Shown: positions 1-64,000 of the stretch, piece after piece | Layout of the letters: each line of letters opens with the position of its first letter | How positions within the stretch are numbered: position 1 is the stretch's first letter | Origin: Clostridia bacterium | GTDB lineage: Bacteria; Bacillota; Clostridia; Oscillospirales; Acutalibacteraceae | Reading direction: 5' to 3' | Assembly: GCA_017507805.1 (NCBI GenBank) | Contig: JAFWAC010000008.1 | Location: 21,898-85,897, forward strand | DNA length: 64,000 nucleotides | The notes under the pieces: model-generated | Database searches by the model: none | Told to the model about the DNA's origin: nothing | The model's input: the letters and a program-made list of their open reading frames with translations, nothing else | Position numbers and translations under genes: made by a program

Positions 1-53
1 GCTTTGGAAACTGAATATACTGCAAATCACCCTTTTTGACAATGGTTAAATTA

Positions 54-794
54 TTACTCTTCATCATCTGAATTAACACCACCGTTTACTACTATGCGGT
101 CATAAAAATATTCCGCATTCTTAATAAGCTGTGTACGGCAGTCGTTGCCGTATTCTATACCTATCCTGTTGAGAGCCTTGTGCAAAAGCGGAGGGCGATA
201 CTCCACAGAATGGGCGTCTGTGGCGATAACACAGCAAATTCCCGACCTTAACAGCCTTTTTATTATACGATATAATGACGGCGTTAATACCGATGACGCA
301 TTAATTTGCACCGCAATTTTTTCTTTCTTGAGAAATTTAATAAGCTTGCGGTAATTTTTTGCCATGCAATATCTTTCAACATGAGCAATTATCGGTGTGA
401 TTTTTAGATTTTCCTTAATATCCTTTAAATCCCTGAAAAGATTTGGGCCGATACATTGGTCTGTAAGCTCAAGCAATAATACATCTGAGCCGTTAAGGCA
501 AAGCTCCGACAAGGATGTGGATGAGCCAATACCGTCAAAATAAAGCATTTCACAGCCAAGATACACATCGGGAAGCTGATGCTCCTCCGATATACGCCTG
601 ACCGCATTATAAGCACTGTCAACCCTTAAAAAAAAGTCCTCAAGATTGTCATTCTGAGGATAAAAATGCGGTGTGGCGATAACAGCATCTATTTTCTGTT
701 CCCGCATCATTTCAAGCAACCGAACGGTTTCACTAAGGCTTGAGGATCCGTCATCCACGCCCGGAATTATATGTGAATGTATGTCAAAAAGCAA
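54..794 (-). CDS. cpsB: CpsB/YwqE-type PHP-domain protein-tyrosine phosphatase
   Basis: Probable metal-dependent phosphatase that removes phosphate from the tyrosine-rich tail of the capsule BY-kinase. The 246-residue protein opens with the PHP metal-binding motif (H6 and H8 in DIHSHIIPGVDDG) and has a second metal motif, ATDAHS, near residue 193; length and motifs fit the CpsB/CapC/YwqE family. It is the third gene of a capsule regulation module after the chain-length protein (1825-2619) and kinase (1077-1853), separated from the kinase by a terminator and a hairpin array. The rest of any polysaccharide locus would lie left of the window. Family assignment is firm; its substrate is inferred from the neighbours. 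Confidence 0.9.
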   Translation of the reverse strand: MLFDIHSHIIPGVDDGSSSLSETVRLLEMMREQKIDAVIATPHFYPQNDNLEDFFLRVDSAYNAVRRISEEHQLPDVYLGCEMLYFDGIGSSTSLSELCLNGSDVLLLELTDQCIGPNLFRDLKDIKENLKITPIIAHVERYCMAKNYRKLIKFLKKEKIAVQINASSVLTPSLYRIIKRLLRSGICCVIATDAHSVEYRPPLLHKALNRIGIEYGNDCRTQLIKNAEYFYDRIVVNGGVNSDDEE

Positions 795-824
795 AGCAAC
801 ACCGCCTTAATAATGATTATAGAA

Positions 825-1003
825 TGTCGAAACACTGAAAAGTGTTTCGACAAGCCGATTTTATCGGCTTTAGCAAAATTAAATTTGTGAAAATTTAATT
901 TTGCCTATATTCATTGCAATAGGTTTAGGCAAATTTTCTATGAAAATTTGTGACCAAATCAAAGATTTGGTGTCGCAATAGTGTAGATTTACACTATTGC
1001 GAC
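825..1003. repeat. Tandem array of seven abutting hairpins
   Basis: Seven inverted repeats follow one another with almost no spacing. Stems: 825-836/841-852 (12 bp, loop GAAA); 852-859/863-870 (8 bp); 873-886/891-904 (14 bp, loop GTGA); 903-907/926-930 (5 bp); 930-938/942-950 (9 bp); 953-960/964-971 (8 bp); 972-985/990-1003 (14 bp, loop GATT). All are perfect within their stems, and two loops are GNRA tetraloops on the plus strand. The array fills the gap between the capsule kinase and phosphatase genes and has no coding potential. It could be a structured RNA, a chain of RNA-processing stems or a mobile palindromic repeat; the function is not known to me. Confidence 0.8.
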
Positions 1004-1038
1004 TTCCTATAACCATTATAAACTAAATAAAAGATACA

Positions 1039-1067
1039 GTGTGGCAGAGTGTTATCCTCTGCCACAC
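1039..1067 (-). terminator. Rho-independent terminator after the capsule kinase
   Basis: An 11-bp perfect stem (1039-1049 with 1057-1067, loop of 7) lies 10 bases after the kinase stop codon. On the minus strand it is followed by a T-rich stretch (TGTATCTTTTATTT). It probably ends or weakens transcription between the kinase and the phosphatase gene. Confidence 0.75.
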
Positions 1068-1076
1068 CGAAATAAG

Positions 1077-1853
1077 CTACTGTGAGCTTTCACTACTGCC
1101 GTAACCGTAATAATATCCGTATCTGCCATATTTTCCGTAGCGGCCATAGCGACCGTATTTGCCGTACTTACCGTATCTTCCGGAAGAACCGTCAACACCG
1201 TTCATAACTACGCCCAAAATGTTTATATCCAAAACCGAAGCATGCTCAAGTGTATCAATAAACGCATCATAGGTGGTAACTCCGGTTCTGACAACAAGCA
1301 AAAGTCCGTCACATTTCTTTGAAATTACCAATGCATCCGAAACCAGGTTTACCGGCGGAGTGTCAATTATAATATAATCATATTCTGTACGAAGGTTTGC
1401 AAGCAAAGTATCAAATGCTTCAAAGCTGAAAATCTCAGATGAATTACTGATGCTTGTACCCGCAGTCATAACATCAAGGAAAGGATTGTATTTCAAAATT
1501 ACATCCTCAAACTGAGCCTTACCTAAAACCACATCCATACAGCCTGTGCCCTTTTCCATTTTAAGCTTTTTATGAATGGAAGCACGGCGAATATCCGCAT
1601 CTATCAACAAAACCTTTTTTTCAAGCTGCGAGAGAATTATAGCTGTATTAACAGCGGTGGTAGACTTACCCTCCGAAGCGTTGGGGCTTGAAATGGCAAC
1701 TACATTTCCGTCAATATTGGCAAGCATTGAAGTCAAATGAACACGAATGTTTTTATATGCCTCCAACACAGAGAACGGCACCTTGCTGGGACCGTTATTG
1801 TTTACAAGCTTCAACGAGCCGGAGCTACTTTTTTTCTTCTGTTTTGGTGGCAT
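1077..1853 (-). CDS. cpsD: CpsD/CapB-type bacterial tyrosine kinase (BY-kinase)
   Basis: Autophosphorylating tyrosine kinase that controls capsule or exopolysaccharide assembly together with the membrane adaptor encoded just upstream. Over 258 residues it shows Walker A (SPNASEGKSTT, about 56-66), Walker A' (VLLIDADIRR, 81-90) and Walker B (IIIDTPP, 161-167). Residues 225-258 form a repetitive Gly-Tyr-Arg/Lys tail with 11 tyrosines, the expected autophosphorylation cluster though unusually regular. The ATG has a GGAGGCGGAG ribosome site inside the end of the adaptor gene, with a 29-base overlap that suggests translational coupling. The opposing phosphatase is at 54-794. Confidence 0.93.
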   Translation of the reverse strand: MPPKQKKKSSSGSLKLVNNNGPSKVPFSVLEAYKNIRVHLTSMLANIDGNVVAISSPNASEGKSTTAVNTAIILSQLEKKVLLIDADIRRASIHKKLKMEKGTGCMDVVLGKAQFEDVILKYNPFLDVMTAGTSISNSSEIFSFEAFDTLLANLRTEYDYIIIDTPPVNLVSDALVISKKCDGLLLVVRTGVTTYDAFIDTLEHASVLDINILGVVMNGVDGSSGRYGKYGKYGRYGRYGKYGRYGYYYGYGSSESSQ

Positions 1854-2619
1854 TCACTCCGCCTCCTTTAACGATATTTTCGTTATTACCGTAATAGGTA
1901 TACTTATAATAATAACCGTTTCTTGCCTTTTCAAAATCAGGAACACTGCCTATAATCGGGATATCAAAGCGTTCCTTGAAATCCTCCTCGCTACCGATAA
2001 CCGTATTAAGCGAATAAATAAGCAACAGCACCAAGTAAACAACAGCCACACCCACTATTCCCGAAAAACCGGTTATAACAACCGTTCTGGGAGAAACCTT
2101 TGAGGCTGTATCGGCATTTGTAGTTGCGATATAAGCACCGTTGACATATTCATCTATGTACCCGGGGGTTACCTCTAAAAATTCATTGACGATGAGGATG
2201 GCCTCTTCTTTGGTTTCGGCAGTACAGGAAACATTAATAAACAGAGAGTTGCTGTCCTTTCGGGAGACACTGAAGCGGGATTTCAGATTACCGTAAGTAA
2301 AGCTATAATTATACTTAGTATTGAGAACTGCCGAAAGGTCTTTATAGATACCGTTGGTATCCAAAATGTCGCAAACTGTGCCCACAAAATTCATAGATGC
2401 GGTAATATCCGCATTATTAAGATTTGACTTATCCCCTAAATCGGTCGAAACAATCGCGCCGTTTGTAACAAGCACAGAGCCGGTTGCAGAATACTTAGGG
2501 GTTGCAAAAAAGGTACAATAAGTCAAGCCTGCAGCCGCAAAAACAATGCCGACCACTGCAAGCAAAATTATATTTTTCAGAGCAATTCTGATAAGTGCAA
2601 TAAGGGTGAAATTTTTCAA
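1825..2619 (-). CDS. cpsC: Wzz/CapA-type chain-length regulator and kinase adaptor
   Basis: Membrane protein that sets polysaccharide chain length and activates the separate cytoplasmic BY-kinase, as in the Gram-positive CapA/CpsC/YveK families. The 264 residues have a membrane helix at about 11-36, an extracellular segment, and a second helix at about 178-203 followed by a short cytoplasmic tail that would contact the kinase. The start is TTG, preceded by AAGAAGGG; a strong promoter lies at 2661-2689. First gene of the capsule module. Confidence 0.9.
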   Translation of the reverse strand: MKNFTLIALIRIALKNIILLAVVGIVFAAAGLTYCTFFATPKYSATGSVLVTNGAIVSTDLGDKSNLNNADITASMNFVGTVCDILDTNGIYKDLSAVLNTKYNYSFTYGNLKSRFSVSRKDSNSLFINVSCTAETKEEAILIVNEFLEVTPGYIDEYVNGAYIATTNADTASKVSPRTVVITGFSGIVGVAVVYLVLLLIYSLNTVIGSEEDFKERFDIPIIGSVPDFEKARNGYYYKYTYYGNNENIVKGGGVNATKTEEKK

Positions 2620-2660
2620 AAGCTATGCCCTTCTTTCTATTTCCATACACAACTAATAGC

Positions 2661-2689
2661 ATTTTAACACATTGATAAAATATAATCAA
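2661..2689 (-). promoter_or_regulatory. SigA-type promoter of the capsule regulation genes
   Basis: On the minus strand TTGATT (2684-2689) and TAAAAT (2661-2666) are separated by exactly 17 bases, about 40 bases before the TTG start of the chain-length gene. It sits directly after the stop of the gene at 2703, so the capsule genes form their own transcription unit. Confidence 0.7.
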
Positions 2690-2702
2690 GAAAAAAATCA
2701 AC

Positions 2703-4013
2703 TTATTTACATTTAATTTCACTTTTTTCTTTTTCATCAGATGAAATTTGGTAAGAAAAGGTGTTTTTTTCAAGATTTACCTTTGCATTTGATAGCATAA
2801 GCTTAATACGGTTTTCCTGATTTACCTTAGTAGCACCGGGATCGTAATCTATTGCAACAATATTCATATCGGGATTTTTATCCTTTAAAGGCTTCATCAT
2901 ACCCTTGCCGAATATATGGTTAGGCAAACAGCCAAACGGCTGAGTACAAACAATATTATGTACTCCACTGTCATTAAGCTCAAGCATTTCAGCAGGAAGC
3001 AACCAGCCCTCCCCCATTTTGGCACCCAAGCCTATATAATCGCGCACCAATTCGATTGTATGGGTAATAGAGGTGGGCGGTTTGAAATTGCTTTCAGCAG
3101 AAATAATATCTATTATTTCCTGCTGTTTTTTAACAAGAAAATCGTAAAAAAACTTAATTACAGGATAATAAAATCTGCCCTTTCCGTAAAGCTTAGCATC
3201 GGTCAGATACGCAATCAGGCAATAAAGAAAGAAATCAAGCAGTCCGGGAACTACCACCTCGGCGCCCTCATCAACAAGAAACTGCTCTAAATTGTTATTA
3301 CCTAAAGGAGAATATTTAACATAAATTTCTCCCACAACACCAACCTTAACCTTTGGCACTCTTGCGGTTTGGATTTTTGAAAATTCCGACAAAATAACAC
3401 GGCTGTTTTCCTTAAGTCTTTTAAAGCTGACACCGTTTTGTCGCATATCATCTACTAATCTTACGGTAAGCTCATCCGCAAGTTTTTCACTTTCACCCGA
3501 AATCAGCTCATAGGGCTTGCACTGATTGACAAGGGAAAGCAAGAGGTCACCGTACATAATAGCATAAAAAACCCTGTGTATAACAGGTACGGTCATTTTA
3601 AAGCCGGGATGCTTTTCAAGTCCTGTAAGGCTGAAGGAAATTACGGGTATGAAGCCGTAGCCCGCCCTTTCGAGAGCCTTTCTCAAAAGAAATATGTAAT
3701 TTGACGCCCGACAGCCGCCGCCCGTTTGAAAAAGGACAAGAGCTGTTTTATTGACATCGTATTTACCGCTTTTAATTGCGGTTAAAAACTGACCTATAAC
3801 CAAAATTGCGGGATAGCAGGTATCGTTATGAACATACTTAAGTCCGTTTTCCACAATTTCGGGACCTGAATTTTCAAGTAGCTCCATATTATAGCCATAG
3901 CCTTTGAGCACCTGCATAATAAGCTTGAAATGCCGCGGCAGCATATTAGGCACAAGGATGGTATAATCCTTTTTCATTTCCTCGGTAAAAGGAATATATT
4001 TTCTTTCTTCCAT
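2703..4013 (-). CDS. 2-hydroxyacyl-CoA dehydratase-like partner protein (COG3581 type)
   Basis: A 436-residue protein of the family that accompanies, or is fused to, the large BadF/HgdC-type activases. Visible family features are an N-terminal HNDTCYPA segment around residues 63-70, a QTGGGCRASNY segment around 106-116, and CTQPFGCLPNH near residue 361; these conserved cysteines could bind an iron-sulfur cluster. It follows the activase gene (4019-6964) with a 5-base gap, so the pair is an operon. No standard catalytic dehydratase subunits are nearby, so the substrate is unknown. Confidence 0.8.
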   Translation of the reverse strand: MEERKYIPFTEEMKKDYTILVPNMLPRHFKLIMQVLKGYGYNMELLENSGPEIVENGLKYVHNDTCYPAILVIGQFLTAIKSGKYDVNKTALVLFQTGGGCRASNYIFLLRKALERAGYGFIPVISFSLTGLEKHPGFKMTVPVIHRVFYAIMYGDLLLSLVNQCKPYELISGESEKLADELTVRLVDDMRQNGVSFKRLKENSRVILSEFSKIQTARVPKVKVGVVGEIYVKYSPLGNNNLEQFLVDEGAEVVVPGLLDFFLYCLIAYLTDAKLYGKGRFYYPVIKFFYDFLVKKQQEIIDIISAESNFKPPTSITHTIELVRDYIGLGAKMGEGWLLPAEMLELNDSGVHNIVCTQPFGCLPNHIFGKGMMKPLKDKNPDMNIVAIDYDPGATKVNQENRIKLMLSNAKVNLEKNTFSYQISSDEKEKSEIKCK

Positions 4014-4018
4014 TAAGC

Positions 4019-6964
4019 TTATTCACCCTCCTCAAGAGCGCCCAAAAGACTTCTCAATCTTATTTTGACAGCTCCTAAATTGGTTATTTCGTCAATTTTA
4101 AGCTGAGTATAATATTTGCCAGCATTTTCAAGGACAGAACGCACCTCATCGGTTGTAATAGCATCAACACCGCACCCGAAGGAAACAAGCTGAACGAGCT
4201 GGGTATCAGGATTTTCTGCCGCATAACGCGCGGCGCGGTAAAGTCTTGCGTGATAGGTCCATTGGTTAAGCACTCTTACAGTGAACGGTTTTGCCAAATC
4301 AAAAATGCTGTCCTCGCTGACAACGGCAAAGCCCAAGGAATTGGCAAGGCGATCTATACCGTGGCAAATTTCCGAATCAATATGATAAGGTCTGCCGGCA
4401 AGGATCATTATTCTGTCACCGTTTTGGCGCGCCTTGGCAACAGCGAGTCTGCCCTCCTGCTTTACAGCGGACATATATTTTTCATATTCCTTTGCACCGT
4501 GATTAACCGCCGCCTTGATTTCGGAAAGCGTTATCCCCTGCAAACGGTTAGAAAAGTATCTGTAAAGGCCGCGGGCAAGCTCACGCGTATTATCCACATT
4601 AAGATAAGGATACCAAAACTCAACCTGTTCCAAGGCTTCGGTATTGCCCTTTAAAAGCTCCGAATAATATGCCACAACGGGGCAGTTATAATGATTATCG
4701 GTGTTTTTCTCATCCATATTGTAGGTAAGGCAAGGATAAAATACTGCGTCTACACCCGATTCTATAAGCTCCTCAATATGACCGTGCATCAGCTTTGCAG
4801 GATAGCAGGCTGTGTCGGACGGTATAGAAAACTGTCCCTTTTCATAGGTTCTGCGTGTAGACATTGAGGAAAGCTTCACATTAAAGCCAAGCTTTGTGAA
4901 TATACCGTGCCAGAGTGGCAACAGCTCATACATACCAAGGCTTAACGGCATACCGACAGTGCCGCGTTTGCCCTTTTCTGACTTTAGAGAGGTCAAATAG
5001 TTCCGCTTAAATTCGTAAAGATTGGGCAAGCTTCGGGCATTGTTTTCAATTCCCAATCCTTTTTCGCATTGGTTACCCGAAATAAATTTTTTGCCGTCTC
5101 CAAAGGAATTTACGGTAAGTCGGCAATGATTTGTGCAGCCCTGGCACACAGCCGATTTCGCCGTATGAACGAAATTCTGCAATGCTATGTCATCAACAAG
5201 GGTGCTGTGGGTGCATTTTTTTGAGAAAAGCGCCGCGCCGTATGCCCCCATAAGACCTGCGATTGACGGGCGGATAACATTGTGACCTAATTCCCGTTCA
5301 AAGGCGCGCAGAACGGCGTCATTATAAAAGGTTCCCCCCTGAACCACAATATTTTCGCCCAATTCATCGGGTGAGGTTGCCCTTATTACCTTGTAAATAG
5401 CATTTTTAACAACACTGATAGAAAGTCCCGCAGAAATATCCTCAACGGTGGCGCCGTCCTTTTGTGACTGCTTCACAGCGGAATTCATAAAAACAGTACA
5501 ACGGCTTCCTAAGTTTACAGGAGCAGTGCCCATTAAGCCCTTTTGCGCAAATTCTGCAATTGAATAACCCATTGCTTTTGCAAAGGTTTCCAGAAAAGAG
5601 CCACAGCCGGAGGAGCAAGCCTCGTTCAGCATAATGCTGTCAATCGCGCCGTTTTTTATTTTAAAGCATTTAATATCCTGACCGCCTATATCGAGGATAA
5701 AATCCACATCAGGCTGAAAGAATTTTGCCGCCTTATAATGCGCGATTGTTTCCACGATACCGTAATCCACACAAAAGGCATGCTTTATAAGCTCCTCACC
5801 GTAGCCTGTGACAGCAGAGCCTGCGATTTTAACCTTTTTTCCGCAGAGTGAATAAAGCTTTAAAAGCTGCTCGAGTACAATACCCACAGGGTTACCTTGA
5901 TTTGAAGCATAGTATGTATAAATCAGTTTGTTATCCTCAGAAAGTAAAACCAATTTTGTTGTGGTAGAGCCACAGTCTATTCCAAGATACGCGTTTCCGC
6001 TGTAATCGGAAATTTCACAGTGCTCTACCGTAGCCGATGAATGTCGGGCAACAAATTCATTATATTCACATTCATTTTCAAAAAGAGGCGCCAATCTTTC
6101 GGTGCCGCCCTTAATTTCAGCGGCAGTTTTTACCTTCTTAAGTAAATCGTCAGCCGTGGAAATAAAGGCTTCTTTTTCGGCAAAAAGAGATGCACCGTAA
6201 GCCACGGCAAATCTGCCATAGCTTGGGAAAACGGCATTTTCATCTGTCAGCTTAAGCGTTTTTTTGAAACGCTCACCCAAGCCCTTGCAGTAATACAAAG
6301 GACCGCCCAAGAAAAGCACCTTACCCATAATTTTCTTGCCCTGGGCAAGACCTGCTATCGTTTGATTTACCACCGCTTGATATATGCTTGCGGAAACATC
6401 CTCTTTTCGGGCGCCCTGATTAAGCAAGGGTTGAATGTCGGTTTTAGCAAAAACGCCGCAACGGGAGGCAATCGGATAAATTCTGCCCGCATTAAGGCTT
6501 AACTCATCCAATTCATCAACCGTTATATTAAGCAGGGTTGCCATCTGGTCGATAAAGGCGCCTGTACCGCCGGCACAGCTACCGTTCATTCGCTCGTCCA
6601 TACCGCCGTCAAAAAATATGATTTTGGCATCCTCGCCTCCAAGCTCAATCACACAGGAGGTATCCGGCTCTTTAAGTCTGACAACCTCTCCGGTGGCAAA
6701 AACCTCCTGAACAAAGGGTATACCCGTGGCTTCTGACAAACCCAATCCGGCAGAGCCTGAAATTGCGGCACAAAGCATATTTTCACCTGTAATTTCTCTT
6801 ACAGCCGACAAAAGCTCTGCCGTTTTTTCCCTTACCTGTGAAAAATGCCGTTCATAGCTTTCGAAAATAATTTCTTCTCCGTGGCGCAGGATTACCTTGG
6901 CGGTGGTTGAACCAATATCGATACCGAGAGAATATTCTGCTTTTTGATTATTGCTGTTATACAT
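4019..6964 (-). CDS. Large acyl-CoA dehydratase activase, two BadF/BadG ATPase domains plus DUF2229
   Basis: ATP-driven electron-transfer activase related to HgdC/BadF/BcrD. Two ASKHA-type ATPase domains are visible, starting LGIDIGSTTAK (about residue 14) and LGIDCGSTTTK (about 325). Each carries the cysteine motif that would hold a bridging [4Fe-4S] cluster (NGSCAGGTGAF and NEACSSGCGSF). A C-terminal DUF2229-like half follows, with the cysteine run AVCQGCTNHCRLTV. The ATG at 6964 is preferred because AGGAG lies 7 bases before it; a TTG at 6988 would also keep the frame. The operon partner is at 2703-4013. The role is probably reductive activation of a radical dehydratase encoded elsewhere. 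Confidence 0.85.
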   Translation of the reverse strand: MYNSNNQKAEYSLGIDIGSTTAKVILRHGEEIIFESYERHFSQVREKTAELLSAVREITGENMLCAAISGSAGLGLSEATGIPFVQEVFATGEVVRLKEPDTSCVIELGGEDAKIIFFDGGMDERMNGSCAGGTGAFIDQMATLLNITVDELDELSLNAGRIYPIASRCGVFAKTDIQPLLNQGARKEDVSASIYQAVVNQTIAGLAQGKKIMGKVLFLGGPLYYCKGLGERFKKTLKLTDENAVFPSYGRFAVAYGASLFAEKEAFISTADDLLKKVKTAAEIKGGTERLAPLFENECEYNEFVARHSSATVEHCEISDYSGNAYLGIDCGSTTTKLVLLSEDNKLIYTYYASNQGNPVGIVLEQLLKLYSLCGKKVKIAGSAVTGYGEELIKHAFCVDYGIVETIAHYKAAKFFQPDVDFILDIGGQDIKCFKIKNGAIDSIMLNEACSSGCGSFLETFAKAMGYSIAEFAQKGLMGTAPVNLGSRCTVFMNSAVKQSQKDGATVEDISAGLSISVVKNAIYKVIRATSPDELGENIVVQGGTFYNDAVLRAFERELGHNVIRPSIAGLMGAYGAALFSKKCTHSTLVDDIALQNFVHTAKSAVCQGCTNHCRLTVNSFGDGKKFISGNQCEKGLGIENNARSLPNLYEFKRNYLTSLKSEKGKRGTVGMPLSLGMYELLPLWHGIFTKLGFNVKLSSMSTRRTYEKGQFSIPSDTACYPAKLMHGHIEELIESGVDAVFYPCLTYNMDEKNTDNHYNCPVVAYYSELLKGNTEALEQVEFWYPYLNVDNTRELARGLYRYFSNRLQGITLSEIKAAVNHGAKEYEKYMSAVKQEGRLAVAKARQNGDRIMILAGRPYHIDSEICHGIDRLANSLGFAVVSEDSIFDLAKPFTVRVLNQWTYHARLYRAARYAAENPDTQLVQLVSFGCGVDAITTDEVRSVLENAGKYYTQLKIDEITNLGAVKIRLRSLLGALEEGE

Positions 6965-7036
6965 TTCTTTTCTCCTAAGGTAGAGCAAATAAAATCCTTG
7001 TTAATTTTACCACAAAAATATTAACAATTCATCAAC

Positions 7037-7066
7037 AAAAACAAGCGGTGTTAAAAACACCGCTTG
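7037..7066 (-). terminator. Rho-independent terminator of ftsZ
   Basis: An 11-bp perfect GC-rich stem (7042-7052 with 7056-7066, loop AAA) followed on the minus strand by TTTTTG, placed 18 bases after the ftsZ stop codon. It separates ftsZ from the activase operon. Confidence 0.85.
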
Positions 7067-7084
7067 CCAACTGTATGCTTTGAA

Positions 7085-8134
7085 TTATTTGAAAAAGCTC
7101 ATTACATCGTCAAACTTTTCGTCATCATCAGCAGAGCTGCCGAGAATGGAAGCCAAATCACCGGCTTCATTCCTCTTGTCCTCGCCAAGACCGGTTGCAA
7201 CAACGGTAACGCGGATTGTGTCTTCAAGAGTATCATCAAGCTGAGCGCCCCAAATAATGGTTGCATCAGGATGAACAACATCGTGAATGATAGAGGATGC
7301 AAGCTCAACCTCTTCAAGACCGATATCAGCAGAACCTGTGATGCTGATAATTACGCCGCGTGCATTATCCATTGAGGTTTCGATAAGAGGACTGTTAATA
7401 GCTTCTCTTGCTGCCTGCTCAGCCTTATCGCGACCTGTGGCAACACCAACACCCATGTGAGCATAGCCTGCATTTGCCATAACCGACTTAACATCAGCAA
7501 AGTCAAGATTGACAAGTGCTGTAACATTGATAAGCTCAGAAATGCTCTGAACGCCCTGACGGAGAACATCATCAGCAATATCAAATGCATTCTTGAATGT
7601 GATTTTCTGCTCCGAAACGAACTTAAGACGCTCGTTGGGGATAACAACAAGGCTATCCACCTGCTCGCGGAGTGCGGCAATACCTGCCTCAGCCTGAGTC
7701 ATACGCTTTTTACCCTCAAATGAGAAGGGCTTTGTAACGATACCAACAGTAAGAATACCCAATTCACGGGCAATGGAAGCTACAATAGGAGCAGCGCCTG
7801 TTCCTGTTCCGCCGCCCATACCTGCGGTGATGAAAATCATATCCGCATCACGGATAGCCGCAGCAATTTCATCGCGGGATTCCTCAGCAGCAGCACGGCC
7901 GTTATCAGGATTACCGCCTGCACCCATACCTGCTGTGGTTTTATCACCAATCTGGATTTTCTGATTTGCTTTAGATTTTATAAGGGCTGCCTTGTCTGTA
8001 TTAACAGCAACAAATTCAACACCTCTAACGCCGGCATCAACCATGCGGTTAATGGCGTTACCGCCGCCGCCGCCTACACCGACAACCTTAATCTGTACTA
8101 CATTTACCTGTTCGTCTGCTACTTCAAATGGCAT
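7085..8134 (-). CDS. ftsZ: Cell division GTPase FtsZ
   Basis: Tubulin-like GTPase that polymerises into the division ring at midcell. The 349 residues include the N-terminal [11 protein letters not shown] nucleotide loop (21-31), the tubulin signature [10 protein letters not shown] (108-117) and the NLDFADV synergy loop near 207. The C-terminal linker is very short and ends [12 protein letters not shown], without a recognisable copy of the usual IPxFLR-like peptide that binds FtsA, SepF and ZapD. It has its own promoter and terminator, downstream of ftsQ. No ftsA is present in the window. Start: ATG with CGGAGG 9 bases upstream. Confidence 0.98.
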
Positions 8135-8189
8135 TTCAAATTCCTCCGTATTTATGTAAAATTCTTTTTATATTGCATCATACATATTG

Positions 8190-8218
8190 ATATTAACATA
8201 TATTTTTTTAAATTTCAA
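8190..8218 (-). promoter_or_regulatory. SigA-type promoter of ftsZ
   Basis: TTGAAA (8213-8218) and TAATAT (8190-8195) on the minus strand with 17-base spacing, in the 147-base AT-rich gap between ftsQ and ftsZ. It allows ftsZ to be expressed separately from the mraZ-led operon. Confidence 0.65.
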
Positions 8219-8281
8219 TAGTTTTATTACAATTTTGTAATTTTTTTTATTTTAGCAACCCACACAGTTGTTTTTTTACAG

Positions 8282-9088
8282 TTATTCTGTATGTTTTTCC
8301 ACAAATGTACCCTTTGTATTATTGCTTGTCCACATACTTAAATTAATTAAGCCGCTTTTCTCCGGGCCGATGCTTTCAATCATAGCCGCAAGGTGCTTTA
8401 CCTTTTCCTCGATATTATTTGCCGTTCCCAAATTCACCTCAAACCTCCCCTCCACCTTAATACTAAGAGAGACATTTTCGGTTATATCAACAAAATTTAT
8501 ATTAAGCTTAGACTGCTTAAGGGCAGTTACTATTCTTTCCACGAGTTCAGAGTCATCCTCAGCTTCCACAACAACTGCACTTCCCACCTTACACTCGACT
8601 TTCAGACCGAAAACAGAAAACAGATTTTCGGGTGTTTCGGAATTTTCCTTTAAAACCCAACCGCTTTGGCTGACGGTATAATATCTGCCGCCAACACAAA
8701 GACAGGCATATTCCTCAGCATCGGTTACGGTTATTTTAAGTGTCCCGGGCAAGGCTCGTTCAAAAACAACACCGTCAATATAGGGAAGCTTTTCTTTCAG
8801 GCGCGCTTCTGTCTGAGAACGGCTTGTTGAGAACAGATTATCTCCCTTTTTTACCCCGGAGGCTTTTAAAATCTGCTCCGAGGTATAAACCGCACTGCCC
8901 GAGGCAGAAAGGTCTTCAATCGGGAAAAATACTGTCAGAGACAAGGTCACTCCGACACATAAAAGCATTATTATTAAAAAACAAAAAAATATTGTTAGTC
9001 TTCGTTTTCTGATACGGCGCTGGCGCTCCATACGCTTGCGTATAAATTCGTCTCTCGGCACTTCCCGTTTCAAATTATCATTCCTCAT
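8282..9088 (-). CDS. ftsQ: FtsQ/DivIB-type division protein
   Basis: Bitopic division protein that links FtsL, FtsB-type partners and the septal transpeptidase. The 268 residues show a basic cytoplasmic N-terminus (KRMERQRRIRKRRL, 17-30), one membrane helix (about 31-53), then a POTRA domain beginning IEDLSASGSAVYTSEQI and a C-terminal beta region. Its start overlaps the end of murA by 11 bases, so it is translationally coupled. Last gene of the mraZ-led run before the ftsZ promoter. Confidence 0.88.
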   Translation of the reverse strand: MRNDNLKREVPRDEFIRKRMERQRRIRKRRLTIFFCFLIIMLLCVGVTLSLTVFFPIEDLSASGSAVYTSEQILKASGVKKGDNLFSTSRSQTEARLKEKLPYIDGVVFERALPGTLKITVTDAEEYACLCVGGRYYTVSQSGWVLKENSETPENLFSVFGLKVECKVGSAVVVEAEDDSELVERIVTALKQSKLNINFVDITENVSLSIKVEGRFEVNLGTANNIEEKVKHLAAMIESIGPEKSGLINLSMWTSNNTKGTFVEKHTE

Positions 9089-10340
9089 TCAAATAGTTAA
9101 TATCTGCGTTAAGCTTTTTCAGAGTTCCGACTATATCATCATAGCCCCGTTTTATATGCTGTATTTCACCTATAACGGTTGTACCGTTTGCCGCCAATCC
9201 GGCAGTAACCAAAGCGGCGCCGCCCCGCAGGTCGGTTGCCTTACAGCCTGCGCCTGAAAGTGAGGCTATGCCATCAATAACAGCAATTTTGCCTTCGGTT
9301 TTGATTTTGGCACCTAACCGTTTAAGCTCATCTATATAGCGAAAACGGCTTTCAAATATATTTTCGGAAAAAACAGTGTTTCCCTCTGCCTTGCAAAGCA
9401 TTGCGATTATAACAGGACCGGCATCGGTTGGAAATCCGGGATATACCTGACTTCTTATCTGAGGTATACTGAACAATCTATCAGGTGCTTTAAGGGTTAA
9501 ATTTTTGCCCGAAATTTCTATATTACAGCCGCTTTCTCTGAAAACCGAAAGCATTGCAACCATGTGCGATGGCATAATATTTCTTATTTTTATTTCACCG
9601 CCTGTTATTGCGGCGCATGCCATATAGGTAGCCGCGGCAATACGGTCAGGAATTATCGAATGCTCGGTGCCGCGCAATTCCTCAACACCGTGTATATAAA
9701 CCGTATCAGAGCCGCCGCCGTAAATTCTGGCGCCTGCGCTGTTGAGAAAATCTGCAAGATCGCTTATTTCAGGCTCGCGCGCGGCATTATGTATAACGGT
9801 TAAGCCCTTAGCCGTTGCTGCCGCAAGGATAATATTTTCTGTTGCGCCGACACTTGGGAAGCCGAGACTTATTTCTGCTCCTTTTATACCTCCCTCGGCA
9901 TTGCAATACAAAAATCCGTGCTCCTCGGTTATGGTAACACCCATTTTTGCAAGTGCCGAAAGATGCAAATCAATAGGTCTGGGGCCTAATTCACAGCCAC
10001 CCGGACTGCTTATCACAGCCCTGCCGTTTCTGCCGATAATAGCCCCCAGAAATACTACCGAGGAGCGCATCTCGCGCATAAGCGCCTCAGGTATCTCATA
10101 ATGCGGAACACATTCGCCGCAAACCGTGACGGTGTTTTTATCCCTGTGACATTTACAGCCCAAGCTTTCCAAAATTTTAACAGAGGTTTCAACATCCGAT
10201 ATATCGGGACAGTTATTTACAACACAGTTGCCTTTACAGAGTATCGTTCCTGCCAAAACGGGTAATACACTGTTTTTAGCACCCTGAATATTAATTTCTC
10301 CCGAAAGTCTTTTTCCGCCGTTGATAATAATTTCGGACAT
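9078..10340 (-). CDS. murA: UDP-N-acetylglucosamine 1-carboxyvinyltransferase MurA
   Basis: First committed enzyme of peptidoglycan synthesis: transfers enolpyruvate from PEP to UDP-GlcNAc in the cytoplasm. The 420 residues have the substrate-binding KN pair (GAKNSVLP, K22 N23) and the fosfomycin-target cysteine at C116 in SPGGCELGPRP. It sits between murG and ftsQ in the dcw operon, overlapping ftsQ. Firmicutes often have a second MurA copy; none is seen in this window. Confidence 0.97.
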   Translation of the reverse strand: MSEIIINGGKRLSGEINIQGAKNSVLPVLAGTILCKGNCVVNNCPDISDVETSVKILESLGCKCHRDKNTVTVCGECVPHYEIPEALMREMRSSVVFLGAIIGRNGRAVISSPGGCELGPRPIDLHLSALAKMGVTITEEHGFLYCNAEGGIKGAEISLGFPSVGATENIILAAATAKGLTVIHNAAREPEISDLADFLNSAGARIYGGGSDTVYIHGVEELRGTEHSIIPDRIAAATYMACAAITGGEIKIRNIMPSHMVAMLSVFRESGCNIEISGKNLTLKAPDRLFSIPQIRSQVYPGFPTDAGPVIIAMLCKAEGNTVFSENIFESRFRYIDELKRLGAKIKTEGKIAVIDGIASLSGAGCKATDLRGGAALVTAGLAANGTTVIGEIQHIKRGYDDIVGTLKKLNADINYLNEE

Positions 10341-10357
10341 TTATTACACCCTCCCAC

Positions 10358-10383
10358 AGTATAGGATTTCCACAATCCATACT
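10358..10383. other. Small bulged inverted repeat between murG and murA
   Basis: In the 63-base gap, two 5-bp stems (10358-10362 with 10379-10383 and 10364-10368 with 10374-10378) stack with one bulged base around a 5-base loop. There is no T-run, so it is not a clear terminator; it may be an RNA-processing or attenuation stem. Confidence 0.35.
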
Positions 10384-10403
10384 ATGCGAAAATGCAAAAA
10401 CGG

Positions 10404-11516
10404 TCACGCTTTTGTATATAACTTCATTAAAGCCTGATAAATTCTCTCATTTGCATCGGTTATTGCACTTTTGCGTGCGGCTGACGACATTGCCTCCAAG
10501 CGAGGTTTGTTTTCTATCAAATAGCTCACGGTTTCGATTAGTTTCTCGCCTGTGAGCTCTTTTTCCTCAATAAGCTCTGCCGCGCCTGCCCTTTTAAGGG
10601 TTAAGGCATTGTGATACTGATGATTTTCCGCAACATAAGGCGAAGGAATAAGCACAGAGGGCTTACCGCATGCCTGAAGCTCACCCAAGGTAATAGCCCC
10701 TGCACGGCAAATCACCAAATCGGCGGCAGCCATACACAAATCCATATCGTCAATATACTCCCTTACCTTTACTGTATCGAAAAGAGATATATCCGAAAGG
10801 GCGGCTTTCATTGTTTCAAATCCGGTTTTTCCCGTACCGTGAATATGATAAAACTTTTCTGTTCCGTTATGCCATTTGATAAGCTCGGTCACAGCTTCAT
10901 TAATACGGCGTGCACCCAATGAGCCGCCAAAGGAAAGAATAACAGGGCGGTCGTCAAGTCCCAAAGCCCTGCGTGCCTCCTGCTTCTCGACCTTTAAAAG
11001 CTCCCCTCTTATGGGATTGCCTGTTATGAGAGGCTCTTTTTTTAGCTTCAGATGTCTTTTAGCTTCGGGCATAGCAAGCATTACAACATCGGCACCGTCT
11101 GCCAGCATTTTGGTTGTCACACCGGGGAATGCGTTCTGTTCGTGAATAGCAGTTTTAAAACCCATCTTTTGTGCTTGCTTAAGAACAGGCCCGCTTACAT
11201 AACCGCCTGTACCCACAACTATATCAGGATTTATTTCCCTTAATAATTTCTTGGAATCAAAGGAAGCCGTAACCGCTTTTTTAACCGCAGAAACATTTTT
11301 AACTATATTAGACGGTGTTATTTTCCGCTGAAAGCCCGCAACATCTATAGTGTAAAATGCGTATCCCTTTTCGGGCACTAATTTTGCTTCAAGCTTTTGC
11401 GCTGTACCGATATAGCTTATTTCAGCATCAGGATGTCTTTCCTTAATATATCCGGCAACCGCCAATGCAGGGTTTATATGACCGGCTGTACCGCCGCCGG
11501 CAAAAAGTATACGCAT
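10404..11516 (-). CDS. murG: MurG, lipid II-forming GlcNAc transferase
   Basis: Membrane-associated GT28 glycosyltransferase that adds GlcNAc to lipid I to make lipid II on the inner face of the membrane. The 370 residues have the N-terminal glycine loop GGGTAGHINPALA (6-18), a second G-loop GTGGYVSGP near 100, and the UDP-GlcNAc site near residue 275 (AGAITLGELQACGKPSVLIP). It follows ftsW by 13 bases and is co-transcribed with the dcw cluster. Confidence 0.97.
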   Translation of the reverse strand: MRILFAGGGTAGHINPALAVAGYIKERHPDAEISYIGTAQKLEAKLVPEKGYAFYTIDVAGFQRKITPSNIVKNVSAVKKAVTASFDSKKLLREINPDIVVGTGGYVSGPVLKQAQKMGFKTAIHEQNAFPGVTTKMLADGADVVMLAMPEAKRHLKLKKEPLITGNPIRGELLKVEKQEARRALGLDDRPVILSFGGSLGARRINEAVTELIKWHNGTEKFYHIHGTGKTGFETMKAALSDISLFDTVKVREYIDDMDLCMAAADLVICRAGAITLGELQACGKPSVLIPSPYVAENHQYHNALTLKRAGAAELIEEKELTGEKLIETVSYLIENKPRLEAMSSAARKSAITDANERIYQALMKLYTKA

Positions 11517-11529
11517 AAATATTCGCCCC

Positions 11530-12669
11530 TTATGTTTTCTCTATATTAGCCCCTCGCGAGACCGAAAGGACTATACCCATTTCAGCAAGCAGAATTACAA
11601 GTGAGGTTCCGCCGTAGCTGAAAAACGGCAGACTTATTCCGGTGTTGGGTATTGTGTTTGTAACAACCCATATATTAAGCATTGCCTGAAGCCCCACCTG
11701 AAAGGTAAGACCGATAGCCATTAATGCTCCGAATTTATCGGGTGCGTGCATTGCTATAGTAAAGCCGCGCCAGACAAGCAGACAGAAAAGCAAAATTATT
11801 ACGGTTGCACCGATAAGTCCCAATTCCTCGCAAACAATCGAAAAGATAAAGTCGTTATGAGGCTCTGGCACCCATAGATACTTTTGTCGGGATTGACCTA
11901 TTCCCCTGCCCAAAATTCCGCCTGAGCCTATTGCCAAAAGCGATTGTATTGTCTGAAAGCCCTTGCCTGAAGCATCAGCCCAAGGGTCAAGCCAATACTT
12001 AATTCTGTCCGAGCCGTAGCTTACCGCGCCGGAAATTATAAGCAGAGCTACGCCGGCTACTCCAATCCCCAAGCCGCCAAAGACATATCTTTTAGGTAAG
12101 CCTCCGATAAACATAAGTGCCGCACCTATGCAAAAAACCAAAACCGTTGCCGAAAGGTGTGGCTCAAGCACGATAAGACCGCAGGTTAAGCCGAGAATTC
12201 CAACGAGGAACAAAATAAAGCCAAGGCTTTTCATTTGCTTATAGTTAGCGGCTATAAGGGATGAAAACAGCAAAACAATTGCAAACTTCGCTACCTCTGA
12301 CGGTTGGAAGTTAATAGGCCCTATAACCAGCCAGCGTTTAACATCCATTCCGCTTACCATTGGAGGTAAAGCCAAAAGCAAAATGAGCATTATAATTGCT
12401 ATTCCAAATATAACCCAAGCAAATTTACGCCAGAAATGGTAATCAATTTTCGAGACACCAAGCATTACAAGGACGCCGAAGGCACCTAAAATTGCCTGAC
12501 GGGTTATAAATTTATAGCTATTGCCGTAATACTCAAGTGAATAAGCATAGCTTGCGGAGAAAAGCATTACCAGACCTATTGTTAAAAGAATAAGCGTGAA
12601 GGATAAAAAGGTAATATCAATTTTACCGCCGCTTATGCTTTTGCGTTTTGTTTTTTTTATATCCGGCAT
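11530..12669 (-). CDS. ftsW: FtsW/SEDS-family lipid II polymerase
   Basis: Polytopic SEDS glycosyltransferase working with the class B PBP encoded at 15185-17428 to build septal peptidoglycan. The 379 residues contain about ten hydrophobic segments, the SEDS hallmark NFQPSEVAKFA near residue 125 and the C-terminal NTGISLPFFSYGGTS motif near 343-357. A polar N-terminal tail (KKTKRKSISGG) precedes the first helix. FtsW is preferred over RodA or SpoVE from its position between mraY and murG, although SpoVE cannot be ruled out by sequence alone. Confidence 0.92.
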   Translation of the reverse strand: MPDIKKTKRKSISGGKIDITFLSFTLILLTIGLVMLFSASYAYSLEYYGNSYKFITRQAILGAFGVLVMLGVSKIDYHFWRKFAWVIFGIAIIMLILLLALPPMVSGMDVKRWLVIGPINFQPSEVAKFAIVLLFSSLIAANYKQMKSLGFILFLVGILGLTCGLIVLEPHLSATVLVFCIGAALMFIGGLPKRYVFGGLGIGVAGVALLIISGAVSYGSDRIKYWLDPWADASGKGFQTIQSLLAIGSGGILGRGIGQSRQKYLWVPEPHNDFIFSIVCEELGLIGATVIILLFCLLVWRGFTIAMHAPDKFGALMAIGLTFQVGLQAMLNIWVVTNTIPNTGISLPFFSYGGTSLVILLAEMGIVLSVSRGANIEKT

Positions 12670-12690
12670 GCTGTTACCTCCAACTTTAAA

Positions 12691-13719
12691 TTACCACCCG
12701 AAAATGACGGGTAAAACCGCAATAATACAGCCGACAAAGGCTATTGCAGAGAAAACGAAAACTATTTTCTGTTCAGACCAACCGCACATTTCAAAATGAT
12801 GGTGCAAAGGTGCCATCTTAAAGAAACGCTTTTTGGTTTTCTTATAATAAAGCACCTGAATAATATCGGAAATTGCCTCCATAAAATAGGTGCAACCCGC
12901 AAATATAAGCAGTACCGGTCGGTCAATTCCAAATGAAAGCGCCACTACCATTCCGCCCAAAAACATTGAACCGGTATCCCCCATAAATACCTTTGCAGGC
13001 TTTGCATTCCAGAAAATAAAACCAACGCAAGCACCTGCCAATGCGGCTGAAAGCACATTAAATGCCGTGTTGTTCAAGAATCCGGCAGCCAGCATAAAGG
13101 CACAGGAAACCACAAGGGTTACCGAGGAGGCAAGACCGTCTATACCGTCAGTAAGATTAACCGCATTGGTAAAACCATAAATAAATACCAATGCGACAGG
13201 CCAGAAAAACAGTCCCAAGCCGTGTGTTAAATCAACATCACCTATAAAAGGTATGTAGGTTGTTTTCATACCGCCCAACAAAAGTGTGAAAAGATAAACC
13301 GCGGCAATCAAAAGCTGTAAAAAGGTTTTTTGCCTTGCTGTAAGTCCCAAATTACGCTTTCTAACTACCTTTATATAATCGTCCATAAAGCCAATGCCAC
13401 TCATACAAAGTGCCATTATAATACCTGCAAGAAAGGTTGTTGCCCTTTGCGGAGCTTTAAGCTCGACAGCAAGGCGTGTATTTGTAAAGGCAGAGTAGGC
13501 AAAGGCGACAGCCAGACTTAAAAGCAGACCTGCAACCATCATAACACCGCCCATTGTGGGTGTGCCCTGCTTTTCCTTATGCCAATTAGGACCTATGTCA
13601 AGAATAGTTTGCCCAAATTTCAATTTTCTTAAATACGGAATAACAATAAAGCCCAATGCGGCAGTAACTGCAAATGCCACCAAGGCGGCTATAACAGATG
13701 TCAAGTCCTTCATACTCAT
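12691..13719 (-). CDS. mraY: MraY, phospho-MurNAc-pentapeptide translocase
   Basis: Integral membrane enzyme that joins UDP-MurNAc-pentapeptide to undecaprenyl phosphate, giving lipid I. Among its roughly ten helices are the acidic motifs GFMDDYIKV (near 119), NLTDGIDGLASS (near 190), MGDTGSMFLGG (near 245) and the PLHHHFE histidine motif (near 310). Either the ATG at 13719 or the in-frame ATG at 13713 could be the start: AAGGA suits the first and GAGGT the second. Part of the dcw operon between murE and ftsW. Confidence 0.97.
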   Translation of the reverse strand: MSMKDLTSVIAALVAFAVTAALGFIVIPYLRKLKFGQTILDIGPNWHKEKQGTPTMGGVMMVAGLLLSLAVAFAYSAFTNTRLAVELKAPQRATTFLAGIIMALCMSGIGFMDDYIKVVRKRNLGLTARQKTFLQLLIAAVYLFTLLLGGMKTTYIPFIGDVDLTHGLGLFFWPVALVFIYGFTNAVNLTDGIDGLASSVTLVVSCAFMLAAGFLNNTAFNVLSAALAGACVGFIFWNAKPAKVFMGDTGSMFLGGMVVALSFGIDRPVLLIFAGCTYFMEAISDIIQVLYYKKTKKRFFKMAPLHHHFEMCGWSEQKIVFVFSAIAFVGCIIAVLPVIFGW

Positions 13720-13729
13720 ACCTCATTCC

Positions 13730-15157
13730 TTACTTTTTAAGCTCAGCGAGAGCTTCGGCGACCACCTCACGCTCGTCAAGGTGAATTGTACCTGTGGCTA
13801 AAATCTGGTAGGTTTCGTGTCCCTTACCTGCCAGCACAATTATATCATCCTTGTAGGCTGTTGAAATGGCATACTTTATAGCCTCTATTCGGTTTTCAAT
13901 CACCTTATAGGGTGTGGGAGAGCCGTCCATACCAACAAGAATATCGTCAATAATTGCGGAAGGCACTTCACTGCGAGGATTATCACTCGTGACTATTACA
14001 AAATCTGCGTATCTTGTTGCAATTGCTCCCATTTTAGGTCGCTTGCCCTTGTCTCTGTCACCACCGCAGCCAAACACAACCGTAAGGCGATTACGATCAC
14101 ATTCGCGGAATGTTGTTAATATATTTTTAAGACCGTCCGGTGTGTGGGCATAGTCAATTATAACCGTGAAATCCTTGCCTGTTGGGACAACCTCTGCCCT
14201 GCCCTTTACGCCCTCAAGCTCACAAAGCGCCAAAGCAGACTCCTCAAGAGAAAATCCCAATTCAACCGCACAAACAAGTGCGGAAAGGGAATTATAAACC
14301 GTGAAATTACCGCCGACATTAACCTTAACATGGTTAATCTGTGTGTCGCTTACAAACTCATAATCCACACTGACCGGCTTATATTTTACAGCCTTTGCGC
14401 TGTAATTCGCATTGTTGCCCGTAGAATATGTGGCAATACGGCAATCAAGCCCCTCTGCTATCTGAGCCGAATATTCATCATCAGCATTGATAACTGCAAG
14501 CTTAGCCATTGAAAACAGCTTCTTTTTAGCAAGCAGATAGTTTTCCATAGTGATATGGTAATCAAGATGGTCTTGGGTTAAATTCGTGAAAATTGCCGCC
14601 TCAAAGCTGAGATTGTGAACGCGGCATTGGTCTAAAGCATGAGAGGAGACCTCCATAACGGCATAATCACAGCCCTCATCGCGCATTTGTGCAAACAAGG
14701 AATGAAGCTCATAAGCATCGGGGGTAGTGTTCTTAGCGGCAATAACGGTATCTGCAATCATATTTTGTATTGTACCGATAAGCCCTACCTTGTGACCTGC
14801 CTTTTCAAGAATTTTCTTAAGCATATGCGTAACAGAGGTTTTACCGTTAGTACCGGTTACACCTATAAGCTTAAGGCTGTTTGCAGGATTTCCAAACCAT
14901 TTTGCACAGATATCCGAATAAACCGCGCGGCTGTCAGCCACTAAAATCTGATTTTCAATTTTTACATCATATTGGGCAATAATTACTGCGGCACCTGCTT
15001 CTTTTGCTTTTAAGGCAAAATCGTGACCGTCACTCACATTGCCTTTAATGCAAACAAAGGCATAGCCGGATTTCACCGCCCGCGAATCGCAGGTTATACC
15101 CGTGATTTCAATTTCAGCAAATTTTTCATCACATGAGATAAGGTTTTTAAGCTTCAT
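13730..15157 (-). CDS. murE: UDP-MurNAc-tripeptide ligase MurE (meso-DAP type)
   Basis: Cytoplasmic Mur ligase adding the third stem-peptide residue. The 475 residues contain the ATP loop GVTGTNGKTSVTHML (about 98-112), a central ligase domain, and the C-terminal specificity motif DNPR (in TSDNPRSEVP), which marks meso-diaminopimelate-adding enzymes; lysine-adding MurE proteins differ there. It lies between the class B PBP gene and mraY. murF and murD, frequently adjacent in related clusters, are absent here. Confidence 0.96.
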   Translation of the reverse strand: MKLKNLISCDEKFAEIEITGITCDSRAVKSGYAFVCIKGNVSDGHDFALKAKEAGAAVIIAQYDVKIENQILVADSRAVYSDICAKWFGNPANSLKLIGVTGTNGKTSVTHMLKKILEKAGHKVGLIGTIQNMIADTVIAAKNTTPDAYELHSLFAQMRDEGCDYAVMEVSSHALDQCRVHNLSFEAAIFTNLTQDHLDYHITMENYLLAKKKLFSMAKLAVINADDEYSAQIAEGLDCRIATYSTGNNANYSAKAVKYKPVSVDYEFVSDTQINHVKVNVGGNFTVYNSLSALVCAVELGFSLEESALALCELEGVKGRAEVVPTGKDFTVIIDYAHTPDGLKNILTTFRECDRNRLTVVFGCGGDRDKGKRPKMGAIATRYADFVIVTSDNPRSEVPSAIIDDILVGMDGSPTPYKVIENRIEAIKYAISTAYKDDIIVLAGKGHETYQILATGTIHLDEREVVAEALAELKK

Positions 15158-15184
15158 TGTTTTCTCCTTAATAAGTATCGGATA

Positions 15185-17428
15185 TTATCCGTCTACTGCG
15201 CTGTCATCTCTGAAATAAACAGTAACTATTGTTCCTGCTGACACAGCCTGCCCTGCCTCAACACTTTGTTTATAGGATTTAAGTCCCGGTGAGGTTGTAT
15301 TGCCCGAAAACTCCACATTTATACCTGCAGAGGCCGCCGCTTTATTAACCTGAGTAGCAGTGAGTCCCACAAGATTGGGTACTGTGGCGGTTTTTTCCTC
15401 AGTTTCCTCTGTATAAAGGATTACCACACCGCCTATAAGCACCTGATTTCCGGCTTCGGGAAGCTGTCTGATTACAGTATCGCCCGAGCCTACCACCTGA
15501 TATTCAAGTTTTGCGGCAGATATTTTTCCTTTAGCCTCCGAAAGAGAATTATCAACCGTCTCGGGAACGCTGACGGTCAGACTTTTATATTCCTCCTCGG
15601 TATAGCTTGCTTCGTATCCCAAATAAGGCAGTACATCACCCATAATCTTGGAGTTTACAGGTGCTGAAATTATACCGCCGTAATACTTGTCGCCCTTTGG
15701 CTCGTCAAGCATTACGAAAACCGCAATTTCAGGATCATCGATGGGAGCCACCGTAACGCATGAGCCGATATACAAGTAACTGTCACCTGTGGAAAGAATT
15801 TTTGAAAGCTTCTGTGAGGTACCGGTTTTAGCGCCTATATTATATCCGGCAACCAAAGAATTTTTGGCACCGTTTTCAGCCACAAATTCCATAAGCTCGC
15901 GCATTGTATTTGATGTGGTTTCTGATATAACCTGTCTTTTATAGCCTGTAGACGCCGCCTTTACTATTTTTCCGTTTTCATCAAGTGTTTTTTCAACCAA
16001 ATGCGGCTGCACCAGATAGCCTCCGTTTACGCAGGCCGAAATGGCAGACAAAAGCTGTACAGGAGTTATGTTAAAGCTCTGTCCGAAGGAGCAGGAGGAA
16101 AGCTCAACCGGCCCCATTTTTTCCTCTGAATGGTAGGTAGACATCGCTTCACCCGGCAAATCAATACCTGTTTTTTCAGCGAAGCCGAATGCCTTGAAAT
16201 ATTTTGAGAAGGAGCTTTTTCCTACAAGCTGACCTATCGTTATAAATGCAGGGTTACAGGAATTTGAAATTGCCTGCATTAAGCTCTGTGAGCCGTGACC
16301 GGATTTTTTGTGGCAATCATACCCCTGACCTGCAACGGTGGCATGACCGTTACAGTAAAAGGTATTATTTTTATTAATCAGATTTTCTTCAATCGCAATA
16401 GCGGCAGTAATAACCTTGAAAACAGAGCCCGGCTCGTATGTATCCGAAACCGCCTTGTTGCGCCATTGCCTGTTCATCAATTCGGATTGCAGTTTTTGGC
16501 GTTCCTCCTCGTTTTCGACCGCTTCAACAAGCTGATTATCAGAAGCAGACAGCACAAAGGGCTCGTTTGGGTTGTAATCCCCTTTGACAGCCATTGCAAG
16601 TATCGCACCGGTTTTAACATTCATTACAACTGCTGTTCCGCGTTCGGCAACAAGATGCTCGGCAATCGCCGCTTCGAGATACTTTTCAGCAGTATACTGT
16701 ATATAGGAATCGAGGGTGAGCACCAAGGAATTACCCTGTGTTGCCTCCTCCACACTCTCATAGGTAAGGCGCATATCGGTGCCTGCGGCATTTTTTGCGG
16801 CAACAACCCTTCCGGCAATACCCGTAAGAGTGTTGTCGTAATAGCTCTCTATCCCCGATAGTCCTTGGTCGTCCGAGCCGACAAAGCCCAAAACCACCGA
16901 AGCTAAGCTATCGTTTGGATAGTACCTCTTTGTGGTTTCATCAAGACCAACATATTTCACAAGCCCCAAATCCTCATAATCGGAAAGAAACTGTCTTATT
17001 TCATCGGCAACCGTTTTTTCGATTTTCTTCTTAACTATAACATAGTAAGAGTTTTTATCGGTATCGGCATAAACCTTATCGTAATCCACATCGAGTATAC
17101 GGGACAAATTCTCAGCAATTGTTTTTCGCACAAGCTCCTTTTCTGCCGCATCATCAAGCTTTCGTATACCGTTTGGTGTTATGTAAACCGTCCAAGCGGT
17201 TGAGCTTGTAGCGAGGGTTTGCATATTACGGTCATAAATATCGCCGCGCGGAGCCGTTATAAGGCTATCATAAAGCTGTTGCTCAGAGGCGGCATTCTGA
17301 TACTTTTCGCCGTTGACAATCATTATGTTGACAAGCCGCCAGACCGAAACTGCCGACAATGCTATTATAAGTGCCAGCATTACTCCGACAATGCGGACTA
17401 TCATTTGCTTTCCCGGTTTTACGGTCAT
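15185..17428 (-). CDS. Class B penicillin-binding protein with two PASTA domains (FtsI/SpoVD type)
   Basis: Septal transpeptidase that cross-links new peptidoglycan made by the FtsW-type polymerase. The 747 residues have one membrane anchor (about 8-30), a PBP dimerisation domain, and the transpeptidase motifs SVFK (S335, K338), SCN (S390, N392) and KTG (in AKTGTSQK). Two PASTA domains follow, the second starting VPNLVGLTATQV. In sporulating Firmicutes this position may hold the vegetative PBP2B/FtsI or the spore-cortex SpoVD; with only one copy here the vegetative role is more likely. Followed closely by murE. Confidence 0.95.
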   Translation of the reverse strand: MTVKPGKQMIVRIVGVMLALIIALSAVSVWRLVNIMIVNGEKYQNAASEQQLYDSLITAPRGDIYDRNMQTLATSSTAWTVYITPNGIRKLDDAAEKELVRKTIAENLSRILDVDYDKVYADTDKNSYYVIVKKKIEKTVADEIRQFLSDYEDLGLVKYVGLDETTKRYYPNDSLASVVLGFVGSDDQGLSGIESYYDNTLTGIAGRVVAAKNAAGTDMRLTYESVEEATQGNSLVLTLDSYIQYTAEKYLEAAIAEHLVAERGTAVVMNVKTGAILAMAVKGDYNPNEPFVLSASDNQLVEAVENEEERQKLQSELMNRQWRNKAVSDTYEPGSVFKVITAAIAIEENLINKNNTFYCNGHATVAGQGYDCHKKSGHGSQSLMQAISNSCNPAFITIGQLVGKSSFSKYFKAFGFAEKTGIDLPGEAMSTYHSEEKMGPVELSSCSFGQSFNITPVQLLSAISACVNGGYLVQPHLVEKTLDENGKIVKAASTGYKRQVISETTSNTMRELMEFVAENGAKNSLVAGYNIGAKTGTSQKLSKILSTGDSYLYIGSCVTVAPIDDPEIAVFVMLDEPKGDKYYGGIISAPVNSKIMGDVLPYLGYEASYTEEEYKSLTVSVPETVDNSLSEAKGKISAAKLEYQVVGSGDTVIRQLPEAGNQVLIGGVVILYTEETEEKTATVPNLVGLTATQVNKAAASAGINVEFSGNTTSPGLKSYKQSVEAGQAVSAGTIVTVYFRDDSAVDG

Positions 17429-17537
17429 TTGTATGCCTCCATTAAAAACAACTCACTAATATGCCCGAATACGAGAGTCGAAAAATCCAACTCTCGTACA
17501 ATACTAAATAATTATATTAACATTCCTTATGTCTTTA

Positions 17538-18002
17538 TTACTCCTCGCTGACAATAGTACCGTCAGCAATTTTTGCGGCATTCTTATCGTTTACTCTTAT
17601 ATATGTCACATTTTCCTTTTCGGGCTTTTTCATACCAAGCTTAACTGCCTCAAGCTCAAGATTGGCAAAGCAAATTCTTCTTTCCATTTCAACCTCAAGA
17701 CTAATCATTTCACTGTCAAGCTCAGAAATCGCCGCCTTCATATCGTTAATCTCGGAATTAACCTCGTTTATCTCAAGTCTCAGCGCAATGTTTCCGCAAA
17801 AACCGGCAAGCACCAAGAAAGCACAAAGAACGAGTGTTATAGGTGCAGAAACTGCCTTGGCGGCAGACTGTCTGCGCTTATTTGCCTTAGATGCCGGCAT
17901 TACAACAATATTATCACGCGAATTAGTCTTTTGCTTAGGCTTGGGCATAAACATCTCAAAATCATAGGCGAGACTTTCATTGTAATATTTAAGATTATCC
18001 AT
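17538..18002 (-). CDS. ftsL: FtsL-like septum protein
   Basis: Small bitopic protein of 154 residues between rsmH and the class B PBP gene, the usual ftsL position. It has a basic cytoplasmic N-terminal region, one membrane helix (about 53-74), and a coiled-coil-like extracellular stretch (EINEVNSEINDMKAAISELD onwards). FtsL sequences are poorly conserved, so the call rests on topology, coiled coil and gene order. It would form a trimer with the FtsQ/DivIB protein at 8282-9088 and a DivIC-type partner not seen here. Confidence 0.75.
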   Translation of the reverse strand: MDNLKYYNESLAYDFEMFMPKPKQKTNSRDNIVVMPASKANKRRQSAAKAVSAPITLVLCAFLVLAGFCGNIALRLEINEVNSEINDMKAAISELDSEMISLEVEMERRICFANLELEAVKLGMKKPEKENVTYIRVNDKNAAKIADGTIVSEE

Positions 18003-18021
18003 TACGCTACTCCTTATTTTT

Positions 18022-18942
18022 TTAGTTCTTTATTATTACTCTAAGCTTTGCACTGCGGCTGCGCGGATTTTCCTCAAGCTCCTGAGCCGTGGGCTCAATG
18101 GGCTTTCTTGTCAACAATCTCCCCTTTGGAGTGTTTCCGCAAACACATATCGGAAAATCGGGCGGACATGTGCAGCCTGTGCAGTATTCTTTGAATTTTT
18201 GTTTTACCATTCTGTCCTCAAGCGAGTGAAAGGTTATTATGGCGAGAACACCGTTCTTAGCCAACAGGTTAAAGCATTTATCAAGCGCCGCGGAAAGCTC
18301 GTCAAGCTCACCGTTTACGGCAATTCTCAAGGCTTGAAAGCATTTGCGCGCAGGGTGACCGTCCCTTCGGGCGGCGGCAGGTACTGCAGACGAAATCAGC
18401 TCTGCCAATTCAAGTGTTGAATTAATTTTATTCGTGCTTCTTACCTGCACAATTTTCGAAGCAATGCGCAATGCGAATTTTTCCTCACCAAAGCGGCGAA
18501 ATATATCTGCAAGCTCCTGCTCACTGAAAGTATTAACAATATCCGAAGCGGTTATTCCGCTTTTACTCATACGCATATCAAGCGGTGCATCTTTATGATA
18601 TGAAAAGCCTCTGTCACCGTTATCCAGCTGATAAGAGGAAACTCCCAAATCAAGCAGTATACCGTCAACCTCTTTAATTCCCAATTCCTCTAATACAGCA
18701 TCTGCGGTGCTGAATTTGGCATTTATCACCTTTGCAGGATAAGCTTTAAGTCTTTCGGTTGCAACAGCCACGGCATCGGGATCTCGGTCTAAGGCTACGA
18801 GCAAGCCGTCCTTAAGGTGCTTTGCAATCTCACTTGAATGACCTGCACCACCTGCGGTACCGTCCAAATAAATACCGTTTGGCTTAACAGACAAAGCTTC
18901 CAATGTTTCTTCCAACAATACGGATTTATGTTTAAATTCCAT
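18022..18942 (-). CDS. rsmH: 16S rRNA (cytosine1402-N4)-methyltransferase RsmH
   Basis: SAM-dependent methyltransferase (formerly MraW) acting on C1402 in the ribosomal decoding centre. The 306 residues have the family start HKSVLLEETLEAL, the SAM motif DGTAGGAGHSSEIA (about 27-40) and the conserved LLDLGVSSYQLD and FSYHKDAPLDMRM segments. The C-terminus has a cysteine-rich stretch (CTGCTCPPDFPICVCG), common in this family. It starts 2 bases after the mraZ stop and is coupled to it. Confidence 0.97.
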   Translation of the reverse strand: MEFKHKSVLLEETLEALSVKPNGIYLDGTAGGAGHSSEIAKHLKDGLLVALDRDPDAVAVATERLKAYPAKVINAKFSTADAVLEELGIKEVDGILLDLGVSSYQLDNGDRGFSYHKDAPLDMRMSKSGITASDIVNTFSEQELADIFRRFGEEKFALRIASKIVQVRSTNKINSTLELAELISSAVPAAARRDGHPARKCFQALRIAVNGELDELSAALDKCFNLLAKNGVLAIITFHSLEDRMVKQKFKEYCTGCTCPPDFPICVCGNTPKGRLLTRKPIEPTAQELEENPRSRSAKLRVIIKN

Positions 18943-18944
18943 AA

Positions 18945-19370
18945 TCAGAAATTAAGCTCCTCCATAACAGCCGAAATAGATTCAAGGGTATTGCTTTCGT
19001 TTTCATCCTTCCAAAGTGAAGCATCCCAAATCTCAAGATTGGTATCCATACCGATAATATGAACCTCGCTGTCAAAGCCGGCATATTCCCTGAGTGTGGG
19101 TGGAACCAAAATTCTGCCCTGTGTGTCAAACTCAACATTAAAGCTTCCGTCATACAAAAAGCGCTTAACCGTGCTTGACTTTGTTCCGGGCAGTGTGCCG
19201 ATACGCTCAACCAAGCTTGCCCATTGCTCGCGAGAATAAACACAAAGACAGCGTTTGCCGTAAATACCTTTGCAGATTATAAAGCTTTCACCAAGCTCGT
19301 CACGAAAGGCAGACGGAATGAAAACCCTGCCCTTTTTATCGATTTTATGGTCGAAGCCGCCAAAAAGCAT
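18945..19370 (-). CDS. mraZ: MraZ, transcriptional regulator of the dcw operon
   Basis: AbrB-like DNA-binding protein that controls its own operon of division and cell-wall genes. The 141 residues have two tandem SpoVT/AbrB-type halves, each with the conserved pattern (DKKGRVFIPSAFR at 11-23 and DTQGRILVPPTLRE near 81-94). First gene of the dcw cluster; ATG with a strong GGAGGTG site. The promoter and candidate MraZ operators lie directly upstream. Confidence 0.97.
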   Translation of the reverse strand: MLFGGFDHKIDKKGRVFIPSAFRDELGESFIICKGIYGKRCLCVYSREQWASLVERIGTLPGTKSSTVKRFLYDGSFNVEFDTQGRILVPPTLREYAGFDSEVHIIGMDTNLEIWDASLWKDENESNTLESISAVMEELNF

Positions 19371-19391
19371 GGATTTTCACCTCCGTTTAAA

Positions 19392-19437
19392 CCACTTTAA
19401 AACATTTCACTGCATTTTTGATACACTTTGCACCACT
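19392..19437 (-). promoter_or_regulatory. Candidate MraZ operator repeats
   Basis: Between the -10 box and the mraZ ribosome site the minus strand carries four AGTG-type boxes (CCACT, CACT, ACACT and CCACT on the plus strand at 19392-19396, 19408-19411, 19423-19427 and 19433-19437). The last two are 10 bases apart. MraZ proteins are known to bind short GTGG-like direct repeats near their own promoter; assignment here is inference from spacing and place. Confidence 0.4.
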
Positions 19438-19444
19438 ATTCTGT

Positions 19445-19473
19445 ATTATATACGCCACTTTTATAAAAATCAA
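19445..19473 (-). promoter_or_regulatory. SigA-type promoter of the dcw operon
   Basis: TTGATT (19468-19473) and a perfect TATAAT (19445-19450) with 17-base spacing on the minus strand, about 75 bases before the mraZ start. It drives mraZ and probably the next nine genes through ftsQ, since no terminator is seen among them. Confidence 0.8.
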
Positions 19474-19523
19474 GGATTTTTTTAAAATTTGCACAATTTT
19501 TTTGAAAAAAGTTCTCAAAAGGC

Positions 19524-19557
19524 AAAAAAGCAGCCTTGCACACGCAAAGCTGCTTTT
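19524..19557 (-). terminator. Terminator downstream of the leucine-rich-repeat gene
   Basis: A 14-bp stem (19526-19539 with 19544-19557, loop ACAC, one G-T pair) followed on the minus strand by six T. It lies about 180 bases after the LRR gene stop and just before the mraZ promoter, so it insulates the dcw operon. A T-run on the other side may make it bidirectional. Confidence 0.75.
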
Positions 19558-19604
19558 CAAAAATTAAGATTTTGATTTTTAAATATAGTTTATTGGGTTT
19601 ATTT

Positions 19605-19677
19605 GTAGGGACAGGCGTCCTCGACTGTCCGCGAAATACCTCTAAATCAACGGGCAGTCGGGGACGCCTGCCCCTAC
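19605..19677. repeat. REP-like inverted repeat element
   Basis: Two 27-base arms (19605-19631 and 19651-19677) form an inverted repeat with three differences, two of which would be G-U pairs in plus-strand RNA. The arms are much richer in GC (GTAGGG, CAGGCGTCC, GACTGTCCG) than the flanks. It lies in the intergenic gap between mraZ and the LRR gene. This looks like a dispersed intergenic palindrome (REP or MITE-like); only one full copy is in the window. Confidence 0.65.
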
Positions 19678-19738
19678 GATATATCTTTTAATTTTTTTGA
19701 ACTGTAATTTATCACTTGTTCCTTCAAAAAAGCAATAA

Positions 19739-21811
19739 CTAATTTGTATCCTCTGCAATTTTCTTTTTAAGAATTACTAAATCAAGAATATTTATTTTGC
19801 CGTCACCGCTGTAATCAATCAACAAATCGTTATAACCGTTTAACAATGTTTGCGTTGCCGATACAAGATTTTCGGCTGTTGGTGATGCATCTATCTCTTT
19901 TCCGTAATTAAAATATATTTCTGCGGAAGTGAATTTTTCGTTGCCAGCATATATTCGGATGTTTTTCCATTGCTCAACACTGCCTTCGAAATAGACATTT
20001 TTAATACCGGTGCAATCGTAAAAAGCTCCTATATCCACCACAGTAACGGTTTCAGGCAAAAATACATTTTCAATACATTTACAACCGCAATATTGATACA
20101 TTGATATTGTCTGCACCCTCGGCAATCTTAGCTCGGTAAGAAGTTGACCGTTGATGTATAAATTACCTGCATAACACATAGGATTAGAGTAGCTTGTGCC
20201 AAAAGCAATTTCATTCCAGGCTTCAAAATCGGCAATATCAACCCTTTCAAGCGAAGTGCACAAAATAAACGCATTGTACCCTATCCACTTAACACTTTCA
20301 GGTATGGTTACAGCTTTCAGTGATTTACACTCCTCAAAGGCTCTGTCTCCTATTTCGGTAATACCTTCAGGGATTGTTATTGTTTTAAGCGATTCACAGT
20401 GACCGAACACATCGTTTTCAATTTTTGTGACATTTGCGGGGATTTCCACAGATAAAAGCAGACAACAGTAATCGAAAGCTCCGCTTCCTATACTTGTAAG
20501 TGTTTCCGGGAGTGTTATCGTTTTAAGCGATTCGCAATATCTGAACGCATCGTTTCCTATTTTTGTGACACCCTCGGGGATTTCTACAGATGAAAGCAAT
20601 CGGCAATTATTGAAAGCCGCGTTTCCTATACTTGTGAGCGATTTAGAAAGTGTTATAGATTTAAGCGAGCTACAACTAACAAACGCATGGGCGCCTATAT
20701 CTTTAACGCTATCCGATACTGTTGCGGCTATAATAGAATCGCAATTATAAAATGCGTAATTACCTATGCTTGTAACCCCGTCAGGGATTTCTAAATCGGT
20801 CACAAGCTTAGCATTTAAATATAAATTTGCAGCATAGCTCAACGGATTTGATGTATAATCGGCAAAATCAATACCACACCATGCCGCGATATCGGTTATA
20901 TATACACCGTTTAATGATTTACAATTATAAAACGCAGAATCCCCTGCGCCTTTAATGCTGTCAGGTATTGTCACAGATGTAATAGCTTCGCAGTTATAAA
21001 ATGCAAAAGTGCTTATATTTGTAACACCGTCAGGTATTTCCAAATTGGTTAAAATATCACCGTTTAAATACAGTTTCTTGGCATAATACAGCGGATTAGC
21101 GGTAGTGCTTACAAACTCGGTATTACACCACGCCGCCACATCGGTTATATATACGCTTTTGAGTGCTTTGCAATTATAAAATGCACTGCTACCTATGCTC
21201 TTAACACTATCGGGAATTGTTACCGAAGTAATCGAGGTGCAATTATTAAAGGCTTGACTTCCGATGCTTGCAACCCCGTCAGGAATTATCAAATCGGTCA
21301 CAAGCTTACCGTTTAAATACAAATTTTTTGCATAATACAATGGGTTGGAAAAATTTTTAAAATCAATGTTACACCAAGCGGATATATCTGTTATATATAC
21401 AGCTTTCAACGCAGTACAAACTTCAAATGCAGAGCTGTTTATACTTATAACACTGTCAGGGATTGTTACAGATACAAGTGAGGAACAATTAAAAAACGCA
21501 CTATACCCCATACTTTTTACGCTATCAGGAATTATTACTGCTGTCAATGCTTTACAGTAGGAAAATGCCCAATCGTCTATGGCAGTAACAGGATAACCGC
21601 CTAAGGTTGGAGGTATTACCACATCGCCGCTGATTGATTTATCAAAAGCAGTGATAGTCGCCTCCCCGTCTGTTACGGTATATGTATAATCTCCTTCTGT
21701 ATATTCTGTTTGAGCATTTGCAGTAATGCCAAACAACTGCAAAGGAGAAGCCAAAACAACCGAAAGGACTGTCAACACGGCAATTATTGATAATGTTATT
21801 TGCTTTTTCAT
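19739..21811 (-). CDS. Secreted BspA-type leucine-rich-repeat protein with half-dockerin C-terminus
   Basis: Exported surface or secreted protein of 690 residues. A signal peptide (1-33, ending ANA) is followed by LRR_5-type repeats with the pattern IPDSVxxIGxxAFxNCxxLxxVxI. Between about residues 130 and 370 the repeats are organised in a larger unit of roughly 82 residues, marked by YITDxxAWCxxxF and NPLYYAKxLYLNG, present in several near-identical copies. The C-terminus has one dockerin-like calcium motif (DYSGDGKINILDLVIL) rather than the usual two. It starts 24 bases after the anti-sigma gene, suggesting an operon with the ECF sigma factor. Possible roles are adhesion or scaffold binding. 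Confidence 0.85.
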   Translation of the reverse strand: MKKQITLSIIAVLTVLSVVLASPLQLFGITANAQTEYTEGDYTYTVTDGEATITAFDKSISGDVVIPPTLGGYPVTAIDDWAFSYCKALTAVIIPDSVKSMGYSAFFNCSSLVSVTIPDSVISINSSAFEVCTALKAVYITDISAWCNIDFKNFSNPLYYAKNLYLNGKLVTDLIIPDGVASIGSQAFNNCTSITSVTIPDSVKSIGSSAFYNCKALKSVYITDVAAWCNTEFVSTTANPLYYAKKLYLNGDILTNLEIPDGVTNISTFAFYNCEAITSVTIPDSIKGAGDSAFYNCKSLNGVYITDIAAWCGIDFADYTSNPLSYAANLYLNAKLVTDLEIPDGVTSIGNYAFYNCDSIIAATVSDSVKDIGAHAFVSCSSLKSITLSKSLTSIGNAAFNNCRLLSSVEIPEGVTKIGNDAFRYCESLKTITLPETLTSIGSGAFDYCCLLLSVEIPANVTKIENDVFGHCESLKTITIPEGITEIGDRAFEECKSLKAVTIPESVKWIGYNAFILCTSLERVDIADFEAWNEIAFGTSYSNPMCYAGNLYINGQLLTELRLPRVQTISMYQYCGCKCIENVFLPETVTVVDIGAFYDCTGIKNVYFEGSVEQWKNIRIYAGNEKFTSAEIYFNYGKEIDASPTAENLVSATQTLLNGYNDLLIDYSGDGKINILDLVILKKKIAEDTN

Positions 21812-21835
21812 AAATATCGCCCTACCTTTATAAAA

Positions 21836-22534
21836 CTATTCCGTATAATATTCTATCATTGCATTACTCTTGACCATTGAAATTATTTCATCGTCACTAA
21901 TATCACAGTCAAAGAAATTTATCAAAAAGGAGTATCCGTTTTCTGCCCAAAAGACCGAATTTGTATTCCGTTCGGAATTAACAACATATATCTCCAACCC
22001 ATCTGCGGTTATAGTATAATGTGTCGAATGCTCGTTATCAACAACAATACCGGCAGAAAAAGTAGTTGGCGACTGCGAGTAATCAAAAACAGCACCGGCT
22101 TCATTTGCATACTCCCGATTTACAGCGGCTAAATTTACCATTTCATTCGTCAGCTTAAAGCCTTCAGGGATATATGTCAAACCGTAAACCTCAGATATAC
22201 AGTCCTTAGTGTCGCCTTCAAAATTTATTTCCACATAATTTTCAAAAGCTTTTCTAAGCATTTTTATAAAAGGCACTCTTATCGCGCTGACACTAAATGT
22301 AGCAGAAAGCAAAATCAAGCACACTATCACAACAGAAGCAACTCTTTTTGCAGTGGTATTAAAAAAGCTGAACAGCTTATTTTTACTTTGTCGTATAATA
22401 CGATTTAGCTTTTGCTCAAATTCGGCAGAAAATCCGATATAGGCAACCTCCGTATCTGTCGGAAATTCATCAGCCATTTTTTTCGCTAAAAGGTACATAG
22501 CCGCTTTTACATTTTTCTCGCTGAAATTTATCAT
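21836..22534 (-). CDS. Membrane anti-sigma-like protein (DUF4367 type)
   Basis: A 232-residue protein overlapping the ECF sigma gene by 4 bases (ATGA), the usual arrangement for sigma/anti-sigma pairs. It has a cytoplasmic N-terminal part, one membrane helix at about 66-87 (SVVIVCLILLSATFSVSAI), and an extracellular region with a GLTYIPEGFKL segment typical of DUF4367 domains. No zinc-binding anti-sigma motif is visible. It likely holds the partner sigma factor until an envelope signal arrives; assignment is from topology and context. Confidence 0.75.
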   Translation of the reverse strand: MINFSEKNVKAAMYLLAKKMADEFPTDTEVAYIGFSAEFEQKLNRIIRQSKNKLFSFFNTTAKRVASVVIVCLILLSATFSVSAIRVPFIKMLRKAFENYVEINFEGDTKDCISEVYGLTYIPEGFKLTNEMVNLAAVNREYANEAGAVFDYSQSPTTFSAGIVVDNEHSTHYTITADGLEIYVVNSERNTNSVFWAENGYSFLINFFDCDISDDEIISMVKSNAMIEYYTE

Positions 22535-23061
22535 TGTAACGCTCCCTTGAATAATTGCTTTTCAAGCTGTTTTCGGGCGCGTTCCAATCGCTTGCTCACA
22601 GTACCGACACTTATTCCCAGCATTTGAGCAATTTCTCTGTCTTTAAAGTTATACTCAATTTTAAGAAGCAAAACATCCTTATAGATTTCAGGCAGTGATT
22701 CAACCTCTTTCAGAATTTCCTCTGCTTGCAGGTGAGAAAAGTCTGTTTCGGCTGAAATTTCCACATCTGAAATATCGGTGTTTTGAAATTCTCTGTTTCT
22801 TTTGCGGTACATATCGATTGAAACGCTTCTGATAATTATAACGATCAAATTTTTCGTTTCCTGACAATTTATATCCTCAAATTTATCGAGATGATTTATG
22901 ATTTTTAAAAAAGCATTATGTACCGCGTCCTCTGAAAGCTGTTCGTCACCAAGAATTTTCAGAGCGATATATTTCATATGTTTTCTGTATTTTAAATATA
23001 TTTTTTCAAACCTATCCTTATTCTCGTCCGAGTCTATAAGGCTCATATATAAAAACAGCAT
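22531..23061 (-). CDS. ECF-subfamily RNA polymerase sigma factor
   Basis: Sigma-70 family factor with region 2 (RKHMKYIALKILGDEQLSEDAVHNAFLKI split over residues 25-55) and region 4 helix-turn-helix (REIAQMLGISVGTVSKRLERAR). Length is 176 residues from the ATG at 23061, which has TAAAGGAG 6 bases upstream; a longer in-frame reading from 23130 has no ribosome site and is less likely. It probably directs its own operon, including the anti-sigma and LRR genes downstream. Confidence 0.9.
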   Translation of the reverse strand: MLFLYMSLIDSDENKDRFEKIYLKYRKHMKYIALKILGDEQLSEDAVHNAFLKIINHLDKFEDINCQETKNLIVIIIRSVSIDMYRKRNREFQNTDISDVEISAETDFSHLQAEEILKEVESLPEIYKDVLLLKIEYNFKDREIAQMLGISVGTVSKRLERARKQLEKQLFKGALQ

Positions 23062-23133
23062 TTTTTCTCCTTTATTACATCTCTTGCTTATATAAATAAT
23101 ATAACGATGTAAAAACGGATTTCCTGACAATTA

Positions 23134-23973
23134 TTATTTAATTTCAAGAAATTTCAAAAGATTTGGTATCTGACCTTCAAAATTCACTCCGTAACGCGGA
23201 TCAACATTATCGGCAACCGTCTGCTTAATACAGCCTGCCGTGAAATTAACGGCTATCTGCACCGCCGCTTTAAGACTGCGGTCATTAAGCAAAGAGGCTG
23301 TCAGCACACTTGCAAAAATATCACCCGTGCCGTGGTAGGAAACGGGAAGCTTTTCTGTGGAAATGTAAAAAAATTCCTCGCCGTCAAAAACATAAGCACC
23401 TATATGCTTTTCCTGCAAGCTTACCCCTGTGAGCACAATTTTTGCTTTTGTTAAGGAATAAAGCTTTTTTGAAAGCAATTCGATATACTCACGGTCAAGC
23501 TTATCTGTCAGCGGCAGGCAGGCAAGTGCCGCCGCCTCGGTGATGTTAGGGGTTATTATGTCAGCCCTTTTGCAAAGGCGAAGCATAAATTGCGGATACT
23601 TAGCAGAAAAGCCACTGTAAAGCTTGCCGTTATCCCCCATAACTGGGTCAACAAGCAAGAGATTGTTTTTATTTTTCAACAGCTCCACAGCCGAAATCAC
23701 CGAAAGCACCTGTGCTTCGGAGCAGAGGTAGCCCGTGTAAATTGCATCAAAGCTTATATTTTCCCTTTTCCAATGCGCGGCAATAGGCTCGATGTCGTTA
23801 GTTAAATCGCAAAATGTATTCCCCTTAAAACCGCCCGTGTGGGTTGAAAGCACAGCCGTTGGTATTACGGAGGTCTGTACCCCTGCCGCAGAAATCAACG
23901 GCAGAGCCACTGTAAGTGAGCATCTGCCGAAGCCTGATATATCGTGAATGGCAACCGCCTTTTTTTGAGACAT
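23134..23973 (-). CDS. pdxY: Pyridoxal/pyridoxamine kinase
   Basis: Ribokinase-family enzyme that phosphorylates B6 vitamers to salvage pyridoxal phosphate. The 279 residues carry the family N-terminus (HDISGFGRCSLT), the DPVMGDNGKLY motif (about 110-120), and the C-terminal HGTGDIFASV with the catalytic aspartate (near 225). It starts 4 bases before the end of the nth unit, so both may be read together. Exact vitamer preference cannot be read from sequence. Confidence 0.9.
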   Translation of the reverse strand: MSQKKAVAIHDISGFGRCSLTVALPLISAAGVQTSVIPTAVLSTHTGGFKGNTFCDLTNDIEPIAAHWKRENISFDAIYTGYLCSEAQVLSVISAVELLKNKNNLLLVDPVMGDNGKLYSGFSAKYPQFMLRLCKRADIITPNITEAAALACLPLTDKLDREYIELLSKKLYSLTKAKIVLTGVSLQEKHIGAYVFDGEEFFYISTEKLPVSYHGTGDIFASVLTASLLNDRSLKAAVQIAVNFTAGCIKQTVADNVDPRYGVNFEGQIPNLLKFLEIK

Positions 23974-23977
23974 AAAT

Positions 23978-24619
23978 TCACCTTTTAATTATTTTTTTAG
24001 GACAAATATCCTCAAGGACACAGTTTTCGCAAAACGCCCTTCTTGCAGTACAAACATCTCTGCCGAAAAGCACCGTTCTATGGCAAAAATCATTGGATTT
24101 TTCGGGCGGCAAAAGCTTTCGCATCTCATTTTCAACCGTCAAGGGATTTACTGTGTCCACAAGCCCCAATCGGTTACAAATTCTTATAAAATGAGTGTCG
24201 GTTACAACTGCCGGCTTTTTATAAATATCACCGCAAACAAGGTTTGCGGTTTTTCTGCCCACACCCGGAAGCCTTGTAAGCTCCTCAATAGTATCGGGCA
24301 CTTTACCGTTATATTCATTACAAATCGTCTTTGCAATACCAATTAAATCCTTAGCCTTTGTCTTGTAGAGACCGCAGGTTTTTATAAGCTCCTCCACCCT
24401 TTCGAGCTTTGCCTGAGCCATTTTTTCTGCTGTGGGAAGCTCTGCAAACAATGCAGGTGTCACCATATTCACCCTTTTATCGGTACACTGTGCCGAAAGA
24501 CGGGTGGCTATGAGCAGTTGAAAGGCATCCTGATACTCAAGTGAGCAGATAGCATTTGGATACAGCTTTTCAAGCCTGTTTACAGCCTCGATCGCGCGTT
24601 CTTTTTTACGCATTGGCAT
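23978..24619 (-). CDS. nth: Endonuclease III
   Basis: Base-excision repair DNA glycosylase/AP lyase for oxidised pyrimidines. The 213 residues have the helix-hairpin-helix LPGVGRKTANLV with its catalytic lysine (near 118-129), the conserved aspartate in VVTDTHFIR, and a C-terminal [4Fe-4S] site with the spacing C-x6-C-x2-C-x5-C (CTARRAFCENCVLEDIC). Its start overlaps the end of the EIIC gene by 14 bases. Confidence 0.96.
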   Translation of the reverse strand: MPMRKKERAIEAVNRLEKLYPNAICSLEYQDAFQLLIATRLSAQCTDKRVNMVTPALFAELPTAEKMAQAKLERVEELIKTCGLYKTKAKDLIGIAKTICNEYNGKVPDTIEELTRLPGVGRKTANLVCGDIYKKPAVVTDTHFIRICNRLGLVDTVNPLTVENEMRKLLPPEKSNDFCHRTVLFGRDVCTARRAFCENCVLEDICPKKIIKR

Positions 24620-25655
24620 TCTGAAGCCTCATATCGCCGGACTTTATAAGACCGAGCTTGCGCATAGCCTCGGCAATTCCAAGAGAAATCACCGCAGGCA
24701 AGACAAACTGCATTACGGCAATTTCCAGAAGTGTAACTACCGGACTTGTGCCTGCCGCTACCATACTGTCATAGCTCATAAACTGTCCCACAAGACCTGC
24801 CGAGCCCATACCTGAGCCTACAGGATTGCTTACCATTTTAAGTACAGCGGAGGAAACGGGGCCTAAAATCGCGCTTGAGATAATAGACGGTATCCAGATA
24901 AGCGGATTTTTCACTATATTCGGTATCTGAAGCATAGAGGTACCTATTCCCTGCGCAATGAGACCGCCCACCTTGTTTTCGCGGTAGCTTATAACGGCGA
25001 AGCCCACCATATTACAGCAACACCCGATTGTTGCGGCACCTGCCGCAAGACCTGTCAATCCCATTGAAATTCCGATGGCGGCAGAGGAAATCGGCAATGT
25101 AAGAAGTATACCCATAACAACAGAAACAATCATTCCGCCTAATATGGGGCTGTTTTCCACATTGATATTAACAAGTGCGCCAACCCATTTCATAGCGGCA
25201 GAAATGTAAGGGCCGACAAAAAATCCTGCCGCACAGCCTGCGATGATACAGCAAATGGGTGTAACGATTATATCCACCTTTGTCCTTCCCGAAACCAAAA
25301 CGCCCATCTCAATAGCAACATAAGCGGCAATAAATGCGCCCAAGGGCTCACCCGGTGCGCCGACCGTGAAGGCGGAGTTTGCCAAATTCGGGAAAGCGCC
25401 AACCATACCTGCAACTGCGGCGGCAACCGTTGTAAGGGGTGATGCCTTAAGCTTGCATGCCACACCGACACCGATACCGGCGCCTGTGAGGGTTTTAGCA
25501 ACACTGCCGATTGAGTTAAGGTAATCCCCAACCATATTAGAGCCGACAAGCTTTGCAAGCTGGCAAATTATCGTTCCGATAATCAGGGTTGAAAATAATC
25601 CGTACGCCATACCTGAAAGTCCGTCAATAAACAAACGGTTTAAATATTTTTTCAA
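24606..25655 (-). CDS. PTS EIIC-like membrane permease (PTS_EIIC_2 family)
   Basis: Polytopic membrane protein of about 349 residues with repeated glycine-rich hydrophobic segments (GAGIGVGVACKL, GLAAGAATIGCCCNMVGFA), matching the family of stand-alone EIIC-type transporters. The start is taken as TTG at 25655, with AGGAAGTG 6 bases upstream; the open frame continues to 26105 but that part lies antisense to the dehydrogenase gene. A good promoter precedes it (25693-25721). No EIIA or EIIB genes are nearby, so the substrate and phosphorelay are unknown. Confidence 0.8.
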   Translation of the reverse strand: MKKYLNRLFIDGLSGMAYGLFSTLIIGTIICQLAKLVGSNMVGDYLNSIGSVAKTLTGAGIGVGVACKLKASPLTTVAAAVAGMVGAFPNLANSAFTVGAPGEPLGAFIAAYVAIEMGVLVSGRTKVDIIVTPICCIIAGCAAGFFVGPYISAAMKWVGALVNINVENSPILGGMIVSVVMGILLTLPISSAAIGISMGLTGLAAGAATIGCCCNMVGFAVISYRENKVGGLIAQGIGTSMLQIPNIVKNPLIWIPSIISSAILGPVSSAVLKMVSNPVGSGMGSAGLVGQFMSYDSMVAAGTSPVVTLLEIAVMQFVLPAVISLGIAEAMRKLGLIKSGDMRLQNANA

Positions 25656-25692
25656 TTTTTTCACTTCCTGTAAAAGTAATAATATTGTGGTA

Positions 25693-25721
25693 ATTATACT
25701 CCAAAAAAACGATTTAAGCAA
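25693..25721 (-). promoter_or_regulatory. SigA-type promoter of the EIIC-nth(-pdxY) unit
   Basis: TTGCTT (25716-25721) and TATAAT (25693-25698) with a 17-base spacer on the minus strand, in the 129-base divergent gap. It confirms that transcription starts well inside the longer open frame, supporting the TTG start at 25655. Confidence 0.75.
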
Positions 25722-25784
25722 TAGTGTATATGCAGATATTTTCAGAAAATAATAATATAAATCAGCAATTAGGGGGCATATTTT

Positions 25785-26765
25785 TTGAAAACAGTTGCTT
25801 TTTTTGATACCAAGCCTTATGACAAGGAAAGCTTTGAAAGGTACAAAAGCGAGGATATTAACATTCGTTTCTTTGAAAACAAGCTCAATGCCGATACTGT
25901 GAGTATGGCGGCGTGCTGTGATGCCGTGTGTGCGTTTGTCAACGACAGCATTGACAGTTATGTATTGGAACAGCTTGAAAAATTCGGTGTAGGACTTATA
26001 ACAATGCGTTGCGCAGGCTACAACAATGTTGACCTCAAGGCGGCGCGCGGACGGGTTAAAATTGCGCGTGTTCCTGCATACTCTCCCTACGCAGTGGCGG
26101 AACACAGCATGGGAATGATTTTGCTTTTAAACAGAAAGCTGCACCGCGCCTATATAAGAACGCGCGACCATAATTTTTCTTTGGAAGGACTTACAGGCTT
26201 TGACCTTTACGGTAAAACTGTGGGTATAATCGGCACAGGTAAAATAGGCAGAAGCTTTGCAGATATATGCAGAGGCTTTGGTATGAACATCTTGGGCTTC
26301 GACCCCTACCCCACCGATGAATTTTGCGGTAAATATGTTTCGCTTGACGAGCTTTTAAGCCAAAGTGACATTATTTCGCTTCATTGTCCCTTAACCAAGG
26401 AAAACCTGCACCTCATAAATAATGAAACGATAGAAAAAATGAAAAAGGGTGTTTTTATTATCAACACCTCGCGCGGAAAGCTTATTGACACCCAAGCTCT
26501 CATAAACGGTTTGAAATCCGGAAGGGTGGGTGCCGCCGGGCTTGATGTTTACGAGGAGGAAACCGAGCTGTTTTTTGAGGACTTTTCCGAGGAAATAATC
26601 AAGGACGATACCCTTTCCACGCTGATTTCAATGCCGAATGTTATTGTGACCTCACACCAAGCCTTTCTCACCCGTGAAGCTCTTGATGCTATCGCTCAAA
26701 CCACAATTAAAAATTTGGAGGATTATTTTTCAGGCTCAGAGCTTGAAAATGAGGTTGTGATTTAG
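25785..26765 (+). CDS. D-2-hydroxyacid dehydrogenase, probably D-lactate dehydrogenase
   Basis: NAD-dependent enzyme of the D-isomer 2-hydroxyacid dehydrogenase family, reducing pyruvate or another 2-ketoacid. The 326 residues contain the Rossmann motif GIIGTGKIGRSFADI (about 148-162), catalytic Arg in NTSRGKLIDT, the Glu in YEEETELF and His in TSHQAFLT; the N-terminal YNNVDLKAA and YSPYAVAEHS segments are typical of LdhA-type enzymes. Start is TTG after AGGGGG. First plus-strand gene, divergent from the permease. Confidence 0.9.
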   Translation: MKTVAFFDTKPYDKESFERYKSEDINIRFFENKLNADTVSMAACCDAVCAFVNDSIDSYVLEQLEKFGVGLITMRCAGYNNVDLKAARGRVKIARVPAYSPYAVAEHSMGMILLLNRKLHRAYIRTRDHNFSLEGLTGFDLYGKTVGIIGTGKIGRSFADICRGFGMNILGFDPYPTDEFCGKYVSLDELLSQSDIISLHCPLTKENLHLINNETIEKMKKGVFIINTSRGKLIDTQALINGLKSGRVGAAGLDVYEEETELFFEDFSEEIIKDDTLSTLISMPNVIVTSHQAFLTREALDAIAQTTIKNLEDYFSGSELENEVVI

Positions 26766-26785
26766 GACCGTGTCAAAATAAAACA

Positions 26786-26826
26786 TTGCTTTTTAATTTC
26801 ACCGATGATATAATTATCATCGGTGA
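26786..26826 (+). promoter_or_regulatory. Promoter with perfect palindrome centred on the -10 box
   Basis: TTGCTT (26786-26791) and TATAAT (26809-26814), 17 bases apart. A 12-bp perfect inverted repeat (26799-26810 and 26815-26826) has only TAAT between its arms, so the -10 box sits at its centre. A start of transcription about 7 bases after the -10 would fall at about 26821, giving a leader of only some 11 bases before ATG 26832. The palindrome looks like an operator for a dimeric repressor. Confidence 0.7.
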
Positions 26827-26831
26827 TTTAT

Positions 26832-27500
26832 ATGACAAAAATATATCTTGTTCGCCATTGCGAAGCGATGGGTAATGTGAAACAGATTTTTCAAGGCACT
26901 ACCGATTGTGACATAAGCGATTTAGGCGGCAGACAGCTTGAATATTTAAGACGCCGCTTTGCAGATATTGAGCTTGATGCAGTTTATTCAAGTCCTTTAT
27001 TAAGGGCTAAAAAAACCGCACTTGCAATTATAGGTAAGAAAAGCATTGAGCTTAAAACAGATAACGGTCTTATTGAGCTTGACGGCGGCGTTGTTGAGGG
27101 TATGCCCTTTTTAGAGGCTTTTAACTCCGTTCCCGGGCTTTTGGATGTTTGGAAAAACCGTCCGCAGGATTTTGCACCTCCCGCAGGCGAAAGTATGCGC
27201 AGTGCTTATGCGCGAATTGACAGGACAGCCCAAAAAATAATTGCTGAAAATCGCGGAAAAGCGATTGCAGTTTCCTCACACGGAGGTATTCTGCGTTGTC
27301 TTCTTTGCAAATTTATAAAAAACGATATTGAATATCTTAATGATATACCCGGTCTTGAAAATACAGCCGTTTCACTCATCGAGCTTGATGACAACGGAAA
27401 TGTAAACGTTCCTGTTTTGAATGATATTTCCCATCTGCCGCAGGGACTTCTCAACCGTAAAAGCCGCGTTGCCGCTTATTTGACAGGTGATGATAAATGA
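26832..27500 (+). CDS. Histidine phosphatase (phosphoglycerate mutase-like)
   Basis: Branch 1 histidine phosphatase of 222 residues. It starts with the catalytic LVRHCEAMGN motif (H9) and has the second conserved histidine in AVSSHGGILRCL (near 152). The ATG at 26832 is preferred; a GTG at 26823 is in frame but would lie within about 2 bases of the inferred transcript start. The stop overlaps ruvX (ATGA). Substrate is unknown; relatives act on sugar phosphates or cobalamin precursors. Confidence 0.85.
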   Translation: MTKIYLVRHCEAMGNVKQIFQGTTDCDISDLGGRQLEYLRRRFADIELDAVYSSPLLRAKKTALAIIGKKSIELKTDNGLIELDGGVVEGMPFLEAFNSVPGLLDVWKNRPQDFAPPAGESMRSAYARIDRTAQKIIAENRGKAIAVSSHGGILRCLLCKFIKNDIEYLNDIPGLENTAVSLIELDDNGNVNVPVLNDISHLPQGLLNRKSRVAAYLTGDDK

Positions 27501-27922
27501 TTATAATGTCGGTGGATTTGGGAAAGGCACGCACAGGAATAGCCTATTCGGACAAAAGTGAAAGCTTTGCATTTCCGAAAACGGTGATTACAGAATATAA
27601 TACCGACCGCTTGGTTGAAAAAATATCTGCTGTTGCAAACGAGCTTTCGGCAGAGCTTATCGTTGTGGGTTATCCCAAAAATATGGACGGCAGTATCGGC
27701 TCACGCGCCGAGGAATGTAAAGAAATAGGAGAAAAAATCCAAGCCTTTAGCGGCAAGGAGGTTGTGATGTGGGACGAAAGATGTACCACCCTTTCAGCCC
27801 ACACTGCTCTCAACTTTACCGACACACGCGGAAAAAAACGCAAAAATGTTGTGGATGCCGTTGCGGCGGTGATAATTTTGGAGGATTATCTTTCCTACAA
27901 AAGGAATGTAAACGGTAAATAG
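27497..27922 (+). CDS. ruvX: RuvX/YqgF-type Holliday junction resolvase or pre-16S nuclease
   Basis: RNase H-fold nuclease of 141 residues. The start SVDLGKARTGIAYSD holds the first catalytic aspartate, VVGYPKNMDGSIGSRAEE is the central motif, and MWDERCTTLSA plus KNVVDAVAAVIIL carry the other acidic residues. YqgF proteins process the 5' end of 16S rRNA in E. coli. Start overlaps the upstream phosphatase stop by 4 bases. Confidence 0.93.
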   Translation: MIIMSVDLGKARTGIAYSDKSESFAFPKTVITEYNTDRLVEKISAVANELSAELIVVGYPKNMDGSIGSRAEECKEIGEKIQAFSGKEVVMWDERCTTLSAHTALNFTDTRGKKRKNVVDAVAAVIILEDYLSYKRNVNGK

Positions 27923-27984
27923 CTTGACCGGGCATACTGTAAAATCATTTAATACAAACATTTAATTTTTGAGGTGTGTTATTT

Positions 27985-28692
27985 ATGTTACTATATTATA
28001 TCCGTCACGGTGATCCTACCTACGACCCCGATTGCCTTACTCCGCTTGGTGAAAGACAGGCGGAGGCTATTGCAAAAAGGCTGTCATTATACGGTGTGGA
28101 CAAAATTTTTGCCTCCACCTCAAACAGAGCAAAGCAGACCGCCCGACCTACCTGCGAAATTCTGAAAAAGGATTTGGTTGAGCTTGATTTTTGCAACGAG
28201 GGTTATGCTTGGGCCGAACTGACAGTAGATACACCGTACGGCAAAAGATGGGCATTTAATTACCCGCCTGTTATGGAAATTTTCGCCACACAGGAGGTGC
28301 GGCAGTTGGGCGACCGTTGGTACGAGCATCCTGAGCTTGCCTTCCTAAAGGATGGTATCGACCGTATTCGCAGAGAAACAGACAGCTTTATATCAAAGCT
28401 TGGCTATGACCATATACCTGACACGGGTACATATAAGGTTCGCAATTCTAACGACCGCCGCATAGCACTATTTGCACATCAGGGCTTTGGATTGGCATTT
28501 TTGAGTTGCTTGCTTGATATTCCCTATCCAATGCTTGGCAGACATTTCGATATGACTCATACCGGAATGACGGTGATAGAATTTTCCGAAACCAACGGCT
28601 TATCACATCCGAAAATATTAACCCTTTCCTCTGATTCACACATCTACCGCGAGGGATTGCCTACAAAGTATAACAACATTTTATTATTTTAA
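27985..28692 (+). CDS. Second histidine phosphatase family protein
   Basis: Histidine phosphatase of 235 residues with an N-terminal LLYYIRHGDPTYDPD motif and a second histidine in ALFAHQGFGLAF (near 165). The ATG at 27985 is chosen because GAGGTG is centred 8 bases upstream; the open frame can be extended 3 codons. It is 62 bases after ruvX and ends at a convergent terminator. It is not closely similar to the phosphatase at 26832, so it is not a recent duplication. Confidence 0.85.
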   Translation: MLLYYIRHGDPTYDPDCLTPLGERQAEAIAKRLSLYGVDKIFASTSNRAKQTARPTCEILKKDLVELDFCNEGYAWAELTVDTPYGKRWAFNYPPVMEIFATQEVRQLGDRWYEHPELAFLKDGIDRIRRETDSFISKLGYDHIPDTGTYKVRNSNDRRIALFAHQGFGLAFLSCLLDIPYPMLGRHFDMTHTGMTVIEFSETNGLSHPKILTLSSDSHIYREGLPTKYNNILLF

Positions 28693-28720
28693 GTTATTTT
28701 GATAGCTACAGAACAACATA

Positions 28721-28751
28721 AAAAGGAGTGCTTCACAATGAGGCACTCCTT
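28721..28751 (-). terminator. Convergent terminator between histidine phosphatase and M18 peptidase
   Basis: A 9-bp stem (28723-28731 with 28743-28751, loop of 11) between two convergent genes. On the minus strand it is followed by TTTTTATG, giving a clear terminator for the prfA-M18 operon; the plus-strand side is only T-rich. Confidence 0.7.
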
Positions 28752-28770
28752 AATTTGTAATATTAAAATC

Positions 28771-30171
28771 TTATTTCATAAACTCATACATTGCGCGGTA
28801 GCACATATAGACATCTAATTTTGAGGTAGTTTCAAAGGGGGCGTGCATTGAAAGCACAGGCACACCGAGGTCAACCACATCGACACCCATATTCGCAATA
28901 TACATTGCAACCGTTCCGCCGCCGCCGATATCAACCTTACCGAGCTCGCCTGTCTGCCAGATAATTCCTGCGTTATCGAGCATAGCGCGCACACTTGCCA
29001 CATATTCCGCAGAAGCATCGGATGTGCCGGACTTTCCTCTCGCACCGGTATATTTTGTAACAACAACACCGTAATTAAGGAAAGATGCGTTTCTGCGCTC
29101 CATAACATCCTGGAAGGTGGGATCTGTTCCGGCATTAACATCGGCAGAAAGGCATTTTGAATTTCTCAAAGCAACGGTAGCATCTCCGCCCTGCATTTTT
29201 GCAAGGTCACCTATCACATACCGCAAAAAGTCGGATTCAAGACCTGTGTTACCCGCTGAACCGATTTCCTCCTTATCGGCAAGGATTGCAAGTGCTGTTT
29301 TTTCGGGTGCGTCAACCTCTAAAATGGCGGTCAATGCAGGATAAGCGCAAACCCTGTCATCCTGACCGTAAGCACCGATCATTGAACGGTCAATACCGAT
29401 ATCGCAAGCCTTGAAGGCAGGAACAAGCTCAAGCTCTGCCGAAAGAAAATCGCTTTCGGTAATTCCGTATTTCTCGTTAAACAGCTTTAAAACATTAAGC
29501 TTAACAAGCTCACTTCCCTTATCGTCTCTGAAGGGGTGACTACCGATTAAAACATTAAGCTCCTCGCCCTTTATACCCTCGTTTAAGGTTCTCTTGTTCT
29601 GCTCAGAAGCGAGGTGCGGCAAAAGGTCATTTATAACAAATTTAGGCTCATCGTCTGCTTCACCGATGCAAACCTCCTTAACCGTTCCGTCCTTAAGCGC
29701 AAAAACACCGTGCAATGCCAAAGGAATTGCCGTCCACTGATATTTTTTAATACCGCCGTAATAATGAGTTTTAAAGAGTGCCAGCTCAATTTCCTCGTAC
29801 AGAGGATTGGGCTTTAAATCAAGGCGGGGTGAGTCAATATGTGCCGCGGTGATATTAACACCCTTTTCAACCGGCTCCTTTCCGATAACCGCAAAGGCAA
29901 CCGTTTTTCCGCGATTGTTTACATATACCTTGTCGCCCGTCTTGTAGCTTTTACCGATTTCAAAAGGCACAAATCCCTTTGCTTCTGCCAATGCAACAGC
30001 GGCTTTAACAGCCTCGCGTTCGGTTTTCGCGTTATCAAGAAAGGCTTTGTAGCCCTCACAATAGCTGTCACTTAAAGCTAAGGTTTCATCAGTAGCAACA
30101 AGTCTGCCGTTTTTGCGCTTATTAAAAAGCGCTTCCTTTAAAATTTCTGCCTGTGATTTAGTTTGAGACAT
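28771..30171 (-). CDS. M18-family aminopeptidase
   Basis: Dinuclear zinc aminopeptidase of 466 residues with the family motifs: HIDSPRLDLKPNPLYE (about 95-110), the catalytic acidic pair in ADKEEIGSAGNTG (near 303), DVNAGTDPTF, and the C-terminal SMHAPFETTSKLDVY. It acts on N-terminal residues of peptides in the cytoplasm. Last gene of the DUF951-prfA-sua5-coaE-M18 run, followed by the terminator at 28721-28751. Confidence 0.92.
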   Translation of the reverse strand: MSQTKSQAEILKEALFNKRKNGRLVATDETLALSDSYCEGYKAFLDNAKTEREAVKAAVALAEAKGFVPFEIGKSYKTGDKVYVNNRGKTVAFAVIGKEPVEKGVNITAAHIDSPRLDLKPNPLYEEIELALFKTHYYGGIKKYQWTAIPLALHGVFALKDGTVKEVCIGEADDEPKFVINDLLPHLASEQNKRTLNEGIKGEELNVLIGSHPFRDDKGSELVKLNVLKLFNEKYGITESDFLSAELELVPAFKACDIGIDRSMIGAYGQDDRVCAYPALTAILEVDAPEKTALAILADKEEIGSAGNTGLESDFLRYVIGDLAKMQGGDATVALRNSKCLSADVNAGTDPTFQDVMERRNASFLNYGVVVTKYTGARGKSGTSDASAEYVASVRAMLDNAGIIWQTGELGKVDIGGGGTVAMYIANMGVDVVDLGVPVLSMHAPFETTSKLDVYMCYRAMYEFMK

Positions 30172-30191
30172 GGTGATTCTCCTTTTCTAAA

Positions 30192-30776
30192 TTAAATTTT
30201 TCCCATTATTTCGGTAATTATTTTTTGAAATTCGGCAACAAAGCTTTCGCCCTTACCGTTATTATAAATTATATAGTCTGCCCTATCCTTATAAAAGCTG
30301 TCGGGCTTTCCGGCGGATATTCTGAGCCTTGCCGCCGACAAATCAATACCATCCCTTTCGATTATGCGGTCAAGGCGGATTTCCAAATCGGCAAGCACTG
30401 CTACCGTAGCATTGCAAACCGAATTAATTCCGCTTTCAAAAAGTGTCGGTGCATCAAGCAACACCCTCTCGGTATCGGCTTCCTTTAAAACCAAAGCGGA
30501 AACGAAGGGCAAAAGGGTTTTGTTTAAAAGCTCGGTGCTTTCAGCATCCTTGAATGCTCTCTGCGCCAATTCCTTACGGTTTAAGGTACCGTCACAGTTA
30601 AGTATTCCCTCGCCAAAGGCTTTTACAACTGCCGCCAAGCCCTCGGTACCCTTTTCAACAGCTTTTCGCGCAGTTTTATCGCAGTCTATCACCTTGAAGC
30701 CAAAGTCTTCCGCAGCTTTGGAAACCATACTTTTTCCGGCACCGGTAGGGCCTGTAAGACCGATAACGATTTTCAT
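30192..30776 (-). CDS. coaE: Dephospho-CoA kinase
   Basis: Last step of coenzyme A synthesis: phosphorylates the 3'-OH of dephospho-CoA. The 194 residues have the P-loop GLTGPTGAGKSMVS (6-19), the DCDKTAR motif (36-42) and the lid region RISAGKPDSFYKDRADYIIYNNG. It lies between sua5 and the M18 peptidase in one operon. Confidence 0.94.
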   Translation of the reverse strand: MKIVIGLTGPTGAGKSMVSKAAEDFGFKVIDCDKTARKAVEKGTEGLAAVVKAFGEGILNCDGTLNRKELAQRAFKDAESTELLNKTLLPFVSALVLKEADTERVLLDAPTLFESGINSVCNATVAVLADLEIRLDRIIERDGIDLSAARLRISAGKPDSFYKDRADYIIYNNGKGESFVAEFQKIITEIMGKI

Positions 30777-30813
30777 ACCCTTAAACTTTCCTTTCTGCCA
30801 ATTACAACAGTCT

Positions 30814-31836
30814 CTAAAGAGTTATCACTCTGAATGCCGCGGCGCGCAATAAACGGTTATAAACCGCAAGCCCCACACCGTTTTTGGACGGTGCGTGAAT
30901 ATAAACCTGCTTCACACCCAAATCATCCACACGGCGAAGCACAGAAAAAACCTCATGCGCTAAGGTGAACTCATTTTCGGATGTACCGTAGCAAAGCTTT
31001 GGCACGGTTATACCGTCCGCCTCCTCCGCAAAGCAGATTGCGGCACTGTCCGGCTTTGAATTGACAAGCCCTGCAAAATCAGCACTGTTACCCTCGACAA
31101 GGAAAGCCTCTGTCTTGGGGGCGTAATGCTTATATTTCACTCCGGGGGATTCTACCCTCGCGTCCTTTTCAGGCTCTGCTAAAACAGCGCTGTCAATTAC
31201 CAAATCGGGCAAAATTTCGCGTAATTGCTCTGCCGTTACTGCACCCGGCCGCAAAAGCCTTGGCGGATTACAGCAAAAGGAAACAACGGTTGATTCTACC
31301 CCGATTGCACATTCCTCGGAAAAAATGATTGCGTCTATTTTGCCGTCCAAATCAGCTTCAACATGCTCTGCCTTGGTGGGGCTTGGGCTTCCCGATGTGT
31401 TGGCAGAGGGTGCCGCTAAGGGCAAGCCTGAAACGGTTATAACATCAAGTGCTACCGAATTATCAGGCATACGCACCGCAACGGTATTTAAACCTGCCGA
31501 AACCGATTTTGCGGTTTTATCTGTTCTTTCAAGCACCATTGTAAGCGGACCGGGCCAAAATTTTTCGGCGCACAAAAGCGCCTTTTCGGGAATATTTTGC
31601 GCTATTTCAAAAAGTGTATCCATACTGCTTATATGCACTATCAGCGGATTATCCTGCGGTCTGCCCTTGGCGGTGAAAACCTTTTTTATTGCGTTGTCAT
31701 CCAATGCGGATGCCGCCAGACCGTAAACCGTTTCGGTGGGAATAGCAACTATACCGCCGTTTTTAAGAATAGCGGCAGATTTTTCAACCGTCTCCCTGTA
31801 AGCCGAGGCTTCGGTTTTAAGCTTTTGGGTATTCAT
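30814..31836 (-). CDS. Threonylcarbamoyl-AMP synthase (Sua5 type)
   Basis: Makes threonylcarbamoyl-AMP for the t6A37 modification of ANN-decoding tRNAs. The 340 residues contain the YrdC-like domain (ILKNGGIVAIPTETVYGLAA, RPQDNPLIVHI, SAPSANTSGSPSPT) and the C-terminal Sua5 domain (SPGVKYKHYAPK), so it is the longer two-domain form. It begins 3 bases after the prfA stop. Confidence 0.94.
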   Translation of the reverse strand: MNTQKLKTEASAYRETVEKSAAILKNGGIVAIPTETVYGLAASALDDNAIKKVFTAKGRPQDNPLIVHISSMDTLFEIAQNIPEKALLCAEKFWPGPLTMVLERTDKTAKSVSAGLNTVAVRMPDNSVALDVITVSGLPLAAPSANTSGSPSPTKAEHVEADLDGKIDAIIFSEECAIGVESTVVSFCCNPPRLLRPGAVTAEQLREILPDLVIDSAVLAEPEKDARVESPGVKYKHYAPKTEAFLVEGNSADFAGLVNSKPDSAAICFAEEADGITVPKLCYGTSENEFTLAHEVFSVLRRVDDLGVKQVYIHAPSKNGVGLAVYNRLLRAAAFRVITL

Positions 31837-31839
31837 ACA

Positions 31840-32913
31840 TTACTCCTGCTCAGATTTCAATGCTTCGGTGCGGTAATGGGTTATAAGCGCATCTACAACC
31901 TCATCCAAATCGCCGTTAAGCACCTGCTCAAGCTTATAGAGTGTAAGACCTATTCTGTGGTCGGTCACTCTGCCCTGAGGATAGTTATAGGTTCTTATTC
32001 TTTCGCTGCGGTCGCCTGTGCCGACCTGCGATTTTCTGTCAGACGCGATTGCCTCATCGTGCTCGCGCTGTGCGGCATCAAGCAAACGGGAACGCAATAT
32101 TTTCATTGCCTTGTCCTTGTTTTTGAACTGACTGCGCTCGTCCTGACACTCAACAACCGTACCTGTCGGTAAATGGGTAATTCTGATAGCAGACGAGGTC
32201 TTGTTGATATGCTGACCGCCCGCACCCGATGAACGGAAGGTATCAATTTTCAAATCCGCAGGATTGATATCAAGCTCAACATCCTCGGCTTCGGGAAGCA
32301 CTGCCACCGTTACGGTTGAGGTGTGAATTCTGCCCTGTGTTTCGGTGTCAGGCACGCGCTGAACACGGTGAACTCCGCTTTCATACTTAAAGCGGGAATA
32401 TGCACCGTCACCCTCAATCATAAAGCTGACCTCTTTGTAACCGCCAAGCTCTGTTTCGTTGGCATTTACAACCTCAATACTCCAGCCGCGGCTTTCCGCA
32501 TACATAGTATACATTCTGTAAAGCGAGCCTGCAAACAGCGCCGCCTCCTCACCGCCTGCGCCGCCACGGATTTCCACAATAACATTCTTTTCGTCATTAG
32601 GGTCTTTAGGCAGTAAAAGAATTTTCAGCTCTGCCGAGCAGCTTTCTATTTTTTCCTTAGCCTCGCGCAGCTCCTCATCGGCAAGCTCCTTTAATTCCTT
32701 ATCAAGTCCCGGCTCGGCAAGAATTTCCAAAGCGCCTGCCTCTGCCGCCTTTGCCGCCGCATATTCGCGATATTTTTCAACTATCGGTGTAAGCTCGCTG
32801 TGCTCCTTCATAAGCTTTCTGAAAAGCTCATTATCCGAAACCACCTCGGGGTGGCTTAATTCCTCACCTATTTGTTCATAACGGTTTACAACCGCTTCAA
32901 GCTTATCAAACAT
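31840..32913 (-). CDS. prfA: Peptide chain release factor 1
   Basis: Recognises UAA and UAG stop codons and triggers peptide release. The 357 residues carry the GGQ catalytic motif (232-234, in [10 protein letters not shown]) and the stop-recognition tripeptide PDT at 188-190, the PxT form that distinguishes RF1 from RF2. In the DUF951-prfA-sua5-coaE operon; overlaps DUF951 by one base. Confidence 0.97.
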
Positions 32914-33107
32914 TATTCTGCTTCTCCGTTTAATTTAATTATTTTTTTTAAGCTTTTTTCTGCCTTAGCGCGAGGCACCATAACCTCATGACCGCAACCG
33001 TCACAGCGAAGCTTAAAATCCATACCTATACGGGTAACCGTAAATGTATCTGCACCGCAAGGGTGCTTTTTTTTCATTAAAAGTCTGTCCCCTACCTGTA
33101 TATCCAC
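32913..33107 (-). CDS. DUF951 small zinc-ribbon-like protein
   Basis: A 64-residue protein beginning with GTG (GGAGG 7 bases upstream) that matches the DUF951 family: [18 protein letters not shown], then [14 protein letters not shown]. The three cysteines and histidines suggest a small metal-binding site. DUF951 genes often sit near translation genes in Firmicutes, here directly before prfA. Function unknown. Confidence 0.88.
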
Positions 33108-33141
33108 GAAAAAACCTCCGCAAACAAGAATACGATATATT

Positions 33142-33170
33142 ATTATATACTAATTTTTCCTTTATGGCAA
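33142..33170 (-). promoter_or_regulatory. SigA-type promoter of the DUF951-prfA-sua5-coaE-M18 operon
   Basis: TTGCCA (33165-33170) and TATAAT (33142-33147) with 17-base spacing on the minus strand, about 35 bases before the GTG start of DUF951. Confidence 0.8.
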
Positions 33171-33258
33171 GTATTAACAAATAAAATATGTTTATAACTC
33201 TTTCAAATGATGTTTGATATACCGCAGGGCGCCTGTTCCTGCGAAAACAATTCAATTC

Positions 33259-33293
33259 AAAAAAAAGAAAAGACTTGAAATTCAAGTCTTTTC
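33259..33293 (-). terminator. Rho-independent terminator after the CotF-like gene
   Basis: A long stem (33267-33279 with 33281-33293; realistically 11 bp with a 5-base loop) followed on the minus strand by eight T. It ends transcription from the CotF-like gene before the DUF951 promoter. The remaining 33171-33258 holds a short GC-rich CGCAGG...CCTGCG inverted repeat at about 33223-33243 and nothing else I recognise. Confidence 0.8.
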
Positions 33294-33358
33294 GATAGGG
33301 TAGAGCAAATAATCGCAACACCGTTTTAAAAAGGCGGATTTTTTTCTCCCCTAAGCAT

Positions 33359-33817
33359 TTATGAATACATATTATTCACAGACATATAATCATAAATTGC
33401 CTTGCCGTGTTGCTGTTCTTCCTTTTGAATGTGGTTGAGTGTGTCCCTTATCGCCTGCTCCTTAAATTCAAAAATACATGTATCATAAAGTGAAGAAACA
33501 TGCTTTTCGTCTGCCAAAAGGTCAGCGCAAAGGTAGGCATCTGCCTGTTTGTCGGGTGTGTCACCCATTCCGTAATTTGAGGTAAAGGTTGTTTTTACCG
33601 ACTGCGCGCTTCCCTGTGACGGCTGAGCAGTATTACCGTTTTCGATTTGGGTAATGGTGTTAAGATGCTGTTGTTCAACATTGGCAATCGAAGTGAAAAG
33701 CTCCTTCAGTTGCGGGTCAAGTGCTGATGATGCGTACTTTGTGTATTTTTCAACACAAAGCTTTTCCTGAGATTTTAAATCGCTCAGGAGTGTTGTTTCT
33801 TTCTGTGTTAATTGCAA
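33359..33817 (-). CDS. CotF-family spore coat / ferritin-like protein
   Basis: A 152-residue helical protein of the CotF-like coat family (ferritin-like fold). Two helical halves show the repeated pattern (LTQKETTLLSDLKSQEKLCVEKY and DLLADEKHVSSLYDTCIFE), with glutamates and histidines spaced as in four-helix bundles (VEQQHLNTI, EEQQHGKAI). The start is taken as TTG at 33817 with GAGGTGAT just upstream; a GTG at 33826 lies inside that ribosome site. The ribosome site is itself inside a terminator hairpin (33816-33852). Probably expressed in the mother cell during sporulation. Confidence 0.82.
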   Translation of the reverse strand: MQLTQKETTLLSDLKSQEKLCVEKYTKYASSALDPQLKELFTSIANVEQQHLNTITQIENGNTAQPSQGSAQSVKTTFTSNYGMGDTPDKQADAYLCADLLADEKHVSSLYDTCIFEFKEQAIRDTLNHIQKEEQQHGKAIYDYMSVNNMYS

Positions 33818-33852
33818 AAAAATCACCTCGGAAATTAGCTTTTCCGAGGTGA
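33816..33852 (-). terminator. Terminator hairpin overlapping the CotF-like gene start
   Basis: A 12-bp perfect stem (33823-33834 with 33841-33852, loop of 6) followed on the minus strand by seven T (33822-33816). It begins 7 bases after the AEC transporter stop. The downstream arm contains GAGGTGA, the ribosome site of the CotF-like gene, and the T-run includes its TTG start codon. It therefore both ends the upstream operon and would mask the coat gene start in read-through RNA. Confidence 0.85.
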
Positions 33853-33859
33853 AGCTGTT

Positions 33860-34777
33860 TTATGCAATATATTGAGTCAGTGTGATTATAGCAGGCATTG
33901 TCACAAGAGATAAAACCGTACTCAAGGACACCATATTAACCGAAAGCTCGGTATCGGCAGAAAACTTTGATGAAAACATGGTTGTTATTGCCGCTGTGGG
34001 GGCACTGCAGGAGATTACAGAGGATACAAGCATTATACCCCTTATACCGCAAAGATACATAACCCCAAGCGAAATCAGCGGAAAAACCACCAGCTTAAGC
34101 GCAATCGCAAAAATACATTTAATATCTTTAAGTCCCTTAAAAAGGTTGCTCTGCACCAGATGATAGCCGATTATTATCATGGGAAGCGGTGTGTTAAGAG
34201 ATGCGAGATACGATATAGGCTCGGAAATTATTTTCGGAACTGGTATTGACAAAAGGAATATCACGAGTCCTACCGCCAAGCCTATTATACCGGGATTTAT
34301 TATCAGCTTTTTTGGGGTGAGGTATTTTTTATCGCCACTCATTAGGATAATGCCGTAGCTCCAGATAAAAAGCTGGAATATCGAAATAAAGGACGAGCCG
34401 TAGAAAACGCCGGTATCCCCTAAAAGCGCCTGTTGCAGTGGGATTGACATATATCCGCAGTTAGAAAATATTACCCCGAACTGCAAAACCCTCTCGCTTG
34501 CCTTTTCCTTGGAATGCAGAAGCAAGCGGCTTAAAATTATAAAGCCCAGATGCACACAAAAGGCAATAAGAAAGCTTATAAGCAGATTTTTAAGAACCGA
34601 AGCCTCAAATTCCCTTATGAACGATTTTATTATAACACAGGGGGTAACAAGAATGAGCACCAAGTCGGTGACGCTTTTAACACCCTTATCGGTTAAAACA
34701 CCGCCCTTGGTTAAAACTGCACCCAGAATTATAAGAATGAGTAAAATAATCACCTGTGTGAGAACATTAATAAACAT
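33860..34777 (-). CDS. AEC-family (auxin efflux carrier-like) permease
   Basis: Integral membrane transporter of 305 residues with about ten hydrophobic segments. It has the family's start ITQVIILLILIILGAVLTKGG-like pattern, the FGVIFSNCGYMSIPL segment (about 100-114) and SCSAPTAAITTMFS near 267. Family members export or import organic acids such as malate; the substrate is unknown. Starts 3 bases after galT. Confidence 0.85.
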   Translation of the reverse strand: MFINVLTQVIILLILIILGAVLTKGGVLTDKGVKSVTDLVLILVTPCVIIKSFIREFEASVLKNLLISFLIAFCVHLGFIILSRLLLHSKEKASERVLQFGVIFSNCGYMSIPLQQALLGDTGVFYGSSFISIFQLFIWSYGIILMSGDKKYLTPKKLIINPGIIGLAVGLVIFLLSIPVPKIISEPISYLASLNTPLPMIIIGYHLVQSNLFKGLKDIKCIFAIALKLVVFPLISLGVMYLCGIRGIMLVSSVISCSAPTAAITTMFSSKFSADTELSVNMVSLSTVLSLVTMPAIITLTQYIA

Positions 34778-34780
34778 TTT

Positions 34781-36271
34781 TTATCTTACACCCTCTATAA
34801 ATTTAAGGAACTGTGCCTTGCCCTCCGGTGTCCGCTTGTATACACCGGCATGCTCCAAAACCTTTGCAAAAACAATTCCGATTTCCTGCTTCATAACAGC
34901 ATCTATATTTTCAGAGCTTAAGTCAGGGTATCTTGCAATTATATCCTCTGCCCAATCAGCGTGCTTGGCAAGGATTTCATCCTCGCGGATATTCTTTTTG
35001 TTTAACATTGCCTCCTGAAGCAAGGCAATCTCATTTTTAAGGCGCGCAGGAAGCACAGCAAGTCCCATAACCTCGATAAGACCGATATTTTCCTTTTTGA
35101 TATGGTGAAGCTCTGAATGGGGGTGATAAACACCCAATGGATGCTCCTCGGTAGTAATATTATTCCTCAATACCAAGTCAAGCTCATAGTTTTCTCCCTT
35201 TTTACGGGCTATGGGTGTGATTGTGTTATGAGGCTCTCCGTCTGTTTCAGCAAATATAAAGGCATCCTCATCGGTATAACCGCGCCAAGCATCCAAAATT
35301 TTGCAAGCAAGGCTTATCAGGCGGTCTGTATCGGGAGAAGAAATGCGTATTACAGACATGGGCCACTTAACTATACCTGCGTTTACATCCTCAAAGCCCT
35401 CAAAGGACAGCTTTTCCTCAATTGGCGCCTTTGCCATGGCAAAGGTGTAATTACCGCCCTGAAAATGGTCATGCGACAAAATTGAGCCGCCGACAATCGG
35501 CAGGTCAGCATTGGAGCCGACAAAATAATGCGGGAAAAGCTTTACAAAATCCAAAAGCTTTTTAAAGGTATCGTGATTGATAGCCATTGGAGTATGCTTA
35601 GCATTGAAAACGATACAATGCTCATTATAATAAACATAAGGCGAATATTGGAAGCACCATTCGCTTCCGTTTACAGTCACGGGGATTATGCGATGATTTT
35701 GTCTTGCAGGGAAATTAATTCTGCCGGCATAACCCTCACATTCGCGGCAAAGCATACACTTAGGATAGCTTGCCTGCGGAGCATTTTTTGCCGCAGCAAT
35801 CGCTTTGGGGTCCTTTTCAGGCTTGGATAAATTTATGGTTATATCAAGGTCACCGTACTCAGTAGCGGTTATCCACTTTACATCCTTTTCTATTCTGTAA
35901 CGGCGGATATAATCACTGTCACAGCTGAAATTATAATAATAATCGGTTGCCGCCTTTGGGGACACAGCATAAAGTCCGTTGAATTTTGCCGTTACCTCGC
36001 TCGGTCTTGGAAGCAAGGCTCCCATAAGCTTAGTATCGAACAAATCGCGGTGGGTTATACCGTCCTCAATAATTCCTTTTTCCACAGCATAATCAAGAAG
36101 CTCCTTAAGGGTTGCCTCCAAATTAACCTCTGCAAAATTTTCCTCACACTCGATACCGTCAAGCTGTAAAAGCTCTAAAAGTCTGTTTGTTACGTAAATT
36201 TCGTCCCTTTTATCTGCCAAGCCTTTTTCTAAAGCATAGCAAACAAGCCTTCTGACTGCACTTTCAACCAT
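34781..36271 (-). CDS. galT: UDP-glucose-hexose-1-phosphate uridylyltransferase, Firmicutes (GalT_2) type
   Basis: Leloir pathway enzyme exchanging UMP between UDP-glucose and galactose 1-phosphate. About 496 residues; the Firmicutes-type GalT is recognised by its length and by segments such as CMLCRECEGYAGRINFPARQNHR, the active-site region ILSHDHFQGGNYTFAM (near 270) and GVYHPHSELHHIKKENIGLIEVMG (near 380). ATG 36271 is chosen because GAGAGGG is 9 bases upstream. No galK or galE is nearby. Confidence 0.93.
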   Translation of the reverse strand: MVESAVRRLVCYALEKGLADKRDEIYVTNRLLELLQLDGIECEENFAEVNLEATLKELLDYAVEKGIIEDGITHRDLFDTKLMGALLPRPSEVTAKFNGLYAVSPKAATDYYYNFSCDSDYIRRYRIEKDVKWITATEYGDLDITINLSKPEKDPKAIAAAKNAPQASYPKCMLCRECEGYAGRINFPARQNHRIIPVTVNGSEWCFQYSPYVYYNEHCIVFNAKHTPMAINHDTFKKLLDFVKLFPHYFVGSNADLPIVGGSILSHDHFQGGNYTFAMAKAPIEEKLSFEGFEDVNAGIVKWPMSVIRISSPDTDRLISLACKILDAWRGYTDEDAFIFAETDGEPHNTITPIARKKGENYELDLVLRNNITTEEHPLGVYHPHSELHHIKKENIGLIEVMGLAVLPARLKNEIALLQEAMLNKKNIREDEILAKHADWAEDIIARYPDLSSENIDAVMKQEIGIVFAKVLEHAGVYKRTPEGKAQFLKFIEGVR

Positions 36272-36295
36272 AGTATCCAACCCTCTCACAATACA

Positions 36296-36775
36296 TTAAA
36301 GCTCAATTTCTACCTTTTTGTTTGTGCTTTCATAAAGTCTGTACTTAACACCGGCAGTGTCAAACATTCTTTTAGAAGCACGGACACTGTCCGACTCAGC
36401 ATATTTATCGCACATATAAACAACCTCAGCAATTCCCGCCTGAATAATTGCCTTTGCGCACTCATTGCAGGGGAAAAGGGTTGTATAAACAGTGCAATCC
36501 CTCACACTGCCGCCTGCACAGTTTAAAATTGCATTAAGCTCTGCATGGCAAACATACAGATATTTTGAATTGAACGGATTATCATTCTTATCCCAAGGGT
36601 ATTCATCGTCACTACAGCAACGGGGCATACCGTTATAGCCCATAGAAAGTATACGCTTATCCGCATTTACGATGCAAGCGCCAACCTGAGTTGATGGGTC
36701 CTTACTACGCATTGCCGAAAGTGAAGCAATGCCCATAAAATATTCATCCCAGCTAAGATATTCGTTTCTTTTCAT
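36296..36775 (-). CDS. dCMP deaminase (ComEB type)
   Basis: Zinc-dependent deoxycytidylate deaminase giving dUMP for thymidylate synthesis. The zinc and catalytic residues are in CHAELNAIL (His, Glu) and PCNECAKAI (two Cys); 159 residues is normal. The ATG at 36775 follows AAGGGTGAT, which overlaps the MFS gene stop. In the HAD-MFS-deaminase-galT-AEC run. Confidence 0.93.
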   Translation of the reverse strand: MKRNEYLSWDEYFMGIASLSAMRSKDPSTQVGACIVNADKRILSMGYNGMPRCCSDDEYPWDKNDNPFNSKYLYVCHAELNAILNCAGGSVRDCTVYTTLFPCNECAKAIIQAGIAEVVYMCDKYAESDSVRASKRMFDTAGVKYRLYESTNKKVEIEL

Positions 36776-36780
36776 TTGTA

Positions 36781-37962
36781 TCACCCTTTTATTTTTTTAT
36801 CTGATTTAAAGGAAAGCAAAGTCGCCGCAATCAATATAAGCGGAAATACTGATACCACTCCAAACCCAATATTAAGACCGGCATAATCTGCAACTATACC
36901 CAAAATCCAAGGACCAAGGCAACAGCCCGTATCGCCGCAGGTTGCCAGAATACTGTAGGTAGAGGCTTTGCCCTCTGCAAAATCGCCCGCACCGACTGCA
37001 TAAATTCCGGGCCATGCAATACTTACGGTGAAGCCGCACAGACCGCAAAATACAAGTGAAACAGCAGGAATATTACAAAATGCAACAACATTATAACATA
37101 CAAAGCATATTGCACACAATACTATGAGTGTTTTTTTAAAAGAAATTTTTTCCGAAACAGCGGCATACCATATTCTGCCGACACCCATAAACAATGCAAA
37201 GGAGCATGGCCCTGTAAGGTCACCGATTACCTTTGATACACCCAAAGCTTGTTGAACAAACATTGAAGCCCAATCAGCCATAGCAATTTCACACGCACCG
37301 GCACAGAACATCATTATCATATAGCATCTGAATTTACGCGATTTAATGAGGCTCTTAGCAGAGGTATGTTGATCTGGGGCAAAAGGTTCTTCTACAATCG
37401 GCACCTTTAAAAAGCAGAACATATTAACAAAAGGAATTACCGCCCAGATGAGTGGGATATTATTCCAGCCGTCAAAGCCGAACAAGGCAAGCAAAACGGT
37501 TGTCACTATAACCGTAAACATCTGTCCCCAACAAAAAAAAGAGTGAAGCACAGACATATTCCCTGCCCTGCGGTCGGTGGGGAGTCTGCCAATCATATTG
37601 CTGATAACAACCTCAATCAAACCGCTTCCGAGAGCATAAACAAAGACAGACAAAATAATTGCTGTATACGGCTCTATTATCCGAGGCAAAAATGCAAGCA
37701 TAAAAAGTCCTGCCGCTGACAGTGCCTGACAAAAAAACGCCGAATACCTGTACCCTATTTTGCTGACAATTTTCGGGGACATAAAGTCCGTGAATATTTG
37801 AGGAACAAAGCTAAAAACAATAATTCTTGCAAGCTTTTCGTAGCCCAAGCCGTAAATATCCTGCAGGGCGATAAAAAGAATGGGTAAAAAATTATTTATA
37901 ACCGCTTGAACTATATACGAGCAATAGCAGGCAAGCTTGGTTGAAAGGTATTTAGATTTCAT
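36781..37962 (-). CDS. Major facilitator superfamily transporter
   Basis: Twelve-helix MFS protein of 393 residues. The half-repeat structure shows in GLGYEKLARIIVF / FTDFMSPKIVSKIGYRYSAF and the second-half motif FMGVGRIWYAAVSEKISFKK; it most resembles sugar- or fucose-type MFS permeases. Its start overlaps the HAD gene stop (ATGA). Substrate not determinable; a neighbouring galT is suggestive of a sugar but not proof. Confidence 0.85.
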   Translation of the reverse strand: MKSKYLSTKLACYCSYIVQAVINNFLPILFIALQDIYGLGYEKLARIIVFSFVPQIFTDFMSPKIVSKIGYRYSAFFCQALSAAGLFMLAFLPRIIEPYTAIILSVFVYALGSGLIEVVISNMIGRLPTDRRAGNMSVLHSFFCWGQMFTVIVTTVLLALFGFDGWNNIPLIWAVIPFVNMFCFLKVPIVEEPFAPDQHTSAKSLIKSRKFRCYMIMMFCAGACEIAMADWASMFVQQALGVSKVIGDLTGPCSFALFMGVGRIWYAAVSEKISFKKTLIVLCAICFVCYNVVAFCNIPAVSLVFCGLCGFTVSIAWPGIYAVGAGDFAEGKASTYSILATCGDTGCCLGPWILGIVADYAGLNIGFGVVSVFPLILIAATLLSFKSDKKIKG

Positions 37963-38630
37963 TGCACATCCGTCCTGTTAAGCTCATCAATAACACCTAA
38001 AATTTCTTTTGGGGTGTGAACGGTACATACTGCTCCGTTTTCCAGAAGCTCCTCTTTGGTGCGGAAGCCCCAAAGAACTCCCACTCCCACACAGCCGATA
38101 TTAACGGCAGTTTTGGCATCCATTCCCGAATCACCGACAAAAATACATTCCTCCGCGGTAACACCGAGCTCCTTTACGGCCTTTAATGAAAGGGTAGGAT
38201 CGGGCTTTACGGGATAGCCCTCACATTTACCGTAAACAACATCAAAGCATTGACCGAAAAGCTTTTTGATAACCTCCAATGTCATTTCATGCGCTTTATT
38301 TGAAACTACGGCAATTTTGATGCCGCGTTTTTTAAGCTCAATCAAAAGCTCCTTTATACCGTCATAGGGGGCAGTTCTATCTGCAAAGTGCGTGCTGTAA
38401 TGATTATAAAACAAATCAAACACAGTATTATAGAGCTCGGTATCCCGATGCTGTGCCGGCAATGTGCGTTCGATAAGATTTTTCATACCGTTTCCTACAA
38501 AATATCGGTATTCCTCGACAGGATGAGTGGGCAAGCCACATTTATGTAAAGCATAATTAACACTTGCCGCTAAATCCTCAAGCGAATTAACAAGTGTACC
38601 GTCCAAATCAAATAAAACGGCTTTAATCAT
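37959..38630 (-). CDS. HAD-family phosphatase, phosphoglycolate phosphatase-like
   Basis: Haloacid dehalogenase-type hydrolase of 223 residues: motif I FDLDGTLVNS (Asp nucleophile at about 7), motif II VVSNKAHE and motif IV FVGDSGMDAKTA. Resembles Gph/PpaX proteins. ATG 38630 has AGGAAGGG 8 bases before it; the longer open frame from 38705 runs through the rpmB terminator and is rejected. Confidence 0.9.
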   Translation of the reverse strand: MIKAVLFDLDGTLVNSLEDLAASVNYALHKCGLPTHPVEEYRYFVGNGMKNLIERTLPAQHRDTELYNTVFDLFYNHYSTHFADRTAPYDGIKELLIELKKRGIKIAVVSNKAHEMTLEVIKKLFGQCFDVVYGKCEGYPVKPDPTLSLKAVKELGVTAEECIFVGDSGMDAKTAVNIGCVGVGVLWGFRTKEELLENGAVCTVHTPKEILGVIDELNRTDVQ

Positions 38631-38652
38631 TTTAGCATCCCTTCCTGTATAC

Positions 38653-38679
38653 AAAAATCCCCTGAGCAATTGCTCAGGG
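38653..38679 (-). terminator. Rho-independent terminator of rpmB
   Basis: A 10-bp perfect palindrome (38660-38669 with 38670-38679) followed on the minus strand by GGATTTTTG, 25 bases after the rpmB stop. It separates rpmB from the HAD gene. Confidence 0.8.
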
Positions 38680-38704
38680 TTATTTGCAAGAAATATGTTG
38701 AGCA

Positions 38705-38893
38705 TTAAACAGCTCTGGTAACCTTACCCGAACGTAAGCAACGGGTGCAAACATTGATACGGCGAGGCGAACCGTTTACGATTGCCTTTACCTTCTTAAC
38801 ATTGGGCTTCCAGGTTCTGTTTGAACGTCTGTGTGAGTGGGAAACCTTAATTCCGAAAGCAATTTCTTTACTGCAGATATCACATTTAGCCAT
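38705..38893 (-). CDS. rpmB: Ribosomal protein L28, zinc-ribbon form
   Basis: Large-subunit protein of 62 residues (MAKCDICSKEIAFG start) with two CxxC pairs (CDIC and CTRC), so the zinc-containing form. The ATG at 38893 has AGAAGGAGGTG 6 bases upstream. A single-gene unit with its own terminator. Confidence 0.97.
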   Translation of the reverse strand: MAKCDICSKEIAFGIKVSHSHRRSNRTWKPNVKKVKAIVNGSPRRINVCTRCLRSGKVTRAV

Positions 38894-39026
38894 GGTCTGC
38901 ACCTCCTTCTCTACATGAACGGCGGTGTTTCAAAATATCACCGCAATAGCAAAAAATATAATAACACATCTAATGACAAAAATCAAGTATTTTTTTAAAA
39001 TAAATAAAAATATATGTATCTGTGCC

Positions 39027-40010
39027 TTATTGTTCCTTTCCGCTTGGTCGGCACATAAGGTCATTTACAACCGTATCCACAGATTTGTTTTCATAAAGTA
39101 CAGCATAGCACTCGGCTACTATCGGCATATCTATTGCATATTTTCGGGAAAGCTCGTATGCCATTTCTGCCGCATAATATCCCTCAACTGTGCCCACCTC
39201 TGCGAGAGCCTGAGCAACCGGCATCCCCTTGCCCACCTTATAGCCAAAACGGTTATTACGGCTGTGCTGTGAGGTACAGGTTACCACAAGGTCGCCTATA
39301 CCCGTAAGCCCTGCAAAGGTATATTGGTTGGCACCCATACAAATACCAAGTCTTGCCATTTCGGACATACCGCGAGTTATAAGAGCCGCCTTACTGTTAT
39401 CTCCAAGACCTAAACCGTCACAAATACCGGCAGCTATTGCGATTACATTTTTCAAAGCACCGCCAAGCTCAACACCGACAAGGTCGTTAGAGGTATATAT
39501 TCTCAGGCACTCACTTCCCATTATACTTTGAACTACCTGTGCCGCAGGTAATGACTGTGATGCCGCAACCAATGATGTGGGAATATTGCGTGCAACCTCC
39601 TCTGCGTGTGAGGGGCCTGAAAGCACCACAACAAGGGAATTGGGCAATTCCTCGGAAATGACCTGAGAAAGGCGATTTAGGCTTCCCTTCTCCAAGCCCT
39701 TTGAAACATTAACAACAATGCCGAAATCCTTACACGCGGAAAGCTTTTTAGACACCTGACGGACAGCAGTAGACGGAGTGGCGATTATAGTAAGGGTTGA
39801 GCCTGCAACTGCTGACAAATCGTTGGTAATCTTAATTTCTTCAGGCAGGTAGACACCCTTTAAAAGCCTTTCGTTTGTACGCTTCTCATTTAAAAGTGCA
39901 ACCTCATCCTCAAAGGGTGACCAAATAACGGTATCATAGCCGTTATTAAAGGCAGAAAGCGCCAAAGCCATTCCCCAACCGCCTGCACCTAAAACAGTAA
40001 CCTTTGCCAA
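39027..40010 (-). CDS. gpsA: NAD(P)H-dependent glycerol-3-phosphate dehydrogenase
   Basis: Makes sn-glycerol 3-phosphate for phospholipid synthesis. The 327 residues have the Rossmann start VLGAGGWGMALA (5-16), SGPSHAEEVAR (near 138) and the catalytic lysine region ELGGALKNVIAIAAG (near 184). Directly follows plsY, which consumes its product, and der. Confidence 0.96.
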   Translation of the reverse strand: MAKVTVLGAGGWGMALALSAFNNGYDTVIWSPFEDEVALLNEKRTNERLLKGVYLPEEIKITNDLSAVAGSTLTIIATPSTAVRQVSKKLSACKDFGIVVNVSKGLEKGSLNRLSQVISEELPNSLVVVLSGPSHAEEVARNIPTSLVAASQSLPAAQVVQSIMGSECLRIYTSNDLVGVELGGALKNVIAIAAGICDGLGLGDNSKAALITRGMSEMARLGICMGANQYTFAGLTGIGDLVVTCTSQHSRNNRFGYKVGKGMPVAQALAEVGTVEGYYAAEMAYELSRKYAIDMPIVAECYAVLYENKSVDTVVNDLMCRPSGKEQ

Positions 40011-40012
40011 TG

Positions 40013-40660
40013 TTATTTCCTCCCGAGCTTTATTTTCGATTCTGTTCCCGAAAGCAACCGCTTTATATTTTCCTTATGCTTTACAACAACGATAAGTCCC
40101 ATTATAAGGCTGAATACAATTTGAGGCAGAATATCGGCAGAGGTGTCATAAAAAATCACCGAAAGCACCACAACAACCCCTGTTGCCAGCAATGAGCTTA
40201 AGGAAACAATCTTGGAAATAAAAAGTGAAACCGCAAAAACCGAAAGTCCCGAAATTATAGCAATCGGACAGCATACAGCATATATACCAACACTTGTTGC
40301 GACACCCTTTCCGCCCTTGAACTGAAAAAATATCGGGAACACATGCCCCAACATACAAGCTACACCGCAAGCGTAAGCACCGTATATAGGCATAGCCCAC
40401 TCTGCCGAGGTGGTTGTAATAATATACTCAAACACAACCTTTCCCATAAAGACTGCAACAAAGCCCTTAAGAGCATCGCATATAAAGGTGAGTGCGCCGG
40501 GCAAAAAGCCTGCATTTCGCATTACATTGGTAGCACCTGCATTGCCGCTTCCCAAATCCCTTACATCCTTTTTAAGAAAAGCCTTTGCAAAGATAACGGC
40601 AAAATTTATACTGCCAATCAAATATGCAGCTATAACCGTGATAATAGCTGTTATAAACAT
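40013..40660 (-). CDS. plsY: Glycerol-3-phosphate acyltransferase PlsY
   Basis: Membrane acyltransferase moving acyl groups from acyl-phosphate to glycerol 3-phosphate. The 215 residues have five to six helices and the cytoplasmic motifs SINFAVIFAKAF, LGSGNAGATNVMRNAG (about 36-51), and QFKGGKGVATSVG (near 112). Overlaps the der stop by one base and precedes gpsA by 2 bases, so substrate-producing and -using enzymes are co-expressed. Confidence 0.96.
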   Translation of the reverse strand: MFITAIITVIAAYLIGSINFAVIFAKAFLKKDVRDLGSGNAGATNVMRNAGFLPGALTFICDALKGFVAVFMGKVVFEYIITTTSAEWAMPIYGAYACGVACMLGHVFPIFFQFKGGKGVATSVGIYAVCCPIAIISGLSVFAVSLFISKIVSLSSLLATGVVVVLSVIFYDTSADILPQIVFSLIMGLIVVVKHKENIKRLLSGTESKIKLGRK

Positions 40661-41982
40661 TATTTATCGCCCCTTTCGCGAATTACAAAACGCACCGGTG
40701 TACCCTCAAGCCCAAAGGTAGACCTTATCTGATTTTCAAGATATCTCTGATAAGAAAAATGGAACAGCTCCGCCTTATTACAGAAACAAACAAATGTGGG
40801 GGGTTTGGTTGAAGCCTGTGTCATATAATAAATTTTAAGTCTCTTTCCCTTATCGGTCGGGGGCTGAACGCGGGCAGTTGCATCCGCTAAAATATCATTA
40901 AGCATACCCGTTGAAATACGCATGGTATTCTGCTCATTTACATATTTTATAAGCTCAAAAAGGCGGTCAACCCTCTGTCCTGTTTTTGCAGATATAAAGA
41001 CCATCGGTGCATAAGGCATAAAGGAAAAATCAACGGCAAGCTTTTTGCGGAAGCTGTCCATGGTAGTACCGTCCTTTTCAACAGCATCCCATTTATTAAT
41101 TGCAATGATACACGCCTTACCCTGCTCTATTGCAAGTCCTGCAACCTTTGAATCCTGCTCGGTAAAACCGTCAACAGCATCTATCATTATAACGCAAACA
41201 TCTGCTCTTTCCACCGCCATTTTAGCGCGGAGGACACTGTATTTCTCGATTTTATCCTCAACCTTGGATTTTCTGCGCAAGCCTGCAGTATCAATAAAAT
41301 TATATTTCACACCGTTCTTTTCAATGCGTGTGTCTATTGCATCCCTTGTTGTGCCTGCAATATCCGAAACGATAGAACGCACCTCGCCCGAGATTTGGTT
41401 TATGAGTGAGGATTTACCTGCATTCGGTTTACCGATAACCGCAACATTTATAATATCCTCATCCTCATCGGAAAATTCCTCCTCGGGGATATGCTTTATA
41501 ACCTCGTCAAGCAAATCACCCGTTCCGTGACCGTGTACCGAGGATACCGCCACCGGCTCACCCAGCCCTAAATTATAAAACTCATAAAACTCAGCCGGTG
41601 CCTCGCCAATGGTATCACATTTATTAACGCACAGCACAATCGGTTTACCGCTTTTCCTAAGCATTGCCGCAACCTCAGAGTCAGCCGCTGTTACACCGGT
41701 TTTCATATCCGTAACAAAAATTATTACCGATGCCGTATCTATTGCAAGCTGTGCCTGTGCACGCATATTACTCAAAATTATATCATCAGTTTTAGGCTCG
41801 ATACCGCCGGTATCAACCATCATAAGCTTTCTGCCGAGCCATTCGGCATCGCCGTAAATACGGTCACGAGTGACGCCCGGCGTATCATCAACAATAGAAA
41901 GTCTTTTACCGACAAGCTTATTGAAAAGTGTGGATTTCCCCACATTAGGTCTGCCCACAACCGCAACAATCGGTTTTGCCAT
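40660..41982 (-). CDS. der: Ribosome biogenesis GTPase Der (EngA)
   Basis: Double-GTPase needed for 50S ribosome maturation. The 440 residues show two G domains, with P-loops GRPNVGKSTL (8-17) and GKPNAGKSSL (near 183), G3 motifs DTGG and DTAG, G4 NKCD and NKWD, and a C-terminal KH-like domain ending TFGLEGTPVRFVIRER. Upstream of plsY and gpsA, the standard Firmicutes order. Confidence 0.97.
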   Translation of the reverse strand: MAKPIVAVVGRPNVGKSTLFNKLVGKRLSIVDDTPGVTRDRIYGDAEWLGRKLMMVDTGGIEPKTDDIILSNMRAQAQLAIDTASVIIFVTDMKTGVTAADSEVAAMLRKSGKPIVLCVNKCDTIGEAPAEFYEFYNLGLGEPVAVSSVHGHGTGDLLDEVIKHIPEEEFSDEDEDIINVAVIGKPNAGKSSLINQISGEVRSIVSDIAGTTRDAIDTRIEKNGVKYNFIDTAGLRRKSKVEDKIEKYSVLRAKMAVERADVCVIMIDAVDGFTEQDSKVAGLAIEQGKACIIAINKWDAVEKDGTTMDSFRKKLAVDFSFMPYAPMVFISAKTGQRVDRLFELIKYVNEQNTMRISTGMLNDILADATARVQPPTDKGKRLKIYYMTQASTKPPTFVCFCNKAELFHFSYQRYLENQIRSTFGLEGTPVRFVIRERGDK

Positions 41983-41984
41983 AT

Positions 41985-43298
41985 CTAAAATTCTTCCTTT
42001 CCGAGGATTTTCTCCACCAACTCATATCCATCGTTATTCACAGGAGTGATTTTCACATCTAATTTTTGCGACAGCTCCTCCAATGTCACACTATCCAAAA
42101 ACATATCGCCGCCGTCACGCAGCATTACAGAGGGAATAAGTAACTCCGAGCCCAAGTTTTCTCCCTTGAGCTGTTCGAATATATCGGTAGCTGTCACAAG
42201 ACCGGCAACCGTAATCTCTCCGCCGAAAAAATTGTTTTTAATAGCATACACCCTACATTCCAGATTATCCCACTTTTTGATAAGCTTGTCAACTATTTGT
42301 GTAATAAAAGGATAGGCCGCCTCGCCTGTAGCTATACTTATAGTTCTTTTTTCACCGAGTAAAATTTCCGTTTCATCAATAGCCGGAAGTGCCTCACTCA
42401 AAAGCAACGGCACCAAGCCGACACCGTTTTCAAGCTGCAGAAATTCCTCATAATGCCGAGCCTCCGGCAATTCCTTTTGAGCCAATATATAAAACTCGTC
42501 TGCCGCGTATACCCTGCGGCTACCGTATTTTTCAAGACATTTTTCACCGAAGCGGTCAATTATTTCCAAAACCGCCTGAGCCCCCTCTTTATCAAAAGGC
42601 TTAAGCTCTGCCAAACCCTCACGGTGACCTGTAATCCCCACAGGCACTGCGGCTATACATTCGGCATTTTCCAAAGCGGTAAGGTCTGACAGAGTGCGTT
42701 CAAGCTCAGCCCCGTCATTATATCCCGGAACCAAGACCATCTGACAGTTTAGCTTAATACCGGCGCTGTTAAAGCGGTCAAGAAGCCCTAACACCTTACC
42801 TGCGTTTTTATTGCTCATCATTTTCACCCTGAGTTCAGGATTAGTAGTGTGAACAGAGATATTTACAGGGCTTATATGCATATTGATTATACGGTCAATT
42901 TCGTGCTCTGTAAGATTTGTGAGTGTGATATAGTTCCCGAACAAAAAAGAAAGGCGCGAATCATCGTCCTTAAAATAAAGGGTTTCTCTTAAGCCCTTTG
43001 GTAATTGGTCAATAAAGCAAAAAATACATTTATTAAGGCAGGAGTGCTTTTTATCCATAAGATAGGTTTCAAACTCAAGTCCCAACTCAGCGTATTCTTC
43101 CTTTTTTACCCTTGCTGTTTTTTCTTTTCCTGCCGAATTTATATACACAAGTGTAAGGCGGCTGTTATTCTGATAAAAGCGGTAATCCAAAACATCGGTA
43201 ATTTCGTTACCGTCTATCGAAATCAAAATATCCCCCGGGCGAACACCTGCTTTATATGCAGGGCTTCCCTTTATAACAGAATTTACCGTTACAGACAC
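41985..43298 (-). CDS. DUF512 radical-SAM protein with N-terminal PDZ domain
   Basis: A 437-residue iron-sulfur protein. A PDZ-like segment (GSPAYKAGVRPGDILISIDG, shown in part at 11-30) is followed by the cluster motif C87-x3-C91-x2-C94 of radical SAM enzymes and a C-terminal DUF512 region. This family regularly sits next to der in Firmicutes, as here (2 bases apart), but its reaction is unknown. Confidence 0.9.
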   Translation of the reverse strand: MSVTVNSVIKGSPAYKAGVRPGDILISIDGNEITDVLDYRFYQNNSRLTLVYINSAGKEKTARVKKEEYAELGLEFETYLMDKKHSCLNKCIFCFIDQLPKGLRETLYFKDDDSRLSFLFGNYITLTNLTEHEIDRIINMHISPVNISVHTTNPELRVKMMSNKNAGKVLGLLDRFNSAGIKLNCQMVLVPGYNDGAELERTLSDLTALENAECIAAVPVGITGHREGLAELKPFDKEGAQAVLEIIDRFGEKCLEKYGSRRVYAADEFYILAQKELPEARHYEEFLQLENGVGLVPLLLSEALPAIDETEILLGEKRTISIATGEAAYPFITQIVDKLIKKWDNLECRVYAIKNNFFGGEITVAGLVTATDIFEQLKGENLGSELLIPSVMLRDGGDMFLDSVTLEELSQKLDVKITPVNNDGYELVEKILGKEEF

Positions 43299-43326
43299 CG
43301 TTTACACCACCTTTAATAAAAATAAA

Positions 43327-43348
43327 TGAGGAGGATTGCTCCTCCTCA
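43327..43348 (-). terminator. Rho-independent terminator of rpmF
   Basis: A 9-bp stem (43327-43335 with 43340-43348, loop of 4) followed on the minus strand by TTTATTTTTATT, 14 bases after the rpmF stop. Confidence 0.75.
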
Positions 43349-43362
43349 GCTGATGACAGAAA

Positions 43363-43545
43363 TTATTCGCCAACCTTTATAACCTCACGGCCGTTGTACT
43401 GACCGCAAGCAGAACAAAGTCTGTGAGGGCGCTTATATTCGCCACAGTTAGCACATCTTACCAAAGTGGGCTGACTGAGCTTCCATAAATTATTTCTTCT
43501 CTTATCGCGTCTTGCTTTAGATGTTTTTCTCTTCGGTACTGCCAT
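43363..43545 (-). CDS. rpmF: Ribosomal protein L32, zinc-binding form
   Basis: A 60-residue protein starting [16 protein letters not shown] with a zinc site in [18 protein letters not shown]. Preceded by AAGGAGGTG. It follows the yceD-like gene by 30 bases, the common yceD-rpmF pairing. Confidence 0.97.
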
Positions 43546-43575
43546 TTTTCGGCACCTCCTTAAGTTAATGATTCA

Positions 43576-44070
43576 TTATTTAAGTAGCTCGGCAAGTGCT
43601 GAAAATCTGGGATCAATTTCTTTTTCCGGACAGTCGCATTTACCTTCATTAAGGTTTTTGCCGCATTTGAAACAAATACCCTTGCAATCCTCACTGCACA
43701 AGTGCTTCATAGGAAGGCTTACAACAACCTCTGTATATACAAGCTCGTCCAAATCAAGCTTCATATCGGGTGTTATGAGTATTGTATCGCTTTCCTCGCT
43801 CTCTATCGAGCAGGCGAGCGATTTTTCAATTTGCACTGTATATGTGTGCAAAACGGATTTACCGCAGCGGTCACACGGAGCTTCGTATTCATAACAAACA
43901 GAAGCCGACAACCTTACAAGACTTGCTTTGTTGGAAACCGTACCCTTTAAGCAAACGGCTTTTTTGAGTGGATATTCCCCCATATGCTCTATTGTACTTA
44001 AATCCAACTCATACTCAAGGGGCAAAGCAGAATTATCATTAACAAAAATATGCTTTAAATCAACAATCAT
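43576..44070 (-). CDS. YceD/DUF177 protein
   Basis: About 164 residues; the C-terminal half holds a cysteine-rich zinc-like region (CSEDCKGICFKCGKNLNEGKCDC) followed by DPRFSALAELL, the hallmark of DUF177. The ATG at 44070 is chosen for the GAGGTGG site 4 bases before; an upstream in-frame start at 44118 lacks one. DUF177 proteins are linked to 23S rRNA accumulation in bacteria and plants and are usually co-transcribed with rpmF. Confidence 0.9.
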   Translation of the reverse strand: MIVDLKHIFVNDNSALPLEYELDLSTIEHMGEYPLKKAVCLKGTVSNKASLVRLSASVCYEYEAPCDRCGKSVLHTYTVQIEKSLACSIESEESDTILITPDMKLDLDELVYTEVVVSLPMKHLCSEDCKGICFKCGKNLNEGKCDCPEKEIDPRFSALAELLK

Positions 44071-44155
44071 ACTTCCACCTCTATCGTCACAAAGTATATT
44101 ATATCCATCTATACCCATTTTGTCAAGATTTTTATTCGCACAAAATCCAAAAACC

Positions 44156-45652
44156 TTATCTTGTTTTTTGGGATTTTTTCGGTATTCTGCCGTAAAGGAT
44201 CGTATTTTCCCTTACAATCTCGGCTAACCACTCATTAATACACTCCGGTTTTATTCTCCATTGCCAATTTCCGCCTAAGGTTGAGGGTATATTAATACGG
44301 GCTTCGCTGCCTAAGCCTACAATATCATTCATCATTATAATGCATATATCGGCTACCGACATCATTGCCGCCTTTATCATAGCCCAATTAAAGCCCTGCT
44401 CGCCCTCAAAATTAATATACCGTCTTGCCTTTTGTGCCTCCTCAGGCTCTGCGGTTTTAAGCCAGCCTATGATGGTGTCATTATCGTGAGTACCTGTATA
44501 AACCACGCAATTACTGCCAAATTTATGAGGCAGATAGTCGCTTTCCTCCTCTGAGCTGAAAGCAAACTGCAAAACCTTCATTCCGGGGAAGCCTGTGCTT
44601 TTAAGCATTCTTCGCACCGCCGGGGTGAGATAGCCCAAATCCTCGGCTATTATAGGAAGCTTCTTTCCAAACTCTGCCTTTAATGCGTCAAAAAGCTCCA
44701 TATCAGGGCCTTTAATCCATTTGCCGTTTTGGGCGCTTTTCTCGCCGTAGGGTATAGCATAAAAGGACTCAAATCCGCGGAAATGGTCAATTCGGGTTAA
44801 ATCGTACCTTTTAAGGGCAAATCCCAAATACCCTTTCCACCACTTAAAGCTGTTTTCCTTCATAGCCTGCCAATTATAAAGCGGATTTCCCCAAAGCTGA
44901 CCGTCCTCTGAAAAGGCATCGGGCGGACAGCCTGCCACCATCTCGGGTTTAAGCTCACTGTCAAGCAAAAACTGTGAGGGATTTGCCCAGACATCGACAG
45001 AATCATAAGCGACATATATCGGTATATCACCTATGATGCCCACGCCCTTTGAGTTTGCGTATTCCTTGAGATTATACCATTGCTTATAAAATAAAAATTG
45101 AACAAACCTGTAAAATTCGATTTCCTTACTGTATTTCTTAATCGCGTTAGCCATTGCGGCAGGCTCACGCATTTGCAGCGGTTTTTCCCATTCACTCCAA
45201 GCGCAATCGTTATGTGCATTCTTAAGTGCCATAAAAAGCGCATAATCCGAAAGCCAAAAATCATTTTCCTGCAAAAAGCTTGTGAATTTCTCATCTGCCT
45301 TAAAAGCCTCAAAAGCTTCCTTTAAAAGCGGTAAGCGGTTTTTATAAAGCTTGCCGTAATCTATAGATTCTAAGTCACTGCCGAAATCATATTTTTTTGC
45401 CTGTTTTTCGGTCAAAAGACCATCTTCTATCAATAAATCAATATCTATAAAATACGGATTTCCTGCAAAGGAAGAAAAGGACTGATAGGGCGAATCGCCG
45501 TAATTGGTGGGATTTAAGGGCAAAATCTGCCAATAGCTCTGCCCCGCCTTTTCAAGAAAATCAACAAAGCGAAATGCCTCTTTTCCCAAGGTGCCAATAC
45601 CGTAATCGGAGGGCAAGGAAAAAATCGGCATCAATATTCCACTTGTTCTCAT
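44156..45652 (-). CDS. malQ: 4-alpha-glucanotransferase (amylomaltase)
   Basis: GH77 enzyme moving alpha-1,4-glucan segments between oligosaccharides, used in maltodextrin and glycogen metabolism. The 498 residues open RTSGILMPIFSLPSDYGIGTLG and contain the nucleophile region RIDHFRGFESFYAIP (near 296), the acid/base IIAEDLGYLTP (near 341) and TGTHDNDTIIGW (near 394). It stands alone between serA and the yceD gene. Confidence 0.96.
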   Translation of the reverse strand: MRTSGILMPIFSLPSDYGIGTLGKEAFRFVDFLEKAGQSYWQILPLNPTNYGDSPYQSFSSFAGNPYFIDIDLLIEDGLLTEKQAKKYDFGSDLESIDYGKLYKNRLPLLKEAFEAFKADEKFTSFLQENDFWLSDYALFMALKNAHNDCAWSEWEKPLQMREPAAMANAIKKYSKEIEFYRFVQFLFYKQWYNLKEYANSKGVGIIGDIPIYVAYDSVDVWANPSQFLLDSELKPEMVAGCPPDAFSEDGQLWGNPLYNWQAMKENSFKWWKGYLGFALKRYDLTRIDHFRGFESFYAIPYGEKSAQNGKWIKGPDMELFDALKAEFGKKLPIIAEDLGYLTPAVRRMLKSTGFPGMKVLQFAFSSEEESDYLPHKFGSNCVVYTGTHDNDTIIGWLKTAEPEEAQKARRYINFEGEQGFNWAMIKAAMMSVADICIIMMNDIVGLGSEARINIPSTLGGNWQWRIKPECINEWLAEIVRENTILYGRIPKKSQKTR

Positions 45653-45719
45653 ATAACACCTCTCACAGAAAGAAGGCAGCAGAAAACACTCTGCCGCCCC
45701 TTAAAAAATTAATGTCTGA

Positions 45720-46880
45720 TTAAATTACTCTAACCTTGATAACACCGTCAATTGCCTTAATTTCATCGGCAACAGCATCGGCATCGGCAGCACCGATATC
45801 AAGCATGGTATAAGCATAGTCACCGCGTGACTTATTCAAAAGATTTTCAATGTTTACACCGTCATCAGCGATAATGCCTGTGATAGCAGTAATCATATTG
45901 GGGATATTCTTATGAATTACACAAACACGGTGCTCACCGCTTCTGGGCATTGTAACCTCAGGGAGATTAACCGAGTTTACGATGTTTCCGTTTTCAATAT
46001 AATCGATAAGCTCCTTAGCCGCCATGCTTGCGCAGTTATCCTCCGACTCGGGTGTAGAAGCGCCAAGGTGAGGAATGGCAATAACGCCGTCCACATCGAG
46101 AACATCGTCTGTGGGGAAATCGGTAACATAAGCCGCAACCTTGCCGGACTCTAAGGCGGCCTTCAATGCATCGTCATTAACAAGACCTGCGCGGGAGAAG
46201 TTGAGAATACGAACTCCATCCTTCATTTTTGCAATAGTATCAGTATTCACAAGATTTTTTGTGCTATCGGTAAGCGGAACATGAATTGTGATATAATCGC
46301 ACTTTGCAAAAATCTCGTTAATATCATTAATGTAAATTGCGTTGTGGTTAAGGTTCCAGGCGGATTTAACCGAAAGATAGGGGTCATAGCCGTAAACCTT
46401 CATACCAAGGTGATTAGCCGCATTTGCAACCATAACACCGATTGCGCCAAGACCGATAACACCAAGTGACTTACCCTTAATTTCAGGACCTACAAATGCG
46501 CCCTTACCCTTTTCAACCATTTTGCCAACCTCGGCACCGTTACCCTTAAGGGTTTTAGCCCATTCAATACCCGAGATTACACGGCGTGACGAAATGAGAA
46601 GACCTGCGATTACAAGCTCCTTAACAGCATTTGCATTAGCACCGGGGGTGTTAAATACAACTATACCCGCCTCGGAGCAACGCTCGGTAGGAATATTGTT
46701 GGTACCTGCACCTGCACGGGCAATAGCAAGCAAGGATGAGGGAAATTCCACATCGTGCAATGCGGCAGAACGAACAATCGCACCGTCTGCATTTTCTACC
46801 TCGTCACCGATGGTATACTTATCGTCAAAAACCTCAAGACCGCTTTTGGAAATTTTATTGTAGGTTTTAATCTTAAACAT
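45720..46880 (-). CDS. serA: D-3-phosphoglycerate dehydrogenase
   Basis: First step of serine synthesis. The 386 residues have the Rossmann motif LGVIGLGAIGVMVANAA (about 138-154), substrate site VRSAAL, catalytic Arg in NFSRAGLVND, and His in IPHLGASTPESED; a C-terminal ACT domain (about 315-386) would sense serine. Overlaps serC by one base, forming a serCA operon. Confidence 0.95.
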   Translation of the reverse strand: MFKIKTYNKISKSGLEVFDDKYTIGDEVENADGAIVRSAALHDVEFPSSLLAIARAGAGTNNIPTERCSEAGIVVFNTPGANANAVKELVIAGLLISSRRVISGIEWAKTLKGNGAEVGKMVEKGKGAFVGPEIKGKSLGVIGLGAIGVMVANAANHLGMKVYGYDPYLSVKSAWNLNHNAIYINDINEIFAKCDYITIHVPLTDSTKNLVNTDTIAKMKDGVRILNFSRAGLVNDDALKAALESGKVAAYVTDFPTDDVLDVDGVIAIPHLGASTPESEDNCASMAAKELIDYIENGNIVNSVNLPEVTMPRSGEHRVCVIHKNIPNMITAITGIIADDGVNIENLLNKSRGDYAYTMLDIGAADADAVADEIKAIDGVIKVRVI

Positions 46881-47962
46881 TATGCATTTTCCTCCTCAAA
46901 CTTCTTCATAAACTCTACCAGCTTTTCAACGCCCTCGATAGGCATTGCGTTATAGATAGAAGCGCGCATACCGCCAACAGAACGGTGTCCCTTAAGGTTT
47001 ACGAAGCCGGCCTTTTTAGCCTCTGCAACAAATTTAGCGTCAAGCTCCTCGTTACCTGTGATAAAGGGAACATTCATAAGTGAACGGTCCTCGGGAACAA
47101 CTGTGCCCTTGAAAAGCTTGCTTTCATCCAAGAAATCATAAAGGATTTTAGCCTTTTTCTCGTTCAATTCCTTCATTGCTTCAAGTCCGCCCATTTTCTT
47201 AATCCACTTAAAGGTAAGACCTGCAATATAGATTGTGTAGCAAGGAGGAGTATTGAACATAGAGCCGTTTTCTGAATGTGTGTCATATCTGAGCATTGTG
47301 GGGGTTATATCCATTGCATTGCCGATAAGGTCCTTACGGATGATAACAATGGTAACACCTGCGGGAGCAACATTCTTTTGTGCACCTGCATAAAGCATAC
47401 CGAATTTAGAAACATCTACAGGCTCAGAAAGGATACAGCTTGAAATATCAGCGATAAGCGGAACATTGCCTGTTTCGGGAAGCTCATTATACTTAGTACC
47501 GTAAATAGTGTTATTCATACAAATATGAACATAGTCAGCCTCGGGGTCAAAATCAGCCGCTGTGGTCTTAGGGATATAGCTGAAGGTCTTATCCTTAGAG
47601 GAAGCAACCTCGCGGGCGGCACCGTAACGCGCAGCCTCCTTATAAGCCTTGTTAGCCCACTGACCTGTAATTATGTAATCAGCCTTGCCGTTCTTGGTCA
47701 TAAGATTAAGGGGAATCATTGCAAATTGGGTGGAAGCACCGCCCTGCAGGAAAAGCACCTCATAATTATCGGGAATATTCATTATCTCTCTGAGGTCAGC
47801 CTCTGCCTCGTCAAAAATTGCCTGATACTCCTTTGAACGGTGGGACATTTCCATTACGGACTGACCGCTTGTGCCATACTCCATCATTTCTGCTGCTGCG
47901 GTCTTTAAAACCTCCTCAGGAAGCATTGAAGGACCTGCACTGAAATTATATACTCTTGCCAT
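46880..47962 (-). CDS. serC: Phosphoserine aminotransferase
   Basis: PLP enzyme making 3-phosphoserine; its substrate comes from SerA. The 360 residues begin RVYNFSAGPSMLPEEVL; the PLP lysine lies in YAGAQKNVAPAG (near 196), and HRSVGGMRASIYNAMP is the C-terminal family signature. Start has CGGAGG 9 bases upstream and a consensus promoter is at 48028-48056. No serB is in the window. Confidence 0.96.
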   Translation of the reverse strand: MARVYNFSAGPSMLPEEVLKTAAAEMMEYGTSGQSVMEMSHRSKEYQAIFDEAEADLREIMNIPDNYEVLFLQGGASTQFAMIPLNLMTKNGKADYIITGQWANKAYKEAARYGAAREVASSKDKTFSYIPKTTAADFDPEADYVHICMNNTIYGTKYNELPETGNVPLIADISSCILSEPVDVSKFGMLYAGAQKNVAPAGVTIVIIRKDLIGNAMDITPTMLRYDTHSENGSMFNTPPCYTIYIAGLTFKWIKKMGGLEAMKELNEKKAKILYDFLDESKLFKGTVVPEDRSLMNVPFITGNEELDAKFVAEAKKAGFVNLKGHRSVGGMRASIYNAMPIEGVEKLVEFMKKFEEENA

Positions 47963-48027
47963 AAAAAATTACCTCCGAATTTTTTTGAAATTGCGACATT
48001 TTTCGCCGCGTAATTGTATTGTAGTCT

Positions 48028-48066
48028 ATTATATGCAAAACAATCCCATTTGTCAATAGGATTGTT
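48028..48066 (-). promoter_or_regulatory. Consensus promoter of serCA with overlapping inverted repeat
   Basis: Exact consensus TTGACA (48051-48056) and TATAAT (48028-48033) 17 bases apart on the minus strand. An 8-bp inverted repeat (48039-48046 with 48059-48066) flanks the -35 box with 12 bases between the arms, a position suited to a repressor that blocks polymerase. The regulator is unknown. Confidence 0.75.
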
Positions 48067-48129
48067 AAAAAAAAGACAATATTTTTTGAATTTTTTTATT
48101 TTTAAAGCAAAAGATTGTTAAATTTTTAA

Positions 48130-48678
48130 CTATATCTTACCCATATCCACTAAAAGCTTGAGTTTCAATATCGCCGCTTGGGTTTTTGCATCCTTGATTT
48201 CACCCGATAAAATCATTTCCACCGCACGGTCAAGCGGTATTTTCTCTACTGTTAAAAACTCATCCTCATCGGGGTCCTGCTCTCCGAAGGTAAGTCCCGT
48301 TGCCGCATAAAGCCAAATTACCTCACCGCAATATCCGGGAGACGGATAAAGCTCACCGAGAGAAACAAATTTTTCAGCCACCGCACCCGTTTCCTCTCTT
48401 AGCTCCCTTTTGCCGCACTCCAAAGGATTTTCGTCCTTACTGTCGCGCTTTCCCGCAGGAATTTCCAAAACCGTTTCAAAATACGGGTATCTGAATTGGC
48501 GCACCATCAGCACCTCTTTCTTATCGGTAAGGGCGGCAACGCAAACCCCGCCGGGATGCTCTATTACCTCCCTGTCGGCAGTTTTTCCATTCGGAAGCAG
48601 AGCTTTATCCTTTCTCAGGCTTATAATTCTGCCCTTGTAAATATACTGTGTTTCAATCTGTTTTTCTTCTAAATTCAT
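48130..48678 (-). CDS. Nudix hydrolase, ADP-ribose pyrophosphatase type
   Basis: Cleaves ADP-ribose or related nucleoside diphosphates. The 182 residues have FRYPYFETVLEIPAGKRD leading into the Nudix box (GKRELREETGAVAEKFVSLGE), with the conserved REXXEE pattern. Divergent from the M14 peptidase. The NudF-type assignment rests on the RQFR and EIPAG segments. Confidence 0.9.
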   Translation of the reverse strand: MNLEEKQIETQYIYKGRIISLRKDKALLPNGKTADREVIEHPGGVCVAALTDKKEVLMVRQFRYPYFETVLEIPAGKRDSKDENPLECGKRELREETGAVAEKFVSLGELYPSPGYCGEVIWLYAATGLTFGEQDPDEDEFLTVEKIPLDRAVEMILSGEIKDAKTQAAILKLKLLVDMGKI

Positions 48679-48738
48679 TTTTTACACCTGACTTAAATAT
48701 ATATTTTAATAAGTAACAATTTTTTGGAGTGATAAAAA

Positions 48739-49641
48739 GTGGAAAAAAGGATAACCCCAAAAGAATACGATTATTTTGGGAGACAAAGAATAATTGAAGC
48801 TCTTTGCAGAGAATACACATTCATTAAAAAAACGGTCATTGGCAAAAGCTGTGGCGGAAAAGAAATAACCGCGCTTAAAATCGGAGCCGCACCGCAATAC
48901 AGTCTCATAGCGGCGGCATTTCACGGAAGTGAAAGAATTACATCAACCGTTTTACTGATGTTTATACAGGAGCTGTGCGATGCCATCAAAAATGACGGCT
49001 ACATAGCAGGACTTCGTGCCTCACGTGCCATGCGCGGCAGAGGGGTAATATTTATTCCCTGCGTAAATCCGGACGGCTGTGATATTTCGCTTTTAGGTGC
49101 AAAGGCTTGCGGCTCATGTTCGGCTGAGATTTCAAGGCTTTGCAAAAATAATTTTACACATTGGAATGCCAATCTGCGCGGTGTGGACATCAACCATAAT
49201 TTTGATGCCGGCTGGCAGGAGCTTCGTGAACGGGAAAGAAAGGAAGGTATATATGGTCCCTCCCCCACGCGGTTTGGCGGCTACAAGCCTGAAAGCGAGC
49301 CCGAAACCACCGCATTAACCGAGCTATGCCGCACAAGCTACATTCGTCATGTTACGGCACTGCATACTCAAGGCGAGGTCATTTATTGGTCATACGGAGC
49401 AAAGCAACCTCAACGCAGTCGCAAAATGGCTGAAATAATGGCAACCTCCTCAGGCTATGCCTTAGATGTGCCTACCCCCATCGCAACGGGCGGCGGCTTT
49501 AAGGATTGGTTTATCGAGGAATTTTCCCGCCCCGGATTTACAATAGAAATGGGTTTGGGTGAAAATCCCCTTCCTGCAGAGGATGCGCTTAAAATCTACC
49601 ATCGAACCAGAGAGATGCTTGCACTCATAACCATAATGTAA
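48739..49641 (+). CDS. M14-family zinc carboxypeptidase-like protein
   Basis: A 300-residue peptidase without a signal peptide, so probably cytoplasmic. Zinc ligands appear as HGSE (near 56) and the later His in ALHTQGEVIYW (near 213); NPDGCD and DINHNFDAGW are further M14 motifs, and the catalytic Glu is in FTIEMGLGENP (near 271). Relatives cut gamma-D-glutamyl-diaminopimelate links in muropeptides, consistent with meso-DAP peptidoglycan. GTG start with GGAGTGAT 5 bases upstream. Confidence 0.88.
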   Translation: MEKRITPKEYDYFGRQRIIEALCREYTFIKKTVIGKSCGGKEITALKIGAAPQYSLIAAAFHGSERITSTVLLMFIQELCDAIKNDGYIAGLRASRAMRGRGVIFIPCVNPDGCDISLLGAKACGSCSAEISRLCKNNFTHWNANLRGVDINHNFDAGWQELRERERKEGIYGPSPTRFGGYKPESEPETTALTELCRTSYIRHVTALHTQGEVIYWSYGAKQPQRSRKMAEIMATSSGYALDVPTPIATGGGFKDWFIEEFSRPGFTIEMGLGENPLPAEDALKIYHRTREMLALITIM

Positions 49642-49650
49642 AACAAATAA

Positions 49651-49679
49651 TTGACCTTACAAGAAAAATGTTATAAAAT
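49651..49679 (+). promoter_or_regulatory. SigA-type promoter of the C-GCAxxG-C-C gene
   Basis: TTGACC (49651-49656) and TAAAAT (49674-49679) with 17-base spacing, about 30 bases before the start at 49710. Confidence 0.65.
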
Positions 49680-49709
49680 AAATAAGAAATTTAAAACAAA
49701 GGTGATATA

Positions 49710-50150
49710 ATGACACACGGACAAAAAGCGGAAATGCTTTTCAAAAAGGGATACAACTGCGCACAATCGGTTTTGTGCGCATACTGCGATGAATTAGGTC
49801 TGGATGAAACAACTGCTCAAATGATAGCCTCCGGTTTTGGCGGCGGCATGGGCAGAATGAGGGAAATTTGCGGTGCTGTAAGCGGTATGTTTATGGTGGC
49901 AGGACTTAAAAACGGTTACACCGACAAATCCGAAGCTACCGCCAAAAAAGATACATATTCCCAAATACAGAATTTAGCGGCAGCCTTTAAAAAAGAATGT
50001 GGCAGTATTGTTTGCCGTGAGCTTTTAGGTCTTAATGCAGGCGAAAATTCCGGCCCCACACCAACCGAAAGAACAGACGAATTTTATCGCAAACGCCCTT
50101 GCGGTGAGCTTTGCCGTTTAGCCTGTGATATTTTGGACGGTATTAATTAG
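49710..50150 (+). CDS. C-GCAxxG-C-C family (putative redox) protein
   Basis: A 146-residue protein of the C_GCAxxG_C_C family: NCAQSVLCAYC at the start, CGAVSGMFMVAG in the centre, and later cysteines in ECGSIVCREL and RPCGELCRLAC. Conserved cysteines suggest redox activity or metal binding; family members are sometimes annotated as split-soret cytochrome-like but no haem motif is seen. Convergent with the small gene at 50147 with a 4-base overlap of the coding ends. Confidence 0.85.
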   Translation: MTHGQKAEMLFKKGYNCAQSVLCAYCDELGLDETTAQMIASGFGGGMGRMREICGAVSGMFMVAGLKNGYTDKSEATAKKDTYSQIQNLAAAFKKECGSIVCRELLGLNAGENSGPTPTERTDEFYRKRPCGELCRLACDILDGIN

Positions 50151-50407
50151 TCCTCCTCGCAAGCCACCCAATTCAAATTCACATCCAAATCACAAGGCTC
50201 AACCGATAGTATTTGAAATTTTGCCACAGTATCTCCGTGAAAAACATCCTTTAACAAAATGGCATCCTTTACAAGCTCTATGGCATATCCCTGCCCTTTT
50301 CTTATCGAAAAAACCTCTGAGAGCTGGTTTTCAAAGTCCTCTTGCTCAGACAGCACACAATATACCTTTTTGCCAAATCCGTTTATTACGGTCATTTTCT
50401 GATTCAT
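50147..50407 (-). CDS. Small hypothetical protein, 86 residues
   Basis: Reads NQKMTVINGFGKKVYCVLSE onwards, with an acidic C-terminus (NWVACEED) and no membrane segment. The ATG at 50407 has AAGGGGG 9 bases upstream; a longer reading from 50443 would start inside the oadA terminator. It lies downstream of the oad operon after its terminator hairpin. I do not recognise the family; function unknown. Confidence 0.6.
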   Translation of the reverse strand: MNQKMTVINGFGKKVYCVLSEQEDFENQLSEVFSIRKGQGYAIELVKDAILLKDVFHGDTVAKFQILSVEPCDLDVNLNWVACEED

Positions 50408-50432
50408 AAATTTTTCCCCCTTTTTATAATTT

Positions 50433-50464
50433 AAGAGAGGCATTTCCTAAGGAACGCCTCTCTT
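50433..50464 (-). terminator. Hairpin terminator of the oad operon
   Basis: A 9-bp stem (50433-50441 with 50456-50464) extended by a TTCC/GGAA inner stem lies 6 bases after the oadA stop. The following T content on the minus strand is modest (TTAAATTAT), so termination may be partial and the gene at 50147 may get read-through. Confidence 0.6.
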
Positions 50465-50470
50465 GATTTT

Positions 50471-51877
50471 TTATACCGAAAGATCCTCAACAATAAGATT
50501 TCTTACTGCATTCTCATCCTCGGGTGCCTTATCCCTTACAGCAAAGAACTTTTCAGCAACCTGTGGGAAAAGTGCATAACTGAGCACATCCTCCTCGCAT
50601 TTGCCTATTCCCTTTTCCTTCATTTCGGAAGCATATTTCATAAGCTCCGGCTCTAAAAGGTCGGCAGGACGGCAGGTGATAATCTTATCGTCACCAATAC
50701 ACTTTTTCCTAACCTCTTCATTTACAGGCGCAGGAAGGGTACCGTATTCTCCGCGTAAAAGTGCTTTAGACTCCTTGGGAACCATCTTATAACGCTCACC
50801 TGCAATAACATTCATTACAGCCTGAGTACCAACAATTTGGCTTGTAGGTGTAACAAGAGGCGGATAACCGAAATCCTTGCGAACACGCGGAACCTCAGCC
50901 AACACATCGTAATATTTATCCTCTTTACCTGCCTGCTTAAGCTGTGAGATTGTGTTTGAAAGCATACCGCCCGGAACCTGATAAATAAGTGTTTTGGCAT
51001 CAACATTAAGCACCTTGGGGTCAAGTGTGCCTTCAGCCTTCATTTTATCAGCAACGGTACGGAAATGGGCGGCAACCTCGCTAAGCTTACCAAGGTCAAG
51101 CCCTGTGTCGCGCTCTGTACCCTGCATGGTAGCAACCAACGCCTCGGTAGCGGGATTGGCAGTGCCGTTAGCAAAGGGAGACAGCGCACAGTCTACAATA
51201 TCAACACCTGCCTGTGAAGCCATAAGGTAGGTCATATCGCCTGTACCGGTGGTGTTATGGGTATGAAGATGAATAGGAACCTTAACATTTTCCTTTAGCT
51301 TCTTAACAAGTGAATATGCATTATAAGGCAACAGCAAATTAGCCATATCCTTGATACAAATAACATCTGCACCCATATTTTCAAGGTCCTTTGCAAGCTT
51401 AACAAAGTAATCCTCATTGTGAACGGGGCTTATGGTATAGCTCATTGCGGCTTCACATATACCGCCGTATTTCTTGGTAGACTTAACCGCCTGCTCAAGA
51501 TTGCGAATATCGTTAAGAGCATCGAAAATTCTTATAACATCAATACCGTTTTCAATAGATTTCCTTACAAAGGCATCAACAACATCATCGGCATAATGCT
51601 TATAACCCAAAATATTCTGTCCGCGGAAAAGCATTTGAAGCTTGGTGTTGGGCATATGCTTCTTTATTGTGCGAAGTCTCTCCCAAGGGTCTTCGTTAAG
51701 GAAGCGCATACAGGAATCAAAGGTAGCGCCGCCCCAGCACTCAACCGACCAATATCCAACCTTGTCAAGCATTTCAAGGGCAGGTATCATATCCTCTATT
51801 CTCATACGGGTTGCCGCCTGCGATTGGTGAGCATCGCGGAGAATAGTATCGGTTATATATAGTTTCTTATTTTCCAT
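50471..51877 (-). CDS. oadA: Oxaloacetate decarboxylase alpha subunit (carboxyltransferase)
   Basis: Moves CO2 from oxaloacetate (or a similar acid) to biotin on the separate carrier protein. The 468 residues start with the metal-binding ITDTILRDAHQS, and contain IKDMANLL with the carboxylated lysine and HLHTHNTTGTGDM with metal-binding histidines. Unlike the classical subunit, it lacks a C-terminal biotin domain; that is encoded separately at 53140-53499. Last gene of oadG-biotin carrier-oadB-oadA. Confidence 0.93.
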   Translation of the reverse strand: MENKKLYITDTILRDAHQSQAATRMRIEDMIPALEMLDKVGYWSVECWGGATFDSCMRFLNEDPWERLRTIKKHMPNTKLQMLFRGQNILGYKHYADDVVDAFVRKSIENGIDVIRIFDALNDIRNLEQAVKSTKKYGGICEAAMSYTISPVHNEDYFVKLAKDLENMGADVICIKDMANLLLPYNAYSLVKKLKENVKVPIHLHTHNTTGTGDMTYLMASQAGVDIVDCALSPFANGTANPATEALVATMQGTERDTGLDLGKLSEVAAHFRTVADKMKAEGTLDPKVLNVDAKTLIYQVPGGMLSNTISQLKQAGKEDKYYDVLAEVPRVRKDFGYPPLVTPTSQIVGTQAVMNVIAGERYKMVPKESKALLRGEYGTLPAPVNEEVRKKCIGDDKIITCRPADLLEPELMKYASEMKEKGIGKCEEDVLSYALFPQVAEKFFAVRDKAPEDENAVRNLIVEDLSV

Positions 51878-51899
51878 AAATTTTCTCCTTAAATTAGAA

Positions 51900-53096
51900 T
51901 CATCCTAAAAGTGCTATAAGAACACCTGCAGCGATGGCAGAGCCTATTACACCGGCAACATTCGGACCCATAGCATGCATAAGAAGGAAGTTTGAGGGAT
52001 TTGCTTTTTGACCCTCACTCTGAGAAACACGGGCTGCCATTGGAACAGCTGAAACGCCCGCTGAACCGATGAGAGGATTGATTTTGTTCTTTGAGAAAAG
52101 ATTCATAAGCTTTGCAAAAAGAACACCGCATGCAGAAGCTACACCGAAAGCCACAACACCCAAACCAATTATAGCGAGTGTTTCAAGCTTTAGGAAGGTT
52201 TTTGCTGTGGCGGTAGCACCAACAGAAATACCGAGGAATATTGTAACAATATTCATAAGCTCATTCTGCGCAGTTTTGCAAAGACGCTCTGCAACTCCCG
52301 ATTCCTTCCAAAGGTTGCCAAGCATTAAACAACCGACAAGAGGGGTTGCAGAAGGTACAAGCAATGCAACAAAAATAGTTACCGCTATCGGGAAAATGAT
52401 TTTCTCTGTTTTAGAAACCTGACGAAGCGGCTTCATTACGATTTGGCGTTCCTTCTTGGTAGTAAGCAAACGCATAATAGGAGGCTGAATTACGGGCACC
52501 AATGCCATATAGGAATAAGCAGCAACAGCAATAGGCCCTAAAAGCTGGGGATGAAGCAATGATGTTGTGTAGATAGCGGTAGGACCGTCTGCACCACCGA
52601 TAATACCAATTGAACCTGCTGCCGTTTGGGGGAAGCCAAGTAAAATACTTCCTATAAACGTAGCGAAAATACCTATTTGTGCAGCCGCGCCCAAAAGCAA
52701 TGATTTAGGGTTGGAAATGAGTGGCCCGAAATCGGTCATTGCGCCTATGCCTAAGAAAATAAGGCAGGGATATATACAGGTCTTGACACCGATATACAAA
52801 TAGTCAAGCAATCCGCCGTTTGCCATTATATGTCCATAGGAATGATAATACTGTGATTCGGAATCCATAAAAGCATCCCACAGCTCACCGTGATACATTT
52901 CGGCAATGGGAAGGTTAGTAAGCAACATACCGAAAGCAATACCAATAAGCAACAACGGCTCAAACTTTTTCTTGATAGCAAGGTAAAGCAGAAGTAATGA
53001 TACTAAAATCATTACAAGATTGCCCCAATAATTATCAAACTCAGCAATCAGCTTATAAAAGCCTGTTTGCTCGATAAAATTCATTATAGCATCCAT
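51900..53096 (-). CDS. oadB: Na+-translocating decarboxylase beta subunit
   Basis: Polytopic membrane subunit of 398 residues that decarboxylates carboxybiotin and exports Na+. Family features include the conserved [13 protein letters not shown] (near 170) and the C-terminal [19 protein letters not shown], both part of the Na+ path. In the same operon as oadA and the biotin carrier. Confidence 0.95.
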
Positions 53097-53139
53097 TTAA
53101 ATTAACTCTCCTTGATTACTAAATAAATCGCTTCGCAAT

Positions 53140-53499
53140 TTATGCAATAACGCAGAGAACAGCACCCGTTTCAACGGCTGAGCCCTTTGTAACATTAACA
53201 GAAGTAACTGTGCCGTCACATGGAGCCATAATTTCGTTTTCCATTTTCATAGCCTCCAAAATCATAAGCACATCGCCCTTTTTAACTGCAGCACCGTTGG
53301 TTACATTTACATTCAAAATGGTTCCGGGCATAGGACTGTTAACGGTCTCACCACCTGCAGGAGCAGCGGGTGCCTGTGCGGCAGGAGCTGTTTTCTCAGA
53401 AGGAGCTGCGGGAGCAGTTGCTTTAACATCGGCTGCGTCTACAACCTCTAAAGTAATCTCATAAGAAGTACCGTTTACGGTTACATTATATTTTTTCAT
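53140..53499 (-). CDS. Biotin carboxyl carrier protein of the decarboxylase
   Basis: A 119-residue biotinyl protein. A N-terminal KKYNVTVNGTSYEI segment and an Ala/Pro-rich linker (about 27-50) lead to a biotinyl domain with the biotin lysine at K85 in LEAMKMENE. It shuttles CO2 from the alpha to the beta subunit. Between oadG and oadB. Confidence 0.95.
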   Translation of the reverse strand: MKKYNVTVNGTSYEITLEVVDAADVKATAPAAPSEKTAPAAQAPAAPAGGETVNSPMPGTILNVNVTNGAAVKKGDVLMILEAMKMENEIMAPCDGTVTSVNVTKGSAVETGAVLCVIA

Positions 53500-53517
53500 A
53501 ATTAAACACCTTTTCTT

Positions 53518-53799
53518 TTAAATTTTTTTAAATGATAAAATTCTTATTGCCGAAATATCTGTTCCCAATTCCTCGGCAACAACCGCTGAAACTGCGGCAA
53601 TTATTTCCTGACGGTTTTCGATTTTTTCCGGTGCAGTGCTAATAGGAGTTTTTTTGACAGCAGCTACAGTCTCTGTCTTATTTACGCCCAAAGCGCAAAC
53701 TGCGCTTAAAATTTTGCAAAGAACAACTATACAAATAAGACCGATAAATACAATACCTATTCCCATACACACAATAAAAGCATTTGAAACTTCTGACAT
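53518..53799 (-). CDS. oadG: Na+ pump decarboxylase gamma subunit (OadG type)
   Basis: Small membrane subunit of 93 residues: one N-terminal helix (about 7-31, ending in VVLCKILSAV) and a polar C-terminal tail. Assembles alpha and beta subunits. First gene of the operon; ATG with GGGGAGGTG upstream and a promoter at 53891-53919. Confidence 0.85.
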   Translation of the reverse strand: MSEVSNAFIVCMGIGIVFIGLICIVVLCKILSAVCALGVNKTETVAAVKKTPISTAPEKIENRQEIIAAVSAVVAEELGTDISAIRILSFKKI

Positions 53800-53890
53800 T
53801 TTTATTGCACCTCCCCAAATGTCATCACCAACAAATATGCAGCAAAATTCGAATTGTTAGAAAATTAACAAATTCTGCCTATTTACATTA

Positions 53891-53919
53891 ATTATATAAC
53901 CTATTTCAATATTATACAA
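53891..53919 (-). promoter_or_regulatory. SigA-type promoter of the oad operon
   Basis: TTGTAT (53914-53919) and TATAAT (53891-53896) with 17-base spacing on the minus strand, about 90 bases before oadG. A further TATAAT-like box overlaps the -35, so a second start is possible. Confidence 0.65.
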
Positions 53920-54022
53920 TGAAATAAAGCGGTTTTTTTCTTTTTTTTAACTGAATTTAAAGAAAATTAACATTTTCTTAACTTTAGCTCCTTTTGTAAC
54001 ACTTTTAGCTATTGTTAAATAG

Positions 54023-54162
54023 TATAATTATAGGACAACCGTAAGACAGAGTGAAAAAATCACCCCCTTAAAGCAACGCTCGGATTATTCACTCCTTAAT
54101 CTGACACGGCTTGCTCCGAAGCAGTATAAGAACTTTTACGGCAATTGGAAGGAGAGACCGTA
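54023..54162 (+). promoter_or_regulatory. Upstream region and leader of the cotJ operon
   Basis: A TATAAT at 54023-54028 has no good SigA -35 box, consistent with a sporulation sigma factor but not proof of one. The following 120 bases can pair at several places: CCGTAAG (from about 54039) with CTTTTACGG (ending about 54141), GAGTGA with TCACTC, GATTA with TAATC and GCTT with AAGC. AAGGAGAG before ATG 54163 is the ribosome site. The rest of the 53800-54162 gap is AT-rich and shows nothing else. Confidence 0.35.
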
Positions 54163-54435
54163 ATGGAAAACAGATTTTACAGTTCCGCCGAAAGATATTC
54201 GAGACCTGATGCGTTTTCATGCCGCAAATGCACGGAGACGCCGGGGGTTAATATACCGAATTGCATTAATGACAATTTCTGTGTATCAACACCGGAAAAT
54301 ATAAACGGCGGCATTTTAGCAATGGCTTTTATGGATATGCAACCGCTTGACAGTGTTTATTCCCCCGAAAGCGCCCTTTCGTGCGGAACACTTTTCCCAA
54401 ACCTTAACAAGCCTTTTTACGGAGGTAGAAGCTGA
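54163..54435 (+). CDS. cotJA: CotJA-type spore coat protein
   Basis: A 90-residue protein matching CotJA by its C-terminal half (GILAMAFMDMQPLDSVY, then SCGTLFPNLNKPFYG) and by its position before cotJB. The N-terminus is cysteine-containing and polar. The ATG at 54163 with AAGGAGAG is chosen over a TTG at 54145 that lies inside the site. Coat proteins of this operon are made in the mother cell and layered onto the forespore. Confidence 0.85.
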   Translation: MENRFYSSAERYSRPDAFSCRKCTETPGVNIPNCINDNFCVSTPENINGGILAMAFMDMQPLDSVYSPESALSCGTLFPNLNKPFYGGRS

Positions 54436-54698
54436 TGAGTAAATCAGAATTGAAACGCAAGATTTTCGAATTGGATTTTGCAATACACGAGCTTGTGCTT
54501 TTTCTCAATTCACATCCGACAAGCAAAAAAGCTATGCAACTTCTTGACGAATACCGCGACAAGCGCCGCGAATGCATTGCCGCTTATGAGGAGCGCTTCG
54601 GCGAATATATAGTTCACGCCGATGATACCCCTGCAAGCGCCTGCTGGAAATGGTTAGAAGGTCCCTGGCCGTGGGAAAATAATTTTATGGAGGGTTAA
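54435..54698 (+). CDS. cotJB: CotJB-type spore coat protein
   Basis: An 87-residue protein of the CotJB family: LDFAIHELVLFLNSHP at 14-29, a YRDKRREC helix, and the tryptophan-rich end WKWLEGPWPWE. The start shares a base with the cotJA stop, and cotJC follows after 3 bases. Confidence 0.9.
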   Translation: MSKSELKRKIFELDFAIHELVLFLNSHPTSKKAMQLLDEYRDKRRECIAAYEERFGEYIVHADDTPASACWKWLEGPWPWENNFMEG

Positions 54699-54701
54699 TT
54701 T

Positions 54702-54803
54702 ATGTGGAAATATGAAAAAAAGCTACAGTATCCGATAAACATTAAAAACCCCAATCCTAAGTATGCCCAAATTATTATCAGTCAATATGGAGGGGCACAC
54801 TGA
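54702..54803 (+). pseudogene. cotJC: cotJC 5' fragment, interrupted after 32 codons
   Basis: Begins at the right place and with a good site (GGAGGG 7 bases before ATG). The 33 residues MWKYEKKLQYPINIKNPNPK and IISQYGGAH match the N-terminus of CotJC, a manganese-catalase-like coat protein of about 190 residues, as far as QYGGA; family members continue DGELAA and so on. Here a stop (TGA) follows His33. No reading frame in the window encodes the remaining 155 or so residues. The intact serine recombinase at 54819 lies directly beyond the break, on the opposite strand. Either an intervening element that could be excised, or a scar of integration, inversion or deletion. Confidence 0.85.
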
Positions 54804-54818
54804 AAAGAGATATACATT

Positions 54819-56246
54819 CTAATAAAAATATATTACAAGTCTGTTTTCTGCCTTGACAAAAACTATCTTTTTTATTACCGCCTGCAATGCCTTATTTTTC
54901 AATGCCTGAGAAGCAATCGGTGAAGCTATTGCTTCTGAAAAGCAAAATGTTCGTTTTTCTTTTCCAAACACCTTTTTTTGAGTAGCTACGCTTTCCTGCG
55001 CCCTTTCAAGCTCTGCAACGCTTTCAAGTATTTTCTTCTTTCCTGCGCTGTACTCCTCCAAGGTGTCAACACCGTTTTGATAGGCAATTTTAAGTCGGTT
55101 AAGCCTTCCCCTCTCCTTTTCGATTAATTTGTTATAATCCAAAGCAAAAGCGTCTGACTTAGGTTCAGGATTACAATCAATCTCAAAGCTGTCATTAATG
55201 CTGAGATTTTTGAGATAATCCAAAACGGCAGAATTGACCTTTTTCAGGGTGATACCGTGGGATACCCTGCACGCGCCTCTGCCATAGCTGTGACACTGTA
55301 AGGACGGAGAGCCTGTGTTTACCCTAATCAATGTTGAGCCACACTCTGAACAACGCATTAAGCCCTTAAGCATCCATTCTGCATTGCTCTCCAAAGGTTT
55401 TCTTTTTACTGCCAGCTCTTTTTTCAGTTCAATTCTTTTTTGCACCTCGTCAAATATATCCTGCCCGACAATGGGTGTATGTATGCCGGGAGAAATCATA
55501 ATATCGGGACTGTTATATTTCCGTTTTGATGCCGCCTTTCCCTTTAAGCTCCAACGGATTTTTCCGGCATAAACAGGATTTCTCAAAATATATTCTATAC
55601 AGCGGCTGTCCGGCGGATTGCCGCGTGTGGTTTTAAGCCCTAAGTCAGCGTATTTTAAAGCTAAAGCTCTGTAGCCTGAGCCTGATAAAAAGTCAAAAAA
55701 TATTCCTTTAATTAATTCGGCATTACTGTCAGGTACATATTTTCCGTTTTCCAAGCTATATCCCATCGGAGGAGGAGAAACCGCCTCTCCCCTGCCTGCC
55801 CGTTCTTTCATTCCCCGCTTTACCTCTTGACTGAGATTGACAAGGTAATATTCATCGGTCCATTCAACTATTCGTTGGATTAAATCTCCGAACGGTCCGT
55901 CAGGCAAAGGCTCGGAAATAGAAATAACCTCAATTCCGTTTCGCCTGAGCATAGATTTAAGTGTAATAGCTTCCTCCTGATTACGGGCAAAACGGCTGAA
56001 TTTCCACACAAGTATTACATCAAAGGGCTTTGGCTTTCTTTTTGAAAGGGCGATAAGCTCAAGGAATTTTTCCCTCTTAACCATACTTTTTCCCGATTTT
56101 CCTCCGTCCTCAATAAAAATACAATTTTCCAAAAGCCCTATCCCGTTTTTATCGGCATATTCTCTTATAACCTTTAGTTGGCTGTCGGGGGAATATTCAA
56201 GCTGGTCATCGGTTGAAACACGGATATATGCGGCGGCTGTAGGCAA
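54819..56246 (-). CDS. Large serine recombinase next to interrupted cotJC
   Basis: Site-specific recombinase of about 475 residues. Catalytic domain: AAYIRVSTDDQ with the nucleophile S11, then VWKFSRFARN (near 83) and the E-helix. Recombinase domain: KGIFFDFLSGSGYRALAL. A zinc ribbon follows (CSECGSTLIRVNTG with later CHSYGRGAC), then a coiled-coil region (about 370-425). All expected parts are intact. TTG at 56246 is preferred with AGAGGG 7 bases upstream; GTG 56255 lies in that site. Ending 16 bases from the cotJC break, it is the likely agent of the interruption, like SpoIVCA for the skin element. Confidence 0.93.
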   Translation of the reverse strand: MPTAAAYIRVSTDDQLEYSPDSQLKVIREYADKNGIGLLENCIFIEDGGKSGKSMVKREKFLELIALSKRKPKPFDVILVWKFSRFARNQEEAITLKSMLRRNGIEVISISEPLPDGPFGDLIQRIVEWTDEYYLVNLSQEVKRGMKERAGRGEAVSPPPMGYSLENGKYVPDSNAELIKGIFFDFLSGSGYRALALKYADLGLKTTRGNPPDSRCIEYILRNPVYAGKIRWSLKGKAASKRKYNSPDIMISPGIHTPIVGQDIFDEVQKRIELKKELAVKRKPLESNAEWMLKGLMRCSECGSTLIRVNTGSPSLQCHSYGRGACRVSHGITLKKVNSAVLDYLKNLSINDSFEIDCNPEPKSDAFALDYNKLIEKERGRLNRLKIAYQNGVDTLEEYSAGKKKILESVAELERAQESVATQKKVFGKEKRTFCFSEAIASPIASQALKNKALQAVIKKIVFVKAENRLVIYFY

Positions 56247-56271
56247 AGCTATCACCCTCTGTCAGGATTTA

Positions 56272-56306
56272 AAATTACCCGGGTGTTTTTGCCACCCGGG
56301 TAATTT
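56272..56306 (-). terminator. Strong terminator between the membrane protein and recombinase genes
   Basis: A 14-bp perfect stem (56272-56285 with 56293-56306, loop of 7) built on ACCCGGGT, followed on the minus strand by TTAAATCC. It lies 33 bases after the stop of the gene at 56340 and 25 bases before the recombinase start, so the recombinase is separated from the pot operon and must have its own weak or regulated promoter, or rely on read-through. Confidence 0.75.
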
Positions 56307-56339
56307 GTTCATTAACAGTATATTAAATTAAAAATGACT

Positions 56340-57632
56340 TTATTTGAGTTTTTTCTTTTTTGTAATCTTTTTACCGCTTATAAGTGTAAAATAGATAAAC
56401 ATTGCAATGAAAACACAAACACCTATACTGAGCAAGCCCCACCAGAACTTATGAGTAATTCCAATCATATCAAATATAAGCATCAAGCCGCTTAAAAGAA
56501 TGGAAGCACCTTCGATCCATGCCAATACATAAAGAATGAAATTCATTCTCGAATTAGAACGCTCACTCTCTATATTGCCCTTTAATTCAATCAGTCGGTC
56601 AATGAACTGCTGATTTCTGAGATATTCCTCTCTGGCTTGCGCAATACCGAAGGAATTAATAACCTCGTCTGCCTCAATCTGTGAAAACGGGTATTTGAAA
56701 ACATCGGCACTCCAAAATCGCATTGTGTGCCCAAATTCAAGGTAAAGCTCCTCTATCTCGGTATTGGTAATACCGTCACTTTCATCGAGCTCTGCTACCA
56801 CCCTTCTATTTGTACGCAAAACAGCAGTATTTTGGAAAAGCACGATTTCCACAATAAAAAGCTCGGAGGTTTCTCTTTCAAGGCGCTTCTCCAAATCATC
56901 CGAATATTCTTTAAATATAAAAGCAATTACCGAAGGAGATATGTAGGAATCGTAATAATCGTAAATAGCGCGGTTTCTGAGCATTTCTTTGATACGAACA
57001 TCTCTTATATGATAATCTATATGCTCACTTACATAGGTCTCACCCGACAAGAGATAACCCAATTCCGTTTTATCCTCAGGCTCCTTTGAAAGGCAAACCA
57101 CACATTTAGCTTCTCCGCACAGTGAAAGATTATATTTTTCCGACATATACTCAATCACATTTATATATTTGCCGGTTTCCTCATTCAAAATTTCAAGGTG
57201 GTCGGTTGACATCTGGTCAATCAGCTGGGTAGGAATGTAATGATTATCGTGGATAGCCAATGTGACAATATACAAACCGGTTTTCTGATGTGTTGTTATG
57301 ATGATGTGAGCTTGCTCTGTATCAAGAACGGTGCCGTCATAATCATCATCATAGCAAGCGAGGGTGAATTTACCCAAGTTTAATCTTTCAACCTCCCTGA
57401 AAACGGGATTATTGCACTCATAATTAACATGCTCGGTAACTATTTCACAGTACATATCACCGTAATCATTTTGGTCGGTATTTGAAGCCTTGTATTTCTC
57501 CACATCGGCTTTTATTTTGGCAAAAACCTCTTTTTCGATGTTTCTTTTCCTTTTTTTATCACCTTCATCGGCAATGGTCATGGGTATGAAAAAGAAAATA
57601 TCATCTTCATAGGTTTTTAAGTAAGAGTCCAT
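56340..57632 (-). CDS. Membrane protein of unknown function, two C-terminal helices
   Basis: A 430-residue protein with a large acidic soluble part and two membrane helices near the C-terminus (about 363-387 and 397-419), ending in a lysine-rich tail. The arrangement, a long cytoplasmic region with a helix before the membrane hairpin, recalls CorA-like topology, but no GMN motif is seen. It overlaps the acetyltransferase gene by 26 bases and ends at the strong terminator, so it is the last gene of the pot operon. I do not recognise a family. Confidence 0.7.
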   Translation of the reverse strand: MDSYLKTYEDDIFFFIPMTIADEGDKKRKRNIEKEVFAKIKADVEKYKASNTDQNDYGDMYCEIVTEHVNYECNNPVFREVERLNLGKFTLACYDDDYDGTVLDTEQAHIIITTHQKTGLYIVTLAIHDNHYIPTQLIDQMSTDHLEILNEETGKYINVIEYMSEKYNLSLCGEAKCVVCLSKEPEDKTELGYLLSGETYVSEHIDYHIRDVRIKEMLRNRAIYDYYDSYISPSVIAFIFKEYSDDLEKRLERETSELFIVEIVLFQNTAVLRTNRRVVAELDESDGITNTEIEELYLEFGHTMRFWSADVFKYPFSQIEADEVINSFGIAQAREEYLRNQQFIDRLIELKGNIESERSNSRMNFILYVLAWIEGASILLSGLMLIFDMIGITHKFWWGLLSIGVCVFIAMFIYFTLISGKKITKKKKLK

Positions 57633-58242
57633 TTTTAAAAAGCTCCTTTATTTTTTCTCTGCCTACGAAATAATACTTATATCCGCCGTCAACATCCTTC
57701 ACATACTCCGCATAAAAGCGTTTCAGGAAATTAGCACCGCCAGATGATACCGCTGAGCCTGCAATACTGCCTATACAGTAACCGTTGTTCTCCTTTTCGC
57801 GCAAAAAATCCAAAAAGCCGTTACCAAGGAGCTTTATTGTCTCGCCCTTACGGTATTCGGGTATGACCACAAGTGACAGCACAAACAGATTATTGTGTCG
57901 TTCCTTTCGCCAATCCTCCATTTCACAGGGGGCAATATCGTCATCTCGCATCTCGTGATTATCCGGGCTATTCATTTGGGTAAACAGTGCTTCGGATATA
58001 GGGAAAAAGCAAATATAACCCACAAGCAAATCCCCATCGTAAACCAAAAGAAAGGAATCTCTGCACTTATCATAGCGCTTATACATATTTTCAATTACTC
58101 CGCAAAGCTCAGGTGAATAGGTCTGCTTATCTATTTCAAAAGCCTGTTCCAAAAAATCATACGGCGCGTTAAGTCCCGTTTTAATTTCTAACACCTTGAG
58201 GTCATCTCTCTCATTTAAAAAAGGTAAATTAAGATTTAACAT
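57607..58242 (-). CDS. GNAT-like N-acetyltransferase
   Basis: About 211 residues with features of an acetyltransferase: DSFLLVYDGDLLVGYICFFP (strands before the active site) and VLSLVVIPEYRKGETIKLLGNGFL, the acetyl-CoA binding region. The ATG at 58242 overlaps the potD end by 14 bases. Next to a polyamine transporter it might acetylate polyamines, as SpeG or BltD do, but that is inference. Confidence 0.75.
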   Translation of the reverse strand: MLNLNLPFLNERDDLKVLEIKTGLNAPYDFLEQAFEIDKQTYSPELCGVIENMYKRYDKCRDSFLLVYDGDLLVGYICFFPISEALFTQMNSPDNHEMRDDDIAPCEMEDWRKERHNNLFVLSLVVIPEYRKGETIKLLGNGFLDFLREKENNGYCIGSIAGSAVSSGGANFLKRFYAEYVKDVDGGYKYYFVGREKIKELFKNGLLLKNL

Positions 58243-59299
58243 TTTTCCACAATTCCGAATAAAGTTTTTCTGTTTCAGCGCCGAGGTACTTAAGCACGGT
58301 GCATTTTTCAAGTGTACTGTCATCAGGGAAAATGGCACTTTCGGACAGTATTTCACTGTCAAGAGCGTCAATTACCGCCTGATTTGGGGTTGAATAATAG
58401 ATATAATCAAAATTCATAGCCGCAACATCCTCACGGCAAAGAAAATCAAGGAAAAGCTCAGCATAATCCTGATGTACGGCATCCTTTGGAATGGCAAAGC
58501 AATCAAGCCACACGCAGGTGCCGCCCTCGGGCACAGCAAAATCAAGCTTACCGTTATTTTCAAACGCAAGGTATGCTTCGCCGTTATAGATTACCGCCAA
58601 ATCGGCGTTCTCGGACTCCACCTTTACTCTTGCCGCCTCGTCAAGCAAATATGCCTGAACATCAGCCTTTTGTTTTTTGAGAAGCTCGGAAGCCTCTCTT
58701 AATTCCTTTTCGTTTGTGGTATTAGCATCATAGCCCAATACCGAAAGCGCCACGAAAAAAGCATCCCTTTCGCTGTTAGGCATTACAATCTGTCCCTTAT
58801 AAGAACCGTCAAAAAGGCATTTCCAGCTTTTAAGGTCTTCCCTTTTTACGGTCTCGGTATTATAAAGTATGCCCACAGTGCCCCAAAAATGAGGGACTGT
58901 ATATTTTAAATCGGGATCAAAGGCACGCACTGCCTCAAGCTGTTTTTCACTTATATTTGAGAAATTCTCCAAATTGCCAATATTAATCTCAGCCAATCTT
59001 TCCTCGCCGATAAGCTTTTCAAGTATATAATCCGAGGTGCAAATAAGGTCATATTTTGCTGAACCTGACACAAATTTTGCATACATATCCTCGGGTGCCG
59101 CATATTCATCGCAAACGACCTCTATACCGTATTCCTGCTCAAACAAATCATAAACCTGCGGGTCGATATAATCTCCATAATTAAACAGATATAATCTTTC
59201 CTTAGCGGAACAGCCCGTAAGCGAAAGCAGTGTCAGTGCCAATATACTTACAACACAGATAACAGAAAGCAAAGACTTAAGATTAAATATTTTTTTCAT
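58229..59299 (-). CDS. potD: Spermidine/putrescine ABC transporter substrate-binding lipoprotein
   Basis: Extracellular polyamine-binding lipoprotein of 356 residues. A lipobox LTGC places the lipidated cysteine at C30. The mature part begins with the PotD-like LYLFNYGDYIDPQVYDLFEQ and contains a KYDLICTSDYILEKL segment. In the potABCD order. Confidence 0.93.
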   Translation of the reverse strand: MKKIFNLKSLLSVICVVSILALTLLSLTGCSAKERLYLFNYGDYIDPQVYDLFEQEYGIEVVCDEYAAPEDMYAKFVSGSAKYDLICTSDYILEKLIGEERLAEINIGNLENFSNISEKQLEAVRAFDPDLKYTVPHFWGTVGILYNTETVKREDLKSWKCLFDGSYKGQIVMPNSERDAFFVALSVLGYDANTTNEKELREASELLKKQKADVQAYLLDEAARVKVESENADLAVIYNGEAYLAFENNGKLDFAVPEGGTCVWLDCFAIPKDAVHQDYAELFLDFLCREDVAAMNFDYIYYSTPNQAVIDALDSEILSESAIFPDDSTLEKCTVLKYLGAETEKLYSELWKNVKS

Positions 59300-59314
59300 T
59301 TCCCAATTCCTTTT

Positions 59315-60133
59315 CTAATAATTATTCTTTTGTGCCTTAGCACGGTTGTTTCCTGAAGTGGCGGAGCGCATATTAACAATCTGCATCACAAGGATAAGAA
59401 ACAGCACCGCAATAAAGGTAAGTGCCGCAAGGGCATAATACTCGGGTAAAATACCCCTTATACGATTAGTGTAAATCAAGGTGGAAAGGGTGTTAATCCC
59501 CTGTCCCTTAGTAAAATATGTTATTGTGAAATCGTCAAGCGAAATTGTGAGGGCAAGCAAGAAGCCTGTCAACACTCCGGGGAAAATATCCGGTAGAGTG
59601 ACCTTAAAAAATGCCTTTATCGGAGAAGCACCCAGGTCGAGAGCCGCCTCATAAACGCTTTTGTCAAACTGAGAAAGCTTTGGAAACACATTCAGCACAA
59701 CATACGGAAGTATCAGTGTAATGTGTGAAGCAATCAATGTTACATTATTCATTCTGCCCACAATGGCAGAGAAAAACAGCATGAGCGAAATTCCGGTTAC
59801 GATGTCAGCATTTAAAAGCGGTATATTCGCAACCGTTGTAACGGTTTTCTGCAGCTTTTTTTTCATAGCAAGAAGTCCGATGCAGGCAAGAGTTCCTATT
59901 ATTGTCGCCAATGCCGCCGAGGCAAAGCCCAGCAAAACGGTTGTCAAAAGGGCTTCCATTATGATCTCGTTATTAAACAGTGCTTCATATTTCACGAAGG
60001 AAAAGCCGCCCCACTCGTAGGATGACCTTGAACCGTTGAAGGATAGCACAATCATAAGTGCCACAGGCATATAAAGAAGTGCGAAAATAAGAGCTATATA
60101 CACCCCGCGTAAAAAAGCAGATAATCTTTTCAC
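59315..60133 (-). CDS. potC: Spermidine/putrescine ABC transporter permease PotC
   Basis: Inner membrane permease of 272 residues with six helices and the binding-protein-dependent transport motif EAALDLGASPIKAFFKVTLPDIFPG (shown in part, near 165-189), which contacts PotA. Overlaps potB by 4 bases. Confidence 0.93.
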   Translation of the reverse strand: MKRLSAFLRGVYIALIFALLYMPVALMIVLSFNGSRSSYEWGGFSFVKYEALFNNEIIMEALLTTVLLGFASAALATIIGTLACIGLLAMKKKLQKTVTTVANIPLLNADIVTGISLMLFFSAIVGRMNNVTLIASHITLILPYVVLNVFPKLSQFDKSVYEAALDLGASPIKAFFKVTLPDIFPGVLTGFLLALTISLDDFTITYFTKGQGINTLSTLIYTNRIRGILPEYYALAALTFIAVLFLILVMQIVNMRSATSGNNRAKAQKNNY

Positions 60134-60957
60134 GGCAGAATGGCACCCCCTTCCGCCTCGGCATCTCCGCCCGAAACCAAAGAGCTTATAACAACAAAAG
60201 CCATAAGAATAAGGGCTAATCCCGAGCCTTGATAATAATGTCCTTTTGTGAAGCTCATCTCAACTATATTACCGACAAGCATTATTTTTCCGCCGCCGAG
60301 CATTTCGGCAATAGCAAAATCGGAAATGGCAGGAACAAAAACCATGGTAATTCCGCTTATAACTCCGGGGAATGACAGCGGAAAGGTTATTTTAAAGAAG
60401 GTTCTTATTGCACCTGCGCCCAAATCCTTGGAGGCGTTGATTAAATCCCCGTCTATTCGGGAAACAGTGTTATAAATCGGCAAAAGCATAAACGGAAAAT
60501 AATCATAAACCATGCCGATAAGAATTGCGCCGAAGGTATTGGCAATGTGAATTTTCTCAAAGCCCAGCGCCGAAAGCAGATAGTTTATAATTCCGTTATC
60601 CTCTAAAATTACATTTATTGCTACCATCTGAAGCATGAAATTCATCCACATGGGCAGTATAAAAAGAAAAATAAAAACCTTTTGCTTTTTAAGTCCAAGC
60701 TTTGCAAGACAGATTGCCAGCGGATATGCCAAAATCAAGGCAATCAAAGTTGCCGCCGCAGCAAGCAAAAGGGTTAATCCGAATGCCTTGATATTTGCAG
60801 TATCTGTAACTGCGCCGACAATATTTTCAAAGGTGAAGCCACCCTGCAAATTGGTGAATGCATAATAAAAAATAGTAAGCAACGGCAATATAATAAAACC
60901 GGCTATCCAGACAAGATAAGGTCCTGAAAGCCAGAGGCTTTTTTTATTCGTCAACAC
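60130..60957 (-). CDS. potB: Spermidine/putrescine ABC transporter permease PotB
   Basis: Partner permease of 275 residues with six helices and the EAA-like loop [20 protein letters not shown] (near 177-196). The C-terminus is an acidic tail ([13 protein letters not shown]). Overlaps potA by 14 bases and potC by 4, so tightly coupled. Confidence 0.93.
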
Positions 60958-62020
60958 TTGCAGCCTCCTCGTCCTCAGAGCGCGGCTTGTGCATTATCTG
61001 AATATTTTCAGGCTCTACATATATCCCCACCTCAGAGCCGACCGGCTCCATCTTGGTGCTGTGAACAAGCCATTCGTAGCCCCGTGCCATAACCTCCATT
61101 TCATAGTGAACACCCTTGAAAATAAGGGAGGTTACCGTACCCTTCATATCGCTCTTTTCAGGTGATGTGAGAATAACATCCTCAGGACGGATAACCACAT
61201 CGACCGGCTTATCGTTTCCGAAGCCTGTATCAACGCAGGGGAAATTTACACCGAAAATGTTTACAAGACAGTCCTTTACCATTATACCGTCTATAATATT
61301 GCTGTCACCGATAAAGTCGGCAACAAAGGCGTTTTTAGGCTCGTTATATATATCCTCCGGCGTGCCTATCTGCTGAATGATACCCTGATTCATAACTGCA
61401 ATCGTGTCAGAAAGAGTTAAAGCCTCCTCCTGGTCATGGGTAACATAAATAAAGGTTATGCCGGCTTGCTTGTGTATATTTTTAAGCTCATACTGCATAT
61501 CCTGACGCATTTTAAAATCAAGTGCGCCAAGCGGCTCGTCCAGCAAAAGCACACGCGGCTTGTTTACAAGCGCTCTCGCAATGGCAATGCGTTGCTGTTG
61601 ACCGCCCGAAAGGCTTACCACAGAACGGTTTTCATATCCCGAAAGACCTACCATTGAAAGCATTTCCCCAACACTCTTTTTTATCTCACTTTCAGGTGTG
61701 TTTTTTATTCTGAGACCGAAAGCGATATTATCAAAAACATTCATATGAGGGAAAAGCGCATATTTTTGGAAAACGGTGTTAAGCTGTCTTTTATTTGGCG
61801 GCAGGTTGGTAATGTCCTTACCGTCAAAAATAAGCTTTCCCGTATCAGGCGTGACAAAACCGCCTATAATTCTAAGTGTTGTGGTTTTACCGCACCCGGA
61901 CGGACCAAGCAAGGTTATGAACTCATTATCAAGAATATAGAGATCAAGATTTTTTAATACCTGTTCTGTTCCAAAGGATTTAGTAACTCCCACCAGCTCT
62001 ATCAGTTTTTCGTTTTTCAT
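60944..62020 (-). CDS. potA: Spermidine/putrescine ABC transporter ATPase
   Basis: ATPase of 358 residues: Walker [11 protein letters not shown] (39-48), signature [12 protein letters not shown], Walker [13 protein letters not shown], and a C-terminal TOBE domain starting [10 protein letters not shown]. The ATG at 62020 lies 12 bases after AAGGAG, which is long; an out-of-frame ATG at 62028 has the ideal distance and opens a 15-codon frame over the start. It may tune translation. First gene of the pot operon. Confidence 0.94.
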
Positions 62021-62164
62021 TTAGCATAAATACTCCTTGAACCCCGTATTTTAATGCGGTAAAAAAACAAAATACCGCACTGTGCTTCCTGCAGATTCTT
62101 ATGACAAAACGGTTTAAATTAAGGGTACCGTTATGTCATTTTACAAAATTCGCGAAAAATCACA
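62021..62164 (-). promoter_or_regulatory. Structured 5' leader of the pot operon
   Basis: About 140 transcribed bases before potA. Hairpin one: 62101-62106 with 62134-62139, continued inward by a second 6-bp block after one mismatch. Hairpin two: 62055-62061 with 62073-62079, 7 bp, with a T-rich loop. A competing 7-bp pairing joins 62069-62075 with 62046-62052, using bases of hairpin two and lying closer to the ribosome site. This is the layout expected of an attenuator or riboswitch; the ligand, if any, is unknown. Confidence 0.5.
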
Positions 62165-62170
62165 GAATAC

Positions 62171-62199
62171 ATTATAGCAAACAACATTGAAAAATGCAA
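62171..62199 (-). promoter_or_regulatory. SigA-type promoter of the pot operon
   Basis: TTGCAT (62194-62199) and TATAAT (62171-62176) with 17-base spacing on the minus strand, about 150 bases upstream of potA. Confidence 0.8.
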
Positions 62200-62235
62200 T
62201 ATTTTTGCATAGGTTTTTGAATTTTTTAAGCAATA

Positions 62236-62279
62236 AAAAACACTTTATCAGCCGCATAGGTAGCTAACAAAGTGTTTTT
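62236..62279 (-). terminator. Terminator of the sugar-phosphate isomerase gene
   Basis: An 11-bp stem (62236-62246 with 62269-62279) around a 22-base loop, followed on the minus strand by TTATTGC; it begins only 3 bases after the gene's stop codon. The large loop contains a small inner stem (AGC/GCT). Confidence 0.65.
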
Positions 62280-62282
62280 GTC

Positions 62283-63131
62283 TTATATTAATTTGCCGAT
62301 CAGCTCATTAAGTCTTTCCGCAGCATAGTCAAATGCTTCTTCTGACGAATTAAAGTTCATTGCTCCGACAGCGCTTTCCTCGCCCTCCTGTTCAAGACTT
62401 TTTAAACCCACAAAATCATAAAGATGAGGCTCCAAGGTCAGCACACTGCCCCCTGCCTTTTTATAAAGTCTTAAAAGCTCGGCAACATTTCCGTCACCCG
62501 TTCCCGGTGGAACCACCTTGCCGCCCACAGCATCCTTAATATGCATATATTCAACATAAGGCTCCATTTTGCTCCATGCCTTAATTGTATCCTCGCCGCA
62601 CTGCACAAAATTTGCAGGGTCGAAAACCGCCTTTATTTCCGGCAAAGCGCTGTGAATACCAAAGCAACGACCTGCCGTATCGCCGTATATACCCTTTTCG
62701 TTTTCATGGCAGGGTATTATTCGGTATTCCCGTGCCAGCTCGGCAAATTTGCCCATTCTGTCAATTACAAGGTTTTTGTAATTATCGGGGTTTTCATCCT
62801 TGGGCATAAAAAAGCTGAACAGTCTTATATGCTCGGTTTCGAAAATCTTACCCAATTCCAATGTCTTTTTATAAAGCTCAAGATATTCGGTGAAATCACA
62901 ATTTATATCAACCTTTCCTATCGGTGAGCCCAATGACCAAACCGAAAGTCCGTTATCCTTCAAAAGCTTTGCCTTTTCCCTTGCCTCGTCAAGGCTTAGC
63001 TCTGTGAAGTTCTTACCGTCCACCGCCCTGATTTCAAGAAAGCTGTAATTATTTCTTTTTAATGCATCTATCTGTCCGATAAATTTCTCATTACTCTCAT
63101 CGGCAAATGCCGCAAATTTAAAAACATCCAT
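62283..63131 (-). CDS. Sugar phosphate isomerase/epimerase (xylose isomerase-like TIM barrel)
   Basis: A 282-residue TIM-barrel protein of the AP-endonuclease-2/xylose-isomerase-like family. Metal ligands appear in CHENEKGIYGD (near 139), VFDPANFVQCGED and YMHIKDAVGG (near 195); LTLEPHLYDF carries the last glutamate. Start has GGAGG before ATG. The exact sugar is unknown. Confidence 0.85.
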   Translation of the reverse strand: MDVFKFAAFADESNEKFIGQIDALKRNNYSFLEIRAVDGKNFTELSLDEAREKAKLLKDNGLSVWSLGSPIGKVDINCDFTEYLELYKKTLELGKIFETEHIRLFSFFMPKDENPDNYKNLVIDRMGKFAELAREYRIIPCHENEKGIYGDTAGRCFGIHSALPEIKAVFDPANFVQCGEDTIKAWSKMEPYVEYMHIKDAVGGKVVPPGTGDGNVAELLRLYKKAGGSVLTLEPHLYDFVGLKSLEQEGEESAVGAMNFNSSEEAFDYAAERLNELIGKLI

Positions 63132-63267
63132 TTTTTTGCCTCCAATCTACATTGATATTATATATCCTAAACTTTTATCAATCAATTGTAAAAACAATCA
63201 GAAAAGCATTGGGAAAATGCGCACAAAAATATGACTGCCGACCAAGCCGACAGTCATAAGCAGATAT

Positions 63268-63305
63268 AAAAAAAAGCTCAAAGCCACAAAAATGCAGCTT
63301 TGAGC
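63268..63305 (-). terminator. Terminator after the tRNA-Leu fragment
   Basis: A 9-bp perfect stem (63276-63284 with 63297-63305, loop of 12) followed on the minus strand by eight T, starting 2 bases after the CCA end of the tRNA fragment. A second imperfect stem lies at about 63222-63256 (ATGACTG/CAGTCAT). Confidence 0.85.
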
Positions 63306-63307
63306 GT

Positions 63308-63360
63308 TGGTGCGGGTAACAGGAATCGAACCTGCATGAAATCACTTTCACACGGACCTG
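63308..63360 (-). pseudogene. 3' half of a tRNA-Leu gene (displaced attachment-site end)
   Basis: On the minus strand the sequence holds a complete T arm (GCAGG, TTCGATT loop, CCTGT at 63319-63335), the acceptor 3' strand TACCCGC (63312-63318), discriminator A and encoded CCA (63308-63310). Before it lies a long variable arm with a TGAAA/TTTCA stem and GTGA loop (about 63336-63350). This pattern is that of tRNA-Leu. No matching 5' acceptor GCGGGTA, D arm or paired anticodon stem is found upstream, so it is a fragment. Confidence 0.75.
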
Positions 63361-63419
63361 ATGGTAACGCCACCTTGTTGGAAATAGAATTATATTGCTA
63401 TTTTGCCTTCCATTAGGTC

Positions 63420-63851
63420 TTATACTCTCGGTTCTCCGTATTCCCTGCGCATAGCATTCATAGAAACAACCCACTGTTTGCCAAACTTACACACATCAAC
63501 TCCCTCAACTAATTTTCCATAACTGATTGCTTTTCTTAAAGTGCTTTCGTTCAAAGCCCAAAGGTCAGTAGCATCACTAAACGCCATAAGTCCATCAAAG
63601 GGAGTTTTGACATCGACTCCGTTTTCCCACAGTTCATCGCAAGAAAGGTCCAAATCATCGTTCCATACAATGCCATGACCGCCCACATCAACGGTGACCT
63701 CGGAAAATAGATGAGGGTCTTTTAATTCTGCAAAGAGCGATATGCTCTCAAACAGAGGTTTCATATCGTATATCTTAGTGCAACCCTCTGCGAACTGAAC
63801 ACTTAAGCGATATTCAGGTAACGGAGATATATTTTTAATTTTATGAAACAT
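63420..63851 (-). CDS. DUF2442 protein
   Basis: A 143-residue protein whose first 85 residues match DUF2442 (EYRLSVQFAEGCTKIYDM, PLFESISLFAELKDPHLFSEVTVD, GHGIVWNDDLDLSCDELWENG). The C-terminal part (AFSDATDLWALNESTLRKAI onwards, ending near YGEPRV) looks like a small helix-turn-helix or toxin-antitoxin-associated extension (KAISYGKLVEGVDVCKFGKQW). DUF2442 genes often pair with DUF4160 genes in toxin-antitoxin-like pairs; the partner is not seen. Start with CAGGAGG 5 bases upstream. Likely carried by the element beginning near 63360. Confidence 0.75.
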   Translation of the reverse strand: MFHKIKNISPLPEYRLSVQFAEGCTKIYDMKPLFESISLFAELKDPHLFSEVTVDVGGHGIVWNDDLDLSCDELWENGVDVKTPFDGLMAFSDATDLWALNESTLRKAISYGKLVEGVDVCKFGKQWVVSMNAMRREYGEPRV

Positions 63852-63881
63852 AATAGCCTCCTGTTATAATATATTTGCCAT

Positions 63882-63909
63882 CCGTAGTACATCAACCAGA
63901 TGTACACGG
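63882..63909. other. Bulged hairpin upstream of the DUF2442 gene
   Basis: A 7-bp perfect stem (63887-63893 with 63899-63905, loop of 5) is continued by 4 more pairs (63882-63885 with 63906-63909) after one bulged A. It lies about 30 bases before the DUF2442 start and could be an operator or leader stem. The sequence from 63910 to the window end shows no gene I recognise. Confidence 0.45.
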
Positions 63910-64000
63910 CAGGTTCTCATTCCTAAGCTATAATAGAAGGGCTAAATGGACTGACGATAGCCTCCTTGGGATATTACGCCCGTTAGAAAGACTGTCATCC

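Follow-up and report, generated by a model that had tools for sequence, protein, structure and literature searches.

The spore coat gene cotJC is interrupted at recurrent sites by serine recombinase elements and is probably spliced at the DNA level during spore formation

At the cotJ locus of this Clostridia bacterium, cotJC starts directly behind cotJA and cotJB and then breaks off beside the gene of a large serine recombinase. Where is the rest of the gene, and can a coat protein still be made from it? The window, that is, the whole stretch of 64 kb analysed here, is the final part of contig C23 in a draft assembly of 2.34 Mb (36 contigs, 87.6% complete). Reading of the letters alone had suggested that cotJA and cotJB are intact and that cotJC is broken right beside a full-length antisense serine recombinase. 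Both cotJA and cotJB indeed match their own Pfam families above the cut-off, and profile matches and coordinates agree on the position of the break (Table 1). The 5' piece of cotJC matches PF05067 with 31 bits (cut-off 27) over profile positions 1-32; the family sequence runs to Gly31 and is followed by two foreign residues (AH) and a stop codon. The distance from this stop to the 3' end of the antisense recombinase gene, first given as 16 bases, was recounted as 15 bp. Sequence composition over 40-64 kb of the window revealed no clear step at 54.8 kb. The break is more than chance, as it recurs in other genomes together with related recombinases. By comparison with these relatives, the putative attL consists of the cotJC half as far as the core, followed by the attP half-arm of the element.

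Table 1. Features of the cotJ locus and its right flank in the window.
Feature	Position	Strand	Basis or remark
cotJA, intact	54163..54435	+	Pfam CotJA, 53.1 bits, above cut-off
cotJB, intact	54435..54698	+	Pfam CotJB, 74 bits, above cut-off
5' part of cotJC, 33 codons plus a TGA stop at 54801-54803	54702..54803	+	PF05067
Putative attL, limits approximate	54775..54840	+	comparison with 13 attL/attR pairs of relatives
Inferred site-A crossover core, GG at the start of the Gly31 codon	54792..54793	+	
478-aa large serine recombinase, its 3' end next to the break	54819..56255	-	Resolvase, Recombinase, Zn_ribbon_recom
Genes right of the recombinase	56340..62020	-	same block and order in genome G010, contig C16
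DUF2442/HTH protein near the contig end	63420..63851	-	matches PHROG family named excisionase

The remainder of cotJC is absent from the window, as had been noticed, and the genome-wide search proposed for it located two further pieces in the same genome, both on contig C5. The middle of the gene lies at C5:3-413, the very start of that contig (PF05067 search, 129.7 bits), and the C-terminus, detected with a C-terminal peptide, lies at C5:13731-13829. Within the 13.34 kb between them lie the genes of a second antisense serine recombinase of 503 aa, of another, small serine recombinase and of a phage-type primase. Because this second recombinase-bearing element separates the middle from the C-terminus, cotJC is present here as three pieces with two attachment sites, one at Gly31 (site A) and one at RFGEA (site D). 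The two edges of the C5 element at site D have CGCTTYGGTGAWGCGA in common, and joining there restores the cotJC frame, the core being common to both junctions; for this genome, such a short shared core is read at site D only. The original prediction depended on there being no second intact cotJC, and only pieces were found in this 87.6% complete assembly. Contig C5 starts ~23 nt past the site-A core, as placed by the family alignment, and the right junction of site A falls in the contig gap. A pattern search of this genome for the site-A right half detected none at a contig with a cotJC piece, the pattern giving 21 matches with two to three mismatches versus 15 for the backward control. The central claim, a coat gene interrupted by a serine recombinase element in the manner of other sporulation genes, thus stands for the interruption, the kept remainder and the fitting core, but the right junction of site A in this genome is lost in the gap.

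Among 36 genomes of the same genus, 24 match PF05067 across at least positions 1-177. By our own reading, CotJC is plainly uninterrupted in 16 of the 36, which bears out the expectation of intact relatives. Of the other eight among the 24, five carry an alternative tail at site D, two belong to a longer type of paralogue and one ends at position 177. Further genomes of the genus contain cotJC in pieces. At the level of the order, the PF05067 family was matched in 341 of 396 genomes. We re-searched 131 genomes without a clear full-length match (picked by eye, best E above 1e-45) and found cotJC split at recurrent sites in 122 of them; the pieces tile the whole protein in 95 of the 122, and at least one piece is missing from the assembly in the other 27. 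At least 122 of the 341 family-bearing genomes of the order have an interrupted cotJC. Nine of the 131 were set aside, seven with weak or odd matches (G387, G297, G218, G383, G270, G409 and G160), one with a full-length match (G144) and one with three adjacent broken pieces resembling a decayed copy (G151). This genome and five fragment-only genomes (G037, G048, G049, G052 and G058) stand outside the 122. The sites in the 122 genomes, taken from the end positions of profile matches, are B in 62, C in 48 and A in 35, with two sites in 19 genomes and three in 2, some of the two-site calls coming from partial sets. Site D is outside this count; when 12 genomes were searched with a C-terminal query, 10 proved to have a separate cotJC end. 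All 50 split-cotJC genomes that were checked for SpoIVA, this one among them, have it as a single uninterrupted gene, implying that sporulation genes remain and that assembly does not break genes this often.

The original prediction had supposed one further case of an interrupted sporulation gene. We instead found four main sites within cotJC (A, B, C and D), up to four elements in one gene, and splits outside the order too. The richest case is five cotJC pieces lying in order on one contig (G240:C1:205516-288984), indicating four elements, at sites A, B, C and D. A class-level search matched the family in 126 of 194 genomes, of which 12, including this genome, belong to the order; no match approaching full length was found in three genomes outside the order that consist of a single contig (G473, G541 and G574). 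The gene is split at site A by 3.2 kb in Anaeromassilibacillus senegalensis mt9, lies in four pieces on the complete chromosome of Blautia parvula NBRC 113351, and is split at site B in Defluviitalea phaphyphila Alg1, which has no full-length family match. The match coordinates of A. senegalensis equal those of G122, a genome from the family of the window, which places the window in the family of A. senegalensis (Acutalibacteraceae in GTDB).

To characterise the junctions, we compared 48 left and right pairs in profile coordinates. The mean identical run at the junction was 6.6 nt in register versus 2.1 nt in 24 shifted registers, and register zero was the single best of the 25 in 30 pairs and best or tied in 34. 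At site A, the GG of codon 31 is the sole run of at least two bases identical left and right in all 13 pairs, two of which (G001 and G026) have one right half in common; all 13 likewise retain the first G of codon 30 and the C at the second position of codon 32. This agrees with the two-base crossover core that had been proposed within GGAGGGGCA. The corresponding bases are the GG of codon 62 at site B, kept on the left and right in 23 and 22 of 23 pairs (G355 being left out of these counts), and the CA of codon 135 at site C, kept in 10 and 9 of 10 pairs. The joined pieces form an open frame without internal stop in 41 of 41 sets, although the joining script chose the family-best crossover, which favours an open frame at the junction, not elsewhere; the set of this genome covers site D only, and some sets end in the site-D tail.

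The recombinases follow the sites. In a tree of 45 element recombinases they group by site across host families (A 15/15, C 10/10 and B 18/19) and require three site changes versus a shuffled mean of 21.1, with long-branch warnings for the site-B recombinase of G355, the site-D row and others. The window recombinase falls inside the site-A clade (support 98/99), its nearest relative being one of G026 (60%). We rejected assignment of the G355 site-B element to clade B, as its recombinase sits elsewhere in the tree and it has a neighbouring junction position and a different core. Thirty-nine elements, 2.3-16.7 kb long, are contained in a single contig. A recombinase of 400 aa or more is retained in 37 of them and is located within 450 bp of an element end in 35; elements G298B and G414B have no full recombinase. 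Small conserved ORFs (48-78 aa) lie just ahead of the recombinase in some site-B and site-C elements, for example in G153, G298, G031 and G073. Four of them gave no Pfam match above the cut-off. These ORFs are candidates for a directionality factor; none has been identified as such in the elements or assigned in the window.

We consider it likely that cotJC serves as an attB attachment gene for phages and phage-derived elements and is rejoined by excision in the mother cell, so that the gene would probably be spliced at the DNA level during spore formation. Each integrated element would bring its own large serine recombinase into cotJC. At sporulation, this enzyme, probably together with a directionality factor, would recombine attL with attR in the mother cell, removing the element and making the cotJC frame whole again, as skin does for sigK. 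Since the mother cell dies later, the elements would stay in the germ line, while the spore would have a need for CotJC. The breaks, the kept pieces, the site-following recombinase clades and the attP-like repeats of viral relatives described below are all read from sequence.

Elements of this kind have been described in other sporulation genes. In the accessible parts of the sources, sigK, spsM, spoVFB and gerE are listed as interrupted genes, with yabG added (PMC10747680), and the intervening elements are skin (sigK), SPbeta (spsM), vfbin (spoVFB), gin (gerE) and yin (yabG) (PMC5595907, PMC10747680, PMC4191935, PMC5025042). As far as those parts go, the likeness is close, in that a sporulation gene is divided by an element encoding a serine recombinase and its two halves persist with a short core in common; excision restores the gene there, whereas for cotJC we infer excision from sequence. 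The described cases that we found are single elements in single genes. By contrast, the target here is cotJC, a gene of ~200 codons with four main sites, recombinase clades that follow the site and up to four elements at once, split in many genomes (at least the 122 of 341 of one order). The heterocyst elements of cyanobacteria (nifD, fdxN, hupL; XisF) offer a parallel in which several elements are excised in a terminally differentiated cell, rebuilding genes. They concern other organisms and other genes, and the window recombinase, at 89.3 bits (E 2.6e-25) against the NCBIfam XisF cut-off of 375, is not a member of that family.

Two phage systems come close in other respects. Phage phi027 of C. 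difficile R20291 integrates beside a CotJC-like catalase gene (PMC11222575); in the accessible part of that paper, this 678-bp ORF downstream of attR is not described as split, and the reported attP is by eye unlike sites A-D. Helper-embedded satellites lie inside prophage late genes and delay expression of the gene concerned, according to the part of the source available (PMC10111431), but they interrupt a prophage gene, whereas the gene interrupted here is a spore-coat gene. The main text of a further paper (PMC10083194), in its accessible part, contains no word starting with spore or catalase. Among the literature matches listed, mainly openly accessible journal papers, there was no description of cotJC as an interrupted target. 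The cotJC splits give a natural series of attB, attP and recombinase sets, and may account for automatic annotations in which cotJC is missing or truncated. They also make testable why phages favour sporulation genes, namely that such a gene is needed only in a cell bound to die.

At site A of this genome, the flank may be a large element or a rearrangement reaching past 64000. To the right of the recombinase, the block of Table 1 encodes a 430-aa and a 254-aa protein without Pfam match, then transport genes that are potD-, potC-, potB- and potA-like, names that we read from domains. Since the counterpart of this block in G010 is ordinary DNA on contig C16, away from the cotJ locus, a rearrangement must be taken seriously: rather than a small flanking element, a chromosomal rearrangement would have separated the halves after insertion. 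We put its chances a little below even. Separated halves in G206, G137 and G391 speak for it as well. Against it stand the contig ends, at 64000 for C23 and at the break for C5, between which the halves may lie at any distance; cargo can be carried by elements, and misassembly is possible. On this reading the halves could be rejoined only by a chromosome-scale inversion or deletion, which is compatible with excision as the best explanation for cotJC at large.

In the three genomes just named, the halves lie on opposite strands ~108 kb apart (G206, loci L172/L171), far apart on one 2.69-Mb contig (G137, L173/L174), and in reversed order 11 kb apart (G391, L141), with no recombinase in the 16 kb read in G391. 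These arrangements could be rearranged chromosomes or misassembly. They count against excision in that such halves are not rejoinable by excision of a small element. Split genomes with a second full-length family member, as seen in A. senegalensis and B. parvula, count against it too, as do the 27 split genomes that lack a piece and the decayed-looking copy of G151. A bolder version of the excision reading is that the mother cell puts cotJC together from as many as five DNA pieces, using up to four independent phage-derived recombinases, each tied to its own conserved codons, so that several DNA splicing events would be needed to build the coat, and that in some genomes, possibly this one, where the halves lie very far apart, this proceeds via a chromosome inversion or a split into two circles, tolerable only as the cell dies. 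We hold this version to be rather doubtful.

Plain insertional loss is a still less probable reading. It takes cotJC as a handy conserved phage target and supposes that lysogens lose CotJC, the pieces looking intact since each lysogeny is recent and the phages are soon lost again. The viral relatives of the recombinases bear on it. Viral contigs scanned with the window recombinase alone gave no match; a scan by alignment of each recombinase clade found relatives, those of clade A being common in IMG/VR, and the best 80 loci were kept. In 62 of these best 80 site-A-like viral loci, the sequence continues for 150 bp or more beyond the recombinase. Of the 62, 18 abut a cotJC piece (as does one further locus outside the 62, with under 150 bp) and 44 do not, and in one of the latter such a piece follows at a distance of 1.7 kb. 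An inverted repeat, defined as arms at least 9/10 complementary within 130 bp after the recombinase, was detected in 37 of the 44, versus 4.3 expected from shuffles. In 28 of the 44 the repeat is attP-like, with a GGNGG or CCNCC centre like that of site A, versus 0.2 expected; a repeat with such a cotJC-like centre is what would be predicted for the attP of a free or circular form. The integrase of a complete circular caudovirus (PQ006094.1) is 42% identical. That 44 of 62 loci lie outside cotJC, 28 of them with the attP-like repeat, speaks for insertional loss, as do the varying presence of elements within genera and the sometimes distant relationship between recombinases of splits within one genus. 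Insertional loss accounts poorly, on the other hand, for the shortest elements, since 16 of the 17 below 6 kb, a length insufficient for a tailed-phage genome, keep their recombinase, for the lack of an internal stop in all 41 joined sets, and for a gene that retains every piece despite as many as four insertions.

In cotJC, two species that are both split at site B differ by a dS of 1.32 and a dN of 0.021, and the twice-split G031 differs from the intact G022 by a dS of 0.77 and a dN of 0.005; six close intact pairs have dN/dS values of 0.012-0.030. The low dN/dS of close split pairs fits a maintained function of cotJC. It may also reflect recent insertions, since the tree separates the recombinases of G049 and G153 widely, with terminal branches of 0.39 and 0.33. 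Where dS was under 2, dN/dS had a median of 0.147 for split-split (70/780 pairs), 0.192 for split-intact (23/640) and 0.022 for intact-intact (8/120), G073 being left out for a poor crossover chosen by the script; as the split pairs mostly join distant taxa close to saturation, their medians are not comparable with those of intact pairs. As such, these medians do not favour maintained function of split cotJC.

That the break at 54.8 kb is an assembly artefact is scarcely credible: the assembly is a fragmented draft and C5 begins at most ~23 nt from the break, but like left junctions with related, same-placed recombinases occur in other genomes, and cotJC splits are also found on single contigs of near-complete genomes.

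Returning to excision in the mother cell, we searched for sporulation promoters. Sigma-K-like sites, scored with a consensus motif, lie near cotJA in 32 of 133 loci versus 4.5 expected, and the full sigma-E motif revealed no enrichment there (1 of 133 versus 1.0 expected). Sigma-E-like -10 motifs precede 8 of 45 recombinases versus 2.0 expected, a weak signal; no sigma-E or sigma-K promoter was found before the window recombinase.

Several further observations concern the assemblies around split genes. In G026 (L045, L044) and G001 (L043), close clade-A recombinases stand at the left junction on one contig and at the right junction on another, and G001 has a second cotJC copy uncut at site A; this pattern could reflect mixed strains or two element orientations. 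Contigs end in or beside cotJC attachment sites at L058, L074, L122, L052, L033 (start of C5) and in G266 (contigs C26 and C30), which may point to a sample containing both excised and integrated forms, while at L061 and L094 contigs end elsewhere within cotJC. A shared alternative tail of ~16 residues ends cotJC at site D in L383 (G010), L025 (G015), L022 (G003), L043 (G001) and L044 (G026); a separate C-terminal piece was not found in G010 or G003 and is present in G015 and G001. Finally, at L051 (G004) an intact cotJC is followed by a second cotJC-like ORF with an internal deletion (5425-5667).
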